From Chryseobacterium salivictor (lineage in GTDB: Bacteria; Bacteroidota; Bacteroidia; Flavobacteriales; Weeksellaceae): a stretch of DNA of 64,000 nt. The notes under the pieces were generated by a model, which saw only the letters and a program-made list of their open reading frames with translations, had not been told where the DNA came from and did not search any database. The position numbers were made by a program, and so were the translations under genes. The DNA is taken from the NCBI RefSeq assembly GCF_004359195.1, contig NZ_CP037954.1, positions 1,550,001-1,614,000 on the forward strand, in the 5' to 3' direction. This document shows positions 1-64,000 of this stretch, piece by piece. The first letter of the stretch is position 1. Each line of letters begins with the position of its first letter.

Positions 1-596
1 ATCAGGTTTACAATATCAGCAAAGGAAATGTGTATTCGGTGGTTTCGCCGATCAGCGGGTATATCGTTCAGAAAAACATTAATAAAGATATGCAGCTCAG
101 AAGCGACCGTTCAGATAATATCTTCGATGTTGCCAATACGAAGAATGTTTGGGCGATTTTAAATATTAACCAAAGTGATATTCATAAAATTTCTTTGGGG
201 ATGAAAGCGGAGGTTTCTACTTTGGCGGCACCTGATAAAGTTTTCTACGGGAAAATCGATAAAATCTTTAAAATTATCGATCCCGAAACCAATTCCATGC
301 AGGCTAGAGTTGTTTTGGATAATGCAAACGGCGAGCTGATTCCTGAAAGCAAAGCTACCATCAAAGTCTTTAATACAGAAAATACAACCGCACTCTCTGT
401 TCCTTCTAACGCATTAATTTTCGATGATAACCGATATTATGTCATTCTTTTTAAAAGCCAGAGTAATGTAAAAGTGCAGGAAGTAAAAGTAGCCAAACAA
501 ACTGGGAATGTTTCTTATATTTCTGATGGACTTAAAGAAGGCGACAAGGTGGTTACCAATAATCAACTGTTGTTTTACAGATCGTTAAACGAATAA
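1..596 (+). CDS. Efflux RND transporter periplasmic adaptor subunit (5' partial)
   Basis: The reading frame is open from base 3 with no stop, so this is the C-terminal part (about 197 residues) of a longer protein; the GTG at 30 is only an internal valine. The visible part runs from the end of a lipoyl/barrel-sandwich region (SPISGYIVQK) through a beta-barrel domain (VWAILNINQSDI) to a membrane-proximal domain ending in GDKVVTNNQLLFYRSL. This is the order in CusB/CzcB-type membrane fusion proteins, which link the inner-membrane RND pump to an outer-membrane channel. It lies 62 bases before the CzcA-like pump and is probably co-transcribed with it. The substrate cannot be read from this fragment. 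Confidence 0.85.
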   Translation, partial: QVYNISKGNVYSVVSPISGYIVQKNINKDMQLRSDRSDNIFDVANTKNVWAILNINQSDIHKISLGMKAEVSTLAAPDKVFYGKIDKIFKIIDPETNSMQARVVLDNANGELIPESKATIKVFNTENTTALSVPSNALIFDDNRYYVILFKSQSNVKVQEVKVAKQTGNVSYISDGLKEGDKVVTNNQLLFYRSLNE

Positions 597-658
597 TTTA
601 AGCGCTGTTTCTATTAAATGAAATCCACAAAAATTGGTTTTTAGCAAATATAAAATTC

Positions 659-3600
659 ATGAATAAATTTATAAAAAATATCATTGCTTTTTCACTTAAG
701 AATAAAGCCTTTACTTTTATTTGGGTTGCACTCCTGGCGATCTGTGGGTATATCAGTTTTAAAAATATGCCGATCGAAGCATTTCCGGATGTTACCAATA
801 CGCAGATGGTCATCATTACCCAGTGGAACGGTAGAAGCGCCGAAGAAGTAGAACGTTTCGTGACCACTCCAGTAGAATTATCGATGAGTTCCGTTCAGAA
901 AAAATCCAGTATCAGGAGTACGACGATGTTTGGACTTTCTATTATTAAAATTATTTTTGATGATGGAGTAGATGATGCTTTTGCCAGAATTCAGGTGAAC
1001 AACCAACTGCGGACCGTGAAGTTTCCCGAAGGTGCAGAGCCCGAAGTTCAGCCGCCGTACGGGCCAACCGGAGAAATCTACCGATATATTCTGCAAAGTC
1101 CGAAGAAAGATTCGCGTGAATTGTTGACGTTGCAAACCTGGGTCGTTGACCGTGCTTTGCGCGGGATTCCGGGTGTTGCAGATGTGAATGTTTTTGGCGG
1201 TCAGGAGAAAATATTTGAATTAAGCATCGATCCCAGAAAGTTGGAGCAATATAATCTGACGACCTCCCAGGTTTACAATGCCGTTAATCAGGGGAATTTA
1301 AATGTCGGCGGAGATGTCATCGAAAAAAACGGGCAGTCTTATGTGGTTCGGGGAATCGGTTTACTGAAATCCATTGCCGATATCGAAAATGTGACCATTC
1401 AAAATGACCATGGCAATCCTATTTTAATTAAAAGTGTCGCAACGGTTCACGAAAGTTCATTGCCAAGAGTCGGTCAGGCGGGCTTCAACAATCAGAATGA
1501 TGTGGTCGCCGGTATTATTGTCATGCGGAAAGGAGAAAATCCTGTCGAGGTTTTGAAACTGGTTAAAGATAAAATAGAAGAACTGAATACCAAGATTTTA
1601 CCTAAAGACACGAAGATAATCACCGTTTACAACCGGGAAAATTTAATGGATTTCACCACGAAAACCATTATGCATAACCTGATCGAAGGAATTATTTTCG
1701 TTACGGTAATCGTATTTCTTTTCATGGCAGATTGGCGTACGACTTTTATTGTGTCGATTATTATCCCGCTGTCGTTGCTGTTTGCTTTTCTGTGTTTAAA
1801 GATCGCGGGAATGAGTGCGAATCTGCTGTCGTTAGGCGCTGTAGATTTCGGGATCATCATTGATGGTGCCGTCGTCATGGTCGAAGGGATTTTCGTAATG
1901 CTGGATCATAAAGCCAAAAAATACGGCATGGAACGATTCAATAAACTGGCAAAGGGCGGTTGGATTAAAACCACAGGAATCGGTCTGGGGAAGGCGATTT
2001 TCTTTTCAAAATTAATTATTATCACCTCTCTTATTCCCATATTCGCTTTTCAAAAAGTGGAAGGAAAAATGTTCTCGCCTTTGGCTTTTACGTTGGGATT
2101 TGCATTGCTGGGTGCACTGCTGTTGACACTTACCCTGGTGCCTGTTCTTTCTCATTTGTTGTTGAATAAAAATGTGCGCGAAAAGAAAAATATTTTTGTA
2201 GCGTTTTGGGAACGGATTGTCGGAAAAGGTCTGGCTTTTACTTTTAGAAATAAAAAGATGAGTTTATTGGTTTCTGTGGCGTTTCTGGCAGTAACACTTT
2301 TTTCAGCACGGTTTTTAGGAACAGAATTCCTGCCGCCATTAAATGAAGGTGCCCTTTGGGTAACTGCAGAAATGCCGATGAGCATCAGTTTAAAAGAATC
2401 TTTGAAAAAAACAGAACAGCTTAAAAATACGCTGAGAAGTTTCCCTGAGGTAACAGATGTATTGTCGCAAACCGGCCGTAGTAATGATGGTACCGATCCT
2501 AATGGTTTTGGTTTTGCTCAGTTTTCGGTAAGCCTTAAACCAAAAGAAAAATGGACCAGAAAAATTACAATGGACGGTCTTATTGAAGAAATGGATGGGA
2601 AATTAAAGCAATACCAAGGAATCATCTATAATTACTCGCAACCGATTTCCGATAACGTGGCAGAAGCTGTTGCCGGTTTCAAAGCCGAAAACGGAGTGAA
2701 GATCTATGGTGACAATTTGAATACTTTGGACAAATATGCCAAACAGGTCTATGATATTTTAAAAGAGGTAGACGGCGTGAAAGAGCCGGGAATCATCAAA
2801 AATATTGGTCAGCCAGAACTGAGCGTTGTGCTGGACCGGAACAAAATGGCACAATACGGCGTGTCGCTCTCTGATGCACAATCTGTTTTGGAAACGGCAT
2901 TTGGTGGAAAAACAGCTTCCGAACTTTTTGATGGTGAACGGAAATTCGATATCCGGATCCGGTATGCTGAAGAATACAGAAAAGATGAAAATGATCTTGC
3001 GCTACTGATGGTTCCCACTCAGGAAGGATCGCTGATTCCACTGAAAGAGATCGCCGAGATTCATCAGGATGATGGTGCGGCATTTATTTACCGCGATAAT
3101 ATTCAAAGATATATTGGAGTGAAGTTTTCGATCCGGGATCGGGATTTGGGTAGCACTATTGCTGATGCACAGAAAAAAGTAAATCAAATTAAACTACCAC
3201 AAGGGTATTCAATCGGCTGGACCGGGCAATTTGAAAATCAGGAAAGGGCAACCAAGCGTTTAGCACAGGTAGTACCGATTAGTTTAGTTATGATTTTCTT
3301 CCTTTTGTTTATTTTATTTGGAAATTTAAAGGATTCTTTATTGGTTTTGGCGAATGTACCTTTTGCATTAATCGGTGGAATTATCGCCTTGCACATGACG
3401 GGGATGAACTTTGGGATTTCCGCCGGAGTAGGTTTTATCGCTCTTTTTGGCATCTGTATTCAGAACGGAGTGATTCTTCTTTCAGAATTCCACCAGAATA
3501 TTAAAACGGGAATGGATATCGCTTCCGGAATTTTAGAAGGGGTAAAAGTAAGAACCAGACCGGTGGTTATGACAGCGATGATGGCGTCGGTAGGGCTTCT

Positions 3601-3766
3601 GCCTGCTGCACTTTCCACTGGAATTGGGTCAGAATCCCAAAAACCACTGGCGATTGTGATCATTGGCGGATTGGTTACAGCGACGGTTCTCACCTTAATG
3701 GTTTTCCCGATTATCTTCTGGATTTTCAATAAAACTAAAAAATCAGATCTATTTTATCAGAATTAA
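659..3766 (+). CDS. CusA/CzcA family heavy-metal efflux RND permease
   Basis: Full-length 1035-residue inner-membrane pump of the heavy-metal RND family. An N-terminal helix (about 12-32) precedes a porter domain with IEAFPDVTNTQ, where the family typically has PxAxPDV. The TM4 motif has D396, D402 and E409 (DFGIIIDGAVVMVE), equivalent to the acidic proton-relay residues of CzcA. A second porter domain and a second hydrophobic block (about 880-1025) complete the duplicated architecture. In a complex with the adaptor just upstream it would export metal cations by proton antiport. Metal choice (Cu/Ag versus Co/Zn/Cd) cannot be decided safely from motifs alone. No outer-membrane channel gene is visible in the window. 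Confidence 0.93.
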   Translation: MNKFIKNIIAFSLKNKAFTFIWVALLAICGYISFKNMPIEAFPDVTNTQMVIITQWNGRSAEEVERFVTTPVELSMSSVQKKSSIRSTTMFGLSIIKIIFDDGVDDAFARIQVNNQLRTVKFPEGAEPEVQPPYGPTGEIYRYILQSPKKDSRELLTLQTWVVDRALRGIPGVADVNVFGGQEKIFELSIDPRKLEQYNLTTSQVYNAVNQGNLNVGGDVIEKNGQSYVVRGIGLLKSIADIENVTIQNDHGNPILIKSVATVHESSLPRVGQAGFNNQNDVVAGIIVMRKGENPVEVLKLVKDKIEELNTKILPKDTKIITVYNRENLMDFTTKTIMHNLIEGIIFVTVIVFLFMADWRTTFIVSIIIPLSLLFAFLCLKIAGMSANLLSLGAVDFGIIIDGAVVMVEGIFVMLDHKAKKYGMERFNKLAKGGWIKTTGIGLGKAIFFSKLIIITSLIPIFAFQKVEGKMFSPLAFTLGFALLGALLLTLTLVPVLSHLLLNKNVREKKNIFVAFWERIVGKGLAFTFRNKKMSLLVSVAFLAVTLFSARFLGTEFLPPLNEGALWVTAEMPMSISLKESLKKTEQLKNTLRSFPEVTDVLSQTGRSNDGTDPNGFGFAQFSVSLKPKEKWTRKITMDGLIEEMDGKLKQYQGIIYNYSQPISDNVAEAVAGFKAENGVKIYGDNLNTLDKYAKQVYDILKEVDGVKEPGIIKNIGQPELSVVLDRNKMAQYGVSLSDAQSVLETAFGGKTASELFDGERKFDIRIRYAEEYRKDENDLALLMVPTQEGSLIPLKEIAEIHQDDGAAFIYRDNIQRYIGVKFSIRDRDLGSTIADAQKKVNQIKLPQGYSIGWTGQFENQERATKRLAQVVPISLVMIFFLLFILFGNLKDSLLVLANVPFALIGGIIALHMTGMNFGISAGVGFIALFGICIQNGVILLSEFHQNIKTGMDIASGILEGVKVRTRPVVMTAMMASVGLLPAALSTGIGSESQKPLAIVIIGGLVTATVLTLMVFPIIFWIFNKTKKSDLFYQN

Positions 3767-4098
3767 AAATTTAACATAAATTTAATTCGCAATTTTACGA
3801 ATGATGTTTTTGGAAGAAAGCGAAGGTGATAAGGGGATTAAGAGTGTTTAAGAATTGTCGGACTTTATTAAAGTCGGTCTGAAAAGAAAAATGTTTTTAT
3901 AAAATTAATTTATAGATTTTCTCACATAAATATTTTTCCGTAAATTTGCACTCCGGTATTTCGCTTATATATAAAATGGTGTAAATCAATATTTTTGAAT
4001 GTTCAACTTTTTTTTCTTAAAAAGGTTTTCAATATTCAAAAAATGACTATATTTGCGCACCGAAAAAATGAATAATTAATTAAATAAATATTTAAATC
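3767..4098 (+). promoter_or_regulatory. Intergenic region with two candidate tuf promoters
   Basis: This 332-base gene-free stretch separates the RND operon from tuf. It holds two exact matches to the Bacteroidota -7 box TAnnTTTG: TAAATTTG at 3941-3948 and TATATTTG at 4048-4055. The second has a T-rich TTTTC about 18 bases upstream and lies 43 bases before the tuf ATG. Tandem promoters fit a very highly expressed gene. A GACTTTATTAAAGTC palindrome near 3860 is not followed by a T-run, so it is not called a terminator. No ribosome binding site precedes tuf. Confidence 0.55.
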
Positions 4099-5286
4099 AT
4101 GGCAAAGGAAACGTTTAATCGTAACAAACCACACTTGAACATTGGTACCATCGGTCACGTAGACCATGGTAAAACTACACTTACTGCAGCAATCAGTAAA
4201 GTATTATCTGACAAAGGATTCGGAACAGCTAGAGATTTCTCTACTATTGATTCTGCACCAGAAGAAAAAGAAAGAGGTATTACAATTAATACTTCACACA
4301 TTGAATATGAAACTGCAAACAGACATTACGCTCACGTAGACTGTCCAGGTCACGCCGATTATGTAAAAAACATGGTTACCGGTGCTGCTCAGATGGATGG
4401 AGCTATTTTAGTAGTAGCTGCTACAGACGGACCAATGCCTCAAACAAGAGAGCACATCCTTCTTTGTCGTCAGGTAAATGTACCTAATGTACTTGTTTTT
4501 ATGAACAAAGTAGATATGGTAGATGATGCTGAGTTATTAGAATTAGTAGAAATGGAAGTAAGAGATCTTCTTTCTTCTTATGAATATGATGGAGATAACG
4601 CTCCGGTAATTCAAGGATCTGCATTAGGTGGATTAAACGGTGATGCTAAATGGGTAGCGAAAATTGAAGAATTAATGGATGCTGTTGATTCTTGGATTGA
4701 ACTTCCAGTTAGAGATGTTGACAAAACTTTCTTGATGCCAATTGAAGACGTTTTCTCTATTACAGGTAGAGGTACTGTTGCAACTGGTAGAATCGAAGCT
4801 GGTGTAATTAACACTGGAGATCCAGTAGATATCGTAGGTATGGGTGATGAGAAGTTAACTTCTACTATTACCGGTGTTGAGATGTTTAGAAAAATCTTGG
4901 ACAGAGGTGAAGCTGGTGATAACGTAGGTCTATTGTTGAGAGGTATTGAAAAAACCGACATCAAAAGAGGTATGGTAATCGCTAAGAAAGATTCAGTGAA
5001 GCCACACAAACACTTCAAAGCTGAGGTTTATATCCTTTCTAAAGAAGAAGGTGGTCGTCACACTCCGTTCCACAACAAATACCGTCCACAGTTCTATGTA
5101 AGAACTACAGACGTTACAGGTGAGATTTTCTTACCAGAAGGTGTAGAAATGGTAATGCCAGGAGATAACGTAACGATTACTGTAGAATTGTTGCAGCCAA
5201 TCGCTCTTAACGTAGGTCTTAGATTTGCGATCAGAGAAGGAGGTAGAACAGTTGGTGCTGGTCAGGTAACTGAAATCACTGATTAA
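4099..5286 (+). CDS. tuf: Translation elongation factor Tu
   Basis: A 395-residue GTPase that delivers aminoacyl-tRNA to the ribosome. G1 GHVDHGKT is at residues 19-26, followed by the switch II DCPGH and the G4 NKVD motif. The C-terminal beta-barrel domains 2 and 3 are complete, ending in [10 protein letters not shown]. Length is normal for the family. It has its own promoters upstream and a strong terminator downstream, separating it from tRNA-Trp, secE and nusG, although this gene order is the usual one in Bacteroidota. No second tuf copy is in the window. Confidence 0.99.
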
Positions 5287-5302
5287 TTTCTGAAAATATA
5301 AT

Positions 5303-5337
5303 AAAGGTTCCGTAGGGAAACTTACGGAACCTTTTTT
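5303..5337 (+). terminator. Rho-independent terminator of tuf
   Basis: A 12-bp perfect stem, AAAGGTTCCGTA at 5303-5314 with TACGGAACCTTT at 5323-5334, encloses an 8-base loop and runs into TTTTTT. It lies 17 bases after the tuf stop codon and ends 5 bases before tRNA-Trp. Confidence 0.93.
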
Positions 5338-5342
5338 AATCT

Positions 5343-5413
5343 ACGGGCATCGTCCAATGGTAGGATACCGGTCTCCAAAACCGTTGATCAGGGTTCGAGT
5401 CCTTGTGCCCGTG
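5343..5413 (+). tRNA. tRNA-Trp (CCA)
   Basis: The acceptor stem ACGGGCA (5343-5349) pairs with TGCCCGT (5406-5412), with discriminator G at 5413. The D-arm is short (CAATGGTAGG), the anticodon loop CTCCAAA has CCA at 5375-5377, and the T-arm carries GGTTCGAGTCC. CCA is not encoded at the 3' end. It sits between tuf and secE, a common position for trnW. Confidence 0.96.
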
Positions 5414-5426
5414 CAAATAAAAGATA

Positions 5427-5630
5427 ATGAGTTTAGTAGATTTTATTAAAGGTTCTTATACCGAATTCAAAGACAAAGTAGAGTGGCCAAAGTGGCCAGA
5501 GTTGCAGTCATCTACCATAGTGGTAACTATTGGTACCGTGTTATTGGCTATTTTTACTTTTGGTGTAGATTCATTGTTCAGTAAATCTATTGCGAATATG
5601 ATATCGCTCTTTATCAATCTGTTCAATTAA
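5427..5630 (+). CDS. secE: Preprotein translocase subunit SecE
   Basis: A 67-residue single-span inner-membrane protein that clamps SecY in the Sec translocon. The amphipathic N-terminal helix with the family signature KVEWPKWPEL (about 17-26) is followed by one transmembrane helix (about 32-52). The short single-helix form is the normal bacterial type. It lies 13 bases after tRNA-Trp and 15 bases before nusG and is presumably co-transcribed with both. Confidence 0.95.
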   Translation: MSLVDFIKGSYTEFKDKVEWPKWPELQSSTIVVTIGTVLLAIFTFGVDSLFSKSIANMISLFINLFN

Positions 5631-5645
5631 AATTATTTTCCCAAA

Positions 5646-6188
5646 ATGAGTGACTTGAAGTGGTATGTTCTGAAATCCATCAGTGGACAGGAAAATAAGG
5701 TGAAAGCCTATATTGAGAACGAAATGAAGCATTATGGCCTTGAGGATTTTGTAACTCAAGTAGTCATTCCTATGGAAAAAGTAATCCAGATCAGAAATGG
5801 TAAAAAGGTACCCAAAGAAAAACCTTATTACCCGGGATACTTAATGGTAGAAGCTAATCTGGTAGGAGAAGTTCCTCACATTATCAAAAATATCCCAGGA
5901 GTAATTTCTTTTTTGAGCTCCACCAAAGGTGGTGATCCTGTACCAATGCGTAAATCAGAAGTGAACAGAATGCTTGGCAGAATGGATGAGCTTTCGGAGT
6001 TCGCAGTTGAAACAGCAATTCCTTTCGTAGTTGGTGAAAACGTAAAAGTAATCGATGGACCTTTCAATGGTTTCAATGGTACGGTAGAAAAACTACACGA
6101 AGACAAAAAGAAAATAGAAGTTTCAGTAATGATTTTCGGAAGAAAAACTCCAATGGAACTAAGCTTTATGCAAGTGGAAAAAGTATAA
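5646..6188 (+). CDS. nusG: Transcription termination/antitermination protein NusG
   Basis: A 180-residue RNA polymerase-associated elongation factor. The NGN domain opens with WYVLKSISGQENKVKAYIE and includes the PYYPGYLMVEA stretch. The C-terminal KOW domain (about 125-178) has VIDGPFNGFNGTVEKL. The order secE-nusG followed by the L11 operon is the standard bacterial arrangement. A terminator follows 24 bases after the stop codon, so rplK starts from its own promoter. Confidence 0.97.
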   Translation: MSDLKWYVLKSISGQENKVKAYIENEMKHYGLEDFVTQVVIPMEKVIQIRNGKKVPKEKPYYPGYLMVEANLVGEVPHIIKNIPGVISFLSSTKGGDPVPMRKSEVNRMLGRMDELSEFAVETAIPFVVGENVKVIDGPFNGFNGTVEKLHEDKKKIEVSVMIFGRKTPMELSFMQVEKV

Positions 6189-6211
6189 TAAATTTACACA
6201 TAGATTATAGA

Positions 6212-6239
6212 AAGAACCAATTTGATTGGTTCTTTTTTC
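6212..6239 (+). terminator. Rho-independent terminator after nusG
   Basis: AAAGAACCAA (6212-6221) pairs with TTGGTTCTTT (6227-6236) around a 5-base loop and continues into a T-run. It separates secE-nusG from the ribosomal protein operon. Confidence 0.9.
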
Positions 6240-6278
6240 ATTTAATTCAAATTATCATTAAAAATCAATGTTTTACAC

Positions 6279-6308
6279 TTGTGTAATTAAAAATTATTCT
6301 TAATTTTG
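6279..6308 (+). promoter_or_regulatory. Promoter of the rplKAJL operon
   Basis: A -33 TTG at 6279-6281 is followed after 19 bases by the -7 box TAATTTTG at 6301-6308, an exact TAnnTTTG match. The predicted leader to rplK is about 90 bases, long enough to hold autoregulatory structure, though no L1-binding site could be demonstrated by eye. Confidence 0.65.
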
Positions 6309-6404
6309 CAATCCGAAATGTAGAGTTGTGTTTTTATATCACTTCTTTGCAGATTTATAAATGCTTCCACATTCATAAATTATTTAATTTTTTAAAAAAT
6401 CAAA

Positions 6405-6848
6405 ATGGCTAAAAAAGTCTTTAAAATGGTGAAGCTCCAAGTAAAAGGAGGAGCAGCTAATCCATCTCCACCAGTAGGTCCAGCCTTGGGTTCTGCCGGG
6501 GTGAACATTATGGAGTTTTGTAAGCAATTTAACGGAAGAACTCAAGACAAACCGGGACAAGTTTTACCTGTAGTAATTACAGTATTCGAAGACAAATCAT
6601 TTGAATTCGTTATTAAAACTCCACCAGTTGCAATCCAACTTTTAGAAGCTTCAAAGCAGAAAAAAGGTTCAGGAGAGCCGAACAGACTTAAAATAGGTGC
6701 TGTTTCTTGGGATCAAGTTGGTAAAATTGCTGCGGATAAAATGGTAGATCTTAACTGCTTTACTATTGATGGTGCCCTTACAATGGTTGCCGGAACTGCA
6801 AGATCTATGGGATTGAGAGTAACAGGAACTAAACCAACTAACGCTTAA
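6405..6848 (+). CDS. rplK: 50S ribosomal protein L11
   Basis: A 147-residue stalk-base protein that binds 23S rRNA in the GTPase-associated centre. The N-terminal domain has [20 protein letters not shown] with the conserved proline-rich helix, and the C-terminal rRNA-binding domain ends [10 protein letters not shown]. Full length. First gene of the L11-L1-L10-L7/L12 operon; rplA starts 11 bases downstream. Confidence 0.98.
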
Positions 6849-6859
6849 AACTTATAGAA

Positions 6860-7552
6860 ATGGCAAAATTGACAAAAAAGCAAAAAGAAGCTTTAAGCAA
6901 AATAGAAAAAAATAAAATTTACTCCCTTGACGAAGCATCTGCTTTGGTGAAAGAAGTAAACTTTGCAAAATTTGACGCATCTGTAGATATCGCAGTTCGT
7001 TTGGGAGTTGATCCTAGAAAAGCGAACCAAATGGTAAGAGGAGTAGTTTCTCTTCCACACGGTACCGGTAAAGATGTGAAAGTATTGGCTTTGGTAACAC
7101 CTGATAAAGAAGCAGAAGCAAGAGAAGCTGGTGCTGATTATGTAGGTCTTGATGAGTATTTACAGAAAATAAAAGACGGTTGGACAGATGTTGACGTTAT
7201 CGTTACCATGCCAGCTGTTATGGGTAAATTAGGTCCGTTGGGTAGAATTTTAGGTCCAAGAGGTCTAATGCCAAATCCAAAATCAGGAACGGTAACCATG
7301 GAAATCGGTAAAGCGGTATCAGAAGTAAAATCAGGTAAAATTGATTTTAAAGTTGACAAATACGGTATTATCCATGCAGGAATTGGTAAAGTATCTTTCG
7401 ATGCTGGTCAAATCAGAGAAAATGCTTCTGAATTAATTCAGACTTTACTTAAATTGAAACCAACTGCGTCAAAAGGTGTTTATGTGAAAAGCATTTACTT
7501 GTCTTCTACCATGAGTCCGGGTATTGCAATTGATACTAAATCTGTAAACTAA
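6860..7552 (+). CDS. rplA: 50S ribosomal protein L1
   Basis: A 230-residue protein of the mobile L1 stalk. It contains the family signature around [19 protein letters not shown] and the two-domain alpha/beta layout, ending in MSPGIAID. In other bacteria L1 represses its own operon by binding the mRNA leader; that is possible here but not shown. Tightly spaced between rplK and rplJ (11 and 13 bases). Confidence 0.98.
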
Positions 7553-7565
7553 AATCTGTAAGACA

Positions 7566-8153
7566 ATGACAAAAGAAGATAAAGTATTAGTAATACAAGA
7601 ATTAAAAGAAGTGTTACAAGACGCGAAAGTTGTTTATGTAGCAAGTCTAGAAGGAATGAATGCTGCTGCGACTTCAGATTTTAGAAGACAGGCGTTCAAA
7701 CAAAATATCACTGTAAAAGTTGTAAAAAACACTTTACTACAAAAAGCACTGGAGCAAATCGAAGGAGTAGATTACTCTGAAATGTTCCCTACTTTCAAAG
7801 GAAATTCAGCGTTGATGATTTCTGAAACAGCAAATGCTCCGGCAAAGTTGATTCAAGGATTCAGAAAAAAAGCAGAAGTTCCAGCATTGAAATCTGCTTA
7901 TTTACAAGAAACCTTCTATGTTGGTGACGAAAACTTGGCTACACTAGTAAGCATCAAGTCTAGAGAAGAAATGATCGGTGAAATCATCACATTACTTCAG
8001 TCTCCACTTAGAAATGTACTTTCTGCACTTCAAAATAAAGATGAAGCAAACGGAAACGCTGAAGAAGCTGCTCCAGTTGCAGAAGAAACCCCAGCTGAAG
8101 AAGCTGCTCCAGAAGCAGGCGCTGAAGCAACCGATGCACCTGGTGCAGAGTAA
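7566..8153 (+). CDS. rplJ: 50S ribosomal protein L10
   Basis: L10 anchors the L7/L12 dimers of the ribosomal stalk. The N-terminal rRNA-binding domain (about 1-130) is normal, with VKVVKNTLLQKAL and the TFKGNSALMI segment, followed by the C-terminal helix that carries L7/L12. The 195-residue length exceeds the usual 165-175 because of a low-complexity tail rich in Ala, Glu and Pro from about residue 160. The tail produces spurious overlapping frames in the same region. rplL follows 53 bases downstream. Confidence 0.97.
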   Translation: MTKEDKVLVIQELKEVLQDAKVVYVASLEGMNAAATSDFRRQAFKQNITVKVVKNTLLQKALEQIEGVDYSEMFPTFKGNSALMISETANAPAKLIQGFRKKAEVPALKSAYLQETFYVGDENLATLVSIKSREEMIGEIITLLQSPLRNVLSALQNKDEANGNAEEAAPVAEETPAEEAAPEAGAEATDAPGAE

Positions 8154-8206
8154 TCAGACTCAAAAAAAAATCAAATAAATCGTTCAACAATTAAAACATT
8201 ATTAAA

Positions 8207-8572
8207 ATGTCAGATTTAAAAAACTTAGCGGAAACGCTTGTAAACTTAACCGTTAAAGACGTAAATGAATTAGCTACTATCCTTAAAGATGAGTACGGAA
8301 TCGAACCAGCTGCTGTAGCTGTAGCTGCTGTTGCAGGTGCAGGTGAAGCTGTTGAAGAAAAAACAGAATTCGACGTAATCCTTAAAGCTGCAGGTGCTTC
8401 TAAATTAGCAGTTGTAAAATTAGTTAAAGATTTAACTGGTGCAGGTCTTAAAGAAGCTAAAGATATGGTAGATTCAGCTCCGACTGCAATCAAAGAAGGT
8501 ATCTCTAAAGACGAAGCTGAAGCTTTGAAAAAACAATTAGAAGAAGCTGGTGCTGAAGTAGAATTGAAATAA
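8207..8572 (+). CDS. rplL: 50S ribosomal protein L7/L12
   Basis: A 121-residue stalk protein that recruits translational GTPases. It has an N-terminal dimerisation helix pair, an Ala/Val-rich hinge (about 40-52) and the conserved C-terminal domain with [20 protein letters not shown] and [13 protein letters not shown]. Full length. It is the last gene before a terminator, so rpoBC appears to be separately transcribed. Confidence 0.98.
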
Positions 8573-8592
8573 TTCTTCATCAACCTTATAAT

Positions 8593-8626
8593 AAAGCCGT
8601 TTCCTTTTAGAAGCGGCTTTTTTGAT
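8593..8626 (+). terminator. Rho-independent terminator after rplL
   Basis: AAAGCCG (8593-8599) pairs with CGGCTTT (8614-8620) and is followed by a T-run. It lies 21 bases after the rplL stop codon and closes the ribosomal protein operon. Confidence 0.85.
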
Positions 8627-9006
8627 GTGTTCTTAAATCGGATGATGGTAAGTAATTCTTTGATTGGTAGATTTTTTTGTGCTTTTTGAAGGTTTTATTA
8701 GCTATTGCTGCAGAGGATTAAAGTATCGTTTCATTGTAGATGCCCCATGAATGCTTAGGAGGCACCGAAAAGACCTTTTTTGAAATTTCTAAAAAGAATA
8801 CTATAGATCTGTATCCGGTAATCATGAATCACTGCCGACTGTCTTATGGTAAATTGAAGATTCTACGAAGTCAAATGAGAAAGATCGTTCCGAGTCTTCG
8901 CTGGGAATGATCATATACGTTAATAAAGGTGGGGTAAAGACTTGCCGTTTTTAATGGCTCGAAATGGACTTTCTGGAAACCCTAAAAAACGAGCAATCAA
9001 TTGCTT

Positions 9007-9032
9007 AAGTCACTCCGTGGAGTGGCTTTTTT
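9007..9032 (+). terminator. Terminator-like hairpin upstream of rpoB
   Basis: AAGTCACTCC (9007-9016) can pair with GGAGTGGCTT (9019-9028); in practice 8 bp with a 6-base loop, followed by TTTTTT. Either a back-up terminator for the L7/L12 operon or the 3' end of an unannotated transcript. Confidence 0.7.
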
Positions 9033-9033
9033 A

Positions 9034-9065
9034 TTTGTTGATTCCAGATATTATATGTAACTTTG
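9034..9065 (+). promoter_or_regulatory. Candidate rpoBC promoter
   Basis: TTTG at 9034-9037 and TAACTTTG at 9058-9065 (exact TAnnTTTG) with about 20 bases between them, placed immediately after a terminator hairpin. It is the best promoter match in the whole rplL-rpoB gap. Confidence 0.45.
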
Positions 9066-9429
9066 CACTCAATTTTGGCGCATATAATTGTTTACTTGAC
9101 TTTAAAATATTGAATATCAACTCTTTCATCGATTGAAAGGGATTTCGTGTTTATAGCTATGTCAAACAAAAGTTACCGCCAAAATTACAGTGAAAATATT
9201 TTGCACTACGTCGTGAAAAGATATACCGATGTTGCAGTTAGGTTTAGATAAAAGACTGATAGGTAATCGATCAGAGACTTATAATAAGAATTATTCGGAT
9301 AACTGCGCCAAAGTTTTCTATATCATTTTCTTATCGAGTTCGTCGCTAATCACCAATCTTTTCGTTTCCTGTTTAAACCTGATATTTTGAAAACAAAATA
9401 TTTTTTAACCCTCATTCTTTAATTTTTTT

Positions 9430-12400
9430 ATGAGTAAATCTAAAGCAGTCGCTAAAACTCAGGCCAATGAAAGAATCAATTTCTCCGAAGCAAAAGGAAA
9501 AATTGTTACCCCTGACTTTTTGGACATTCAGATCCAATCTTTCAAAGAATTTTTCCAGTTGGATACCCTTCCGGAGCAGAGACTCAAAGAATCTTTGTAC
9601 AAAACCTTTGAAGAGAATTTCCCAATTACCGATTCTAGAAACAATTTCGTTTTAGAATTTTTAGATTATTTGGTAGATTCACCCCGATACTCGAGAGACG
9701 AGTGTGTAGAAAGAGGTTTAACCTATTCGGTTCCTCTTAAAGCCAGACTAAAATTGTATTGTACCGACCCGGAACACGAAGATTTCCAAACGGTAGTACA
9801 AGACGTTTATTTAGGACCGGTTCCTTATATGACGCCGTCTGGATCATTTATTATTAATGGCGCTGAGCGGGTTATCGTAACCCAGTTGCACCGTTCACCA
9901 GGTGTTTTCTTTGGTCAAACGTATCACGCCAACGGAACCAAATTGTACTATTCCCGTATTATTCCTTTTAAAGGATCCTGGATGGAATTTACAACCGACA
10001 TTAATAATGTAATGTTCGCGTATATCGACCGTAAGAAAAAATTACCATTAACAACTTTGTTAAGAGCTATCGGATACGAATCCGATAAAGACATTTTACA
10101 GATTTTCGACCTTGCCGAAGAAGTGAAAGTTTCTAAAGCAGCGTTGAAAAAAGTAGAAGGAAGAGTTCTTGCAGCGAGAGTTTTGAACACCTGGTTCGAA
10201 GATTTCGTTGATGAGGATACCGGTGAAGTCGTTTCTATCGAAAGAAATGAAATCATCCTTGATAGAGAAACCGTTCTTGAAAAAGAACATGTTGAAATGA
10301 TTATCGATTCCGGTGTGAAATCAATTTTGATTCACAAGGAAAATGCTAATGAATTCTCTATCATCCAGAATACATTACAAAAAGACCCTACCAACTCAGA
10401 AAAAGAAGCGGTAGAGTATATTTACCGTCAGTTGCGTAATGCAGATCCGCCCGATGAAGAAACAGCACGTGGAATTATTGAAAAATTATTCTTCTCTGAG
10501 CAACGTTATTCATTAGGTGAAGTTGGCCGTTACCGACTGAACAAAAAATTAGGATTAAATATTCCTGAAAAAACTGAAGTTTTAACCAAAGATGATATCA
10601 TCGCGATCGTAAGACATTTGATCCAGTTGGTAAATTCTAAAGCGGAAGTTGATGATATTGACCACTTGTCAAACAGAAGAATTAAAACTGTTGGTGAGCA
10701 ATTATCAGGACAGTTCGGGGTAGGTCTTTCGAGAATCGCCAGAACAATCCGCGAGCGTATGAACGTTAGAGATAACGAAATCTTTACGCCAATTGATTTG
10801 GTTAATGCGAAAACTTTAACCTCAGTGATCAACTCGTTCTTCGGAACCAACCAGTTGTCTCAGTTCATGGACCAAACCAACCCGCTATCAGAAATCACGC
10901 ACAAGCGTAGACTTTCTGCCCTGGGACCTGGTGGTTTATCAAGAGAGAGAGCAGGTTTCGAGGTACGTGACGTTCACCATACGCACTACGGTCGTATTTG
11001 TCCGATTGAAACTCCTGAGGGACCAAACATTGGTTTGATTTCTTCTTTAGGAATTTATGCAAAAATCAATACTTTAGGTTTCATCGAAACTCCATATAGA
11101 AAAGTAGAAAACGGTAAAGTTGATTTAAAAGGAACTCAGATTTATTTAAATGCTGAAGATGAAGAAGACAGAGTAATTGCTCAGGCAAATATCGAAATGA
11201 AGGACGACGGTACCATCCTTACAGACAGAGTTATCGCTCGTTTGGATGGTGATTATCCGGTAGTGGAGCCGCAGCAGGTAGATTTGATTGATGTTGCACC
11301 AAACCAGATTTCCGGTATTTCTGCTTCATTGATTCCTTTCCTGGAGCATGATGATGCGAATAGAGCATTGATGGGATCGAATATGATGCGTCAGGCAGTT
11401 CCATTATTGAAACCGGAAGCACCAATCGTAGGTACAGGTTTAGAAAAACAGGTAGCGAGTGACTCCAGAGTCTTGATTAATGCTGAAGGAACTGGAATCG
11501 TAGAATATGTTGATGCTGATAAAATCACCATTAAATATGATAGAACTGATGACCAGAATTTAGTTTCTTTCGATTCAGGGACAAAAACTTATAAATTAAC
11601 CAAATTCCGTAAAACCAACCAGAGTACCACGATTACTTTGAGACCAAACGTAAGAGTAGGTGACAAAGTAGAAAAAGGTCAGGTTCTTTGCGACGGTTAT
11701 GCAACTGAAAACGGTGAATTGGCAATCGGTAGAAACCTTACTGTAGCATTTATGCCATGGAAAGGGTACAACTTTGAGGATGCGATCGTAATTAATGAAA
11801 AAGTAGTTCGTGAGGACTGGTTTACTTCAATTCACGTTGATGAATATACACTGGAAGTTCGTGATACCAAATTAGGTATGGAGGAATTGACCGCAGATAT
11901 TCCTAACGTTTCAGAAGAAGCAACCAAAGATTTGGACGAAAACGGTATGATCAGAATCGGTGCTGATGTGAAGCCTGGTGATATCATGATTGGTAAGATT
12001 ACGCCAAAAGGGGAATCTGATCCAACGCCGGAAGAGAAATTATTGAGAGCAATTTTCGGTGACAAAGCCGGAGATGTAAAAGATGCTTCGTTAAAAGCAG
12101 ATTCTTCATTAAGAGGAGTTGTAATTAACAAGAAATTATTCTCAAGAAATATCAAAGACAAAAAGAAAAGATCCGAAGAGAAATTGAAACTTGAAGAAAT
12201 CGAAAACACGTACAAAGCGAAATTCGACGAATTAAGAGGAACACTTCTTGAAAAATTAGGAACTTTAGTAAACGGTAAAACTTCTCAGGGAGTGAATAAC
12301 GATCTGGCTGAAGAAATCATCGGAAAAGGAGTGAAGTTTACAACGAAACTTCTTCAGTCTGTTGAAGATTATGTAAATGTAAGCGGTGCTGACTGGACTG

Positions 12401-13257
12401 TTGACGCTGAACGTAATGAACTGGTTAAACAGTTAATTCATAACTACAAAATCAAATACAACGATCTGAACGGTGTTAAAAACCGTGAGAAATTTGCAAT
12501 CTCAATCGGAGACGAACTTCCTGCAGGTATCATCAAATTGGCGAAAGTGTACGTTGCTAAAAAACGTAAACTGAACGTAGGTGATAAAATGGCGGGACGT
12601 CACGGTAACAAAGGGATTGTGTCAAGAATCGTTCGTGAAGAAGACATGCCGTTCTTAGAAGACGGAACTCCGGTAGATATCGTATTGAATCCACTTGGTG
12701 TACCTTCCCGTATGAACATCGGTCAGATTTACGAAACCGTTCTAGGTTGGGCTGGACAAAAATTAGGGTTGAAATTTGCAACTCCAATTTTCGACGGTGC
12801 AAGTTTAGAGCAGATTACAGAATATACCGAGCAGGCAGGTTTACCAAAATACGGCAGTACTTATCTATATGACGGTGGAACAGGTGAAAGATTCGCGCAG
12901 CCAGCAACGGTTGGGATCATTTACATGTTGAAACTGGGCCACATGGTAGATGACAAAATGCACGCACGTTCAATCGGACCTTATTCATTGATTACGCAGC
13001 AGCCGTTAGGAGGTAAAGCGCAGTTTGGTGGACAGAGATTCGGAGAGATGGAGGTTTGGGCATTGGAGGCATTTGGTGCTTCAAATATCCTGAGAGAAAT
13101 CTTGACCGTGAAGTCAGATGATGTGATTGGTAGAGCAAAAACTTACGAAGCGATTGCGAAAGGAGAAGCAATGCCTGAACCAGGTATTCCGGAATCTTTC
13201 AACGTATTGCTTCATGAGTTGAAAGGTCTTGGTCTTGATGTAAGACTGGAAGAATAG
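9430..13257 (+). CDS. rpoB: DNA-directed RNA polymerase subunit beta
   Basis: A 1275-residue beta subunit. The rifampicin-pocket region is visible around [20 protein letters not shown] and [11 protein letters not shown]. The active-site-proximal [12 protein letters not shown] and [10 protein letters not shown] motifs and the C-terminal [20 protein letters not shown] are intact. The Phe of [10 protein letters not shown] and the His of [11 protein letters not shown] are the wild-type residues at the classic rifampicin sites. rpoC follows after 83 bases with no terminator, so the two are one transcription unit. Confidence 0.99.
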
Positions 13258-13340
13258 AATAGAGACTTTTAGACGTGAGATTAGAGATTTTAATTGCTCT
13301 ACTCGCCGCTCTCTCAATCTTTTAATCTAAATTTAAACAA

Positions 13341-16300
13341 ATGTCAAACAAAAATAAAACAAGTAATTTTAGTAAAATTACAATTGGTCTTTCTTCACCG
13401 GAATCTATTTTACAGGATTCAAGAGGTGAAGTTTTAAAGCCCGAAACAATTAACTACCGTACGCACAAGCCGGAAAGAGATGGTCTTTTCTGCGAAAAAA
13501 TATTCGGTCCTGTTAAGGATTACGAATGTGCCTGTGGGAAATACAAAAGGATCCGATACAAAGGAATCGTTTGTGACCGTTGTGGTGTAGAGGTTACTGA
13601 GAAAAAAGTACGTAGAGAAAGAATCGGGCATATCGGCCTGGTTGTTCCTGTGGCTCATATCTGGTACTTCCGTTCTTTACCGAATAAAATCGGGTATCTT
13701 TTAGGATTGCCGTCTAAGAAATTAGACATGATCATCTATTATGAAAGATATGTTGTCATTCAGCAAGGTATGGCTAAAAGAGCCGATGGTGCTGACTTCG
13801 ATGATAAAGAATTCTTAACAGAAGAAGAATATCTGGATGTTCTGGAAACTCTTCCTGCGGACAATCAATATCTTGATGATGCTGATCCGAACAAATTCAT
13901 CGCGAAGATGGGTGCGGAAGCAGTGGAGCAGTTATTGAGCAGAATCGATCTTGATACCTTATCATTCGACCTGCGTCACAAAGCGCACAACGAATCTTCA
14001 AAACAAAGAAGAACAGAAGCATTAAAAAGACTGAACGTTGTAGAAGCGATCAGAGGAGCAAATACCAGAATGGTTAACCGTCCGGAATGGATGATTATGA
14101 GAGTGCTTCCTGTAATTCCACCAGAATTGAGACCTTTGGTTCCATTGGATGGTGGTCGTTTTGCGACTTCGGATTTAAATGACCTTTACAGAAGAGTAAT
14201 CATTAGAAATAACCGTTTAAAAAGACTTTTGGAAATTAAAGCTCCGGAAGTAATCTTGAGAAACGAAAAAAGAATGTTGCAGGAATCTGTAGATTCATTA
14301 TTCGATAACACCAGAAAATCTTCTGCAGTAAAATCGGAATCCAACAGACCATTGAAATCACTTTCTGATTCATTGAAAGGTAAACAGGGTCGTTTCCGTC
14401 AAAACTTACTGGGAAAACGTGTGGATTATTCTGCCCGTTCCGTAATCGTCGTTGGACCAAACCTGAAACTTCACGAATGCGGTATTCCAAAAGATATGGC
14501 AGCGGAATTGTACAAACCGTTCATCATCAGAAAACTGATTGAAAGAGGAATTGTAAAAACCGTAAAATCGGCGAAAAGAATCATTGATAGAAAAGAGCCA
14601 GTTGTTTATGACATCCTGGAAGGAATCATCAAAGGTCACCCGGTTCTTTTGAACAGAGCGCCTACTCTTCACAGATTGGGTATCCAGGCATTCCAGCCGA
14701 AAATGATCGAAGGAAAAGCAATCCAGCTTCACCCATTGTGTACCACTGCATTTAATGCGGATTTTGATGGTGACCAGATGGCGGTGCATTTACCTTTAGG
14801 TCCTGAGGCAATCTTAGAAGCACAACTTCTGATGTTAGGTTCTCAGAATATCTTGAACCCTGCAAACGGTTCTCCAATTACGGTACCTTCTCAGGATATG
14901 GTTTTGGGTCTGTATTATATGACCAAAGAATTATCCTCAACGGATGACATGAAAGTACTGGGTGAAGGCCTGGCTTTCTATTCTCCACAAGAAGTAGAAA
15001 TTGCTTATGCAGAAGGAAAAGTTTCCCTGAATGCAAAAGTAAGATGTAGAGTTCCTGTAAAAGAAGAAGGTGAATTGATAACCCGATTGGTAGAAACAAC
15101 TGCCGGTAGAGTATTATTCAACCAGATTGTTCCTGAAGGGGTAGGATTTGTTAACGAACTTTTAACCAAGAAATCATTGAGAAATGTTATTGGTAGAATT
15201 TTAGCGGATACAGATTTCCCTACAACCGTAGACTTCTTAGATGATATGAAAGACTTAGGTTATTCCCACGCATTCCGCGGAGGATTATCCTTTAGTTTAG
15301 GTGATATCGTAATTCCTGTTGAAAAGAAAGACATGATTGCAACGGCTGTAGAAACAGTAGATGAAATCAAGGCTAACTATAACATGGGATTGATTACCGA
15401 TACAGAGCGTTATAACCAGGTCATTGATGTTTGGACGAACACCAACGCAGGATTAACTGAGATGATTATGAGCAGAATGAAAACCGATCAAGGTGGATTC
15501 AATTCTGTTTATATGATGCTTGATTCTGGAGCAAGGGGTTCCAAAGAGCAGATCCGTCAGCTTTCAGGAATGAGGGGATTGATGGCAAAACCACAAAAAG
15601 CCGGTTCATCTGGAGCAGAGATTATTGAAAACCCGATTGTAGCCAACTTTAAAGAAGGTCTTTCAATTTTAGAATACTTTATCTCTACTCACGGTGCGCG
15701 TAAAGGTCTTGCGGATACCGCACTGAAAACTGCCGATGCTGGTTATTTGACCAGAAGATTGGTAGACGTTGCACAGGATGTAATCATTACTGAAAACGAC
15801 TGTGGAACTTTAAGAGGAACAGAAATTACTCCACTTAAGAAAAATGACGAAATCGTTGAACGTATTTCTGAAAGAGTTTTAGGTAGAGTTTCTTTACACA
15901 ACGTTTATGATCCGGAAACCGATGAAATCGTCGTAGAAGCTGATCAACTGATCAATGAAGCTTACGCGAAAAAAATCGAAGCAGCTGGAATTGACAGTGT
16001 AGAAGTTCGTTCTCCATTAACTTGTGAAGCGAAAAAAGGAATCTGTGCAGCATGTTACGGTCGTAACTTAGCAACAGGTAAACCTATTCACATGGGTGAA
16101 GCGGTAGGAGTTATCGCAGCACAATCCATCGGTGAGCCAGGAACTCAGTTAACATTGAGAACCTTCCACCAAGGGGGAACTGCAGGAAATATCTCAGAAA
16201 ACCCTTCTATCGTTGCAAGACGTGATGGTATCGTGGAAATGGACGAAATTAGAACCGTTACTTCTGAAAACGAAGCCGGTAAAAAAGCAGAAATCGTAGT

Positions 16301-17606
16301 TTCCCGTTCAACAGAATTCCGTTTGGTAGCAGACAATGCTGCAAGAACGCCGTTGATGGTTGCCAATATTCCTTATGGATCTGAATTGGCGGTGAAACCG
16401 GGAGATAAAGTACTAAAAGGAGATTTAATCTGTAAGTGGGATCCGTATAATGCGGTAATCATCGCTGAATCTGCAGGTAAGATCGAATATGAAGACATTA
16501 TTCAGGGTATTTCATTCTCACTGGAGATTGATGAGCAGACCGGTTTCGAAGAGAAAGTAATTTCTGAATCCAGAAACAAGAAAGCCGTACCAACCCTGAA
16601 AGTTGTGGATTCTAAAGGAGTTGAGCAAAAAGCATACAACTTACCGGTAGGAGCACACATCATGGTCAACGATGGTGAGAAAATTAAGGCCGGTAAAGTA
16701 ATGATCAAGATTCCAAGAAAATCTGCTAAATCAGGAGATATTACAGGGGGTCTACCGAGAGTTACCGAATTGTTCGAAGCGAGAAATCCTTCAAACCCTG
16801 CGGTAGTTACGGAAATCGACGGAGTGGTATCTTACGGTAAAATCAAAAGAGGTAACCGTGAGTTGATCGTAGAAGCAAAAACCGGCGAAATCACTAAATA
16901 TTTAGTGAAATTATCCAACCAGATTTTGGTTCAGGAAAATGACTTCGTAAGAGCTGGATCACCATTATCAAATGGATCTACCACACCGGATGACATCTTG
17001 AAAATTAAAGGGCCAACTGCCGTACAGGAATATTTGGTGAATGAAATTCAGGAAGTTTACCGTCTGCAAGGGGTGAAAATCGATGATAAACACTTTGAAA
17101 TTATTGTGCGTCAGATGATGACCAAAGTTTCAATTGTTGATGGTGGAGATACTCAGTTCTTAGAAGGTGCACTGGAACATAAAGGGGATTTCTTAGAAGA
17201 AAACAACCGCGTGTTCGGTCTTAAAGTAGTTGTGGAAGCCGGTGATTCGAAAGAATTCAAACCAGGTCAAATGATTACCACCAAAGAATTAAGAGATGAG
17301 AACTCTAAACTGAGACGCGAGGATCTGGCTTTAGTAGAAGTTCGTGACGCACTTCCAGCAACCGCAACACCGGTATTGCAGGGAATTACAAGAGCGGCGC
17401 TACAAACCAAATCATTCATGTCTGCAGCCTCTTTCCAGGAAACAACGAAAGTATTGAACGAAGCGGCAGTTTCAGGAAAAGTAGATTACCTGAGCGGTCT
17501 GAAAGAAAACGTAATTGTAGGACACAGAATTCCTGCAGGTACCGGTCTGAAAGACTACCAAAACGTGATCGTGGGTTCTAAAAAAGAATTCGAAGACATT
17601 AATTAA
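13341..17606 (+). CDS. rpoC: DNA-directed RNA polymerase subunit beta'
   Basis: A 1421-residue beta' subunit. The N-terminal zinc site has [20 protein letters not shown], and the catalytic Mg-binding [12 protein letters not shown] lies near residue 472. The second zinc site [16 protein letters not shown] and the trigger-loop region [16 protein letters not shown] follow. Complete, with no long lineage insertions obvious by eye. The stop codon is followed at once by a GATAGA-type inverted repeat rather than a classical terminator. Confidence 0.99.
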
Positions 17607-17608
17607 GA

Positions 17609-17717
17609 CGGATAGATAATAGATGGATAGATAATAGACAGATAGATCATAATATGTTTCTATCGTCTATTAGTCTATCATCCAAAAGTCTATTATCTAA
17701 AAGTCTATCATCTAAAA
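17609..17717. repeat. GATAGA-type inverted repeat after rpoC
   Basis: The left arm (17609-17648) is built of GATAGATAATAGA-like units and the right arm (about 17653-17717) of TCTATTATCTAAAAG-like units. The arms are complementary and can fold into a long hairpin between rpoC and the DUF3467 gene. Related strings occur at 46833-46910, 47107-47180, 56164-56196 and 58798-58853. Confidence 0.8.
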
Positions 17718-17741
17718 ATAAAATTTAAAATATTAAAAAAA

Positions 17742-18053
17742 ATGGACAACAATCAAAATCAAAACCAAGATCCAAACAACATCAACATTCAGTTAAACGA
17801 AATGGTTGCGGCCGGCGTTTACTGTAACTTAGCTTTAGTAAATCATTCTCCATCAGAATTCGTAGTAGATTTCATCCAAATGATGCCAGGAGTTCAGCAG
17901 GCTAATGTAAGATCAAGAGTAATCTTGGCTCCGTTACACGCAAAAAGAGTAATGGCTGCATTGCAACAAAACATCAATAACTACGAACAACAATTCGGCG
18001 AAATCAAAGAAATTGAGCCGTTCGTATTAGGAGGAAACAACGTACAGGCATAA
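17742..18053 (+). CDS. DUF3467 domain-containing protein
   Basis: A 103-residue soluble protein of the DUF3467 family, function unknown. An Asn/Gln-rich start (about 1-16) leads into the conserved core NEMVAAGVYCNLALVNHSPSE and FVVDFIQMMPG, then a helical end containing HAKRVMAALQQNI. In Bacteroidota this family is typically the neighbour of rpoC, suggesting a link to transcription that remains unproven. A strong terminator follows 50 bases downstream, so it probably shares the rpoBC transcript. Confidence 0.9.
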   Translation: MDNNQNQNQDPNNINIQLNEMVAAGVYCNLALVNHSPSEFVVDFIQMMPGVQQANVRSRVILAPLHAKRVMAALQQNINNYEQQFGEIKEIEPFVLGGNNVQA

Positions 18054-18104
18054 AATTTTCTATTTTGGCAAAGTTCCAAACTTTGCCAAAGTTTTTCAAA
18101 ATAG

Positions 18105-18140
18105 AAATCCCGGTTCATTCAGTTGAATCGGGATTTTTTT
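18105..18140 (+). terminator. Terminator closing the rpoBC-DUF3467 unit
   Basis: AAATCCCGGTTCA (18105-18117) pairs with TGAATCGGGATTT (18124-18136), one G-U pair, and runs into TTTTTTT. A smaller perfect hairpin, TTGGCAAAG/CTTTGCCAA, precedes it at about 18065-18089. Confidence 0.92.
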
Positions 18141-18153
18141 GTTTAACAGATTA

Positions 18154-18290
18154 ATGAGAAGCATCAAAATCTTCGCTTCCCAGACCACCGGTCGCGCTGT
18201 CCGCTGTATCTTTCTTATCTCGTCTGAGGACGAGCCAAGAAAGGATGCCGCTCCCATCGCGGCTAGGTTGAAGGGATGTTTCTATCTTCA
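18154..18290 (+). repeat. Hairpin-containing extragenic element, copy 1
   Basis: The segment has GCTGTCCGCT, then ATCTTTCTT, a small perfect hairpin CTCGTCTGAGGACGAG (18213-18228), AAGAAAGGATGCC, then CCATCGCGGCTA. The same order (GCTGTCCGTT, ATCTTTTTTC, hairpin, GAAAAAGGATTTCC, CCATCGGGGCTA) occurs on the minus strand at 22085-22205. It is open for translation in one frame, but the conservation looks structural, so no gene is called. Elements of this style are widespread in Bacteroidota intergenic DNA. Confidence 0.65.
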
Positions 18291-18414
18291 AAGAAATACG
18301 CAATCGTTGAAAATTTGTGCATTCGCAGCTTTTCCTGAAAACAATAAATTCTTACCGAATTTTGCCAAACCTTCCGGAAATTCCTATCTTCCTCAAAAAT
18401 ATTACCTCTTTCCA

Positions 18415-18903
18415 ATGCAAAAATCAATCTTCCTTCTCCTCTTTATTTTCTTCGGAACCTTAACTATTCCAGCATCTTTTCAATATTCACCCCAAACCGA
18501 CCAACTTATTCTAAAAGTAAAAGTAATCGGTGTAAAAGACGGCGATACGGTTGAGGTTTTGTATTACCAACTTCCCATGGTCATTCGGCTCGAGCATATC
18601 GATGCGCCGGAAAAGAAACAGGCGTTCGGCACTGTTTCAAAACAGAAACTTTCAGAATTGTGTTTCGGGAAAAATGTGACCCTCATCAGCAAAGGAAAAA
18701 AAGGAAACTATGATGGACGCGGACGTATGATCGCCGAGATTTACGTGAACGATAAAATCTGCGCCAACAAAGAAATGGTGAAGTCAGGTTTGGCCTGGCA
18801 CTATAAAAAATATTCAAAAAGTGGGGAATATGCGCAGTTGGAAAATATGGCAAGAAGAAATAGAGTAGGCCTTTGGGCAGATAAAAGTGTAACAGCTCCC
18901 TGA
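18415..18903 (+). CDS. Secreted thermonuclease (SNase-like) family protein
   Basis: A 162-residue staphylococcal-nuclease-fold protein. A signal peptide (MQKSIFLLLFIFFGTLTIP) points to export. The core starts at VKVIGVKDGDTVEVL; the Ca-binding Asp, the first catalytic Arg (VIRLEHIDAPE) with Glu, and the second Arg (GRGRMIAEIYV) are all in place. The usual SNase C-terminal motif NRVGLWAD is present. The frame is open back to 18139, but that extension runs through an extragenic repeat and lacks protein-like conservation; the ATG at 18415 directly in front of the signal peptide is preferred. Likely degrades extracellular or periplasmic nucleic acid. Confidence 0.85.
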   Translation: MQKSIFLLLFIFFGTLTIPASFQYSPQTDQLILKVKVIGVKDGDTVEVLYYQLPMVIRLEHIDAPEKKQAFGTVSKQKLSELCFGKNVTLISKGKKGNYDGRGRMIAEIYVNDKICANKEMVKSGLAWHYKKYSKSGEYAQLENMARRNRVGLWADKSVTAP

Positions 18904-18984
18904 GATTTCAGAAAATAGTTTATCAATAAACTAATCTAATTGGAATTTTTCTTTTCCACCCCGTGAGCAACAACTTTTGCTACC

Positions 18985-19447
18985 TTTTGAAGACTTTTTA
19001 AAATCAAACTTTTGCGCGTTTTGCGGTTTGAAAAAATAAATATCAAAAAAGCGTAACGTAACAATTTATAATGTGAACTTAAAAACGCAATATGTTCCAT
19101 CTTTAAATTAAACTTTTGCGCCTTTTGTGGTTTAAAAAAATAAATATCAAAAGAGCGCAACGTAACAATTTATAATGTGAACTTAAAAACACAATATGTT
19201 CCATCTTTAAATTAAACTTTTGCGCCTTTTGTGGTTTAAAAAAATAAATATCAAAAGAGCGCAACGTAACAATTTATAATGTGAACTTAAAAACGCAATA
19301 TGTTCCATCTTTAAATTAAACTTTTGCGCCTTTTGTGGTTTAAAAAAATAAATATCAAAAGAGCGCAACGTAACAATTTATAATGTGAACTTAAAAACGC
19401 AATATGTTCTATCTTTAAATTAAACTTTTGTGACTTTTGTGGTTTAT
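18985..19447 (-). repeat. 104-bp tandem repeat array (about 4.4 copies)
   Basis: Equivalent positions recur at 19097, 19201, 19305 and 19409, an exact 104-base period; the first copy (from about 18990) is the most diverged and the last is partial. Each unit carries, on the minus strand, the dispersed head CCACAAAAGGCGCAAAAG followed by a tail with AAAGATGGAAC. Units differ by only a few substitutions. Together with its flanks it fills the 580 bases between the nuclease gene and the hydrolase gene. No gene is supported inside. Confidence 0.95.
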
Positions 19448-19461
19448 AAAAAATTAGCCCT

Positions 19462-19469
19462 TAACTTTG
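19462..19469 (+). promoter_or_regulatory. -7 box of the MBL-fold hydrolase gene
   Basis: TAACTTTG, an exact TAnnTTTG match 14 bases before the ATG. A TTG at 19437-19439 inside the last tandem repeat copy lies 22 bases upstream and may serve as the -33 element. Confidence 0.55.
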
Positions 19470-19483
19470 TAAAAAATTAATCA

Positions 19484-20119
19484 ATGTTGCAGATCAAATC
19501 TTTTGTTTTTAATCCTTTTTCACAGAATACCTATGTCGTTTTTAATGATAATAAAGACGCTTACATTATCGATCCCGGAAATTTCTCCGATGAAGAAACC
19601 GCTGTTTTAGAAAAATTCATCTCCGACAATCAACTGAAAGTTCAGCATATTCTTTTAACTCACGCGCATATCGATCATGTTTTGGGTTTGCAGAAAGCAT
19701 CTGACAAATACAAGGTTCCTGTCCTGATGCATCCAATTGAACAGGAAATTCTGGATCGCAATCCTATGGACGCAAACAGGTTTGGATTTTTCTTTAAACC
19801 CTTTGAAGGAAAAATTTCTTATGTCAAAGAAGACGAAATTCTCAGTTTAGGAAAAGATGAATTTAAAATTATTCATATTCCCGGACACTCACCGGGAAGT
19901 ATTGCTTTTTATAATGAAACTCAGAAATTCATGATTTCGGGAGATGTTTTATTTGAAGGAAGTATCGGCCGAACCGATTTATACAAAGGCGATCACGACC
20001 AACTTATCAGCAATATCAAGTCGAAACTCTTTGTTCTTGATGCAGAAACAAAAGTGTACAGCGGCCACGGAAATCCCACCACGATTGGGTTTGAGAAAAA
20101 TTACAGTCCTTATTTCTAA
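19484..20119 (+). CDS. MBL-fold metallo-hydrolase (glyoxalase II-like)
   Basis: A 211-residue cytosolic hydrolase with the metallo-beta-lactamase fold. The zinc motif HAHIDH is at residues 60-65 (HxHxDH), with the later ligands in HIPGHSPGS, SGDVLFEGSIGR and SGHGNPT. The YcbL/GloB-like size and the FEGSIGRTDL signature suggest a hydroxyacyl-thioester hydrolase, but it lacks the extra C-terminal helical domain of true glyoxalase II, so substrate is open. Convergent with the next gene, sharing a bidirectional terminator. Confidence 0.88.
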   Translation: MLQIKSFVFNPFSQNTYVVFNDNKDAYIIDPGNFSDEETAVLEKFISDNQLKVQHILLTHAHIDHVLGLQKASDKYKVPVLMHPIEQEILDRNPMDANRFGFFFKPFEGKISYVKEDEILSLGKDEFKIIHIPGHSPGSIAFYNETQKFMISGDVLFEGSIGRTDLYKGDHDQLISNIKSKLFVLDAETKVYSGHGNPTTIGFEKNYSPYF

Positions 20120-20139
20120 AAGTAAAAAGGTTAAAGTAA

Positions 20140-20175
20140 AAAGAGCCAAGTAATGCATGTCATACTTGGCTCTTT
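20140..20175. terminator. Bidirectional terminator in a GAGCCAAGTA repeat
   Basis: AAAGAGCCAAGTA (20140-20152) pairs perfectly with TACTTGGCTCTTT (20163-20175). T-runs on one side and A-runs on the other allow termination of both convergent genes. The arms belong to the dispersed GAGCCAAGTAAAAAG repeat family, also at 32653-32687, 52553-52585, 53885-53911 and 57101-57136. Confidence 0.85.
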
Positions 20176-20196
20176 CTTCTTTTTACTTGGCTCTTT

Positions 20197-20757
20197 CTAA
20201 GCTTTCCACTTGATATTGCAACCCATACTTGGTTTCTGTATCTCTTCCTGAGGGGCGCCCGCCAGAAGATTTTCAAAAGCGATAATTAAATCTTCACCGG
20301 TAACTTCTTTTTGATTTCCCGGTCTGGAATCATCCATCTGTCCGCGGTAAATTAAATCTAATTTTTCATCAAAAAAGAAAAAATCCGGCGTGCAGGCTGC
20401 ATCGTATGCTTTTGCAATCGCTTGACTTTCATCATATAAATACGGGAAATCAAATTTTCTTTCCACCTGAAATTCAACCATTTTTTCCGGGGAATCAGTT
20501 GGATATTTTTCTGCGTCGTTGGCATTGATAGCGATAAATTCAATTCCCTGTTCCTGATAATCTTCGTACAGTTCAGTTAATTTATCGATCACGTGAAGCA
20601 CAAACGGACAATGGTTACACATGAAAAAAACAAGTGTTCCTTTTTCGCCTTTTAAATCTTCCAAAGACTGCATTTCGTTGCTTTGGGAAGGATTCGGAAG
20701 TTCAAAGAAAGGTGCTTTGGTTCCGAGTGCGAGCATATTTGAAGGTGTATTTGCCAT
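20197..20757 (-). CDS. Thioredoxin family protein (AhpC/TSA-like redoxin)
   Basis: A 186-residue thioredoxin-fold protein. The redox motif is CNHC in FFMCNHCPFVLHV, not CGPC, followed by a typical redoxin core (IEFIAINANDAEKYPTDSPE, FPYLYDESQAIAKAY) with the cis-Pro in ACTPDFFFF. It has no signal peptide, so it is probably cytosolic. The upstream TTG at 20799 lies inside the -7 box TATATTTG (20797-20804, minus strand), so the ATG at 20757 is taken as the start. Exact partner unknown. Confidence 0.85.
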   Translation of the reverse strand: MANTPSNMLALGTKAPFFELPNPSQSNEMQSLEDLKGEKGTLVFFMCNHCPFVLHVIDKLTELYEDYQEQGIEFIAINANDAEKYPTDSPEKMVEFQVERKFDFPYLYDESQAIAKAYDAACTPDFFFFDEKLDLIYRGQMDDSRPGNQKEVTGEDLIIAFENLLAGAPQEEIQKPSMGCNIKWKA

Positions 20758-20796
20758 GATGATTTGTTGATGAGTTAATGTGATAAAATGATGATA

Positions 20797-20804
20797 CAAA
20801 TATA
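20797..20804 (-). promoter_or_regulatory. -7 box of the CNHC thioredoxin gene
   Basis: TATATTTG on the minus strand, an exact TAnnTTTG match 39 bases before the chosen ATG. Confidence 0.55.
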
Positions 20805-20849
20805 ATGATAAACTACGGCAAAGAAAGAAACAATGTTCAAATTAACAAA

Positions 20850-21752
20850 TTATCGCATCACCGCATTTAAAATAGATAAGGATTCTTCCACCGGATTTTC
20901 AAAATTCACCCAGTTGATATTTTCTTCTTTCCGATACCAGGTCAGTTGGCGTTTTGCAAAGCGTCGGGAATTTTTCTTGATTTCTTCCAACGCAAAATCC
21001 AAAGTCCATGTTCCGTCGAAATAGTTGAAAAGTTCGGAATAGCCAACGGTTTGCAAGGCCAGGTTGTTTTTAAAAGGAATTAAAGATTCTGCTTCTTTTA
21101 ATAATCCGTTTTCTACCATCAGATCTACGCGCTGATTTATTCTCTCATAAATGACTTCCCGCGGTGCCTGTAATCCGATTCTGATGACTTCAAAATCCCG
21201 TTGGTTCATTTGGGCAGAAATATTTTCGGTGTACGTTTTTCCCGTTTGCCAGATAATATCGATTGCCCTGAAAAGTCTTCTCGGATTGTCTTTATCTACT
21301 TTATCGAAATAGCCTGGATCCAGATTTTGTAAGATATTTTGCAGTTTTTCGATGCCGTCTTCTTCTAATAGCTGTTCCAGTTTTCGCTGGTTTTCTTCGT
21401 TGGCTTCGGGTAAATCGTGAAGTCCTTCGATGACGGCTTTTTCGTACATCATGCTTCCGCCAACCAAAACAACGACATTGTGTTTCTGAAAAAGTTCGCC
21501 GGTTTTTTGAATGGCGTCTTTCTCGAACTGTCCGATGGAATAATAATCCTGTACGGAAAGATTTCCAATAAAATGGTGGGGAACTTCGGCCAACTCTTCT
21601 TTTGAAGGCGTCGCAGTTCCGATATTCATTTCTTTGAAAAACTGTCGGGAATCACAGGAAATAATTTCGGTCCCGAAATGTTTGGCGATTTCGATGGCGA
21701 GTTTTGTTTTGCCGATGCCGGTTGTGCCGATAATAGAGATGAGTTTTTTCAC
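20850..21752 (-). CDS. miaA: tRNA dimethylallyltransferase MiaA
   Basis: A 300-residue enzyme that adds the isopentenyl group to N6 of A37 in tRNAs reading UNN codons. The P-loop GTTGIGKT is at residues 9-16, then SCDSRQFFKEMNIGTA with the catalytic Asp, and LVGGSMMYEKAV matching the family G-G-(S/T) motif. The downstream QTVGYSELFNYFDG and RFAKRQLTWYRKE signatures are intact. The start is a GTG at 21752, as no in-frame ATG precedes the P-loop. A degenerate -7 box (GAAATTTG, 21757-21764) lies only 4 bases upstream. Confidence 0.95.
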   Translation of the reverse strand: MKKLISIIGTTGIGKTKLAIEIAKHFGTEIISCDSRQFFKEMNIGTATPSKEELAEVPHHFIGNLSVQDYYSIGQFEKDAIQKTGELFQKHNVVVLVGGSMMYEKAVIEGLHDLPEANEENQRKLEQLLEEDGIEKLQNILQNLDPGYFDKVDKDNPRRLFRAIDIIWQTGKTYTENISAQMNQRDFEVIRIGLQAPREVIYERINQRVDLMVENGLLKEAESLIPFKNNLALQTVGYSELFNYFDGTWTLDFALEEIKKNSRRFAKRQLTWYRKEENINWVNFENPVEESLSILNAVMR

Positions 21753-22254
21753 ACTGCAAATTTCCTGATTTTTTTTGAATAATAAATTTATAATCCTGAA
21801 TTTAAAATCTGCAGCATTTGACTGTTTTTTCTCCCGCCGATTTTGCGGAGTGGTATTTGCGAAAAAACGTGAAGTACGTGCTTTTTTTATGAATTAAATT
21901 GGAAAATATAACATTAAGGTATTAAGGTAAATTAAGATTTTTGTAATGATTAATGATATCATACTGTGGTCTTAATGAATTCTTAATGCCTTAATTTTTA
22001 AAATAATTCCCTTTTGGTTGAAGCTTCTCTTACTGATTTCTGAAAATAATTTTGATTTTTCATCTTTTTTGTTTTTATAATAACAAACTGTCTGAAGTTT
22101 TAGCCCCGATGGAAGTGGAAATCCTTTTTCCGACGAAGGAGAAAAAAGATTGTAACGGACAGCGGGACTGGTTTTGTAAGAAGCGAAAATCTTGTTGCTC
22201 CTCATAAAAATAACCGTTCTTTTGCAAGAACGGTTACGTATTTAATTTTTAATA
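21753..22254. other. Intergenic region with extragenic repeat copy 2
   Basis: About 500 bases between miaA and the DUF1232 gene. Bases 21905-22005 hold two facing ATTAAGGTATTAAG/CTTAATGCCTTAA strings. Bases 22085-22205 on the minus strand match the hairpin-containing element seen at 18154-18290. An 77-codon frame across the latter is not considered a gene. Confidence 0.6.
22085..22205 (-). repeat. Hairpin-containing extragenic element, copy 2
   Basis: On the minus strand it reads AAGATTTTCGCTTCTTAC, GCTGTCCGTTACAATC, TTTTTTC-loop-GAAAAAGGATT, then CCACTTCCATCGGGGCTA. Order and spacing match copy 1 at 18154-18290, while the hairpin loop differs in sequence. That is the pattern of a conserved structured element, not of a coding sequence. 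Confidence 0.65.
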
Positions 22255-22596
22255 TTATCCGATGACTTCGGCTTCCTCAATCATCGAATCGTCGGACTGT
22301 CGGGCGGCTTCCCAGGCAATGAACTTCTCAGCTTCTTTCACCAATAATGGAATAGCAAACGCAAGCAAAGCCAAATCATCGAAAACGCCGATAACCGGTA
22401 TCCAGTCTGGGATAATGTCGATGGGGGAGATGAGGTAAAGCAGCACCAATCCCGGTAAAATGACGTCTTTGAAATGCGGTTTGTAACCTCCTTTTTTAGT
22501 TGCAGATTTTATCATCCGAATGATTACAGGAATTTTGGAAATGAATCCTTTATGTTTAAATGCTTCTTTGGCCAACTGAATTTTTGATACTTTCAT
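22255..22596 (-). CDS. YkvA-like DUF1232 membrane protein
   Basis: A 113-residue protein of the DUF1232/YkvA family. The signature SPIDIIPDWIPVIGVFDD (about 57-74) lies between two hydrophobic stretches, giving a small inner-membrane protein with a re-entrant or two-helix topology. Function of the family is unknown. An 81-base gap separates it from the TlpA-like gene upstream on the same strand; no -7 box was found for it. Confidence 0.85.
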   Translation of the reverse strand: MKVSKIQLAKEAFKHKGFISKIPVIIRMIKSATKKGGYKPHFKDVILPGLVLLYLISPIDIIPDWIPVIGVFDDLALLAFAIPLLVKEAEKFIAWEAARQSDDSMIEEAEVIG

Positions 22597-22668
22597 TGTG
22601 TATTTTGATTTTTAAAACGCTATCTAATTCGCAAAATCCATACCACCATTTCGTAAATTTTGTTAAAA

Positions 22669-23220
22669 TTACTGCGTGACATTATCGATGAAATCATTAG
22701 TTGACTTGGAGTTCCAGTCTTTGGATCCGTCTTCTTTCAGAAGAATTCGTCCGTTTTTATCCAGTAGAAAAGTGGTCGGGAAGACTTTTGGCAATACGTG
22801 ACTGGTAATCGGGCTTTCAGCGATATAAACCGGTGCGGTATAATTATTTTTCTTCATAAAGGCGATCACATCCTCCTCTTTGTCCTGCATTGCAATCAGC
22901 ACGAAATCGATTTTGTCTTTTCTGGCCAGATACAGTTTTTCGATGGTAGGCCATTCTTCGCGACACGGCGGACACCAGGTTCCCCAGAAATTAAGCAGGA
23001 CGAGTTTATTGCCCTTCAAACTCTTAAGATTAATATCGGGAACGTTTATTCCTTTGAGCTGGATGTCGTAATCTTGATCGTTTAAAGTGATTGCGTTTTC
23101 GATCGCTGCAATCGGGAAAAAAAGATCTTTCAGTTTTAATTTCACCGAAGGGAAAAGATAAAGTACGGCCAAAAATGCCATAGCCAAAATAAAAAATGCG
23201 TTTTTCTTCAAAAATTTCAT
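22669..23220 (-). CDS. TlpA-like thiol-disulfide oxidoreductase
   Basis: A 183-residue protein with an N-terminal signal anchor (about 7-25) and a periplasmic thioredoxin domain. The redox pair is C83-P-P-C86 in NFWGTWCPPCREEWP, and cis-Pro is in VFPTTFLLDKNG. This TlpA/ResA layout serves periplasmic protein or heme-ligand thiol reduction; the specific client is not evident. It starts 21 bases after the next thioredoxin gene, and a TATCTTTG box at 23248-23255 overlaps the end of that gene, so it may have its own promoter. Confidence 0.9.
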   Translation of the reverse strand: MKFLKKNAFFILAMAFLAVLYLFPSVKLKLKDLFFPIAAIENAITLNDQDYDIQLKGINVPDINLKSLKGNKLVLLNFWGTWCPPCREEWPTIEKLYLARKDKIDFVLIAMQDKEEDVIAFMKKNNYTAPVYIAESPITSHVLPKVFPTTFLLDKNGRILLKEDGSKDWNSKSTNDFIDNVTQ

Positions 23221-23241
23221 GCGTGGTTTTTATATTAAATA

Positions 23242-23805
23242 TTACAGCAAAGATATAATTTCTTCAATTGCATCTTTGCCACGGTTTTTCGCATAATAAA
23301 TCTGCAGGTCATTGTAGAAATCTTCTCTTGGATAAGTTTCCGGGTTTTCTTTGAATTTTTTCAGAAGGTCATTTCCGAATTGTGGCCTTGGCCCCCAATC
23401 TGCTTTTACAGAAAAATCATCATTCACGATAATTATTTTGGGAATCGACTGTGTTCCGTTGGTCAGGAATTGGTCGATCAGGGAGAGATCGGTATCTCTT
23501 AAGAAAATTCTCACCTCGATTCCGGCTGCCTCGAAAAATTTGGAAACCGCTGGCACAGTAGCGCTTGCGTCGCCACACCACGGTTCTGAAATAATTAAAA
23601 TTTTACCGTTAAAGTTTTTCGGTTCTAATTGCTGAAGGTGTTCAGCATCAACTTTATAGGTCTTAACTGTGCGGTTGGTTCTTTGTAAACCTAACTCATA
23701 ATACTCCTGGTATTCATCGTTTTTGTTGGGGTTGTTGTGGAAGCGCTCTTCTGCGATTTTCAGATACTCATCGAAAGTGATGGCGTTTTGCCAGTAATTT
23801 TTCAT
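23242..23805 (-). CDS. Thioredoxin family protein with a single-cysteine WCGD site
   Basis: A 187-residue cytosolic thioredoxin-like protein. The active site reads EPWCGDASATVP, so only the first cysteine of the usual CxxC is kept; this WCGDxxxxVP form is a recognised Bacteroidota subfamily. cis-Pro is in QSIPKIIIVNDD. The C-terminal YAKNRGKDAIEEIISLL helix is typical of the subfamily. It precedes the TlpA-like gene by 21 bases, suggesting a small redox operon. Biochemical role unknown. Confidence 0.85.
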   Translation of the reverse strand: MKNYWQNAITFDEYLKIAEERFHNNPNKNDEYQEYYELGLQRTNRTVKTYKVDAEHLQQLEPKNFNGKILIISEPWCGDASATVPAVSKFFEAAGIEVRIFLRDTDLSLIDQFLTNGTQSIPKIIIVNDDFSVKADWGPRPQFGNDLLKKFKENPETYPREDFYNDLQIYYAKNRGKDAIEEIISLL

Positions 23806-23959
23806 TCTTTTTTTTATTTATACAAATTTCAGTATTAAACTTTTATTATAAGGTGATCTAAATCACATTAAACAAATTTTAACGGTAAATTAACCCAGAT
23901 AACTTAGATGATTTTAATTAGTTGTTAAATGAGGATAGAAATGGAGCTTTATTTTAAGT

Positions 23960-25030
23960 TTAACCATCTCCATATTTGCGGAGTTTATTGATCAGGAACA
24001 GATCCGCCAAAACGAATGCTGCCAGATTCTCCACAATAGGAACGGCTCTTGGTAAAACACAAGGGTCGTGTCTTCCTTTTCCTTCTACGGTAATTGGATT
24101 TCCATCGCTGTCAAAACTTTCTTGCGGACGTAAAATAGTCGCTATAGGTTTGAAAGCGACGCGGAAATAAATGTCCATTCCATTGGAAATTCCACCTTGG
24201 ATCCCGCCTGAGAGATTGGTTTTGGTGGTGAAATCTTCATTGAACAAATCGTTGTGTTCTTTGCCGGTCATCTTTGCACCGCAAAATCCACTTCCGTATT
24301 CGAATCCTTTGCAGGCATTGATATTGAGCATTGCTTTTGCCAGCTCTGCCTGAAGTTTTCCAAAAACAGGTTCACCGATTCCGATGGGTAAATTCTTGAT
24401 CACGCACGTAATTGTGCCGCCGATGGTATTTCCTTCTTTTTTAATTTCCTTGATTTTAGCAATCATTTTTTCTGCAGTTTCTGTATCAGGGCAGCGAACG
24501 TCATTGGATTCGGTTTTAGAAAAATCTAAATCCTGATAAGGTTTTTCACAGAAAATGTCTCCGACAGAAGAAACATAAGCGTTGATCTCTACATTTTTTG
24601 GGAGAATCTGTTTTGCCATACTTCCGGCCACCACCCAATTGACGGTTTCACGGGCAGAAGATTTTCCGCCACCGCGATAATCCCGGATTCCGAATTTTTG
24701 GTCATAGGTGAAATCGGCGTGACTTGGCCGGTAAGATTTCGAAATATGATCATAGTCTTTCGATTTCTGATTTTCGTTTTCAATCATAAAACCGATGGGA
24801 GTTCCCGTTGTTTTTCCATCAAAAATACCGGACAGAAACGTTACCGTGTCGCTTTCTTTCCGTTGGGTTACAATCGAACTTTGACCCGGTTTCCGACGGT
24901 CCAGCTGGTGTTGAACTTCTTCTAAATTAATGGGTAAGCCGGCGGGAAAATTGGTGAGAATGCCGCCGTACGCTGCGCCGTGACTTTCGCCAAAGGTAGA
25001 GAGCGTGAGAAAATTTCCTAAATTGAACAT
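23960..25030 (-). CDS. aroC: Chorismate synthase
   Basis: A 356-residue enzyme catalysing the last shikimate step, EPSP to chorismate, with reduced FMN. The family signatures [18 protein letters not shown] (near 15) and [20 protein letters not shown] (near 123) are present, as is the C-terminal [16 protein letters not shown]. Length is normal. An exact -7 box TAACTTTG (minus strand, 25035-25042) lies only 4 bases before the ATG, so the transcript may be leaderless. Confidence 0.97.
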
Positions 25031-25034
25031 AAGA

Positions 25035-25042
25035 CAAAGTTA
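25035..25042 (-). promoter_or_regulatory. -7 box abutting the aroC start codon
   Basis: TAACTTTG on the minus strand is followed by TCTT and then the aroC ATG. With transcription starting about 4 bases after the box, the mRNA would begin at or next to the start codon. No TTG is seen at the expected -33 distance, which lowers confidence. Confidence 0.45.
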
Positions 25043-25175
25043 CTTATTAGTTGTGAATTTTTTTGCCACAAATTCACGAATGTTTTTTAATGAACTAACC
25101 TCATCATATTTGTGAGGCAGAATTCGAGTTTCGTAGAGTTCGGGAGTATATTTTTTTATACAGTTATATTTTATT

Positions 25176-26819
25176 TTAATCCTCTTTTGCAGGAATTGCT
25201 TCTGAATATTCTTTCAGAATTTCAGCAATTTTCATCTTTTCTTCGTCTGAAATTTTACGCCAGACAAAACCCTCTTTTAAAGTTTTTCCTTTGAGCTGAG
25301 GGAAAATCCCGGCATCCAAATCTTCCTGAATGAATTGAGGAGTAATTGTCGGGATTGGAGTGTCGAAACTGAAGAAATATCCGTCAACAACATTGAATTT
25401 GAGATTGCCGATTTGATGGGTTTTGTATTTATTTAATTCAAAAGAAGAAGGTTTTATAAATTGATTTTTATTAAAACCCGTCATGAAATTTCCGAGTTTG
25501 AAACTGGGAATATAGGTTTGAGGCAGATTTGGAAAAGATAGAAATCCGGCAATAAAGATTGATAGTCCGGTAAAGAAAATGAGTGAAAATTTTCTCGGAA
25601 TAACCTGATAAAAAACAACGAAGAACATCACAAAAAACAGATCAAAGAAAAATCGGTATTGAGCGGAGAATAATAGTACTAAAACACTTTTTATTAAAAT
25701 AGAAATAAAGAGGATCCAAATTAATTTTGTCTTCCTGATCATTGCAAAAACAAAAAATGCTGTTAAACTTAAAACAAATAAAAGATGGATTTTACTTTTT
25801 ATTCCATTTAAAAACAACCAGTTTCTGACATGATCCAATCTTGAAAACCGCTGGATTTCGCCGTAGGAGTATTGCATGTCGTAGGTTTTCAGAAGTGCTA
25901 CTTTGGAGGAGTTTTCCAAAAGTTCATCATTAAGTTTCCATGAAAATCCAAGGTCAAGGAATTGAACCGGGAAAATGGGAAATCCGAAAGTCCAGATATT
26001 TTTAAAAAAGAAAAGAAATAAAATGGCTGTCCCACCGAGAAGGAATCTGTAATTGTTTCTTACAATAAAGAAATTATAAAAAAAAACAAAAATAGGCAGC
26101 CACATCATGGTCGGTTTTATGGCCAATACGAAAACGGAAATTGCGAATAGAAATCCTGCGTTTTTATTGGAATTAAAAACTTCATTTAAAATAATCAATG
26201 AGAAAACGATTGCGGGTAAATCCGGTGAAGGCGATTGGATAAAAAGAAACAGAAAAGGTAAAAACAGCAAATGGATCCATGATTTTTTTTCTAAAATGTA
26301 GATTAGATAAACAATCATTACTAATGCATTTAATCTTAAATAAGGATCCGAAAAATTGGAAAATCCAGCCTGGAAAATATGCCAGAAAGAACTCTGTCCT
26401 AAAAGTAAATCGAGATTTGAGATTCCTTGCACCAAACCAACTTCTGCAAGCCATTTTATGGTCGGAACATAATAACCGAAGTGGTCTAAAATAAACGGAT
26501 AATAAGACCCGAAGAAAATAATCACTGCTGAAATACCCGAAGATAAAATGAAATTCCGGGTGATGAAATTCCAGAAATCCAGATACATTTTAAAATAGAA
26601 AAAAGCAGAGAGTCCAATAACTAAAGTCCCTGTTTCTACATAAATATTCAGCGGAATAAAACAGGCAAGAATTGTCCAGGTGACGGTCGTAAAGAAAATA
26701 CCTGCAAGAATTTGCAAGGCAATTCCTGCAGAAAAATCTCCGAAAATGTTTTTGAAAAATGCTCCTAAACCCGCCATCGCCGGAAGCAGCAAAATCACCA
26801 TCAGTAGAATATACAGCAT
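25176..26819 (-). CDS. Large multi-pass membrane protein (LIC_10190-like)
   Basis: A 547-residue integral membrane protein with roughly eleven to thirteen hydrophobic helices up to residue about 445 and a soluble C-terminal tail of about 100 residues. It resembles the LIC_10190 family of membrane proteins, which is GT-C glycosyltransferase-like in layout; that assignment is from memory and the function is unknown. The frame is open to 26846, but that start lies within the terminator of the upstream gene, so the ATG at 26819 is preferred. It ends in acidic/basic IAEILKEYSEAIPAKED. Confidence 0.75.
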   Translation of the reverse strand: MLYILLMVILLLPAMAGLGAFFKNIFGDFSAGIALQILAGIFFTTVTWTILACFIPLNIYVETGTLVIGLSAFFYFKMYLDFWNFITRNFILSSGISAVIIFFGSYYPFILDHFGYYVPTIKWLAEVGLVQGISNLDLLLGQSSFWHIFQAGFSNFSDPYLRLNALVMIVYLIYILEKKSWIHLLFLPFLFLFIQSPSPDLPAIVFSLIILNEVFNSNKNAGFLFAISVFVLAIKPTMMWLPIFVFFYNFFIVRNNYRFLLGGTAILFLFFFKNIWTFGFPIFPVQFLDLGFSWKLNDELLENSSKVALLKTYDMQYSYGEIQRFSRLDHVRNWLFLNGIKSKIHLLFVLSLTAFFVFAMIRKTKLIWILFISILIKSVLVLLFSAQYRFFFDLFFVMFFVVFYQVIPRKFSLIFFTGLSIFIAGFLSFPNLPQTYIPSFKLGNFMTGFNKNQFIKPSSFELNKYKTHQIGNLKFNVVDGYFFSFDTPIPTITPQFIQEDLDAGIFPQLKGKTLKEGFVWRKISDEEKMKIAEILKEYSEAIPAKED

Positions 26820-26821
26820 AA

Positions 26822-26853
26822 AAAAAGATTGCTTAAAAATAAGCAATCTTTTT
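26822..26853 (-). terminator. Terminator of the glycine-zipper lipoprotein gene
   Basis: AAAAAGATTGCTTA (26822-26835) pairs perfectly over 14 bp with TAAGCAATCTTTTT (26840-26853) around a 4-base loop. On the minus strand it ends in a T-run 21 bases after the lipoprotein stop codon and 3 bases before the ATG of the next gene. Confidence 0.9.
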
Positions 26854-26873
26854 ATACTGTCAATTTGAAATTT

Positions 26874-27458
26874 TTAATTTCTCGGCTGTACGCGACCGTC
26901 TTTTCTGTCGCCTGCTCTACCGATGGTGTAACCGGTTGCCCCACCTACAACACCGCCAATAACTGCACCCAGGCCACGGTTTTTCTTACTGATAATCGCT
27001 CCGGCAGCGGCTCCACCTACGGTACCGATAATGGTTCCTTTAGCGGCTTTGCTCATTCCCTGTTTTTGAGCGGTTTGATTTGTTCCCTGTGAAACTCCTG
27101 AATTGGAGCCAGACGAGGCACTTTGTCTCGGCGTGTTATTCACATAAACCGTTTTGGTTTCTCTGATCACCTGCGGTTTTGGTTGTGCCGCGATGGCTGC
27201 TTTTCTTTCTGCAATACTATCGGCTTTCTTTTGAGTTTCGTACGCGATTTTCTCTTTTTCAATCGCTAATTTTTGTTGCTCAATTTCCAGCTGTCTCTGT
27301 TGGAATTCTATTTTCTGTTGATCTAATGATTTTTCAACTACCGTGTTTTCTTTTTTACACGCCGTCAACATAAGTGCTGCAGTTACTCCTGTTAAAAAGA
27401 TATTTTTTAAAGTAAAGTTCTTTCTATTTGCTTGGGGTATTGAATGAGTTGATTTCAT
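26874..27458 (-). CDS. Lipoprotein with coiled coil and YMGG-like glycine zipper
   Basis: A 194-residue predicted lipoprotein: signal peptide with lipobox LTAC and lipidated C34. A Gln/Glu/Lys-rich coiled coil (about 42-90) is followed by a Ser/Gly linker and a glycine-zipper segment (GTIIGTVGGAAAGAII and AVIGGVVGGATGYTIG, about 142-182) that could insert in a membrane. Similar glycine-zipper proteins in other bacteria are envelope-stability or stress proteins (SlyB/YMGG style); the exact role here is unknown. Monocistronic by its own terminator. Confidence 0.85.
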   Translation of the reverse strand: MKSTHSIPQANRKNFTLKNIFLTGVTAALMLTACKKENTVVEKSLDQQKIEFQQRQLEIEQQKLAIEKEKIAYETQKKADSIAERKAAIAAQPKPQVIRETKTVYVNNTPRQSASSGSNSGVSQGTNQTAQKQGMSKAAKGTIIGTVGGAAAGAIISKKNRGLGAVIGGVVGGATGYTIGRAGDRKDGRVQPRN

Positions 27459-27838
27459 AATGATAAATTTTAATACGGTTTGATAAGTAGATTAGCGGCT
27501 AATCTTTCTTTATATGCTAACGCCAAAAAGAGAACCAATCTTATGTTAATGAATTGTTAAAGTTTTTGAAAAAAATACTAATCAATGGAATTCCTTGGTG
27601 CAGAGCGGTAATCCTGGCTTGTGATTTTTCAATTATTTTTTTTAAAATTGAAATTTTTAAACTGTTGTTTAAAACTGTAGGTATTTCCGTTTAAATGATA
27701 AGTGGGAATTTCACCGGAAAGGTTCACGAAGATTTATTTACAAACCCTACTTTCACCCATTTCTTTAAATTCAGAAATGAGAGGTTTAAAAGCGTAGAGC
27801 TTCGGCCGGATAATTCCCAATAATCACACCAAAAAAGA
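27459..27838. other. Intergenic region, nothing recognised
   Basis: About 380 bases between the lipoprotein gene and the tRNA-Cys terminator. I see AT-rich sequence with no ORF of note, no exact promoter match and no repeat shared with the rest of the window. It may hold the upstream signals of the lipoprotein gene. Confidence 0.5.
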
Positions 27839-27877
27839 AAAACCCTAAAAATCTCACTAGCAGATTAATAGGGTTTT
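27839..27877 (-). terminator. Terminator of tRNA-Cys
   Basis: AAAACCCTA (27839-27847) pairs with TAGGGTTTT (27869-27877), with an additional inner ATCT/AGAT pairing. On the minus strand it lies 2 bases after the tRNA and runs into TTTTTC. Confidence 0.85.
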
Positions 27878-27879
27878 AG

Positions 27880-27950
27880 AGGTTCCTAGCGGATTCGAAC
27901 CGCTGTAGATGGTGTTGCAGACCACTGCCTAACCACTCGGCCAAAGAACC
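27880..27950 (-). tRNA. tRNA-Cys (GCA)
   Basis: On the minus strand the acceptor stem GGTTCTT pairs with the GGAACC end (one mismatch or wobble), D-arm GCCGAGTGGTTAGGC, anticodon loop CTGCAAC with GCA (27916-27918), and T-arm CGGTTCGAATCCG. The discriminator is U at 27880 and CCA is not encoded. The GCA anticodon defines cysteine. Confidence 0.94.
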
Positions 27951-28012
27951 ATTTGGGTTTGCAAATATAGGACTTTTTATTTTTCAGAGAAAATTTTATT
28001 GAAGATTTTCTT

Positions 28013-28507
28013 TCATCCCCAGACTTTCGATCTCATTTTGCATGTTTCTGGCCCTGTATAATCTTTAGCTTTAACCACCCGCGTATTCGACCAGTTGTCG
28101 TGCCAGCCGCTATTTCCTAAAAATGAAAGCTGATCAAACGGAACTGCGCGCGCAAAATTTCTTTTGAGCAAATCATCAGTCGTCAGATCACTTCCATCGG
28201 TTTTTACCACTTTAGTTCCGGTGATTAATTTCCCCAAACTTCTGCCATTACTGAATTTTTCTACCAAAAACATAATCAATCCGTAAACTAAAAGGGTTCC
28301 CACGCGGTCAACCAAAGGATTGATATTGGTAATGTCATCTATCGCTTCTTCCATCTCGGTGCCGTTGACAAGGTATTGTGCAAAGACGAACAGGAATGCC
28401 AGCATCCAAATCATCACGACTGAAAAACCAAAATCGATAATGTAATTGACAAAGCGGTATCCTTTATCTGCTTTATTTCTCTCTACAACTTGTAAAACTC
28501 TTGCCAT
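28013..28507 (-). CDS. RDD family membrane protein
   Basis: A 164-residue protein of the RDD family. It begins with a cytosolic stretch, then NYIIDFGFSVVMIWMLAFLF (about 22-41), where the RDD aspartate appears as IIDFG, a second helix (about 71-85) and a third weaker hydrophobic segment; GRSLGKLITGTKVVKTDG is the classic loop motif. Function of RDD proteins is poorly defined (transport or ion antiport reported in some). It lies 24 bases after the DUF4403 gene and is likely co-transcribed with it. Confidence 0.85.
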   Translation of the reverse strand: MARVLQVVERNKADKGYRFVNYIIDFGFSVVMIWMLAFLFVFAQYLVNGTEMEEAIDDITNINPLVDRVGTLLVYGLIMFLVEKFSNGRSLGKLITGTKVVKTDGSDLTTDDLLKRNFARAVPFDQLSFLGNSGWHDNWSNTRVVKAKDYTGPETCKMRSKVWG

Positions 28508-28531
28508 ATTTAATTAATTAATTTTAATGAA

Positions 28532-29908
28532 TCACATTCCCTTTACGGAAACTTCCAACTGTGCCTGTATATCGATCACTGCGGTAATTCCGAGAGGATT
28601 GAGGATAATACTCGAAGGTGTCAGTTTAACAGCTTTTCCCTTCATCATCAGTCCTTTGTAATATTCTTTATTAAAGGTTTCTTCGATGCTTTTTCTGGAA
28701 GAATCTTCAAGTTCCGCGGTCGGGATTCCGTATTGTTCTTGAATCATTTTCACGATTTTTCCCTGAAATAAAAGTGTTGCGGTTTTATATAAAATGTTTT
28801 TCGTTTTCAGTTTGAACTTCGTGTCAGACAAAACGATTTTTCTTCTGAATTCATTATAAACAGGAATTCCGGTGATATAGGAAATACCTTCGATTGTTCC
28901 TTCTGTGTGTGCTTCGATGATGATTCGGTCATTTTCTCCGTAAACTTTAACGGAAGTAATTTTCACTTTTGATTTTCCTTCTTTAAAATCAAATTCTTTA
29001 CCTGAAAATAATTTTTCTGCAATCGCGGTTGCTTCCGTAAACGGAATATTAACGGTGGTCTGTAACAGAAAATTGTTTGGGAGTTGCGGTACCGGATTAA
29101 AATTGGCAATGCTGCTTATCAACGGTGAAGAAGGCGGTTTCGTGCCTGTAAAAGTTTCAGAATACACATCAATTCCGATATGGGTGTCAATACGGTTTCC
29201 ATGAAAGGTAAGTGGCGTAATATTGACGCTTACAGGGCTGATTTTCAACCAGGTATTATATTCTTCCGAAATTTCAAAAGGTTCCGAAAATTGATTCCAC
29301 GCCATGATGGCATATTGCTGAAAGTTTAACTGATCCAGCATCATTTCGTCGATGGTTTTGCAGAAGTCGGCTTGCTGTTTTTTCAAACTCGATTCTACTA
29401 ATGAAGTGATTGGCACTTTAATTCTTCCAAAATCAAGAACTGGTTTTGTGATCCATTTAAAACCCATGGGCGAAGTTTTGGTCGCCATTTTCCAGTTACT
29501 ATTAAAGGTGAGTTGGGTGTTGAAATACATCACCGTTTCAAAAGTGGTGTTTTGGTAATGATAAATCCCCAAGGTTCCGATTCCTTTTTCGGCCCATATT
29601 TTTAAAGGAACTTCGATCAGCAGATTCTGTTGTGTTCCGCCAACCAGTCGGATTGGTCTCGTTTTCCAGACTTTTACTTTGAACTGGTCGTTGTCATTAT
29701 CGGTATAGGAATCATCCTGAAAAATCAGGGCAGGCAAAGAGTTATTAATTATATTCCCAATTTCCGACAGCGGAATTTTCACCGGCATGGTAACCGATGA
29801 TTTGATTTTTGGGAAATTGTAAACGGGAACTGAAGAATACGCGATGGTTTGCTGCGAAAATATTTTCGGAGCCAGAAGTAGAATCATCAGAATGAGAAAG
29901 CTTCGCAT
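28532..29908 (-). CDS. DUF4403 family exported protein
   Basis: A 458-residue protein with a signal peptide (MRSFLILMILLLAPKIFSQQ). The body matches DUF4403, a long beta-rich family of Bacteroidota and other Gram-negatives, with conserved SVTMPVKIPLSEIG near the start, a duplicated lipid-binding-like arrangement, and LNPLGITAVIDIQAQLEVSV at the end. Molecular function is unknown. The frame extends to a TTG at 29932, but that TTG is part of a CAAATTTG promoter-like string; the ATG at 29908 fronts a proper signal peptide. Confidence 0.82.
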   Translation of the reverse strand: MRSFLILMILLLAPKIFSQQTIAYSSVPVYNFPKIKSSVTMPVKIPLSEIGNIINNSLPALIFQDDSYTDNDNDQFKVKVWKTRPIRLVGGTQQNLLIEVPLKIWAEKGIGTLGIYHYQNTTFETVMYFNTQLTFNSNWKMATKTSPMGFKWITKPVLDFGRIKVPITSLVESSLKKQQADFCKTIDEMMLDQLNFQQYAIMAWNQFSEPFEISEEYNTWLKISPVSVNITPLTFHGNRIDTHIGIDVYSETFTGTKPPSSPLISSIANFNPVPQLPNNFLLQTTVNIPFTEATAIAEKLFSGKEFDFKEGKSKVKITSVKVYGENDRIIIEAHTEGTIEGISYITGIPVYNEFRRKIVLSDTKFKLKTKNILYKTATLLFQGKIVKMIQEQYGIPTAELEDSSRKSIEETFNKEYYKGLMMKGKAVKLTPSSIILNPLGITAVIDIQAQLEVSVKGM

Positions 29909-29932
29909 TTTTACGTTTTCAGTGAAACGCAA

Positions 29933-30240
29933 ATTTGCATAAAATTTGGATACGTACAGAATAAATATTTTAGAGCCTGTGTAAATTTATTTTAAAAACC
30001 ACAAAAGACGCAAAAGTGATATTTTTTTAATTGTTTCAAAGATCAAAAAAGAGAAGTGTCCTAAAAAAGCTGTCTTTTTTGCTCTTTTGGAGATTTTATT
30101 TTTAGATTTTCTTTTGTGTCTTTAGCAGTTTAATTCTTTTTAAACAAACTCTGAATGAATGTCTTTTTTTCTATTAAAGAGATTGGTTCTTTGAATAATT
30201 TTCAGGCTAAAAATTTAATTCTATTCCTTATCTTATCGCA
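29933..30240. other. Divergent intergenic region with repeat fragments
   Basis: About 308 bases between the divergent DUF4403 and LLM oxidoreductase genes. AGAGCCTGTGTAAATTT at 29972-29988 resembles the terminal repeat of the MITE-like element at 59488-59663. A CAAAAG-head repeat (CCACAAAAGACGCAAAAG) is at 29999-30016. No exact TAnnTTTG promoter was seen for the downstream gene. Confidence 0.6.
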
Positions 30241-31248
30241 ATGAAAAAATTTGAAATTTCTGTACTGGATCTAGCACCAGTCAAACAAAATAAAACCATT
30301 CACGACACTTTCAATGACAGTCTGGATTTAGCAAGAGCCGTCGAGAAATTAGATTATAAAAGATTCTGGCTGGCGGAACATCATAATATGGCAAGCATTG
30401 CGAGTTCTGCAACATCTGTCTTAATAGGGTTTATCGCCAATGGAACCACAAAAATCAGAGTGGGTTCCGGAGGCATTATGTTGCCCAATCACAGTTCGCT
30501 GGTTATTGCAGAGCAATTCGGCACCCTGGAAAGTTTATTCCCAAACAGAATTGATCTCGGCGTGGGAAGAGCACCGGGAACTGACGGTATTACCGCAAAA
30601 GCTTTGGGCAGAAATCCGATGAATATTAATCAGCATTTCCCACAGCAGATTCAGGAGTTGCAAAGGTATTTTTCGGTGGAAAATTCAGAAAGTTTGGTGA
30701 GAGCGATTCCGGGTGAAGGTTGCGATATTCCCATTTATATTTTGGGATCCAGTACAGACAGCGCGTGGCTGGCGGCAGAGATGGGTTTGCCTTACGCCTT
30801 TGCCGGACACTTTGCGCCTCAGATGATGGAAACCGCTTTTGAAATTTATCATCAGAATTATCAACCGAGCAAAGAATTCCCGCAACCTTATACCATCGCC
30901 TGTGTCAATGGCATTGCGGCAGAAACAGATGAGGAAGCGAAAAAACTCTCTACAACACTTTATCAGGCATTTGTCAATTTGATTCGAAATGACAGAAAAC
31001 CGTATGCGCCGCCTGTGGATGATATGGATGAAATCTGGAATCCTATGGAAAAAGCCCACGTCATGCAAATGTTGCACTATAGCTTTACCGGCGGTGAAGA
31101 AACCATAAAAAACCAGATGTCACAGTTTCAGAAAAGATTTCAGGTGAATGAACTGATGATTACTTCTCATATTTATGAGCATGAAGCCCGTTTAAAATCA
31201 TACGGAATTATCAGAAAGGCGACTGATGCATTGAATGCCGGGCTGTAA
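30241..31248 (+). CDS. LLM class flavin-dependent oxidoreductase
   Basis: A 335-residue luciferase-like monooxygenase of the MsnO8 type. It shows the TIM-barrel signature FWLAEHHNMASIASSATSV (about 43-61), VGSGGIMLPNHSSL with the flavin-phosphate region, and RIDLGVGRAPGTDG. These enzymes use reduced FMN to oxidise small organic molecules; substrate not inferable. The product ends directly at 31248 and is followed by an extragenic repeat. No partner reductase gene is adjacent. Confidence 0.9.
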   Translation: MKKFEISVLDLAPVKQNKTIHDTFNDSLDLARAVEKLDYKRFWLAEHHNMASIASSATSVLIGFIANGTTKIRVGSGGIMLPNHSSLVIAEQFGTLESLFPNRIDLGVGRAPGTDGITAKALGRNPMNINQHFPQQIQELQRYFSVENSESLVRAIPGEGCDIPIYILGSSTDSAWLAAEMGLPYAFAGHFAPQMMETAFEIYHQNYQPSKEFPQPYTIACVNGIAAETDEEAKKLSTTLYQAFVNLIRNDRKPYAPPVDDMDEIWNPMEKAHVMQMLHYSFTGGEETIKNQMSQFQKRFQVNELMITSHIYEHEARLKSYGIIRKATDALNAGL

Positions 31249-31329
31249 ATGTTTCTTTTTTTGCGGATTGACGCGGGCAAAATTATCATGCATGACAAGT
31301 CTGCGCTGAAACAGTTGAAACCGGAATTG

Positions 31330-31495
31330 AAATTGGTGTCCAAACCTGCGTCCCAGCTTGAACGGAGCTCTTTATTAGATTTTTTCGGGAAGGGAAAAGC
31401 AAGGCGGAAATCCCAAAAAAAGCGCGAGTCCTTCGACAAGCTCAGGATAAATCCAGACGGGAAAAGACGCCCAAATAAGAATTGTCGATTGCCAT
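31330..31495 (-). repeat. Extragenic repeat segment with CTTCGACAAGCTCAG
   Basis: The intergenic gap before ribBA carries CCTTCGACAAGCTCAGGA (31432-31449), a string recurring in Bacteroidota intergenic DNA, and on the minus strand GGGATTTCCGCC followed by a G/C-containing tail. The 82-codon frame that starts at 31249 is only this repeat read through and is not called a gene. Confidence 0.55.
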
Positions 31496-31512
31496 AAATC
31501 TAACTATCTTTG
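31482..31512 (+). promoter_or_regulatory. Promoter of ribBA
   Basis: TTG at 31482-31484 is followed after 20 bases by the -7 box TATCTTTG at 31505-31512 (exact TAnnTTTG), 18 bases before the ATG at 31531. No FMN riboswitch is recognisable between them; the leader is too short for one. Confidence 0.65.
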
Positions 31513-31530
31513 CAAAAATCTAAAAGTAAA

Positions 31531-32652
31531 ATGTCAGATATTCAACTTAATACGATTCCTGAAGCGATTGAGGATCTAAAAAACGGAAAAATAATCATCG
31601 TAGTTGATGATGAAAACCGGGAAAATGAGGGAGATTTTCTTTCTGCGGCAGAATTAACTACGCCGGAAATTATCAATTTTATGACCATTCACGGTCGCGG
31701 TTTGATTTGTACGCCACTTCCTGAAAAACGTTGCGACGAACTTGGTCTCGATATTATGGTTACACGGAGCAGCGATCCAAAGGAAACAGCTTTTACGGTT
31801 TCTGTGGATTTGTTGGGAGATGGAGTTTCTACCGGAATTTCTGCCAGCGACCGAAGTAAAACGATTTTAGCTTTAATGGACGAAAATACCAAACCGACAG
31901 ATTTTATGCGTCCGGGACATATTTTTCCACTGAGAGCAAAAAAAGGAGGCGTGCTGAAAAGAGCTGGTCATACCGAAGCGGCGATCGATTTAACCAAATT
32001 AGCCGGCCTGCAGGAAGGAGGGGTGATTTGCGAAATTATGAATGATGACGGTTCTATGGCAAGACTTCCCGAATTATATGAACTGGCGAAAAAACACGAT
32101 TTGAAACTGGTCTCTATTGAGGATTTAATTCAATATCAGTTAAGAAAAGGGGATTTAATCGAGCGTCTGGAAGAAAGAAAAGTGAAAACATTCTACGGCG
32201 ATTTTGATTTCTACGCTTTTAAAGAAACGAGTACGGATCAAATTCACTTTGCTTTAACGAAAGGGAAATGGTCAGAAAACGAGCCGATTTTGGTAAGGGT
32301 TCAGGCTTCGAATTCTTATTTCGATGTTTTGAGCAGATTGACGACGGGCGAAAAACCGTTGCTTGAAAAAGTAACTAAAATGATTAATGACGAAGGGAAA
32401 GGGGCGATAATTTTCATTAATAATGTCTCAAATTCTGAAAATACGATGCGCAAACTGCAGCAGTTTTTAGATTTTCAGGACGGTCAGGAAAAACGTCCGA
32501 CTTTGGCTTCCAACTTTCATGATTACGGAATCGGAACGCAGATTTTAAAAAACTTAGGGATTAATAAATTCCGTGTCATTTCCCAGAATGTTAACCAAAA
32601 ACCTTTGGTAGGCGGTTACGATGTGGAAGTGACAGAAATGGTTGAGTTATAA
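31531..32652 (+). CDS. ribBA: RibBA: DHBP synthase with degenerate GTP cyclohydrolase II domain
   Basis: A 373-residue riboflavin biosynthesis protein. The N-terminal half (about 5-205) is an intact 3,4-dihydroxy-2-butanone 4-phosphate synthase: DDENRENEGDF, HGRGLICTPL, RAGHTEAAIDL and EIMNDDGSMARLPEL hold the catalytic acids and His. The C-terminal half aligns with GTP cyclohydrolase II but contains no cysteine at all; where active enzymes have RVHSECLTGD and LRCDCG it reads RVQASNSYFDVLSRL. The three zinc ligands are therefore missing and this half is probably inactive or regulatory. The ATG at 31531 follows a promoter; the TTG at 31510 is inside the -7 box. Confidence 0.93.
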   Translation: MSDIQLNTIPEAIEDLKNGKIIIVVDDENRENEGDFLSAAELTTPEIINFMTIHGRGLICTPLPEKRCDELGLDIMVTRSSDPKETAFTVSVDLLGDGVSTGISASDRSKTILALMDENTKPTDFMRPGHIFPLRAKKGGVLKRAGHTEAAIDLTKLAGLQEGGVICEIMNDDGSMARLPELYELAKKHDLKLVSIEDLIQYQLRKGDLIERLEERKVKTFYGDFDFYAFKETSTDQIHFALTKGKWSENEPILVRVQASNSYFDVLSRLTTGEKPLLEKVTKMINDEGKGAIIFINNVSNSENTMRKLQQFLDFQDGQEKRPTLASNFHDYGIGTQILKNLGINKFRVISQNVNQKPLVGGYDVEVTEMVEL

Positions 32653-32724
32653 TAAGAGCCAAGTAAAAAGGTAAAAGAGCCAAGTAGGCAGTACATATTT
32701 TGGGCAATTTTTTTTGCCAACGCT

Positions 32725-32763
32725 AAACCCTTTCGGCCTTCTAAAGGCGGAAAGGGTTTTCTT
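32725..32763 (+). terminator. Terminator after ribBA
   Basis: AAACCCTTTC (32725-32734) pairs with GAAAGGGTTT (32750-32759), extended inside by GCC/GGC, followed by TTCTTTTT. A GAGCCAAGTAAAAAG-type repeat (32653-32687) sits between the stop codon and the hairpin. Confidence 0.85.
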
Positions 32764-32835
32764 TTTAATCAGCAAATCAACAGATCACCACATCAACAGA
32801 TTATCACCTCGCTAAAAATTGTTATCTTCGTTTCA

Positions 32836-34047
32836 ATGAAATACTTATCCTCTTTCTTTTTCGTATTCAGTGCATTTTTCTTTGCACAGGATATCCGCAG
32901 CGTTCAATTGTTTAATCCGCAGACCAATGATGAAACGCCGGTCATTGGTTTTAATGAACAGTTGATTTTACGTTTCGACGATTTATCGAATTCCAGTACG
33001 ATTTATCGGTATACTTTGAAACATTTCGACCGGAACTGGAATGATGACGGCTTATTTTTTACCGAGTATGCCACCGGAAGTTTAAACGGAATGATTGATC
33101 AGTTTCAGTATTCGTTCAATACCTTGCAGGCGTACACCAATTATACATTAACGATTCCGAACGATAAAATTCAGCCCAAAATCTCCGGGAATTTTGAACT
33201 CGTTGTTTATCAGGATTCAGTCAGCAAGCCATTGTTTACCAAAAGATTTTGTGTGGTTGAAGATGGTGCTAACCTGGCTTTGAATATTTCCCGAATTTCT
33301 GACGCGGGAAAACCGCAGATCAATCAAAGAGTTGAAGTACAGGCAATCGGCAACGGTTCAGTAATGAATTCCAATCTGAATTCTTTGACTTTAAATGTCA
33401 TCCAAAATAATAATTGGGATATGGGAGTTTACAATCAAAAACAAAGTTCCTCTCTGGGAAATAAAATTCTTTTTCAACAGATGAATTTAGCGTTTCCCGG
33501 AAATAATGAGTTTTATTATTTCGATAACAAGAATATGAACCAGCCGTTCGATATGGTTGCGCAGTCAGAAAATGTCAATGGAATAAATTATACCTATTTG
33601 CATTCTGTGTGGGCGTTTCCGATGAATTATCAATACCAGCCGGATGTGAACGGTGCTTTTTATTTCCGCAGAAATGATTTGGGTATTGAAAGAAATGCGG
33701 ATCGGGAAGCGGACTATTCCTGGGTGTATTTTGCTTTGGATTCCGAAAAAAGCAATAAAGAGATTTATGTAGTTGGCGGTTTTAATGATTTTAAAGCAAG
33801 CAAAGAAAATCAAATGTTCTATGATGAAACCGCGAAAAAATACATCGCAAAAATTTATTTGAAACAGGGATTCTACAATTATATTTTAGCCACCAAAAAC
33901 GCTGATGGATCTTTAAATCTGGGTGAAATTAACGGTAATTTCTGGCAGACAGAAAACCTCTATCAGGCCTTTTTGTATTACCAGCCTTTTGGTAGGAACT
34001 ATGATGGATTGCTGGGTTACGGCGAGTTTAGAACGCCTTTGAGATAA
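32836..34047 (+). CDS. Type IX secretion system plug protein (DUF5103)
   Basis: A 403-residue exported protein with a signal peptide (MKYLSSFFFVFSAFFFAQ). It matches the two-domain family formerly DUF5103, now named after the plug subunit seen bound to the SprA T9SS translocon: DIRSVQLFNPQTNDETPVI at the start, LRFDDLSNSSTIYRYTLKHF, and a C-terminal domain with VGGFNDFKASKENQMFYD. It would seal the outer-membrane pore between secretion events. A near-consensus -7 box TATCTTCG (32823-32830) lies 5 bases before the ATG. T9SS substrates and partners occur at 50609 and 60086. Confidence 0.9.
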   Translation: MKYLSSFFFVFSAFFFAQDIRSVQLFNPQTNDETPVIGFNEQLILRFDDLSNSSTIYRYTLKHFDRNWNDDGLFFTEYATGSLNGMIDQFQYSFNTLQAYTNYTLTIPNDKIQPKISGNFELVVYQDSVSKPLFTKRFCVVEDGANLALNISRISDAGKPQINQRVEVQAIGNGSVMNSNLNSLTLNVIQNNNWDMGVYNQKQSSSLGNKILFQQMNLAFPGNNEFYYFDNKNMNQPFDMVAQSENVNGINYTYLHSVWAFPMNYQYQPDVNGAFYFRRNDLGIERNADREADYSWVYFALDSEKSNKEIYVVGGFNDFKASKENQMFYDETAKKYIAKIYLKQGFYNYILATKNADGSLNLGEINGNFWQTENLYQAFLYYQPFGRNYDGLLGYGEFRTPLR

Positions 34048-34086
34048 GTTTTATTTTGATATCCTCTCTGTGGAAACAATAATCCT

Positions 34087-34311
34087 TTACAAATCGCAAT
34101 CCTCAAAAAAAATGCCTTTATCTTTCCAATAAGGATTTTTTGTTTTGATTAATGGAACTTCAAACTTTCCAATATTTTCTAAAATTTTATCATAAGATTT
34201 CTGCGTTTTCGGATAAAAAACCAAAGCATCATCTTCATCAAATTTGGATTGAGGTTTTTCTTCATCCTGTATAAATTCCAAATGCCAATTTTCACCTTTA
34301 GTACATGACAA
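34087..34311 (-). pseudogene. Possible lipoprotein remnant lacking a proper start
   Basis: A 74-codon frame with a protein-like, acidic sequence (HLEFIQDEEKPQSKFDEDD, ending in GIFFEDCDL). Reading upstream in frame gives LLFLSC, a good lipobox, so this looks like a small lipoprotein. But the only start is a TTG at the lipobox itself, and further upstream the frame runs through a dispersed CAAAAG repeat (34320-34342) to a stop with no ATG. An ATG at 34349 is out of frame. Either the repeat has replaced the original signal peptide, or a frameshift has occurred. Unrecognised family. Confidence 0.4.
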
Positions 34312-34508
34312 AAAAAGTAAACCACAAAAGGCACAAAAGTTTTTACCATTTAGAAGATTAAAAAATTTCGTGTTAAAGTTTAAAGAAGGTTAATGCAAAA
34401 GCGCTTTACTTATTTGAACTTTAAAAGGAGTGTTTTTATACTTTCCCCTTTTGTTACTTTTGTGGTTGGAAAATTCAATAATAATTTTTTGTCATGTAGT
34501 AATTTTTT

Positions 34509-35537
34509 TTATACCAGATAAAACTCATGCAATCTTTCCTCACACAAAGTTTTCACCACCTCAATCCAGCGGTCTTCATCATTTAAACAGGGAATATAAT
34601 GGTAGTTTTCACCGCCGCCATGCATAAACTGTTCTTTACCTTCTACGGAAATTTCCTCTAAAGTTTCCAGACAATCTGAAACAAAAGCCGGACAAACAAT
34701 CGCCAGATTTTTAATTCCTTTTTTGCCTAAATTTTCCAGAGTTTCATCGGTGTACGGTTCCATCCATTTGTCATTTCCCAAACGGGACTGGAAGGTGACC
34801 AGAACTTTTTCTTTCGGTAAATTGAGTTTCTTAATCACTTCTTCCGTTACCTTAAAACACTGATGTCTGTAGCAAAACTGATGACTCGGATTGCTGTCTC
34901 GGGAACAACAGTCGTTTAAATTACAGGTTTTGGTTGGGTCTGTTTTAAAAATATGTCTTTCCGGAACACCGTGATAAGAGAATTGTAACGCATCAAATGT
35001 TTCCGGTAATTTCTCGCGGATACTTTCTGCTAAACAATCAATGTAAATTTCACGGTTATAGAACGGTTGAACGTAATTGATTTTAATATTGGGGAAATGC
35101 TTCTTACGAACATCTTCTGCTTTTTCAACCACTGTTTCCGTCGTGCTCATCGCATATTGCGGATAGAGCGGGAAGAGTACGACTTCAGTAACGCCCTGTT
35201 CGGTCAGTTTTCGGATTCCTGTTTCGATGCTTGGTTCGGCGTATCGCATTCCGATTTCTACGGGAACATCAACCAACTTTTGCAGTTTTTTCTGAATTCT
35301 TTCCGTGATGAAAATTAACGGTGAACCTTCTTCAGTCCAAACGGTTTCATAAGCGGCAGCCGATTTTTTCGGTCGGGTATTCAAAATGATTCCGCGCACC
35401 AATAAAGTCCGGAAAAACCAACGGTAATCGATGACTTTTTCATCCATTAAAAATTCGTCGAGATATTCTTTTACATCTTCAACTTTCGTCGATTTGGGCG
35501 AACCGAGATTCACCAATAAAATTCCTTTTTTAGACAA
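34509..35537 (-). CDS. hemH: Ferrochelatase
   Basis: A 342-residue enzyme inserting Fe(II) into protoporphyrin IX, the last step of protoheme synthesis. The N-terminus GILLVNLGSPKST is the family signature; the catalytic His is in FSYHGVPERH, and the C-terminal CPAFVSDCLETLEEI with the conserved Glu is intact. Cysteines in TCNLNDCCSRDSNP are present, as in many family members. No ATG is available; the start is a TTG at 35537. A heme-synthesis chaperone gene, hemW, is elsewhere in the window. Confidence 0.95.
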   Translation of the reverse strand: MSKKGILLVNLGSPKSTKVEDVKEYLDEFLMDEKVIDYRWFFRTLLVRGIILNTRPKKSAAAYETVWTEEGSPLIFITERIQKKLQKLVDVPVEIGMRYAEPSIETGIRKLTEQGVTEVVLFPLYPQYAMSTTETVVEKAEDVRKKHFPNIKINYVQPFYNREIYIDCLAESIREKLPETFDALQFSYHGVPERHIFKTDPTKTCNLNDCCSRDSNPSHQFCYRHQCFKVTEEVIKKLNLPKEKVLVTFQSRLGNDKWMEPYTDETLENLGKKGIKNLAIVCPAFVSDCLETLEEISVEGKEQFMHGGGENYHYIPCLNDEDRWIEVVKTLCEERLHEFYLV

Positions 35538-35556
35538 AATATTTATTTTTTTTTAT

Positions 35557-36094
35557 AAACCACAAAAGTCACAAAAGTTTCCTATAAAGATGGAATTGAC
35601 TTCGTTTTAAAGTGAAAATAATTTATAGCAACTTACTGTAATGCTCATTTACAAGCGTTTCCTGTCCTTCGTGGTATATGTTTTTTACATTAAAATTAAT
35701 TAAAATTCCTTTTGGAACTTTTAAAATAGCCATGTAATTCAAAAGTTTTGCCCGATGTATGTCATCAAAGCTTTTTACCGATTTTATTTCTAACACGATA
35801 ATGTCCTCAATTAAAAAATCACATTTGTAGTCGCAATTCAATTTCTTGCTTTTGTAGAAGATTTCTGTTTGCAGTTCCGATTTATAATTTATTCCCCTTA
35901 AAGTAAATTCTTCTTTTAATGCTTCATGATAAACCTTTTCTAACAAGCCTGGACCTAAGATTTTGTGGACTTCTATACAAGCCCCATTTATTTTATAGGT
36001 TAAGTCTGTAAGATAAGATTGCGTTATCATTATTTGAACTATAAAAAGTTTTAAAGATACTTAAAGAATAAAACTTTTGTGACTTTTGTGGTTA
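35557..36094. mobile_element. GxxExxY gene bracketed by a 23-bp inverted repeat
   Basis: A dispersed CAAAAG-head repeat lies on each side of the GxxExxY gene in opposite orientations: CCACAAAAGTCACAAAAG at 35560-35577 and its reverse complement CTTTTGTGACTTTTGTGG at 36074-36091. The match covers about 23 bases (35558-35580 with 36071-36093). The 538-base unit contains nothing else. No clear target-site duplication is visible. Calling it mobile is an inference; similar inverted pairs without a gene are at 34320/34447, 40533/40794 and 58021/58137. Confidence 0.35.
35623..36030 (-). CDS. GxxExxY protein (PD-(D/E)XK_3-like)
   Basis: A 135-residue protein of the GxxExxY family. The name motif is G28-L-L-E31-K-V-Y34. 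A PD-(D/E)XK-type core follows: D71 in CDFLIEDIIVLEIKSVK with E81 and K83, spacing as in nuclease-fold active sites, with IVLEIK forming the central strand. Biochemical activity is unknown for the family, which from general knowledge is often multi-copy in Bacteroidota genomes. It is bracketed by a near-perfect inverted pair of a dispersed repeat and otherwise sits alone between hemH and the Nfu gene. Confidence 0.88.
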   Translation of the reverse strand: MITQSYLTDLTYKINGACIEVHKILGPGLLEKVYHEALKEEFTLRGINYKSELQTEIFYKSKKLNCDYKCDFLIEDIIVLEIKSVKSFDDIHRAKLLNYMAILKVPKGILINFNVKNIYHEGQETLVNEHYSKLL

Positions 36095-36099
36095 ATTAC

Positions 36100-36978
36100 T
36101 TAACCATTAACCGCTTCCACGTTTTCTACCAATTCCGGTAAAAACTGTTTCAGAACATTTTCAATTCCTCCTTTCAAAGTGGCGGTCGAACTTGGGCAAC
36201 CCGAGCAGGCTCCCTGCAACAGCATTTTAGCGGTTTTCGTGTCTGCGTCATATTCCATTAATGAAATCTTCCCACCATCGCCTTCCACGGCTGGCGCAAT
36301 ATATTCATTTAAAATATCAGAAATTTTCTGTTCGTCTTCATTGTATTCTCTGTTCATGATGCCGGCTGCCGGGCTTTCATGTTTCTGCGGAGTTGCATTA
36401 GAAATGACACCTCCGTTCTGAAGATAATCAGCCACAAATGCTCTTACTGCAACCATTACCTCATGCCATTCTACGGAAACATTTTTGGTAACTGCCACGA
36501 AATTATCAGAGATGAAAACTTCTTTAGCAAAATCATATTCATCGAAAATCGCTTTAGCTAAAGGAATGTCACCAGCTTCTCCGCGGGATTTCACTTCGAT
36601 GAAACCGTCCATTAATGCTTTGTTAGAAACGAATTTCATCACCATTGGATTGGGAGTCATTTCTGCATAAACAAGATATTCATCATTTTTTTTCTGAAGA
36701 TAAATTCGGGGATTTGCCGCCAATTCATCCTGAATCACACTTTTTAGAGGATCAACGAGATTTTCCCAGTCGATACCATCCTGTTTTGCGACAGCGATAA
36801 AATTGGCGGTGATGAAAACTCTTTCTACGAATGGATATTTGAAAAGTTCCTGGGCTAAAGGGATTTCTGCGATATCAGAATTGCGGTCGAGTTCCAGAGA
36901 ACCGGGAATTAAGTTGTAATCGGCTACAAACTTCATTACTTTTGGGTTTTCTGTGGGCTCTATAATAATTGGTCTCAT
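36100..36978 (-). CDS. NifU/Nfu family Fe-S scaffold protein with doubled N-domain
   Basis: A 292-residue Nfu-type protein. Two consecutive Nfu N-terminal domains are visible: one starting IEPTENPKVMKFVADYNLIP (about 5-100) and one starting MTPNPMVMKFVSNKALMDG (about 108-200), each with an IPLAxxxF and a VFI(T/S)xNFIAVxK stretch. The C-terminal NifU domain (about 215-288) has the cluster-binding ACSGCPSST. It would assemble or deliver [4Fe-4S] clusters. The -7 box TATTTTTG (minus strand, 37001-37008) is 22 bases upstream. Confidence 0.92.
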   Translation of the reverse strand: MRPIIIEPTENPKVMKFVADYNLIPGSLELDRNSDIAEIPLAQELFKYPFVERVFITANFIAVAKQDGIDWENLVDPLKSVIQDELAANPRIYLQKKNDEYLVYAEMTPNPMVMKFVSNKALMDGFIEVKSRGEAGDIPLAKAIFDEYDFAKEVFISDNFVAVTKNVSVEWHEVMVAVRAFVADYLQNGGVISNATPQKHESPAAGIMNREYNEDEQKISDILNEYIAPAVEGDGGKISLMEYDADTKTAKMLLQGACSGCPSSTATLKGGIENVLKQFLPELVENVEAVNG

Positions 36979-37164
36979 TTTAATTTCTTAAATTTGAGTA
37001 CAAAAATACGGATAACAATTTAGATTTCATCATGCAGGTTTTAGACGCTGTCAATGAGTAATATCAGTTGTTATTGAAAACCATCGGGGATTAATTAAAT
37101 TGCAACAGAAAATTACTTCAGCACTTTAAATCAATTAGCACATTATCAAATTAACAAAATTAAC

Positions 37165-37689
37165 ATGGCACTTATAAAAGAACTTTTAGGAAAAACTCCA
37201 CAAATCGGAGAAAACACTTTTTTGGCAGAAACAGCAACCATCATTGGCGATGTCACTATGGGTAAAGAATGCAGTGTCTGGTATAACGCCGTTATTCGTG
37301 GCGATGTGAATTACATTAAAATGGGTGATAAAGTTAATGTTCAGGACAACGTGATGTTGCACTGCACGTATGAAAAATTCCCGCTGATCATTGGAGATAA
37401 TGTGTCGATTGGTCACAACGCAATCGTTCATGGCTGCACGATTCACGACAATGTTTTGATCGGAATGGGCGCCATTGTGATGGACGATTGCTTGGTCGAA
37501 AGCAACTCGATTATTGGCGCAGGTTCGGTGGTCACCCAGGGAACGCATATTAAATCCGGTGAAGTTTGGGCAGGCGCCCCGGCACGGAAAATCAAAGATA
37601 TGTCGGCAGAATTATTGGAAGGTGAAGTCAACAGAATCGCTAACAATTATGTGAAATATTCTTCCTGGTATAAAGAAGTTGTTCTTTAA
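37165..37689 (+). CDS. Gamma-carbonic anhydrase family protein (YrdA-like)
   Basis: A 174-residue left-handed beta-helix protein with hexapeptide repeats. The three zinc ligands of gamma-class enzymes are in place: H66, H84 and H89 (MLHCTYE, IGHNAIVHGC). The C-terminal helix NNYVKYSSWYKEV caps the trimer. Many YrdA-like members have weak or untested carbonic anhydrase activity, so function is stated at family level. Divergent from the Nfu gene and convergent with the lipoprotein gene; a shared hairpin terminates both. Confidence 0.9.
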   Translation: MALIKELLGKTPQIGENTFLAETATIIGDVTMGKECSVWYNAVIRGDVNYIKMGDKVNVQDNVMLHCTYEKFPLIIGDNVSIGHNAIVHGCTIHDNVLIGMGAIVMDDCLVESNSIIGAGSVVTQGTHIKSGEVWAGAPARKIKDMSAELLEGEVNRIANNYVKYSSWYKEVVL

Positions 37690-37701
37690 TAACCATAACA
37701 G

Positions 37702-37733
37702 GGAAGTTGATTATTCAGCTTCCTTTTCTTTTT
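37702..37733. terminator. Bidirectional terminator between convergent genes
   Basis: GGAAGTTGA (37702-37710) pairs with TCAGCTTCC (37715-37723), one G-U pair, followed by TTTTCTTTTT. It starts 12 bases after the gamma-carbonic anhydrase stop and overlaps the stop codon of the minus-strand lipoprotein gene. Confidence 0.7.
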
Positions 37734-38172
37734 CTGAATGGTTTCCAGTCAAAACAGCTTTTCCGTTTTCGCAGCGAATTTCCGCAGGAGGAAGAACCAT
37801 TACGCAATCTGACATGAGGCCATATTTGAGATTGAAAGCACTTTGCATCGAAGTGAATTGGGTTACTTTCGGTAAAATTTGATCTTCCAGTTTAACGGGA
37901 TAAGCGATATAAGAACTTGGTCCACCACACGCTTTCGAACCAATGGCAGTAAATTTCCAATCTTTTGCATCCGCACATTTTTCAGTGCTGATCAGGGAAT
38001 CTATTTCTTTGATGAGGTTTTTCATTTCAATCTGGTCTGCCTGCTGTGAAAAATGATCTTCCGGTTTCAGCGCAATATCTTTAGGCAAGGTCTCCACGTC
38101 TGTCACTCTTTTTTTGGACGAGCATGAGACTAAGGATAAAAGTGAAATGGTAATAATCAATAGATGTTTCAT
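37711..38172 (-). CDS. Uncharacterised lipoprotein with paired cysteines
   Basis: A 153-residue predicted lipoprotein; signal peptide with lipobox SLVSC and lipidated C17. The mature part has a helical region (about 45-65), then TEKCADAKDWKFTAIGSKACGGPSSY with two cysteines, and two more cysteines in SDCVMVLPPAEIRC. The C-A-W-G-ACGGP-Y pattern recurs in Bacteroidota lipoproteins I cannot name. The pairing suggests two disulfides in the periplasm. An exact -7 box TATTTTTG (minus strand, 38197-38204) is 24 bases upstream. Confidence 0.75.
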   Translation of the reverse strand: MKHLLIITISLLSLVSCSSKKRVTDVETLPKDIALKPEDHFSQQADQIEMKNLIKEIDSLISTEKCADAKDWKFTAIGSKACGGPSSYIAYPVKLEDQILPKVTQFTSMQSAFNLKYGLMSDCVMVLPPAEIRCENGKAVLTGNHSEKEKEAE

Positions 38173-38393
38173 TGTAAATGTTTTTTTTCTGCTTTACAAA
38201 AATACAGTCTTTTTTGCAATGTTAAAGGAGCAGTGGGATTATCGGAGTTCAAATGTATTAAAATTCAATTTTTTCCTCTTAAAAAGGCTTTTTTTTATGG
38301 TATTCAATTTGTCATTTTTAAATGAAATTCGTGTATTAGTGGCTAAAAACCAGATGCACCGATTTCCACTATGGTAATTGCATTCAATTTTCT

Positions 38394-38401
38394 TAAATTT
38401 G
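38394..38401 (+). promoter_or_regulatory. -7 box abutting the helicase start codon
   Basis: TAAATTTG, an exact TAnnTTTG match, followed by ACCG and the ATG at 38406. The transcript would be leaderless or nearly so. A TTG at the ideal -33 distance is not seen. Confidence 0.45.
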
Positions 38402-38405
38402 ACCG

Positions 38406-40526
38406 ATGGACGAATCTCTCTTTAATTTAGCCGAACATACGAACCGCAGTATTTTTTTAACAGGGAAAGCCGGGACGGGAAAAACGACTTTTCTGAACGA
38501 GTTTGTAAAGAAAACCAAGAAGAAACACATTGTCGTAGCGCCAACCGGGATCGCTGCGATCAATGCTGGTGGCGTTACGATTCACTCCATGTTCGGACTT
38601 CCATTGAGAACTTTTATTCCGACGACCGACCGGATCGACAGCAATTTGGGAAACAATATTTCCGATTTGATGCAGCATTTCAAATACCGAAAAGACAAAC
38701 TCAAATTGTTGCGCGAAATAGAAATTATCATCATTGATGAGGTTTCCATGCTGCGTGCCGATGTTTTGGATATGATGGATTTTTCGCTGAGATTCGTTCG
38801 CAGGAATCAGCAGAAATTCGGGGGCGTTCAGATGTTGTTTATTGGCGATCTGTACCAGCTTCCGCCGGTGGTTCGCGATGAACATTTTTTAGGCAAGTAT
38901 TATAAATCGCCTTTTTTCTTCGAAAGTTATGCCTTGAAGGAAATGCCTTTAATCACCATCGAACTGACGACCGTTTACCGGCAGACCGACGAAAAGTTTT
39001 TGGATATTCTGAATGATATCCGCGATGGGGCAGTGGGTGATATCGATTTCGAAACATTGAATGAAAGATATGTTCCCGATTTCGAACCGACCGATGAACC
39101 TTACGTTTATCTGACTTCACACAACAGAATGGCCGACGAAATCAACCAGAAAAAACTGACCGAACTGAAAGGAAAACCTTTTATATACCGTGCAGATATT
39201 ATTGGGAATTTTAATGAAAATCAATATCCCAACGAAGAAGAACTGCAGTTGAAAGTAGGTGCCCAGGTCATGTTTATCCGAAACGATGCGAGCGGTGAAA
39301 AAAGATATTTCAACGGAAAACTCGCCGAAGTAATGGGTTTGGATGAGAAAGAAATTACCGTGCTTATCGATGGTGACAATGAAGTTTTTAAGATAAAAAA
39401 AGAAACCTGGGAACAGAAAAGATATGGTTTGGATGCCGATAAAAATATTACGGAAGATGTGTTGGGGAGTTTCCAGCAATATCCGATTCGCCTTGCCTGG
39501 GCCGTGACCATTCATAAATCGCAAGGTTTAACTTTTGACCGTTTGATTATCGATGCCGGAAAATCTTTCGCTTCCGGACAGGTTTATGTAGCGCTTTCGC
39601 GGTGCCGGACTTTAGAGGGAATTGTGTTAAAGTCTAAAATCACACCGAATGTTATTTTCGCCGACCGCAGGGTTTCGAAGTTTCAGGATGAAACGAACGC
39701 CAATGAAAAAGTTGAAGAGATTCTTCAGGCTGAAAAATATGATTACAGCATCAAAAAAGTGATCAGCAGTTTAGACTGTTTGTGGTTCAAACATTCCCTG
39801 GAGAAATGGTTTCAAACCACCAAAACCAGCAAAGCACTTGATAAAAACAAAGCCACTTTTTTGTACCAAAGCATTAAACCGAAGATTGAAAACTTTGGGA
39901 ACGTTTACCAGAAGTTTGAGAAAATAATGGTTCAGAAAACCCATAAATTCATCAATGGTGATGAGGAATGGAGCGAAATAGAAACCAAAGCAAAAGGAGC
40001 GGTGAATTTCTTTTTTACGAAAGTAAATATAGAAGTTTTTCAGCCGTTGCTCGATTTTTATTCTGACAACAAAGGAACCAAAGGGCTCAAAGAATACAAC
40101 GAAGATTTTCGGGTTGTTCTGGATGATTTGGAAGATTATCTGAATGATCTGAAAAAAGTGTATTTATTGCAAGCGCCCCTTTTCAATACCGAAAATAATA
40201 TCACCATTTCAACGAAAGTTGCCAAAATCCCTTCTCATATCCTGACCTTCCAGTTATTTGAAGAAGGCAAAACCATTCCTGAAATCGCCAAAGAAAGAGG
40301 GTTGGTCACCGAAACTATTTTCGGTCATCTGGCCAAATTCGCCGAGCAGGGATTATTGGATTTATCCAGAATTTTTGATAAAGATAAAATCAAAACTTTT
40401 GAAAAGGAGTTCAGGAACAATTCCTACGAAACCTTAAACGATTGGAAAAAAGCATTGCCGAACGATTTTGAATTCAATGAAATCCGTTTGCTGCTGAATC
40501 ACTTTACCCACAAGAAATCTAAGTAA
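38406..40526 (+). CDS. Pif1/RecD-like ATP-dependent helicase with C-terminal HTH
   Basis: A 706-residue SF1B helicase. Walker A GKAGTGKT is at residues 20-27, Walker B IIIIDEVSM near 110-118, then FIGDLYQLPPV (motif III), and the RecD/Pif1 C-terminal motifs AWAVTIHKSQGLTFD and GQVYVALSRCRTLEG. A C-terminal extension (about 430-706) is mostly helical and ends with a helix-turn-helix resembling the one after RecQ HRDC domains (QLFEEGKTIPEIAKERGLV). It likely unwinds DNA with 5'-3' polarity in repair or replication; the HTH tail may position it on DNA. No operon partner. Confidence 0.9.
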   Translation: MDESLFNLAEHTNRSIFLTGKAGTGKTTFLNEFVKKTKKKHIVVAPTGIAAINAGGVTIHSMFGLPLRTFIPTTDRIDSNLGNNISDLMQHFKYRKDKLKLLREIEIIIIDEVSMLRADVLDMMDFSLRFVRRNQQKFGGVQMLFIGDLYQLPPVVRDEHFLGKYYKSPFFFESYALKEMPLITIELTTVYRQTDEKFLDILNDIRDGAVGDIDFETLNERYVPDFEPTDEPYVYLTSHNRMADEINQKKLTELKGKPFIYRADIIGNFNENQYPNEEELQLKVGAQVMFIRNDASGEKRYFNGKLAEVMGLDEKEITVLIDGDNEVFKIKKETWEQKRYGLDADKNITEDVLGSFQQYPIRLAWAVTIHKSQGLTFDRLIIDAGKSFASGQVYVALSRCRTLEGIVLKSKITPNVIFADRRVSKFQDETNANEKVEEILQAEKYDYSIKKVISSLDCLWFKHSLEKWFQTTKTSKALDKNKATFLYQSIKPKIENFGNVYQKFEKIMVQKTHKFINGDEEWSEIETKAKGAVNFFFTKVNIEVFQPLLDFYSDNKGTKGLKEYNEDFRVVLDDLEDYLNDLKKVYLLQAPLFNTENNITISTKVAKIPSHILTFQLFEEGKTIPEIAKERGLVTETIFGHLAKFAEQGLLDLSRIFDKDKIKTFEKEFRNNSYETLNDWKKALPNDFEFNEIRLLLNHFTHKKSK

Positions 40527-41016
40527 GAAGTTAAACCACAAAAGTCACAAAAGTTTTATTGTTACTCAAGAAAATATAATTCTTCTGAAAAGTTTACAAA
40601 ATTTTCAATGAATTTTATAGTGATTTTCACCATTAACATTTAATGAAGAAATTAAGTTCATTTAGAATTCCTTCGCACAAATCTTCATGCACTTTTCAGC
40701 AGCTTAAAAACTTCAACACAAGTTTGTGACTGTGTGGTTGAAAAAATAATTTACAGCAACTTTTGCGAACTTTTGAAAGCCTTATTAAAATATAACTTTT
40801 GCGCCTTTTGCGGTTAAAAAAAATGAAAATTCGCAGCAGAAATTGAACCATTAAGATATTAAGAATAATTAAGAGAACACTCCTTTTAGCGGTCAATTCT
40901 TAATCTTCTTTAATACCTTAATGTTTAAAAAATTTCATTCAATTCTTCAAGCTACTTTTAATAAAAATTTTTAAACTTACAATAATCTCAATTCCTGAAA
41001 TCCGTGAGCTTACTTT
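40527..41016. repeat. Intergenic region with inverted CAAAAG-head repeats
   Basis: The 490 bases between the convergent helicase and lnt genes hold a head repeat in plus orientation at 40533-40557 and a longer copy in minus orientation at about 40751-40817 (TTTTGCGCCTTTTGCGG end). The minus copy keeps the full roughly 60-base module seen in the 207-bp array. Facing ATTAAGATATTAAG and TCTTAATCTTCTTTAA strings follow at 40850-40925. No gene is supported. Confidence 0.8.
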
Positions 41017-42678
41017 TTATCTTTTAATCACGATTTTCTTTACCGGTTCCTGCGGTTTTCTGTTCTGATATTTTTTAATCCAATTATAAAAAATCAGAAA
41101 GCCGAAAACGAAAATAGAAAGCCGTGATAATAAATCTCCCGTTCGGGTATAAAAAGTCTGGTGATCATACAGATCAATTTTCGCAAAAAGAGCTGTTTTG
41201 TCGCCATAAAAGGTATCGGCCACCACATCGCCTTTCACATCAATATGCGCAGAAATCCCGCTGTTGGCGGATCTTGTAATTTCACGTCGGGTTTCTATCG
41301 CGCGCATTTTGGCATAAGCCAGAAGTTGTTTGTGACCCTGCGTAACGCCCCACCAGGAGTCGTTCGTCATAATTCCTAAAAAGTTCGCGCCTTTTTTAAC
41401 GTAATCAGTAACGAATTCGCCGTAAATACTTTCGTAGCAAATAATCGGCGCCAATTTTCCTTTGTTAAAAGGATTGCCGAACACCTTTCTTTCTTCATCA
41501 ATTCCCAGGGAAGCAGTTGTTCCGCCCAGATCCAGCATCGCATTTCCGAGAATGGGTTTCAGTACATTGATGTAAGGGAAAATCTCTACTCCCGGCACGA
41601 GTTTACCTTTGTGATAAACTTCTATTTTTTGGTTAGGGATAATTTGAATGGCAGAATTATAACTGTCCACGTACATTCCCTGGGAAGTCTGGTACGCGGT
41701 TTTCGATCTGTGATTTTCATCGGTATAAAAACGGTGGGAAGAAATTCCCGTGGCAAAAACAGATTTCGGATGTTCCGTTAAAAATTCTTTCGTTTTATTT
41801 AAAAGTTCGCTGTGTTCAAAACCCGTTTCCGAAATTGAACCAAAACCGGGAAGTGAAGTTTCGGGACCGATATAATAATCGATTTGTCCCTTCGAATTTT
41901 CTTCGGCTAAAGTCAGTAAATCATTTAAAATGGTTAAGCTGTCCTTTGAATATTTTTCGGTGTAGGGATTTAAGTCCGGCTGCAGCATTAAAACATTGAC
42001 CGACCCGATGGGTTTCAAATCAAAGTTTTGGTATTTCACCACTGAAATTATCATGGGCAAAGCAATTCCTGCAACAAGAATGGAGGAGTTGATGATTAAG
42101 GATTTTCTTTTTCTGCCGGCTTCCCAAATCCGCAATGTGTAGAAAGCAAAAACATTCACCAGCAAGATCCAGAAACTTCCGCCCGTTGCCCCAAAGGTGT
42201 CATACCACTGAATCAGCTGCGGGTAATCGGCAAATGCGTTTCCTAAATTCAACCACGGCCAGGTAAATTCCCAGCTCAAATGGATTTTTTCCCAAACCAT
42301 CCACACGGCAACGAAGAATGTCAGTCCGAAATAAGTTCCCTGCGCGTTTTTATACCAATGATAACATTGAAAAATAAAGGAATAAAAGAGAGAATTCAAT
42401 AAAACCGGTACCACAACGGCTAATAGGGAATTGGTGCCGTCCGGATTTTTCGCTCCGTATAACCAACCGGTGGTGACGATATTCCAAATCACAAAACAGA
42501 GGAAAGTCAGTCCGAAAATGGTCCCGCCTTTTCTTTTGATTTCTGAAAATTTTGAAATGTCGTGTTCCATTATTAAAAGAGGAACGAGCGCAAAAAATAT
42601 AAAAAAAGGAATGCCGTAAGTGGGCCATGAAATACTCAGCAGAACCGCCGAGAGTAAGGACAAAATAATATATTTCAT
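41017..42678 (-). CDS. lnt: Apolipoprotein N-acyltransferase
   Basis: A 553-residue inner-membrane enzyme that adds the third acyl chain to lipoproteins. Six or more N-terminal helices (about 1-220) precede a periplasmic nitrilase-like domain with the catalytic Glu in YIGPETSLPGF, Lys in VYHKGKLVPGVE and Cys in PIICYESIYGEF; a final helix (about 515-535) returns to the membrane. The presence of many lipoproteins in the window fits. An exact -7 box TATCTTTG (minus strand, 42705-42712) lies 26 bases upstream. Confidence 0.93.
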   Translation of the reverse strand: MKYIILSLLSAVLLSISWPTYGIPFFIFFALVPLLIMEHDISKFSEIKRKGGTIFGLTFLCFVIWNIVTTGWLYGAKNPDGTNSLLAVVVPVLLNSLFYSFIFQCYHWYKNAQGTYFGLTFFVAVWMVWEKIHLSWEFTWPWLNLGNAFADYPQLIQWYDTFGATGGSFWILLVNVFAFYTLRIWEAGRKRKSLIINSSILVAGIALPMIISVVKYQNFDLKPIGSVNVLMLQPDLNPYTEKYSKDSLTILNDLLTLAEENSKGQIDYYIGPETSLPGFGSISETGFEHSELLNKTKEFLTEHPKSVFATGISSHRFYTDENHRSKTAYQTSQGMYVDSYNSAIQIIPNQKIEVYHKGKLVPGVEIFPYINVLKPILGNAMLDLGGTTASLGIDEERKVFGNPFNKGKLAPIICYESIYGEFVTDYVKKGANFLGIMTNDSWWGVTQGHKQLLAYAKMRAIETRREITRSANSGISAHIDVKGDVVADTFYGDKTALFAKIDLYDHQTFYTRTGDLLSRLSIFVFGFLIFYNWIKKYQNRKPQEPVKKIVIKR

Positions 42679-42744
42679 AAGTTGTTTAAAACGAATTTAG
42701 TCTTCAAAGATAAGGATTTCTGCTTCCGCATTGAAAAGTAATCT

Positions 42745-43187
42745 TTTTGCCACGGATGCATGGGTTTTTTACTGTTTGGAGAAAATAGTCGTGCATTCGT
42801 GGCTTTAATCATTTTTGCCACGGATGCACGAATTTTTTTACTGTTTTGAGGAATGAAATTATTCGTAAAGGTCCATTTTGTTTAACTGGAAATTAAAATG
42901 ATTTGAGAAAACATTCGTGCATTCGTGGCTTTTATTTTTGCGATGAATAAACGGGTTTATTTTGATATAATTTATTCGTGCATTCGTGGCTTTAATCATT
43001 TTTGCCACGGATGCACGAATTTTTTTACTGTTTTGAGGAATGAAATTATTCGTAAAGGTCCATTTTGTTTAACTGGAAATTAAAATGATTTGAGAAAACA
43101 TTCGTGCATTCGTGGCTTTTATTTTTGCGATGAATACACGGGTTTATTTTGATGTAATTTATTCGTGCATTCGTGGCTGATGTCCTT
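42745..43187. repeat. 187-bp tandem repeat (about 2 copies) of GCATTCGTGGC hairpins
   Basis: The string GCCACGGATGCACGAAT recurs at 42817 and 43004, a 187-base period, with the intervening sequence nearly identical (differences such as AATAAACGGG versus AATACACGGG). Units end with ATTCGTGCATTCGTGGC, the reverse complement of the opening string, so each holds strong hairpins. A truncated unit precedes at about 42745-42800. The array occupies most of the 514-base gap between lnt and folB. Confidence 0.92.
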
Positions 43188-43192
43188 TAAAG

Positions 43193-43552
43193 CTAAAACT
43201 GATTTTCGATCTCCACGCTTACGCCGTGCATTTCGCCCGTCATTGGCGGATTGGTTTTGGTGATTTTAATTTTAATAAAAGAAATCTGCGGAAAGGCCAG
43301 TTTTACATTTTTCAGAATTCTGCCCGCCACATGTTCCATCAAATTCGAAGGGATTTTCATTTCCTGATGAATAATATCGTTGATGGCTGCGTAATTGATG
43401 GTGTCGTTTAAATCATCCGTTCCTACGGCTTTCCACAAATCGGCCTGAACTTCTACATTCAAAAGATAATAGGTTCCGATGAGCGTTTCTTCGGCAAGCA
43501 CGCCGTGATAAGCGTAGATTTTCAGATTTTCTATAATTATTTTTGAAGTCAT
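43193..43552 (-). CDS. folB: Dihydroneopterin aldolase
   Basis: A 119-residue folate-pathway enzyme converting dihydroneopterin to 6-hydroxymethyl-dihydropterin. IIIENLKIYAYHGVLAEE carries the conserved YHGV segment with the pterin-binding Tyr/His, the conserved Glu is in NLMEHVAGRI, and IKITKTNPPMTGEMHGVSVEI ends the domain. Full length for the family. It stands alone between repeat-rich gaps, with no other folate gene visible. Confidence 0.92.
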   Translation of the reverse strand: MTSKIIIENLKIYAYHGVLAEETLIGTYYLLNVEVQADLWKAVGTDDLNDTINYAAINDIIHQEMKIPSNLMEHVAGRILKNVKLAFPQISFIKIKITKTNPPMTGEMHGVSVEIENQF

Positions 43553-43737
43553 TTTTTTTAAATTTATTGTAACGCAAAAGACGCCAAGATTTATTAAACG
43601 AACTAAAGTCCCTTCCTATTGATGAATTCTAAATTGTAATGATGAAAGAATTTTCTATACTGTGACTTAATAAGTTGCCCCTGTTTCTCATTATCACTTA
43701 TCCCATCACCGAATCACCACATCATCACATCATCCCA

Positions 43738-44757
43738 TCACTTAATCGTCGTCGATAATTCAAGCATCGCTTCAATCGGTTTCAAAGCTTTCAGGCGCAA
43801 TTCTTCATCCATGGTGATTTCCGGCAATTCGTATTTCATGCAGAGATAGAGTTTTTCCAGCGTATTTCTTTTCATGTAAAAACATTCCGAGCAGTTGCAG
43901 CTTTCATCGAAAACCAAGGCCGGCATTAGTTTTTTATGCGGAGCGCGTTTTTGCATTTCGTGAAGAATTCCCTCTTCGGTGGCTACGATGAATTCCTGCG
44001 CATCGTCTTTTTCCACAAAATTTAAGAGCGCAGAAGTAGAACCGACGAAATGAGCCAGATCTAAAACAGGCGTTTCACTTTCCGGATGCGCGATGAGTTT
44101 TGCGTGAGGATGATCGGCCATTTGTTGGGCGATTCTCTCCATGGAAAAGGCTTCGTGAACGATACAGCTTCCGTCCCAGAGAATCATGTCGCGGCCGGTT
44201 TTCTTCATTAAATATTTCCCCAAATTTTTGTCCGGCGCGAAAATAACCGGTCGGTCTTCCGGTAAAGAACGGATGATGGTTTCGGCGTTGGAGCTGGTAA
44301 CGATGATGTCTGATTCTGCTTTGGTTTCGGCGTTGCAGTTGATGTAAGTTGCAATTAAAGCGTTCGGGTGTTTTGCCCGCATAGCCCGCAATCCTTCGCC
44401 GCTGCAACCGTCTGCAAGCGAACAGCCAGCCTGCGTATCGGGAAGGACGACTTTCTTTGTAGGATTCAGGATTTTAGCTGCTTCTGCCATAAAATGAACG
44501 CCACAAAAAGCAATCATATCGGCATCGGTATCTTTCGCCGCACGTGCCAACTGGAGGGAATCGCCCAAATAATCTGCAATGTCCTGTATGGCTGCAGGTT
44601 GGTAATAATGCGCCAAAATCACGGCGTTTTTTTCTTTTTTAAGATCTAAAATGGCTTTTACCAAATCTTCACCCTGCGGAATGATTAAGTCTTTAATATT
44701 TAAAAAACCTCTTACGGGAAGGTTGGCTTTTGCGGTGTCTAAATTTTCTGTGCTCAT
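43738..44757 (-). CDS. nadA: Quinolinate synthase A
   Basis: A 339-residue [4Fe-4S] enzyme condensing iminoaspartate with dihydroxyacetone phosphate to quinolinate in de novo NAD synthesis. Cluster cysteines are visible in [15 protein letters not shown], in [13 protein letters not shown], and in [17 protein letters not shown]. The substrate-binding [18 protein letters not shown] is at about 47-64. The partner nadB is not in the window. A HigBA module lies immediately downstream of its promoter side (34 bases). Confidence 0.95.
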
Positions 44758-44791
44758 GCGAAATTCTGTTTAAGTATGGTGTTTCTTAAAA

Positions 44792-45094
44792 TTAATAGGC
44801 GGGATTAAATTCGATTTTCAAACCCAATGCCTCGATTATTTTATAAAAAGTTGAAACTTTAGGTTCTGTTTTGCCATTTTCAATTCTTGAAATATAAGAT
44901 TTGTCGGCACCAATTTTGTCTGCCAATTGTTCCTGGGTCATGTTAGCGTTTTTTCTGGCTTGCTCAATAATTTGCCCGGTATAGAAAGCCATTGCTTTCT
45001 CCTGGAATTTTTTGCGCTCTTTAGTTCCGTATTCGCCATGTTTCTCGGCAAGAACTTTACTGTAGCTTCTAATTTTCGGTTCTTTTGTGTTCAT
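44792..45094 (-). CDS. higA: HigA-type antitoxin (XRE-family HTH)
   Basis: A 100-residue antitoxin with a helix-turn-helix of the XRE/Cro type, NMTQEQLADKIGADKSYISRIENG (about 51-74), followed by KTEPKVSTFYKIIEALGLKIEF. The basic N-terminus probably wraps the toxin. Its start overlaps the end of the toxin gene by 26 bases, and the toxin-first order is the signature of HigBA. It would repress the module by binding the palindrome upstream of the toxin gene. Confidence 0.88.
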   Translation of the reverse strand: MNTKEPKIRSYSKVLAEKHGEYGTKERKKFQEKAMAFYTGQIIEQARKNANMTQEQLADKIGADKSYISRIENGKTEPKVSTFYKIIEALGLKIEFNPAY

Positions 45095-45407
45095 AATATT
45101 GAGCCATTATTTTTAAAGCTTTCTCTACCTCTTTTTTTGGAGTTTTCTGAGATTTTTTCTGAAATCCATTGAAGAGAACAACTAATTTTCCCTCATCAAA
45201 ACAAAAGAAAACTCTGTAAATATTGCTTTGATATTCGATTCTAATCTCGAATAAACCATTTTCAATATGTTTCACAAATTTTTCTGAAATCCTTTCCTGA
45301 GTTTCAATGATATCAAAAATATATTCTATTTTTTCAACAACTTTCGGATGAAGTTTCTTTATAAAATCATCAAAATAATGACCGAAAGTTATGATTTCTC
45401 TAATCAT
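45069..45407 (-). CDS. higB: HigB/RelE-type toxin (phage-derived Gp49-like family)
   Basis: A 112-residue RelE-fold toxin, probably a ribosome-dependent mRNA interferase. Recognisable parts are IIETQERISEKFVKHIENGLFEIRIEY and YRVFFCFDEGKLVVLFNGFQKKSQKTPKKEVEKAL, the usual C-terminal strand with FQKK(S/T)xKTP. The open frame extends to 45458, but that start would lie upstream of the promoter; the ATG at 45407 starts the conserved MIREIITF. A -7 box is only 2 bases before it. Confidence 0.87.
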   Translation of the reverse strand: MIREIITFGHYFDDFIKKLHPKVVEKIEYIFDIIETQERISEKFVKHIENGLFEIRIEYQSNIYRVFFCFDEGKLVVLFNGFQKKSQKTPKKEVEKALKIMAQYYEHKRTEN

Positions 45408-45446
45408 CGCAAAGTTACTAAAAGTTGTATAATTGTGCAACTTGTT
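45408..45446 (-). promoter_or_regulatory. higBA promoter with 22-bp palindromic operator
   Basis: On the minus strand, a -33 TTG is followed after 20 bases by the -7 box TAACTTTG (45410-45417). Between and over the -33 lies the near-perfect palindrome AAGTTGTATAATTG..CAACTT at 45422-45443 (6-bp perfect outer arms, AATT core), a good HigA operator. The -7 box ends 2 bases before the toxin ATG. Confidence 0.7.
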
Positions 45447-45519
45447 TCGAGCGGGCAATTGCAGTCAAATTTTCAATAATGTCTGCTCCAAACCTGAATA
45501 CAAATCTATTGTTTAATGC

Positions 45520-46251
45520 TTAAAAACATTTAGGATTGGGATGTATAAATGTATAATTAAAATCTTGAATCAAATGCTGGGACGAAATAATCCGTTGCGG
45601 TAGCATTCCTGTTTTATCGCTGTTGCTTTTATTTTCCAAATTCAGAACCTCTCCTATTGACGGATGTTCCGGAGCAACGACATTGTAAGTTTCTGCTTTT
45701 ATTTCAGAATGAATCAGTTGTTCTGCGATCGCTACAATATCTTCGTAATGAATATAATTGGTGGGTTTATCAGGGTTTTCCGGCAATCTGTTTTTAAAGA
45801 AATTTTGGAGCGACCGTTCGTTACCCATTAATCCGCCAAACCGCAAAATAGTGGTTTGCGGATATTTCTTTCGGACTATATTTTCTGAAGTGAGAATATC
45901 GGTTCTTAAATTCTCGGTATCGTTTTCAGTGAAAGTTTTCTCTTCCTGCGGATAAATTCCGGTAGAGCTGAAAAAGATGGTTTTTGAAAATTGCTCATCG
46001 AGTTTTTCAAAACCCCGATGCCAGTCATTTCTCGAAACCGGCATGCTGAAAACCGCAATGTCGACCTCGTTTAAAAAATCAAAATCTACCGTTGAGCGAA
46101 AGTCGAGCAGATGAACTTCTACCGCCACTTTCTTCAGCGGAATTATTTTATCAGGTGTCGTGGTTGTGGCGATGACATGATGCTTTTGATCAGTCCAGTA
46201 TCTGGCTAATTTTTCTCCAACCCAGCCGCAGCCGATAATGGCGATTCTCAT
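45520..46251 (-). CDS. NAD(P)-dependent epimerase/dehydratase-like protein (YeeZ-like)
   Basis: A 243-residue Rossmann-fold protein of the extended SDR type. The dinucleotide motif is G7-C-G9-W-V-G12, then HVIATTTTPDKI and FSSTGIYPQEEKTF, where the Tyr lies without the following YxxxK, as in atypical SDRs. TILRFGGLMGNERSLQNFF and NYIHYEDIVAIAEQLI are typical. Substrate unknown. Its ATG overlaps the gmk stop codon (ATGA), so the two are translationally coupled in one operon. Confidence 0.82.
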   Translation of the reverse strand: MRIAIIGCGWVGEKLARYWTDQKHHVIATTTTPDKIIPLKKVAVEVHLLDFRSTVDFDFLNEVDIAVFSMPVSRNDWHRGFEKLDEQFSKTIFFSSTGIYPQEEKTFTENDTENLRTDILTSENIVRKKYPQTTILRFGGLMGNERSLQNFFKNRLPENPDKPTNYIHYEDIVAIAEQLIHSEIKAETYNVVAPEHPSIGEVLNLENKSNSDKTGMLPQRIISSQHLIQDFNYTFIHPNPKCF

Positions 46252-46811
46252 GATTTCAAAAACTGCGTTATTAAATTATCGATTTCAATTTTAGCCACTT
46301 CCAACTGATCGTTGATTACAATTTTGTCAAATTCATTTTTAAAAGAGATTTCTTCTGTTGCTTTTGCAACACGCAGGTGAATGGTTTCCAGGTCGTCGGT
46401 TCCTCTTGCAATCAATCTTAATTCCAAAGCGGCTACCGAAGGCGGCATAATGAAAATAGACAATGCTTTGTCGCCGAAATATTTTTTCAAGGCAATTCCG
46501 CCCTGCACATCCACATCGAAAATAACGGCCTTTCCGCTGGCCCAGATGCGTTCGACTTCTGATTTCAAAGTCCCGTAATATTTGTCGGTATATACTTCTT
46601 CAAACTCCACGAAATCCCCCTCAGCAATCTTCTGACGAAATTCTTCAGGAGTGATAAAATGATAATCGATACCTTGCTGTTCTTCGCCTCTCGGATTTCT
46701 GGTCGTACAGGAAATTGAAAATGCCAGTTCCGAAAAATGTTCGAGACAGTGTTTTACAAGAGTGGTTTTTCCACTTCCGGAGGGTGCGGAGAATATGATT
46801 ACTTTGTTCAT
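46248..46811 (-). CDS. gmk: Guanylate kinase
   Basis: A 187-residue kinase converting GMP to GDP. The P-loop is SAPSGSGKTTL (residues 8-18), followed by the GMP-binding SCTTRNPRGEEQQGIDYHFI and FVEFEEVYTDKYYGTLKS. Length is typical. It lies downstream of yicC on the same strand, the customary yicC-gmk pairing, though here a 367-base repeat-containing gap separates them. The last codons overlap the epimerase gene. Confidence 0.96.
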   Translation of the reverse strand: MNKVIIFSAPSGSGKTTLVKHCLEHFSELAFSISCTTRNPRGEEQQGIDYHFITPEEFRQKIAEGDFVEFEEVYTDKYYGTLKSEVERIWASGKAVIFDVDVQGGIALKKYFGDKALSIFIMPPSVAALELRLIARGTDDLETIHLRVAKATEEISFKNEFDKIVINDQLEVAKIEIDNLITQFLKS

Positions 46812-47178
46812 TGGTTTTTTAATTTTTGAGAAGACGGATAGATGATAGACGGATAGATAATAGATGATAGACTGTTAGATAATAGATGATAGACTGATAG
46901 ATGATTATGCATCTCCGATTTTGGTCATGATTTTAATTTTTTAACGCAAAGTAATATAATGTTTTTATTTATAAATGCCCTGTTTTTAGCTTTTTTTAAG
47001 TTCGAAAAGGGGCATTTGACTTCGTCGAATCTTTGTTGTCTCCACTTACTAAAGTTCGTAAAGATTTTACAATTACTTCTAATTACGGCAATCAATGCTG
47101 TGGTCTTTCATCTATCCGTCTATCGTCTATTATCTATCCGTCTATTATCTAATATCTTCTAGTCTATTATCTTTTAGT
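46812..47178. repeat. yicC-gmk intergenic region with facing GATAGA repeats
   Basis: GATAGATGATAGACGG-type strings at 46833-46910 face complementary CTATCCGTCTATTATC-type strings at 47107-47180, enclosing about 200 bases. The right-hand array supplies the TAG stop codon of yicC. The enclosed part includes GGCATTTGACTTCGTCGAATC (about 47011-47031), also found at 56962-56982. No gene is supported. Confidence 0.8.
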
Positions 47179-48036
47179 CTACAATACGTTAAGCGTCTGT
47201 TCCTTTATTTTTTCCAGATCATCTTTCATCATGACCACGAGTTTTTGAATTTCTGCGTGGTTGGCTTTGGAGCCGAGGGTATTGATTTCTCTGCCGATTT
47301 CCTGAGAAATAAACCCGAGTTTTTTGCCGTTGCAGCTTTCTTCAATCATTACTTCCAGATAATATTTTAAATGTTGGGTAAGCCGGACTTTTTCTTCAGC
47401 GATATCCAGTTTTTCAGTATAATAAGCCATTTCCTGATAGAAACGGGTTTCGTCGATCTGATCAAATTCGTTGAGTGATTTTCGGTAGCGTTCTTTTACC
47501 GCATCCATTCTCACTTCTTCGTAAGGTTTTATCTGATGGAGGCAGTTCTCAATTTTGTTGATATTCCGGTGCAGTTCTTCCTGTAGAATTTCACCTTCTA
47601 TCCGTCGGAAATTGTCAAATTTCGTTAAAGCTTCTTCTAATAACTCGATTAAAAAAATCCATTCGTCATCATTGAGTTCGTCGCTTTTGGAAGAAATGGC
47701 TTCCGGCATTCTCACCGCCATTTTCAGATATTCGAAATCGGGACCGTCTCCGGCCACTTTTTTCAGTTCCTGCATATACGCCTGTACCAGATCGTGATTT
47801 ATATTCACATCACTGGCGTTATTGAGGGATTCGATATTCACGTAGCAATCAACTTTCCCGCGGAGAACCCGGTCGTTGAGTATTTTGCGCATTTCGAATT
47901 CTTTCTCTTTATATCTTAATGGGATTTTGATGTTTAAATCAAAAGATTTGCTATTGAGGGATTTAATGTCGACGGTTATTTTTTTACCTTCGAAAACTCC
48001 TTCGCTTCTGCCGAAGCCGGTCATGGATAAAATCAT
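47179..48036 (-). CDS. yicC: YicC/YloC family endoribonuclease
   Basis: A 285-residue protein of the YicC family, reported as a manganese-dependent endoribonuclease in other bacteria. The N-terminal MTGFGRSEG motif is at residues 5-13, then VDIKSLNSKSFDLNIKIPL, and the C-terminal DUF1732 half ends with KKLGFISQEIGREINTLGSKA and the MKDDLEKIKEQ helix. Exact -7 box TATCTTTG (minus strand, 48054-48061) lies 17 bases upstream. Placed before gmk, as usual. Confidence 0.93.
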   Translation of the reverse strand: MILSMTGFGRSEGVFEGKKITVDIKSLNSKSFDLNIKIPLRYKEKEFEMRKILNDRVLRGKVDCYVNIESLNNASDVNINHDLVQAYMQELKKVAGDGPDFEYLKMAVRMPEAISSKSDELNDDEWIFLIELLEEALTKFDNFRRIEGEILQEELHRNINKIENCLHQIKPYEEVRMDAVKERYRKSLNEFDQIDETRFYQEMAYYTEKLDIAEEKVRLTQHLKYYLEVMIEESCNGKKLGFISQEIGREINTLGSKANHAEIQKLVVMMKDDLEKIKEQTLNVL

Positions 48037-48325
48037 GTATTTGCTTTATCTTACAAAGATAATTATTTCAAATCTTTTAAACTTAAAAAAGAAAGATCAA
48101 AGCCTTTTTAAATCTTAAAATGAATAAATGCTGTGCCGCAGGTTAAAATAAGTGTTTCCAAAACCATCTTTATGAAAAAGCCCACACAGATTCCGCAGAT
48201 TCCCAGTTTAGTCAAGCTACCCAATATATTCATTACCCATTACTTATTACCCATTAAAACATGAATCAACTTATTAAATTTTGACGGCTCTGAAATTTTC
48301 GATAATGACAGAAAAGATTATTTTA
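48037..48325. other. Divergent intergenic region
   Basis: The gap between yicC and the PASTA gene holds the yicC promoter at its left end and a pair of CATTACCCATTACTTATTACCCATT-like short direct repeats (48230-48256). Nothing else is recognised. Confidence 0.5.
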
Positions 48326-48333
48326 TATATTTG
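48326..48333 (+). promoter_or_regulatory. -7 box of the PASTA gene
   Basis: TATATTTG, an exact TAnnTTTG match 23 bases before the ATG at 48357. No Shine-Dalgarno sequence is present in the leader. Confidence 0.6.
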
Positions 48334-48356
48334 CACTTAATAAAAGATTTATAAAT

Positions 48357-49436
48357 ATGCTTAAATCGTTCTTCCATTGGAAAGTCCTGGTCAATATACT
48401 TCTAGCGGCTGCCATCTTCGTAGGGGCAGTTTGGCTGACATTTCGTTGGTTAGAAATTCATACGAACCACGGAAAAGAAATCGCAGTACCCAATGTGATG
48501 AATAAATCGGTGCATGAAGCCATTAAAATTTTAGATGATTCAGGCTTGGGATACGAAGTCGACAGTTTTAAATACGACCCCAAATTCAAACCTTTTCAGG
48601 TTTTACAAATTTATCCTTCACCGGGTTCCCGGGTGAAAGACGGCAGAACGATCGTACTGAAAGTGAATCCGAGAACCTATGCACAGGTTTCAGTACCGGA
48701 TATTTTAGACCGTTACAAGGGCTTGGCATTCAGGCAACTGGAGCAGGTCGGGTTGAAAATAGGCGATACCATCTATGAGCCGAGTATCCAGCGTGATGCT
48801 GTTTTGAGAATGCTCTACAATGGGGCGGTTTTGAAGCCTGGTGCCCTGTTACCGAGATTCACAACGATTGATCTGGTCATAGGTGCGGGGCCAAAAAGAA
48901 ATATCAGCGTGCCGAATCTGGTGGGTTTAACCGTACAGGAAGCGAAATTAATTATTGCGCAAAATTTATTCGAAATAGGATTAATCGAATATGAAGATGG
49001 CGGTGGCGATGAATCAGATATTGTGTACTACCAGGATCCGGCAGCATTTGATGTGAGGGATCAGGGAATGCAGATTGATCTTTGGGCCAGTAAAAAAACG
49101 CCGGCGGAAATGCGCGGAAAAATCTCACAGTTGAATTCCATGTATCGAATTAAAGACAACTACGAGCCTCGGAATTACGAAGAAACCCCTGTTTATAATG
49201 AACCTGTCCCCAACCGGAGTGAACCCCCTTTAGAGGAAACGCCAAAAGTGGTTGTGCCAAAAGTAGAAACTCCAAAGCAGGAAGTGAAAAAGCAGGAAAT
49301 ACCAAAAACAGCGGCGGAGCAAAAACCAAAAGCCACTGAAGCGAAACCGAAAACCGCTACAACTCAGGCACCGGCAAAGGCAACTCCTGCAAAAACAGAA
49401 GAAAAGCCCAAAGTTAAAAAGGTGATTGTTGAATAG
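48357..49436 (+). CDS. PASTA domain-containing membrane protein
   Basis: A 359-residue protein with a short cytosolic start, one transmembrane helix (about 10-29) and three extracytoplasmic PASTA domains: VPNVMNKSVHEAIKILDDSG, VPDILDRYKGLAFRQLEQVG and VPNLVGLTVQEAKLIIAQN. A Pro/Lys/Glu-rich disordered tail (about 265-359) follows. PASTA domains bind peptidoglycan or muropeptides in Gram-positive kinases; here there is no kinase domain, and this free-standing form is usual in Flavobacteriia next to an RluD-type gene. Role in envelope biogenesis is only a guess. Confidence 0.88.
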   Translation: MLKSFFHWKVLVNILLAAAIFVGAVWLTFRWLEIHTNHGKEIAVPNVMNKSVHEAIKILDDSGLGYEVDSFKYDPKFKPFQVLQIYPSPGSRVKDGRTIVLKVNPRTYAQVSVPDILDRYKGLAFRQLEQVGLKIGDTIYEPSIQRDAVLRMLYNGAVLKPGALLPRFTTIDLVIGAGPKRNISVPNLVGLTVQEAKLIIAQNLFEIGLIEYEDGGGDESDIVYYQDPAAFDVRDQGMQIDLWASKKTPAEMRGKISQLNSMYRIKDNYEPRNYEETPVYNEPVPNRSEPPLEETPKVVVPKVETPKQEVKKQEIPKTAAEQKPKATEAKPKTATTQAPAKATPAKTEEKPKVKKVIVE

Positions 49437-49457
49437 TTTTTTAATACATCTCTCACT

Positions 49458-49492
49458 AAAGCTTCAACCGAAAATGTTGGAGCTTTATTTTT
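49458..49492 (+). terminator. Terminator between the PASTA and RluD-like genes
   Basis: AAAGCTTCAAC (49458-49468) pairs with GTTGGAGCTTT (49476-49486), one G-U pair, followed by ATTTTTC. It ends 10 bases before the next ATG, so it may act as an attenuator within the unit. Confidence 0.75.
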
Positions 49493-49502
49493 CAAAAATA
49501 CA

Positions 49503-50561
49503 ATGACAGAAGACAACGAAAATTTCGCGGAAGAAGATTTTCTGACTCAGGACTCCAACGAAACTGAATCGGAAGGTCTCTTTGAACATCTTTCCCTCAC
49601 CGTTGATAAAGGCCAGGAATCGGTACGGATCGATAAATTTCTGGTGAATTTCCGGCAAAATTCTTCAAGAAATAAAATCTCGCAAACCTGCCGTGCGGGG
49701 AACGTCGTGGTCAATGGTTCGCCGGTTAAGCAGAATTACCGCGTAAAACCCGGGGATGAAATTTCCGTCCTGCTTACCAAGCCGCCACGGGAAAATATCA
49801 TCATTCCACAAGATATTCCCATTAATATCGTTTATGAAGATGACGATGTGGTCGTGGTAGATAAAGCAGCAGGAATGGTGGTGCATCCCGGTCATGGGAA
49901 TTATGACGGAACTTTGATCAATGCGCTGGCTTTTCATTTTGAAAAAAACGGGATAAAATCAGATCTGGACCGCGTTGGGTTGGTGCACCGGATTGATAAA
50001 GACACCTCAGGCCTTTTAGTCATTGCCAAAAATGAATATGCCCTGAGTTTTCTTGCCAAACAGTTCTTTGACCGTACGACCAAAAGATTATACTGGGCGT
50101 TTGTCTGGGGGAATATGGAAGAAGAGCAGGGAACGATTCGTGGAAACATCGGCAGGCATCTGAAAAACAGAATGCAGATGGCCGTTTTCGAAGACGGAAC
50201 TTTGGGGAAACACGCTGTTACTCATTATAAAGTCATCGAGCGTTTCCGGTACATCACCTGGGTAGAATGTAAACTGGAAACCGGCAGAACCCATCAGATT
50301 AGGGCGCATTTCAAACATATCGGGCACACTCTTTTCAATGATGAAAGATATGAAGGAAATCAGATTTTAAAAGGAATCAATATGCCGAAGTACAAACAGT
50401 TTGTGAAAAATGTGTTCGAAATTTTGCCCCGTCACGCCCTTCATGCCCACACGCTTGGATTTATCCATCCGACGACCGGGAAAGAAATGTATTTTGAAAG
50501 TAGAATGCCGAAAGATATGGACGATGCCCTGAATAAATGGAGAAAATATTTAGAATCTTAG
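49503..50561 (+). CDS. RluA/RluD-family pseudouridine synthase
   Basis: A 352-residue rRNA-modifying enzyme. An acidic N-terminal stretch (about 1-30) precedes an S4 RNA-binding domain (RIDKFLVNFRQNSSRNKISQ) and the RluA catalytic domain with the Asp in LVHRIDKDTSGLLVIAK. The C-terminal LETGRTHQIRAHFKHIGH motif is complete. By layout it is RluD-like, making pseudouridines in helix 69 of 23S rRNA; the exact sites are inferred, not shown. Confidence 0.92.
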   Translation: MTEDNENFAEEDFLTQDSNETESEGLFEHLSLTVDKGQESVRIDKFLVNFRQNSSRNKISQTCRAGNVVVNGSPVKQNYRVKPGDEISVLLTKPPRENIIIPQDIPINIVYEDDDVVVVDKAAGMVVHPGHGNYDGTLINALAFHFEKNGIKSDLDRVGLVHRIDKDTSGLLVIAKNEYALSFLAKQFFDRTTKRLYWAFVWGNMEEEQGTIRGNIGRHLKNRMQMAVFEDGTLGKHAVTHYKVIERFRYITWVECKLETGRTHQIRAHFKHIGHTLFNDERYEGNQILKGINMPKYKQFVKNVFEILPRHALHAHTLGFIHPTTGKEMYFESRMPKDMDDALNKWRKYLES

Positions 50562-50577
50562 ATTCAGTAAAACTTTT

Positions 50578-50585
50578 TATCTTTG
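50578..50585 (+). promoter_or_regulatory. -7 box of the PorP/SprF gene
   Basis: TATCTTTG, an exact TAnnTTTG match 23 bases before the ATG at 50609. It supports the shorter start over an ATG at 50537, which lies inside the pseudouridine synthase gene. Confidence 0.6.
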
Positions 50586-50608
50586 CTAAAATTCACGCAA
50601 CTCTTATT

Positions 50609-51553
50609 ATGAGAAAAATATATACGTTATTTTTCGTGGTGGTCTTTCTCGGAAGCTACAAAAGCCAGGAAACATTGCCATTTTATCAACAGTATCTGCT
50701 TGGCGGCGATTTTCTTTTTAATCCCGCGCTCTATGGTAGTACCGATGATGTTGTATTGAATTTAAACTACCAGAAGCAGTTTTCGAATTTCGATCAGTCG
50801 CCCAATGTACAGTCGATCGGGATGCACGCCAACGTAATTGACAGATTGGGAGCCGGATTGTCTTTTTTCAGAGATCAAAACGGGCCGATTTCTTCCAACG
50901 GTATTTCGGCAGGTGCTGCTTATTTTATTCCTATTGATGATGATGGCGAGCGAAAAAACCAATTCTCTTTTGGGACGAATGTGAATTTCTATAATATGAA
51001 TATCGACTTGGGCATGCTGAATCCACAGGATCCCGGCGACCCGGTTTTAAGTTCAAATTCCCTCTTTCTGGTCTATGCCAATCTTGGGATGGCGCTCAAT
51101 TACCGTAATTTTTTCGCAGGAGTTTCTGTGAACGATATCGCTTTAAGCAATGATATTCCTATTGTGAACGGTATTGAACCGGAACCGACCAAGGTTCTGA
51201 TCCACACGGGTTATGACTGGTATGTGACCGATGAGTTTTATGTAACACCGTCTGTTTTGGCGAACTTTAATACCAATTCATCTAAACTGGTGGATCTCAA
51301 TGTGATGGGAACCGTTAACGGAGACGAAAACTCCTTTTCAGCCGGGGTGAGTTTTAGAACAGCAATCAATAAATTCGGTAATCAAAGTTTAGGATTTTCT
51401 CCGGTTATCAAAGGAACGGTGAATAATTTCTTTTTCGGTGCCACTTATAATTTCGGACTGTCTGATATTCAACAGTATGCCGGCAGCAGTTTCATGCTGA
51501 GTATCGGTTATAAATTAGAAAATTTCATCAATACGAGAGGGTACCGGTATTAA
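50609..51553 (+). CDS. PorP/SprF family type IX secretion system membrane protein
   Basis: A 314-residue outer-membrane protein with a signal peptide (MRKIYTLFFVVVFLGSYKSQ). The PorP/SprF start QQYLLGGDFLFNPALYGST is clear, then an amphipathic beta-barrel with VSFFRDQNGPISSNG-type loops and a C-terminal aromatic residue (TRGYRY). PorP/SprF proteins work with T9SS, often for one cargo such as a gliding adhesin. No adhesin gene is adjacent here, so its client is unclear. Confidence 0.9.
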   Translation: MRKIYTLFFVVVFLGSYKSQETLPFYQQYLLGGDFLFNPALYGSTDDVVLNLNYQKQFSNFDQSPNVQSIGMHANVIDRLGAGLSFFRDQNGPISSNGISAGAAYFIPIDDDGERKNQFSFGTNVNFYNMNIDLGMLNPQDPGDPVLSSNSLFLVYANLGMALNYRNFFAGVSVNDIALSNDIPIVNGIEPEPTKVLIHTGYDWYVTDEFYVTPSVLANFNTNSSKLVDLNVMGTVNGDENSFSAGVSFRTAINKFGNQSLGFSPVIKGTVNNFFFGATYNFGLSDIQQYAGSSFMLSIGYKLENFINTRGYRY

Positions 51554-51599
51554 TTATTAAATGCTTTTTGTTTAATTTTTTTTATAATCACTAATTATA

Positions 51600-51677
51600 A
51601 TGATTATTCAAGAATTAGAAGAAAGATTTTTTATTGTATGCTATATGCTTGATCATAATGAATTCTATTTTTTTTAG
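51600..51677 (+). CDS. Hypothetical 25-residue small ORF
   Basis: ATG at 51600 opens a 25-codon frame beginning MIIQELEERFFIVCYM and ending in NEFYFF. It is mildly amphipathic and has no recognisable domain. It lies 46 bases after the PorP/SprF stop and 21 bases before another small ORF. Coding potential cannot be judged from this length; listed because its start context (ATAATGATTATT) resembles that of the following ORF. Confidence 0.2.
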   Translation: MIIQELEERFFIVCYMLDHNEFYFF

Positions 51678-51698
51678 CAATTATAGAATATTTTGACA

Positions 51699-51815
51699 AT
51701 GATTATTATGGATATGAACATTATAATTTCATTAGTTATAAGTATGCCTTTAGCATTAATACTTACTGCCAAAAGACTTCTTGCCATATATAAGCCAAAT
51801 AAGAGTAATAAATAA
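51699..51815 (+). CDS. Putative 38-residue small membrane protein
   Basis: ATG at 51699 opens a 38-codon frame with one hydrophobic helix (IIISLVISMPLALILTA, residues 8-24) followed by a basic tail (KRLLAIYKPNKSNK), the layout of a small N-out/C-in membrane peptide. A clean terminator begins 5 bases after its stop codon, indicating that a transcript ends here. No homologue is recognised. It could be a real small protein or the relic of a larger one. Confidence 0.4.
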   Translation: MIIMDMNIIISLVISMPLALILTAKRLLAIYKPNKSNK

Positions 51816-51819
51816 TCTA

Positions 51820-51850
51820 AAAGCCAACTCCTAAAAGTGTTGGCTTTGTT
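51820..51850 (+). terminator. Terminator after the small ORFs
   Basis: AAAGCCAAC (51820-51828) pairs perfectly with GTTGGCTTT (51839-51847) around a 10-base loop. It is also suitably placed for the convergent toxin gene. Confidence 0.8.
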
Positions 51851-51852
51851 AT

Positions 51853-52149
51853 TTATAAATTAGGATATTTCTGCGGATCTTGGTTGGTGTTAAAAACAGA
51901 ATAAATGTAAACCAATTTTTCCTCTTCGTCAATCGTGAAAAATAGGATATAAGGAAACGGTTTAAAAGGAATCGCTCTCAAGTTTTTATATCGAAATTGG
52001 AAGAAAGGATTTATTTCCAAAGATTGATAAGCCAGTTCTAATTGTTCATCAAAAGATTTCATTACCGAATAAGAAATCTCTGAATAATATTCATAGGCTT
52101 GATCTATTTCTTCCTGAGCACGATTAAGAATAACGAGATTATAACCCAT
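51853..52149 (-). CDS. RelE/ParE-family toxin
   Basis: A 98-residue toxin of the ParE/RelE superfamily. It begins VILNRAQEEIDQAYEYYSEIS, the usual two-helix hairpin, then NPFFQFRYKNLRAIPFKPFPYILFFTID and a terminal strand VYIYSVFNTNQDPQKYP. The R-x-x-x-x-x-F-P-Y pattern is typical of ParE-like toxins of Bacteroidota; whether the target is gyrase or mRNA is unknown. Its start overlaps the antitoxin stop by 11 bases, indicating coupled translation. Confidence 0.87.
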   Translation of the reverse strand: MGYNLVILNRAQEEIDQAYEYYSEISYSVMKSFDEQLELAYQSLEINPFFQFRYKNLRAIPFKPFPYILFFTIDEEEKLVYIYSVFNTNQDPQKYPNL

Positions 52150-52369
52150 GTTTTTGACGCAGTTTATCCAAAGCTTTTCTTGCAGGAATAAAATCTTTTT
52201 TATCGGATTTTATTCTTTCATCAAGGTTTTTTTTCTGCAGATCCGAAAGTTGAAAAAGGTCTGAATTATCATTTATTTGATATTTTTTTTCCAATTTTTT
52301 CCAGTCTTCAATTGGGATAAAAACACCAGTTGGGTTTCCTTGTGAATCATTGATGTATTGTAAATTCAT
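52139..52369 (-). CDS. Antitoxin of the ParE-type pair
   Basis: A 76-residue protein preceding and overlapping the toxin gene. The N-terminal MNLQYINDSQGNPTGVFIPI looks like a Phd/YefM-style beta start with a conserved GxPxxVFIPIxDW signature; the C-terminal half is basic and helical (DKKDFIPARKALDKLRQKHG), suited to bind the toxin. It would also be the DNA-binding repressor, acting at the inverted repeat 27 bases upstream. Confidence 0.82.
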   Translation of the reverse strand: MNLQYINDSQGNPTGVFIPIEDWKKLEKKYQINDNSDLFQLSDLQKKNLDERIKSDKKDFIPARKALDKLRQKHGL

Positions 52370-52395
52370 GGTATTCCAATTAAAAGATTAATGAG

Positions 52396-52430
52396 TTTTC
52401 TACTTTAAAAAAATAAATTTAAGTAGAAAA
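52396..52430. promoter_or_regulatory. Inverted repeat, likely operator of the ParE-type module
   Basis: TTTTCTACTT (52396-52405) and AAGTAGAAAA (52421-52430) are perfect 10-base inverted arms with a 15-base AT-only spacer. The repeat lies just upstream of the antitoxin gene, where toxin-antitoxin operators usually are. No exact -7 box was recognised. Confidence 0.6.
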
Positions 52431-52507
52431 ATTGTAGAGTACAAATTTAATGCATTATAAATTTAAAACAATGAAAAGAAAAAATAGATATTCAACTGAA
52501 TAATTTT

Positions 52508-52515
52508 TACCTTTG
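52508..52515 (+). promoter_or_regulatory. -7 box upstream of hemW
   Basis: TACCTTTG, an exact TAnnTTTG match 76 bases before the hemW ATG. A GAGCCAAGTA-type repeat (52553-52585, reverse orientation) would lie in the leader. Confidence 0.45.
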
Positions 52516-52591
52516 AAAATTAAGTAAATTACAGAAATTTTTCACTTCTTAACCTTGGCTCTTTTCACTTTTTCCCTGGCTCTTATTTAAA

Positions 52592-53716
52592 ATGATTTAC
52601 CTCCATATCCCTTTCTGCAAACAAAAATGCAGTTACTGCAACTTTCATTTTTCCACTTCTTTACAATATAAAGAGGAGATGATTTCTGCGATAAAAAAAG
52701 AAATTTCTTTAAGAAAAAATGAGTTGGAAACCCAGGATTTAAAATCCCTTTATTTCGGTGGCGGAACTCCTTCCATTCTTAATGCAGATGAACTTCAGTC
52801 GATTATTGATGAGGTCTTAAAACATTTCTCTTTTGATTCCAATATTGAAATTACCCTGGAAGCCAATCCCGATGATTTGGATAAAAACTTTCTTAAAGAA
52901 TTATCAAAAACACCTTTTAACCGTTTGTCAATCGGGACCCAAAGTTTTTTTAATGAAGATTTGAAATTAATGAACCGCGCGCACAATGCAGGCGAAGCTG
53001 AAAGTTCAATTAAAAGAGCGCAGGATTTTGGTTTTGAAAACATCAGCATCGATTTAATCTACGGTTCGCCGACTTCAAGTTTCGAAATATGGAAACAGAA
53101 TCTCGATAAAACTATTGAACTTCAGGTGCCGCACATTTCTTCTTATGCACTGACGGTTGAACCGAAAACAATGTTGAATGCCTGGATCTCTCAGGGAAAA
53201 ATCGCCGCTCCAAAAGAAGCGGAGCAACATGAGGAGTTTTTCTACATGACCGATTTTCTGAAAGATCACGGTTTCGATCATTACGAAATATCCAATTTCG
53301 GAAAGCCCGGTTTTCATTCCAGACACAATTCTGCCTACTGGAAATACCGGGAATATCTGGGCATCGGCCCTTCCGCACATTCCTATAACGGGCGAAACGA
53401 AAGAAGCTGGAATATTGCCAATAATAAGCTGTATATCAATTCTTTAAATAAAAATATCTTGCCCAGAGAAACGGAACTGCTCTCCGAAAAAGACCAGTTC
53501 AACGAAATGTTGATGATTGGGTTGCGAACAACCTGGGGCGTAGATTTGTCTGCCTTAAATGAAAAATTCAGTGCCGAACTTTTGGAGTATTTTCAAAACC
53601 AAATCAAATCCAAACTCGATGATGGACTGCTGATGATTGAAAATAACCATCTTATTATTCCTGAAAAGCATTGGTTCCTGGCAGATGGAATTGCTGCTGA
53701 TCTGTTTATGGTGTAG
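52592..53716 (+). CDS. hemW: Radical SAM heme chaperone HemW
   Basis: A 374-residue radical SAM protein of the HemW (coproporphyrinogen oxidase-like) family. Cluster cysteines C9, C13 and C16 form CxxxCxxC in PFCKQKCSYCNF. YFGGGTPSIL, EANPDDLDKNFL and RLSIGTQSFFNEDLKLMNRAH are family signatures. HemW binds heme and delivers it to respiratory enzymes and lacks coproporphyrinogen dehydrogenase activity, which needs a further cysteine absent here. HemH elsewhere in the window supplies the same pathway. Confidence 0.92.
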   Translation: MIYLHIPFCKQKCSYCNFHFSTSLQYKEEMISAIKKEISLRKNELETQDLKSLYFGGGTPSILNADELQSIIDEVLKHFSFDSNIEITLEANPDDLDKNFLKELSKTPFNRLSIGTQSFFNEDLKLMNRAHNAGEAESSIKRAQDFGFENISIDLIYGSPTSSFEIWKQNLDKTIELQVPHISSYALTVEPKTMLNAWISQGKIAAPKEAEQHEEFFYMTDFLKDHGFDHYEISNFGKPGFHSRHNSAYWKYREYLGIGPSAHSYNGRNERSWNIANNKLYINSLNKNILPRETELLSEKDQFNEMLMIGLRTTWGVDLSALNEKFSAELLEYFQNQIKSKLDDGLLMIENNHLIIPEKHWFLADGIAADLFMV

Positions 53717-53916
53717 GGAGTTGCGAGGTACGGGTTGCGGGTTCGTGGTGCCGGTTCGAGGTTCGAGGAGTTTTTTTGAACACTAATGGTACAAATGGTT
53801 TCACTAAGAGCATCATTTTGTTTGTCGTAAATGCTTTTAAAGAAATTCACCATTCACCCATATTCACCATTCACTTTACTTGCCTTCTTTTTACTTTTTA
53901 CTTGGCTCTTTATTCG

Positions 53917-53924
53917 TATTTTTG
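53917..53924 (+). promoter_or_regulatory. -7 box of murI
   Basis: TATTTTTG, an exact TAnnTTTG match, 16 bases before the TTG start at 53941. Because the box lies downstream of the first in-frame ATG (53776), it rules out that longer start. Confidence 0.6.
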
Positions 53925-53940
53925 CAGAAATTTCTTCCCC

Positions 53941-54771
53941 TTGAAAACGATAAAACCAGATTTCAGCCATCTTTCCGCCAACCAATCCATCGGGATTTTC
54001 GACTCCGGTGTGGGCGGATTAACCGTTGCCAAAGAAATTAAAAGATTACTTCCTCATGAAAATTTAATCTATTTCGGCGATACCAAACATCTTCCGTACG
54101 GTGAAAAATCCAGGGAAGCCATCGTGGGATATTGTACGAAAATCACCGAGTTTTTATTGGAGAAAAATTGTAAAGCCATTGTAATTGCCTGTAATTCTGC
54201 GACCGCAAATGCGTTAACAGAAGTGTTGGCATTGGTTAATAATCAAGTTCCGGTGATCGATGTGATCAATCCGGTTGCTGAAAAAGTATCCTACGAAATA
54301 CACAATAATGTGGGGGTGATTGCAACCAAAGCAACGGTCAATTCAGGATTGTATAAAAAATCGATCCGCAAGCACAATAAGTTTATTAAAGTCGATGAAC
54401 TGGCGACTCCGCTTTTGGTGCCCGCCATCGAGGAGGGTTTTCGGAATCATCCGATTACGCATTCTATTATTTATAATTACCTGAGCAACAGTAAATTGAA
54501 AAATATTGAAACCCTGATTTTAGGCTGTACCCATTATCCACTTTTGCTGAACGAAATCAAACAATATTACGGAAACCGCGTTCGGGTAATCGATTCACCG
54601 AGTATCGTGGCGAATCAGCTGAGAATTATTCTGGAAAAGCATCATTTGCTGAATGAAGAAAATCCAAAACCTACTTATCAGTTTTACCTTTCAGATATTA
54701 CCAAAAACTTTGAGAAAATCTCTAAGAAATTCTTTGGTAAAACCATCGATCTGGAATTGAAAGTACTGTAA
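53941..54771 (+). CDS. murI: Glutamate racemase
   Basis: A 276-residue cofactor-independent racemase making D-glutamate for peptidoglycan. The catalytic cysteines are in IVIACNSATANAL and LILGCTHYPLLL, and the glutamate-binding IFDSGVGGLTVAKEI is at about 19-33. The frame is open to an ATG at 53776, but that extra 55-residue part crosses repeats and a promoter; the family normally starts a few residues before PDFSHLSANQ, which points to TTG at 53941 as the start. Confidence 0.92.
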   Translation: MKTIKPDFSHLSANQSIGIFDSGVGGLTVAKEIKRLLPHENLIYFGDTKHLPYGEKSREAIVGYCTKITEFLLEKNCKAIVIACNSATANALTEVLALVNNQVPVIDVINPVAEKVSYEIHNNVGVIATKATVNSGLYKKSIRKHNKFIKVDELATPLLVPAIEEGFRNHPITHSIIYNYLSNSKLKNIETLILGCTHYPLLLNEIKQYYGNRVRVIDSPSIVANQLRIILEKHHLLNEENPKPTYQFYLSDITKNFEKISKKFFGKTIDLELKVL

Positions 54772-54970
54772 GAGTTGGTGCTGGTTTTATTATACTGAAA
54801 AAGATGCAGTTTTTTTAAAGGTGACTTGTATAAATACTGAAGATTTTTAACGCAAAGACGCAAAGATTTCACTTAACATTCTTCATGGAAATTACGGACG
54901 CAAAGGCGTTTCACTTAGCAAAGGCAAAACGTTTTATAACCAATTATAAAAGGAGGTCTGAGTTTCTTTA
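54772..54970. other. Start of the murI-rsmD gap with ACGCAAAGACGCAAAG repeat
   Basis: Before the large array, 54848-54875 reads AACGCAAAGACGCAAAGA and TTTCACTTAGCAAAG occurs nearby (about 54905-54925). A related copy is at 56896-56993. No gene is seen. Confidence 0.6.
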
Positions 54971-56136
54971 AACCACAAAAGGCGCAAAAGTTTAATTCTA
55001 AAAAGTCTTTCAAAAGGTGGCAAAAGCTTTTCTATAAAAAAATGCCACGAATACACGAATTCGTATGTTACCGATAACATTTATTCGTGCATTCTTCCAA
55101 GGGACAGCTTAATATTCTTAATTCCTTCATCGAATCTTAATGGTTCAATTGCTGCTGATGATTTTCAATTTCTCATAACCGCAAAAGACGCAAAAGTTTA
55201 ATTCTAAAAAGTCTTTCAAAAGGTGGCAAAAGCTTTTCTATAAAAAATGCCACGAATACACGAATTTTTCTGTTACCGATAACATTTATTCGTGCATTCT
55301 TCCAAGGGACAGCTTAATATTCTTAATTCCTTCATCGAATCTTAATGGTTCAATTGCTGCTGATGATTTTCAATTTCTCATAACCGCAAAAGACGCAAAA
55401 GTTTAATTCTAAAAAGTCTTTCAAAAGGTGGCAAAAGCTTTTCTATAAAAAAAAATGCCACGAATACACGAATTTTTCTGTTACCGATAACATTTATTCG
55501 TGCATTCTTCCAAGGGACAGCTTAATATTCTTAATTCCTTCATCGAATCTTAATGGTTCAATTGCTGCTGATGATTTTCAATTTCTCATAACCGCAAAAG
55601 ACGCAAAAGTTTAATTCTAAAAAGTCTTTCAAAAGGTGGCAAAAGCTTTTCTATAAAAAAAAATGCCACGAATACACGAATTTTTCTGTTACCGATAACA
55701 TTTATTCGTGCATTCTTCCAAGGGACAGCTTAATATTCTTAATTCCTTCATCGAATCTTAATGGTTCAATTGCTGCTGATGATTTTCAATTTCTCATAAC
55801 CGCAAAAGACGCAAAAGTTTAATTCTAAAAAGTCTTTCAAAAGGTGGCAAAAGCTTTTCTATAAAAAAAAATGCCACGAATACACGAATTCGTATGTTAC
55901 CGATAACATTTATTCGTGCATTCTTCCAAGGGACAGCTTAATATTCTTAATTCCTTCATCGAATCTTAATGGTTCAATTGCTGCTGATGATTTTCAATTT
56001 CTCATAACCGCAAAAGACGCAAAAGTTTAATTCTAAAAAGTCTTTCAAAAGGTGGCAAAAGCTTTTCTAAAAAAAATGCCACGAATACACGAATTCGTAT
56101 GTTACCGCTAACATTTATTCGTGCATTCGTGGCAAT
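54971..56136 (+). repeat. Tandem array of six roughly 207-bp units
   Basis: The marker ATTCTAAAAAGTCTTTC recurs at 54995, 55201, 55406, 55614, 55822 and 56030, spacing 205-208. Each unit has a CAAAAG-head module, a hairpin ATACACGAAT ... ATTCGTGCATTC around TGTTACCGATAACA, and a segment TTAATATTCTTAATTCC. Size differences come from an A-run of 6-8 bases. Units 1, 5 and 6 have CGTATG where units 2-4 have TTTCTG, so the array was not made by one simple expansion. Only the last unit closes its hairpin with GCATTCGTGGC. Confidence 0.97.
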
Positions 56137-56163
56137 ATGACTCTGAAAACAGCATTTCGTCTG

Positions 56164-56196
56164 TTATCTATCCGTCTATCATCTATCCGTCTATTC
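56164..56196. repeat. GATAGA-type repeat overlapping the rsmD stop
   Basis: TATCTATCCGTCTATC and ATCTATCCGTCTATTC lie directly behind rsmD. The rsmD stop codon (56191-56193, minus strand) is inside the repeat, as for yicC at 47179. Confidence 0.75.
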
Positions 56197-56793
56197 TATG
56201 CTCTCTCCATTTTCAGCCGTTTCTTCCGGTTGTGGTTCGTTGGGTTTTAGGAAAGAAAAACTTACGTTTCCATATTTTCTGGTGTCGGTAATATTCGGAT
56301 GTTCCAGTTTTGTACGGCTTTGGTGTTCCAAAATAAAGACGCCGTTTTCCTTGAGGTAATTATTCTTCAATACCAGAGAAATGAGTTCCTGGTACTTTTC
56401 TACCTCCATTTCGAACGGCGGATCTGCAACCACGATATCGTAGGATTTGCGGTTTCTGTTTTTCTTTAAATACTCAAAAACGTCGCCCCGGATGGCATTC
56501 ACCTGCGTGTTCATTTCAAGCTCTGTTGCGGTAGCATTGATGAAACCGGCATGGCGGGCATTCATCTCGATTGAAGTTACGTCTTTGCAGCCTCTGGAAG
56601 CGAATTCCAGTGAAATCGATCCGATTCCGGCAAAAAGATCAAGTACAGAAATCGAGGCGTAATCCAGTCGGAAACGGTTTTCGATAATACTGAACAGGGC
56701 TTCTTTGGCAAAATCGGTCGTCGGTCTTACATCGAAGTTTTTCGGAGCGGAAATTCTTTTGGCTTTCCATTGGCCACTTATTATTCTGTACAT
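56191..56793 (-). CDS. rsmD: 16S rRNA (guanine(966)-N(2))-methyltransferase RsmD
   Basis: A 200-residue SAM-dependent methyltransferase for G966 of 16S rRNA. It begins YRIISGQWKAKRISAP and DVRPTTDFAKEALFSII, followed by VLDLFAGIGSISLEFASRG (SAM-binding motif I) and VVADPPFEMEVEKY (catalytic DPPF). The frame is open to 56841, but the extra 16 residues are a Pro/His/Thr-rich translation of a repeat; the ATG at 56793 fits the family start. Upstream on the same strand is the DUF3822 gene, a usual Bacteroidota neighbour. Confidence 0.92.
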   Translation of the reverse strand: MYRIISGQWKAKRISAPKNFDVRPTTDFAKEALFSIIENRFRLDYASISVLDLFAGIGSISLEFASRGCKDVTSIEMNARHAGFINATATELEMNTQVNAIRGDVFEYLKKNRNRKSYDIVVADPPFEMEVEKYQELISLVLKNNYLKENGVFILEHQSRTKLEHPNITDTRKYGNVSFSFLKPNEPQPEETAENGESIE

Positions 56794-57142
56794 GGGTGTA
56801 GGTGCTGGATGTTTGGTGCTGGGGGTTTGGGGTGGATGCACAAGAAGTGCAATTTAAGTCAATTTATTTCTAAATGTATATCTATTGTTTTATTTTAACG
56901 CAAAGGCGCAAAGATTTTTGAAAAAATAGCTTTACAAAAATTACGGTCGCAAAGGCGTTTGACTTCGTCGAATCTTCGATTTCACTTGGCAAAGAAAATT
57001 TCAACATTTGCTTTTTTATCTTTTATTTACTTTAGATAAGTAAAGCTTTTGTGTCTTTTGTGGTTAAATAAGAGGAGTTTAAAATTTATTGACGATTCAC
57101 TTTACTTGGCTCTTTTTACTTTTTCCTTGGCTCTTACTACAT
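56794..57142. repeat. Intergenic region with several dispersed repeats
   Basis: Between DUF3822 and rsmD are a GGTGCTGGATGTTTGGTGC-like string (56795-56835), AACGCAAAGGCGCAAAGATT (56896-56916) with TTTGACTTCGTCGAATC (about 56966-56982), a CAAAAG head in minus orientation (57042-57066) and a GAGCCAAGTA-type repeat (57101-57136). No gene is supported. Confidence 0.75.
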
Positions 57143-57865
57143 TTATCGTGCATTCAAAATAAAGTTTTTGTTCGGAATATTATCGTAAACGATTTTCAGG
57201 CTTTTCACAAACTTCTTTAATTCTGAAATAAATGTTTCATTTTCGGTCGTTTCGCCGTAAACAAAAAACTGGGTATCCGCAATTCCAAATCCGATTTTAC
57301 TGATGGTAAACATAATGAAATAAAGAAAATCGACTTCCGAGTTCACATCCAGATTATTGTAAAGGATTATTTTTTTATGGTCCAAGGCGAAAAACTCACA
57401 TTGCTGATGATACAGATTAATATGAATTTCCTTCTGGTTTTTGGCCGTTATCTGATTCAGAAACTGTTCGCCCGAAAAATTGAATTTCGCAGGGATGGCG
57501 GTGTTTTTTATTTTCTGATAGATAGATTTCGGGAAGGTATAATAAAACTGAACGCCGAATTTTTTATTTACCGAAAGCATTAATTCTTCCTGATCTTCAT
57601 CCACAGGAGCGTTATAAGCAATCAGACCGTATCCCAAATCGTGTTCCTTAAAACCTTCCGGCATTAAGGTAAAATGATTCAAAGCAGAAATGACGGTGAT
57701 TTCTTTATATTTTTTCAGCGCTAAAATCTCATCAATCTTTTGGCTGAGCGCGTTTTCAGGCGATTCTTCGGTTACAAAAAAAGAGTGCTCCTCAGAAACA
57801 TTCCTGTTCCTGGAAATCTGGTATTGTACGCCGTCTTTGGTAAAAAGTAATTTGAGTTGTTCCAT
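57143..57865 (-). CDS. DUF3822 family protein
   Basis: A 240-residue protein of the DUF3822 family, unknown in function. The fold resembles an actin/ASKHA-like ATPase half as often suggested for the family, but no phosphate-binding motif can be pointed out safely. Recognisable stretches are LFTKDGVQYQISRN at the start and EFFALDHKKIILYNNLDV near 160. It lies upstream of rsmD on the same strand in the usual Bacteroidota order. An exact -7 box TAAATTTG (minus strand, 57878-57885) is 12 bases before the ATG. Confidence 0.82.
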   Translation of the reverse strand: MEQLKLLFTKDGVQYQISRNRNVSEEHSFFVTEESPENALSQKIDEILALKKYKEITVISALNHFTLMPEGFKEHDLGYGLIAYNAPVDEDQEELMLSVNKKFGVQFYYTFPKSIYQKIKNTAIPAKFNFSGEQFLNQITAKNQKEIHINLYHQQCEFFALDHKKIILYNNLDVNSEVDFLYFIMFTISKIGFGIADTQFFVYGETTENETFISELKKFVKSLKIVYDNIPNKNFILNAR

Positions 57866-58228
57866 GCTTTACGAGCGCAAATTTATTAAAATTAATCGGC
57901 TTTTGAAATTTTCTTATTTTTGAAGAGTTATGAGCAAAGTCATGAGCCCGGGTGAAAGAGATTTGCTACTTTTACATAGGTTTTTAATAAAGGATCTGAG
58001 ATTTCAAACCATCAGGATTTAACCGCAAAAGGGACAAAAGATCATTGCAGAAAAAGTTCTTCAAAAGAATGCCGAAAATGGAACCACTTTTAACAGGGCT
58101 TCTTTTGCAGACTATTGATTTACTTTTATTAAAATTAAACTTTTGCATCTTTTGCGGTGAAAAAATACAGCGATCTCAAGATTGAAACCAAATCCATTAA
58201 ACGAATTTTTTAATCAATATTAAATAGT
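57866..58228. other. Divergent intergenic region with inverted CAAAAG heads
   Basis: The gap holds the DUF3822 promoter (57878-57885), a CAAAAG-head module in plus orientation from 58021 (with the longer tail CTTCAAAAGAATGCC) and a minus-oriented head at 58137-58160, enclosing about 95 bases. No promoter match was found for the DUF6370 gene. Confidence 0.7.
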
Positions 58229-58531
58229 ATGAAAAGAGTCTTATTGGTATTCTTGCTGTTAGTTTCAGTAAGTATTTTTGCCCAGAAAGTTCAGAACCAG
58301 ACGGTTGACGCGGCTTGCGGAATGTGTCAGTTCAAAATCAAATCCGATAAAGGGTGCGCCATGGCCGTCAAAATTGATGGCAAAGTCTATCACGTCGAAG
58401 GTTTAGACAAAAAAACATACGGTGACGCTCACGCCGAAGACGGCTATTGCAAAATCATGAAAAAAGCGGTTGTCAGTGGGGAAGTTAAGAAAGGGAAGTT
58501 TTATGCAACCAGTTTTAAGTATGTAGAGTAG
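58229..58531 (+). CDS. DUF6370 family exported protein
   Basis: A 100-residue protein with a signal peptide (MKRVLLVFLLLVSVSIFAQ). The mature part has AACGMCQFKIKSDKGCAMAVKI, a CxxC plus third cysteine, then VEGLDKKTYGDAHAEDGYC with a fourth cysteine; this C-x2-C ... C ... GDAH ... C pattern defines the family. The Cys/His content suggests metal binding in the periplasm, but no function is established. Stands alone, followed by repeats. Confidence 0.85.
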   Translation: MKRVLLVFLLLVSVSIFAQKVQNQTVDAACGMCQFKIKSDKGCAMAVKIDGKVYHVEGLDKKTYGDAHAEDGYCKIMKKAVVSGEVKKGKFYATSFKYVE

Positions 58532-58918
58532 GGAGCTGCTGGGTGAGGGATGTTAGGTGTTTGATGTAGGATGTGCGGTGCAGGATGCAAGGTGCAAGGA
58601 TGCAGACAATTGGTGCAGGAGGTTTGATGGTAATACTCAATCATCAATTCATAAAGTTATTCACGCATTCACTAAATTCACCAAATTCACTCATTGCGTG
58701 ATGTAGGATGCAAGATGTTTATGATGGGTGCAGGATGCAAGGGTGCAAGGTGCAAGGATGCAGGCTGTAATGGGTAGTAGCGAATAGTTAATTTTGCGTC
58801 TATCGTCTATCGTCTATCGTCTATCGTCTATCGTCTATCGTCTATCGTCTATTGTCCAACATCCAAACATCCAAACATCCAAACATTCATCATCCATCAT
58901 CCATCACCCAGCATCCAA
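58532..58918. repeat. GGATGCAAGGTGC-type strings and a GTCTATC heptamer array
   Basis: 58535-58765 is rich in GGTGCAAGGATGCAGG-like words with short CATTCACTAAATTCACC words inside. 58798-58846 holds seven perfect tandem copies of GTCTATC, then one GTCTATT. 58859-58919 continues with ATCCAAACATCCAAACATCC and ATCATCCATC words, the approximate reverse complement of the first part, running right up to the Smr gene stop. No gene is supported. Confidence 0.85.
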
Positions 58919-59413
58919 CTACCGAAAATACACCAATACGGTGCCCGATTGATGGTGAAGTATTTCTTTGTTCTGAAACTCCAGATGGGTTTGGCTTTCC
59001 AGCACGTCGTGGACCATTTGCTGCAAAATGCCGTCTCCGATTCCGTGGATAATCTCCAGTTTTTTCAGGTTGTTTTTCCGGCAGTAGTCGATGGTGGTCA
59101 GGAGTTTTTCTTTTTGAAGAAAGAGCCGGTCAAAGGAGTTGTAACCTGCGGGATTCTTTACCAGATGTTCGAAATGCAGATCCAGCACAAAAGGTTTCTT
59201 ATCATGCTTTTTAGAAACGGGTTTTGACAGTTCTTTTTTCTGAACAGTTTTTATCTGTTCATAAATTTCCGCCTGCTGCAGGACGAGTTCCTCAGCATTG
59301 TATTCATACCGGAATCCGTGCTCATCTTCAATCGTCACTTTTTTTCCTTTGATGCTCATGATTTTCCCTTTCAGGTTGTCATCGATTACCGAAACGGGGT
59401 CGCCTGTTTTCAT
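58919..59413 (-). CDS. Smr domain-containing protein
   Basis: A 164-residue protein. A small N-terminal KOW/SH3-like region (GDPVSVIDDNLKGKIMSIKG) is followed by a Smr domain with LDLH (77-80) and HGIGDG (123-128), the motifs of the MutS2-type nicking endonuclease or ribosome-quality-control nuclease. As a stand-alone Smr protein its substrate is unknown. An exact -7 box TAATTTTG (minus strand, 59430-59437) is 16 bases upstream. Confidence 0.88.
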   Translation of the reverse strand: MKTGDPVSVIDDNLKGKIMSIKGKKVTIEDEHGFRYEYNAEELVLQQAEIYEQIKTVQKKELSKPVSKKHDKKPFVLDLHFEHLVKNPAGYNSFDRLFLQKEKLLTTIDYCRKNNLKKLEIIHGIGDGILQQMVHDVLESQTHLEFQNKEILHHQSGTVLVYFR

Positions 59414-60051
59414 GTTTTTCCTTATTTTGCAAAATTAAGGAAATTGAAATAGAGAATCCCCAGAGAGGTGAAAATTTAATTTTGCTGAGAGCCTGTTTAA
59501 ATTTCATCAAAATTAATTTCCCAAACCCTTACTTCGGCTTCGCTCAGCATAAAAAAGGGCGTAATTTTGATGAAATTTTCAGAGAATTTTTCCACCTTTT
59601 AGGGTTGGGAAAAAGAAAAATTCTTTGAAAATTTGATTTTTGAATAATTTTTAAACAGGCTCTGAAGGTTTTTCAAAAGATCAAAGGGGGTAGTTCAATT
59701 TCGGATGCCAATGGTAAATGATTTCTATTCTTAAATCCCGTATCAAAATTTAAAAGATTTGACCATTTTCTTTTCGCCTCCGGCTACGGTAAGTTATCCG
59801 GTATTCCAAAAGTTGAGGTTGGTTACATTAAAATACAGTTTCCGCGTAAATTTTTCTCTATCTAATTAAAACAGGAAACCCTGAGAATGGGTTTGTGCGC
59901 TGTGAGTTAAAGAAATTTCGAAGGCTAACTTGACTGTATTTTCTGGTCGGTGAGATAAGGTTTTTGCTTGTTTGTTACAGAAGAAAGAAATAATTTATAC
60001 TTATTCATGTTAAATTAATACATTATTCATAATTAATGTGATAATATTCAC
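59414..60051. other. Long intergenic region with a MITE-like element
   Basis: The gap between the divergent Smr and adhesin genes contains the Smr promoter, the 176-base inverted-repeat element at 59488-59663, and about 390 further bases in which I see nothing beyond AT-rich sequence and a CGCCTCCGGCTACGG-type string near 59776. No gene is supported. Confidence 0.6.
59488..59663. mobile_element. MITE-like element with 14-bp terminal inverted repeats
   Basis: AGAGCCTGTTTAAA (59488-59501) and TTTAAACAGGCTCT (59650-59663) are perfect inverted ends. Subterminal ATTTCATCAAAATTA and TAATTTTGATGAAAT form a second inverted pair inside, and CCCAAACCC/GGGTTGGG a third. TGA flanks both ends if the repeat is taken from GAGCC. 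No ORF is inside. A lone similar end, AGAGCCTGTGTAAATTT, is at 29972-29988. Confidence 0.55.
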
Positions 60052-60059
60052 TAAGTTTG
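60052..60059 (+). promoter_or_regulatory. -7 box of the T9SS adhesin gene
   Basis: TAAGTTTG, an exact TAnnTTTG match 26 bases before the ATG at 60086. Confidence 0.6.
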
Positions 60060-60085
60060 ACAACTAATTAAAAATTCAATATTTT

Positions 60086-63000
60086 ATGAAAACAAATTTA
60101 TTTTTGCGGCGACTGCTCTTATTGTGGGTATTCGCTTTTTCTGCCAGTGTCTGGGGGCAGACCTACTTTGACATGTCGAGTGCAGACTATTCCCAAAATT
60201 TTAATGGAATTACTACATTGCCAACAAATTTTAATACTGTAAGCGTATTAAATACAGGATCAATTCCAGCAGCAACTAAGACTACATCTTCATCAACAAA
60301 TACACTTGCCGTAGTTGCTTCAGCAGCAGCAGTTGGTATAGATGCTTCAAGTTCTACAAAATTAGTTTTTCTTACTACTGGTGCAACTGACAATACTACA
60401 TCTATTGCAACTGATTTGAATTTGAATTTCGCAAATAGAACAGCAGGAAATTTAAGTTTTGATGCTTCTACTATTTTTAATGGGACTGGAAATAGAGTGA
60501 GTTCTTTGAAAGTTTATTATTCACTTAATGGCACAACTTGGACGGAATTAACAGGAACTAATTTACCATACGTTGCAACAAATAATGTGGCAGGAAGTAG
60601 TGCAATTAATATAACATTGCCATCTGCTTTAAATAATGAAGCAAATGTAAAGTTTAGATTTTATTATCATAATGGAAGTGGAGGTTCAACGGGTAGTCGC
60701 CCTAGAATAGGGATTGATAATTTATCTGTAACTTCTACATCATTTAATACTACTGTCCCTAATTTGTCAATTTCAGGAAACTTAGGTCATGGTGCAACAT
60801 GTGAAAATACAGAAGCAACTAATATTACATACACGATTACTAATAATGGTACTTTAGCGGATGGAATTACAGTAACATCATCTGATCCTCAGTTTGTAGT
60901 GAGCGATATATCCTCAACCTCAATTCCTGCTAATGGAACAGCAACGTTTAAAGTGACTTTTACTCCTACATCAGCAGGGGATAAGAGTTCAACAATAACA
61001 GTGACGAGTACAACAGCAGGCAGTAATACCGCAACTTATGGATTAACTGGGAAAGGATTAAATACCCCACCAACAGTTACTACCCCTACCAGTACAGCAA
61101 TAACTGCAAGTACAGCAACTTTAGGTGGAAACATTACCATTCAAGGATGTTCTCCAATTACAGAAAGAGGAATCTATTACAGCACAACTAATAATTTTGC
61201 AGAGGGTACTGGAACTAAACTTTCTGAAGAAGGATCTTTTACTACTGGTGTATTTACTGTAAATGCTAGTGGGTTAAATTCTAGTACAACTTATTATTAT
61301 AAAGCATTCGCTACCTCAGAAAGTGGTACTGCTTATAGTACGCAAGGGACTTTTATAACAACTGCAATTGCTGCAACTGTAGCAACTGCTGCAACTGATA
61401 TTGCCGAAACAGGTTTTACAGCAAATTGGGAAGCGGTTGCTGGTGCGACCGGATACGAACTTGATGTTTTTAATAAAGTCATCGGGATCTCTCCTAATTT
61501 AGTAGTTAATCCAGGATTTGAAAGTTCAAACCTAAATGATTGGAGTTTTGAATCAGGTATGAATCAAGTAATTTCAACTTCTCAAGTGAAAACAGGTACA
61601 TCTTCGTTGTATTCAACAGTTTTAGCCACTAAAAATTTAAGTCAGGCAATCGATGTTGAAGTGGGGAAAGAGTATAAATTGAAGTTCAGTTATTACATCG
61701 ATCAGGCTTCAACTGGAAATGGCTTTAGAGTTTGGACGACCACTGGAGGGACTATTCAGCTGCCGTCTTCTTCTACATATTTTAACACTAAAGGTTCATG
61801 GGTTGACATTGAAGAAACTTTTACAGCTAATAGTTCAATCCTTGTACTTAATTTGAGACTTTATAGTGGTGTTAAAATTTATTTCGATGATTTTGAATTA
61901 CTTAAAACTTCACCTTCTGTTACAGAAAATTATGTGTCTGGTTATAATCCGAAAACAATTACAGATGGTTCTACAGTAATAAGTGATGTTACTGGACTAA
62001 ATTCAGGCACAAAATATTACTACAGAGTTCGTGCAAAAGACGCTACTTCAGAATCGGTAAATTCTAATGTAATTGATGTGACCACCTTAGGTTCTATTAC
62101 CTGGGGTAATTCAGGATGGTCAAACGAAATAGGTCCAGATGCAGCAAAAAATGCTGTAATTGATTACGATTATACAGGAGCAGCTTTCAAGGCAAATTCT
62201 GTAAAAGTAAATTTAGGAAAAACACTAACAATCAACAGTTCTGTTACAACAGGAGATGTAACCAATAACGGTTCAATCATTTTGAACGATGGTGCAAGTT
62301 TCTTTCAAACTACCGGTGCAAAATATGAGGGCAGCGGAACATTTACAGTAGATAGAAACACTTCAAGCGCGAAAGATAAATATGCTTTCTGGAGTTCACC
62401 GGTGGCGGACCAGAATATGTACGGTCTATTTGGCATCAATAAGCCAGCGTTTGTGATGACCTATAATACCGCAACCAATTTTTATGACACGGTTGATCAA
62501 TCTGCTACGGCAGCCCGTGGAGTAGGGTATTCAATTAAAACTCCGGATAATACGGGAGCAGCTTTTGTAGGCGCTCCAAATAATGGTACCTTCACCACAC
62601 CTTTGAGTTTATTGGGTGACAAATACAATCTGGTAGGCAACCCTTATCCATCCAACTTAGATTTAACCAAATTTTTAAATGATAATATTACAAATATTGA
62701 ATCTACCCTTTGGTTCTGGGATAACACAAGTGGTCCGGTGAAAACACAAAACGGAACTACTGCCGCCAGTAATGGCTATGCAACTTTTAACGCAGCAGGA
62801 AGTGGTACTTGGGTAAAAGCAACGAGTGCGTCTGCAACTAATGCGCCTGACGGAGCTACGGCTAAAATTGGACAGGGATTTATTGTTAAAGCAACAACAA
62901 CTAATACGCTTCTCTTCAATAATGATATGAGAGTTGCTGATACCGGTAATAACTTTAATAGATCATCAGGTAAAACTGATGAGGGTAAATATTGGTTAAC

Positions 63001-63625
63001 ATTAACCACTCCATATAATACCAGAATTACACAAGCAATCACTTATCAAAACGGAGGTTCTAATAGTTATGATGCTTACGATTCCAAAGCATTAAGCAGC
63101 GGGTCTGATGCGTTTTATAGTTTCGCAGGTGCTGAAAAAGTGATTATTCAGGGTAAAGCACCTTTTAGCGCTGATGATGTGGTTGTCTTAGGAAACAAGC
63201 ATTTCGAAAATGGTAATTTCAAAATCGAACTTACGAAGACTGAAGGTCTGTTTGCAGAAGGACAAGCAATTTATTTGAGAGATAAAGTAACAGGAACTGA
63301 GACCAATCTTCAGGAAGGAACTTATTCATTCTCTTCAAATGCTGGTGATTTTACAGACCGTTTTGAAGTAGTTTATAGTAAAACTGTTTTAGGAACTAAT
63401 GCTGCCGCAAAAAGTACGATTGCGGTTTATAGAAATGGAGATGACTTTGTAATCGATTCTCCTTCAAAAATAGCGTCTGTTGAAGTGTATGATGCTTCAG
63501 GAAAATTAATGAAATCGTTGAAATCAAATGGTAATAAAGAAACAGTAAGCAACTTGTCCAGAGGGGTTTATATTCTTAAAATAACCACTGCAACAGAAAC
63601 GGTTTCTAAAAAAATTATCAAATAA
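60086..63625 (+). CDS. Large multidomain surface protein with T9SS type A sorting domain
   Basis: A 1179-residue exported protein. Order: signal peptide (to about 25); beta-sandwich (about 30-215); choice-of-anchor-D-like domain from PNLSISGNLGHGATCEN (about 228-327); fibronectin III-like domain (about 330-425); a second fibronectin III domain interrupted by a carbohydrate-binding-like module LVVNPGFESSNLNDWSFESG (about 468-612) and resuming at ENYVSGYNPKT; a long repeat-poor beta region; and the C-terminal sorting domain DSPSKIASVEVYDASGKLMK ... KKIIK. It should be secreted and anchored by T9SS. Ligand unknown. Confidence 0.9.
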   Translation: MKTNLFLRRLLLLWVFAFSASVWGQTYFDMSSADYSQNFNGITTLPTNFNTVSVLNTGSIPAATKTTSSSTNTLAVVASAAAVGIDASSSTKLVFLTTGATDNTTSIATDLNLNFANRTAGNLSFDASTIFNGTGNRVSSLKVYYSLNGTTWTELTGTNLPYVATNNVAGSSAINITLPSALNNEANVKFRFYYHNGSGGSTGSRPRIGIDNLSVTSTSFNTTVPNLSISGNLGHGATCENTEATNITYTITNNGTLADGITVTSSDPQFVVSDISSTSIPANGTATFKVTFTPTSAGDKSSTITVTSTTAGSNTATYGLTGKGLNTPPTVTTPTSTAITASTATLGGNITIQGCSPITERGIYYSTTNNFAEGTGTKLSEEGSFTTGVFTVNASGLNSSTTYYYKAFATSESGTAYSTQGTFITTAIAATVATAATDIAETGFTANWEAVAGATGYELDVFNKVIGISPNLVVNPGFESSNLNDWSFESGMNQVISTSQVKTGTSSLYSTVLATKNLSQAIDVEVGKEYKLKFSYYIDQASTGNGFRVWTTTGGTIQLPSSSTYFNTKGSWVDIEETFTANSSILVLNLRLYSGVKIYFDDFELLKTSPSVTENYVSGYNPKTITDGSTVISDVTGLNSGTKYYYRVRAKDATSESVNSNVIDVTTLGSITWGNSGWSNEIGPDAAKNAVIDYDYTGAAFKANSVKVNLGKTLTINSSVTTGDVTNNGSIILNDGASFFQTTGAKYEGSGTFTVDRNTSSAKDKYAFWSSPVADQNMYGLFGINKPAFVMTYNTATNFYDTVDQSATAARGVGYSIKTPDNTGAAFVGAPNNGTFTTPLSLLGDKYNLVGNPYPSNLDLTKFLNDNITNIESTLWFWDNTSGPVKTQNGTTAASNGYATFNAAGSGTWVKATSASATNAPDGATAKIGQGFIVKATTTNTLLFNNDMRVADTGNNFNRSSGKTDEGKYWLTLTTPYNTRITQAITYQNGGSNSYDAYDSKALSSGSDAFYSFAGAEKVIIQGKAPFSADDVVVLGNKHFENGNFKIELTKTEGLFAEGQAIYLRDKVTGTETNLQEGTYSFSSNAGDFTDRFEVVYSKTVLGTNAAAKSTIAVYRNGDDFVIDSPSKIASVEVYDASGKLMKSLKSNGNKETVSNLSRGVYILKITTATETVSKKIIK

Positions 63626-63640
63626 TTTTAAACTAAAAAA

Positions 63641-63886
63641 ATGAAAAAAGTAATAATGATAATGGTTGTATTATTTACCACCATTGGGTATAGCCAAAAG
63701 GCATCTAAAGATTATAAGTTCTTTAATAATTCAAGCCAGAGTGCTTCCTCTGAGGAAGAAACGACAGATGCTCCCAGTGAGCCAGGAGATCCTGCTCCCA
63801 TAGACGACTACCTTCCCCTCCTCGCTATAGCGGGGGCCGGAATGGCCCTTTATTTTGGCAGAAAAAAATACATCCTGACCAAATAA
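63641..63886 (+). CDS. Small exported protein with a PID-CTERM-like C-terminal tail
   Basis: An 81-residue protein with a signal peptide (MKKVIMIMVVLFTTIGYSQ), a Ser/Glu/Thr/Pro-rich middle, and the tripartite end PAPIDDYLPLLAIAGAGMALYFGRKK: a Pro-Ile-Asp motif, a hydrophobic helix and a basic terminus. This is the layout of exosortase- or rhombosortase-type sorting signals; I recall a Bacteroidota family named PID-CTERM with this pattern. It starts 15 bases after the adhesin gene and is surely co-transcribed. Its function is unknown. Confidence 0.7.
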   Translation: MKKVIMIMVVLFTTIGYSQKASKDYKFFNNSSQSASSEEETTDAPSEPGDPAPIDDYLPLLAIAGAGMALYFGRKKYILTK

Positions 63887-63904
63887 ATAATTAATTATTG
63901 ATTC

Positions 63905-63940
63905 AGAAGACTTCTCCCCGTGAGAGGTCTTCTTTTTTTT
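63905..63940 (+). terminator. Terminator after the adhesin operon
   Basis: AGAAGACTTCTC (63905-63916) pairs with GAGAGGTCTTCT (63922-63933), one G-U pair, around a 5-base loop, then TTTTTTT. The last 60 bases of the window hold nothing recognisable. Confidence 0.9.
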
Positions 63941-64000
63941 GGTAAAGATGAGAAGTGAGGTCTTACTTAAACATGAGACCGAGGGACGGCCCTCAACAGT

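Follow-up and report, generated by a model that had tools for sequence, protein, structure and literature searches.

The window, by which we mean the whole 64-kb stretch of DNA analysed, contains a small GxxExxY nuclease gene enclosed exactly by inverted arrays of a short repeated word, and the gene and its arms very probably form one small mobile unit. Our overall reading, to which we assign a probability of roughly 0.6, is that of a mobile unit with word-array ends and a Cas4/RecB-like nuclease that would itself move the unit. Computation supports the bracket, the borders of empty sites, gene-free forms, purifying selection on the gene, and a history of the element that is partly independent of that of its flanks.

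The unit in the window

The nuclease gene lies between a ferrochelatase gene and a NifU-like gene, and all three are on the minus strand. Its product matches TIGR04256 (E 2.4e-37, 127.9 bits, cut-off 35) and PF13366 PDDEXK_3 (E 6.6e-36, 123.7 bits, cut-off 22), and PF13366 was the sole Pfam match at E ≤ 0.001. The PD-(D/E)XK_3-like identity proposed in a preliminary description of this DNA therefore stands, with both profiles far above their cut-offs. The same description had placed a 23-base inverted pair exactly around the gene: the two outer arms are reverse complements without a mismatch (23 of 23), and shuffling the 250-bp flanks 100 times gave perfect matches of at most 13. In each arm the 8-bp word CACAAAAG occurs twice, at a spacing of 9 bp, and the gene with both arms measures approximately 0.54 kb (Table 1).

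Table 1. Position and strand of the nuclease unit and of related repeats, numbered within the window.
Feature	Position	Strand	Remarks
GxxExxY gene	35623..36030	-	135 aa, PD-(D/E)XK_3 nuclease; profile matches, conserved residues and structure model
Outer arm downstream of gene	35558..35580	+	AACCACAAAAGTCACAAAAGTTT
Outer arm upstream of gene	36071..36093	-	exact reverse complement of the 35558..35580 arm
Gene-free inverted pair, 144 bp	34322..34465 (arms 34322-34339/34448-34465)	.	window word
Gene-free inverted pair, 278 bp	40536..40813 (arms 40536-40553/40796-40813)	.	window word
Gene-free inverted pair, 135 bp	58023..58157 (arms 58023-58040/58140-58157)	.	CGCAAAAG variant and inner word pair
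Gene-free inverted pair, 130 bp, fourth in window	29999..30128 (starts 29999/30111)	.	1 and 3 mismatches
Tandem array, 104 bp x 4.4	19001..19454	.	one CACAAAAG/CGCAAAAG arm per unit
Tandem array, 208 bp x 5.6, chimeric units	54971..56128	.	CGCAAAAG end, CACGAAT words, ATTAAG-type end

Gene-free copies of the window word

With up to 3 mismatches allowed, the window word occurred 24 times in the window against 0.38 expected, and a chance origin of these repeats was ruled out on this count. All three gene-free inverted pairs named earlier were recovered, their arms differing from CCACAAAAGNCACAAAAG at 0-3 positions, and a fourth pair was added. Across the genome the pattern CCRCAAAAGNCRCAAAAG (≤2 mismatches) gave 104 matches, compared with 17 for the reversed pattern. 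Among the 100 matches listed, neighbours no more than 600 bp apart were arranged head-out (+ -) 19 times and in the order (- +) once. Seventeen of these 19 head-out pairs, at 58-278 bp, are too short to hold the gene, and 13 of the 17 measure 120-145 bp. The inner word pair of CGCAAAAG-type gene-bearing units was found in four of the nine gene-free pairs inspected by sequence. Gene-free pairs of similar size thus share their ends with a gene-bearing element, as in MITE-like derivatives. The idea that the pairs are short derivatives of the unit gains from their number and from the inner words that some of them share with gene-bearing units, and we retain it in that qualified form.

Inverted word arrays at other GxxExxY genes

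Seven GxxExxY genes are present in this 3.14-Mb genome, and by eye all seven lie between inverted arms of a repeated 7-9 bp word. The arm words are CACAAAAG, CGCAAAAG, CACGAAT, CACATTAG, CTCGAAT, ATTAAG and CGCAAAG; the window word brackets just two of the genes, as CACAAAAG at L003 and as the variant CGCAAAAG at L004. The expectation that a single repeat type would mark GxxExxY genes was not borne out, since the remaining five have other words, and one fixed boundary repeat for all such genes was rejected because the words differ between the seven loci.

To score the bracket, the 250 bp on one side of each gene were compared with the 250 bp on the other, and the best local inverted match was taken, with a threshold of 13. 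Six of the seven loci in this genome reached it, and L002 scored 12.5. The family is found in 33 of 36 genus genomes and, in a sample of 148 genomes from the window's phylum, in 74. In the genus, 76 of 96 loci scored at least 13, compared with 1 of 139 neighbouring ORFs and 112 of 1133 cross-paired flanks; the set comprised 96 of 119 matches (seven from this genome, plus 29 and 60), and of the 23 left out two stood at 109-115 bits and the others were weaker. Across phyla the threshold was reached at 67 of 106 loci in an uneven sample (the best 80 of at least 577 relatives found with one peptide pattern, and 30 phylum loci), compared with 7 of 196 neighbouring ORFs and 112 of 1255 cross-paired flanks. 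Four of the original 110 cross-phyla loci were dropped at contig ends, and L265, a faulty gene call, was kept in the count. Inverted arms are therefore far commoner at the edges of GxxExxY genes than at neighbouring ORFs, as the unit proposed in the preliminary description would require.

Scores below threshold were obtained at 20 of 96 genus loci and 39 of 106 cross-phyla loci, in some of which the word is visible by eye. Among the cross-phyla loci above threshold are records labelled Nostoc, Dolichospermum, Anaerolineales, Desulfobacteraceae, Rhodospirillales and KSB1; several of these records are metagenome bins. CACAGAG, CGCAAAG and CGCAGAG are examples of the words found there. Genus loci are not independent because 94 of them collapse into 28 sites; counted by distinct site, the median score was at least 13 at 20 of the 28. 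Autocorrelation of the arms was weak, with a word period of 9 in the genus and 8-10 across phyla.

GxxExxY genes were co-oriented with both neighbours at 90 of 95 genus loci (24 of 28 sites) and at 67 of 99 loci across phyla. Ordinary small ORFs were also often co-oriented (55 of 110 in the genus, 67 of 130 across phyla), so that the excess is modest outside the genus, and a strong claim of strand bias was dropped. All ten interrupted or short copies had the same orientation, which is little informative because most share sites with intact copies.

Properties of the protein and its transcript

Residues E31, D71, E81 and K83 were conserved in at least 90% of 39 sequences, and Q95 and Y99 were likewise invariant or nearly so. 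E31 belongs to the GxxExxY motif, and as judged from the alignment the full catalytic set of a PD-(D/E)XK nuclease (E31, D71, E81-x-K83) appears to be present. The structure model of the window protein reached a pLDDT of 95.1, and its closest solved fold was that of SSO0001 (4ic1; Z 9.8, 3.2 Å over 99 residues), a Cas4 protein, suggesting a Cas4/RecB-type core. The window protein is shorter, however, at 135 aa compared with 202. Lower-ranked structure matches were Cas4 (4r5q) and lambda-type exonucleases. Foldseek gave no match to the PDB at E ≤ 0.001; by sequence the PDB likewise gave nothing at this level, the hits at E 0.25-0.76 being six S100-A8 entries and 4ic1. The PHROG search gave no match at E ≤ 0.01, and a defence library matched through weak Cas4 profiles alone (best E 7e-4).

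Copies at the same site were compared in 61 selected pairs (>75% identity, without stops, dS 0.1-1.8). The median dN/dS was 0.08 (0.03-0.18), indicating that the protein does something that selection maintains. In the predicted transcript the arms pair as a 24-bp stem enclosing the gene (z -4.35), which together with the operon position leaves room for an RNA role.

Empty, filled and remnant sites

Precise empty sites, whose comparison with filled ones had been proposed earlier, were found at the rfbB-rfbA junction in 14 of 30 genus genomes: 13 have 1 nt from stop to start codon and one has an overlap. Five genomes carry a GxxExxY gene at this junction, eight a four-helix gene, one a gene-free form of 62 bp and two another ORF; the six genus genomes outside these 30, assigned by position alone, comprise three GxxExxY, two four-helix and one empty. 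The five GxxExxY copies have mostly CGAAT arrays, and the G035 copy is without its middle. Six of the eight four-helix genes have TTGAGT arrays, and the calls in G005 and G025 are partial protein matches with other words. Among close relatives, G000 holds the nuclease, G008 the four-helix gene, and G006 and G030 are empty. Terminal inverted repeats coincide with the empty/filled borders: in L292, the arms start at the stop codon and finish some twelve bases short of the start codon, at a junction whose empty form is 1 nt wide. The gap also hosts a third kind of insertion (L298, L319), of approximately 458 bp and with an ORF beginning like a secreted protein; no word arrays were seen in the ends inspected.

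At hemH-nfu, the site of the window unit, a full-length unit was present in five of 30 genomes, one with an in-frame stop. G008 retains the ends and has lost most of the gene, G012 retains a short gene-free remnant, and 23 genomes have neither unit nor remnant. Full, internally deleted and gene-free forms of one site thus occur in different species, which supports the reading in the preliminary description. Another structured repeat (GCGCCCCGACTTGAACGGAGCTC ... AGCGGGAGTGGAAGGCGG; L069-L074) occupies this gap in several species.

The L108 site is filled in G009 and G017, has gene-free arrays in G031 and G034, and is empty in G012. No target-site duplication was seen there by eye, the homologues at this one site being too diverged to tell. 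At the L007/L125 site, a four-helix gene stands by coordinates where other genomes have GxxExxY, with both flanks in G006 and one flank in G014. Use of the same gap by both gene families is therefore clear at rfbB-rfbA and is indicated by coordinates at L007/L125. At the L006 site (L006, L036, L140), CACAAAG-like remnants directly flank units whose arms are of CACATTAG or CACATAAG, resembling an older unit into which a newer one has inserted.

History of the element and of its flanks

At the four largest shared sites, 375-bp flank pieces followed the marker nfu with rho 0.49-0.81, compared with -0.02 to 0.29 for the element gene; the control, rfbA against nfu in 26 genomes, gave 0.66. Element and flank identity at these sites correlated at -0.08, 0.58 (L030), 0.13 and 0.00. 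The value at L030 indicates linkage of element and flank there, and a correlation was also seen at L003 (0.67). At three smaller sites, not even the flanks follow nfu.

AU tests were run at three sites (L006, L004 and L030) with 7-8 genomes each, the flank alignment of L030 being possibly poor. Flank data rejected the element-gene tree at all three (p ≤ 0.004), and element data rejected the flank tree at L006 and L004 and not at L030. The nfu+rfbA tree was rejected by element data at L006 and marginally at L030, and not at L004. Flank data likewise rejected it at L006 and L030 (two of three), so that flanks are imperfect species markers. Units thus recur at the same site with a gene tree unlike the flank tree, as homing elements do. 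We read these sequence comparisons as probable movement of units between lineages into the same gap, with short-tract recombination as a weaker alternative.

Close copies had been expected to lie scattered within one genome. Instead, they are nearly always found at the same site in different species: seven of 202 pairs above 70% protein identity were at different sites. Recent movement to new gaps is rare, and there is no recent burst within genomes.

For pairs at different sites, arm matches of at least 13 were obtained in 40% at 60-70% protein identity and in 18% at 50-60%, with 3% at 30-50% and 7% below 30%. This association of word and protein gave a Mantel-like rho of 0.134, the highest of 300 permutations being 0.056. 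In 165 of the 232 same-site pairs compared at nine sites, own arms gave a better match than swapped arms. The preference was seen at divergent sites (47/55, 31/44, 27/36, 27/34 and 13/15) and not at four more uniform ones (9/19, 7/15, 4/9 and 0/5). The arms tend to go with the gene and not with the species, a tendency absent at L004.

A second family with the same architecture

Seven cross-phyla control ORFs scored at least 13; with translations read by eye, four are four-helix-like, one is a further GxxExxY gene, and the last two belong to neither family. A TIGR02436 search found five four-helix genes in this genome, all bracketed by inverted arrays of other words (including GTTCACAA, TTTGAAAT and ATAGATG) with scores of 17-24. 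Of 34 four-helix loci sampled in the genus, most of them the top match of their genome and these five among them, 21 scored at least 13, compared with 21 of 399 cross pairs as the one control. Their arms show clear autocorrelation peaks at 7 and 14. Four-helix genes are present in 36 of 36 genus genomes, and three of the 34 loci share their site with a sampled GxxExxY locus. Four-helix units behave similarly without a nuclease, so that a nuclease is not essential to such behaviour.

Comparison with known systems

RAYTs are HUH (Y1) tyrosine transposases. REP/REPIN sequences with their RAYTs (PMC3116915) are described as dispersed gene-free inverted pairs and copies enclosing one small gene, and here too a gene is enclosed by an inverted repeat pair of which gene-free copies are dispersed. 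The window unit differs in its sole enzyme, a PD-(D/E)XK nuclease with no Y1 HUH match in Pfam at E ≤ 0.001, and in its ends, which are arrays of a short word that changes from element to element. No DDE, HUH, tyrosine or serine transposase was found in the unit, whose one ORF matches PF13366 only.

In homing endonuclease genes, a nuclease gene is repeatedly present or absent at one site, and its tree is unlike that of the flanks. Unlike them, the units described here have dispersed gene-free copies and inverted word-array ends, and the same junction is also taken by a non-nuclease gene.

The nearest precedent is the Rpn/YhgA-like family of PD-(D/E)XK nucleases (PF04754), reported in several copies per genome. 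Two insertions of rpnC into one intergenic place (panC-panD) were deduced from element and flank phylogeny, and Rpn overexpression raised RecA-independent recombination (PMC5350276). As far as that account goes, the likeness extends to a multicopy PD-(D/E)XK nuclease and repeated insertion at the same intergenic place. The Pfam family differs, however, the window protein having no match to PF04754 (Transposase_31) at E ≤ 0.001, and the parts of PMC5350276 consulted make no mention of word-array inverted ends.

The 23S rRNA intervening sequence with S23p is described as having inverted repeats and an ORF for a four-helix-bundle protein, preceded by tandem heptamers; in Coxiella it is removed by RNase III, and an older, unproven proposal of mobility is cited for the S23p ORF (passages of PMC4990558). 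The four-helix units here are likewise small elements with a four-helix ORF and have arrays of 7-bp period. Their position differs, in gaps between genes rather than inside rRNA, and the window unit encodes a nuclease. By analogy, the intervening sequences may be relatives of our four-helix units.

Searches of the open-access literature, including PDDEXK_3 with inverted repeat and typical array strings, found no description of such an element among the top-ranked papers; GxxExxY is mentioned in two papers there, in one of them in the gene context of a reverse transcriptase. The unit is apparently of a kind undescribed in that literature. Since a defining feature failed for RAYT/REP, for Rpn and for classical transposases, we regard it as a new kind of unit, with a mechanism that we infer.

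Proposed mechanism and alternatives

In the proposed mechanism, the ends of a unit would be inverted arrays of a 7-8 bp word placed every 8-9 bp, and its cargo a single gene for a minimal Cas4/RecB-like PD-(D/E)XK nuclease. Units would settle in short gaps within operons, usually transcribed in the operon direction; in related species these gaps would be re-invaded, or one unit there displaced by another. Where the gene is lost, gene-free inverted pairs would remain. The nuclease may recognise the word arrays and initiate insertion or replacement by a break or nick, leaving host repair to complete it. Parallel units with a four-helix-bundle protein of S23/IVS type would have word arrays of their own and could use the same gap. 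We consider it slightly more likely than not that the nuclease reads the arms and is the driver of movement. Of the earlier proposal that gene and repeats are an autonomous unit, the unit itself gains from the arms and the empty sites; autonomy, with the nuclease as mover, is what we infer.

Gene trees that conflict with flanks at shared sites, and close relatives that nearly always occupy the same site, would also fit a homing-type element whose nuclease cuts the empty junction in a neighbouring strain or species, the filled copy serving as repair template. The arms would then play no part in movement and would form an RNA stem isolating the gene transcript, as in 23S rRNA intervening sequences; the predicted stem around the whole gene and the 24 of 28 co-oriented sites agree with this. 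A non-nuclease four-helix gene at the same junction argues against it, and it leaves unexplained that words follow protein type at different sites and that dispersed gene-free pairs have the same ends; we consider it unlikely. We think it quite improbable that other host or element machinery moves the units, the nuclease and the four-helix protein serving another purpose such as protection of the unit or host defence. Two unrelated proteins do share one architecture and at least one landing gap, purifying selection is strong (median dN/dS 0.08) and gene-free pairs exist, all of which such machinery would accommodate. However, the word varies with nuclease type at unrelated sites, which suggests that the nuclease reads the word.

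The low dN/dS (median 0.08), the operon position, and flank trees that conflict with the marker tree at two of three sites, as expected from recombination, would also suit an ordinary useful nuclease gene for repair or defence. It would be swapped between species by homologous recombination, and its repeats would be terminators or RNA processing signals; an anti-phage role has been reported for Rpn, another PD-(D/E)XK family (PMC10327210). Exchanged tracts would have to be short, however: the adjoining 375-bp flanks track the species marker and the gene hardly does. Precise empty sites are left unexplained, as are the dispersed gene-free copies that have the same ends, and weak Cas4 hits are the sole defence-library matches. 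This account has very little probability in our estimation, and a nuclease-bearing mobile unit remains our preferred reading.

A broader view is tentative, and we hold it with less than even confidence: a widespread, undescribed class of tiny elements with element-specific 7-9 bp word arrays may exist in two protein versions (GxxExxY and four-helix) that share operon gaps, the 23S rRNA intervening sequence being its rRNA-inserted four-helix branch. To our knowledge neither GxxExxY nor four-helix S23 proteins have an established role, and both are common (74 of 148 phylum genomes; 36 of 36 genus genomes). Should both prove to be versions of a single class of mobile unit, one explanation would cover a large pool of genes that now lack one, and dispersed CACAAAG/CACAGAG-type repeats would be explained too. 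The PD-(D/E)XK nuclease would become a candidate mobility enzyme, and the nature of 23S rRNA intervening sequences, an old question, would become testable. Sites that in sister species are either empty or occupied by a nuclease unit or a four-helix unit are ready substrates for assays.

Other arrays in the window

Window-word arms also occur in two tandem arrays (Table 1). The units of the longer array join three word types, suggesting that ends recombine into chimeras. A 187-bp tandem duplication at 42789-43178 contains CACGAAT words, shared with the L005 element, and is gene-free. Positions 46832-46905 and 47103-47181 form a gene-free inverted pair of GATAGAT-type 7-bp arrays; this word type also brackets the four-helix gene L271 of the same genome, and the pair is likely a gene-free relative. 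At 17606-17717, GATAGAT/CTATC arrays stand back to back as a near-palindrome without a gene. Successive runs of GTGCAAG, CGTCTAT and AACATCCA words at 58726-58886 are perhaps the ends of several four-helix-type units.
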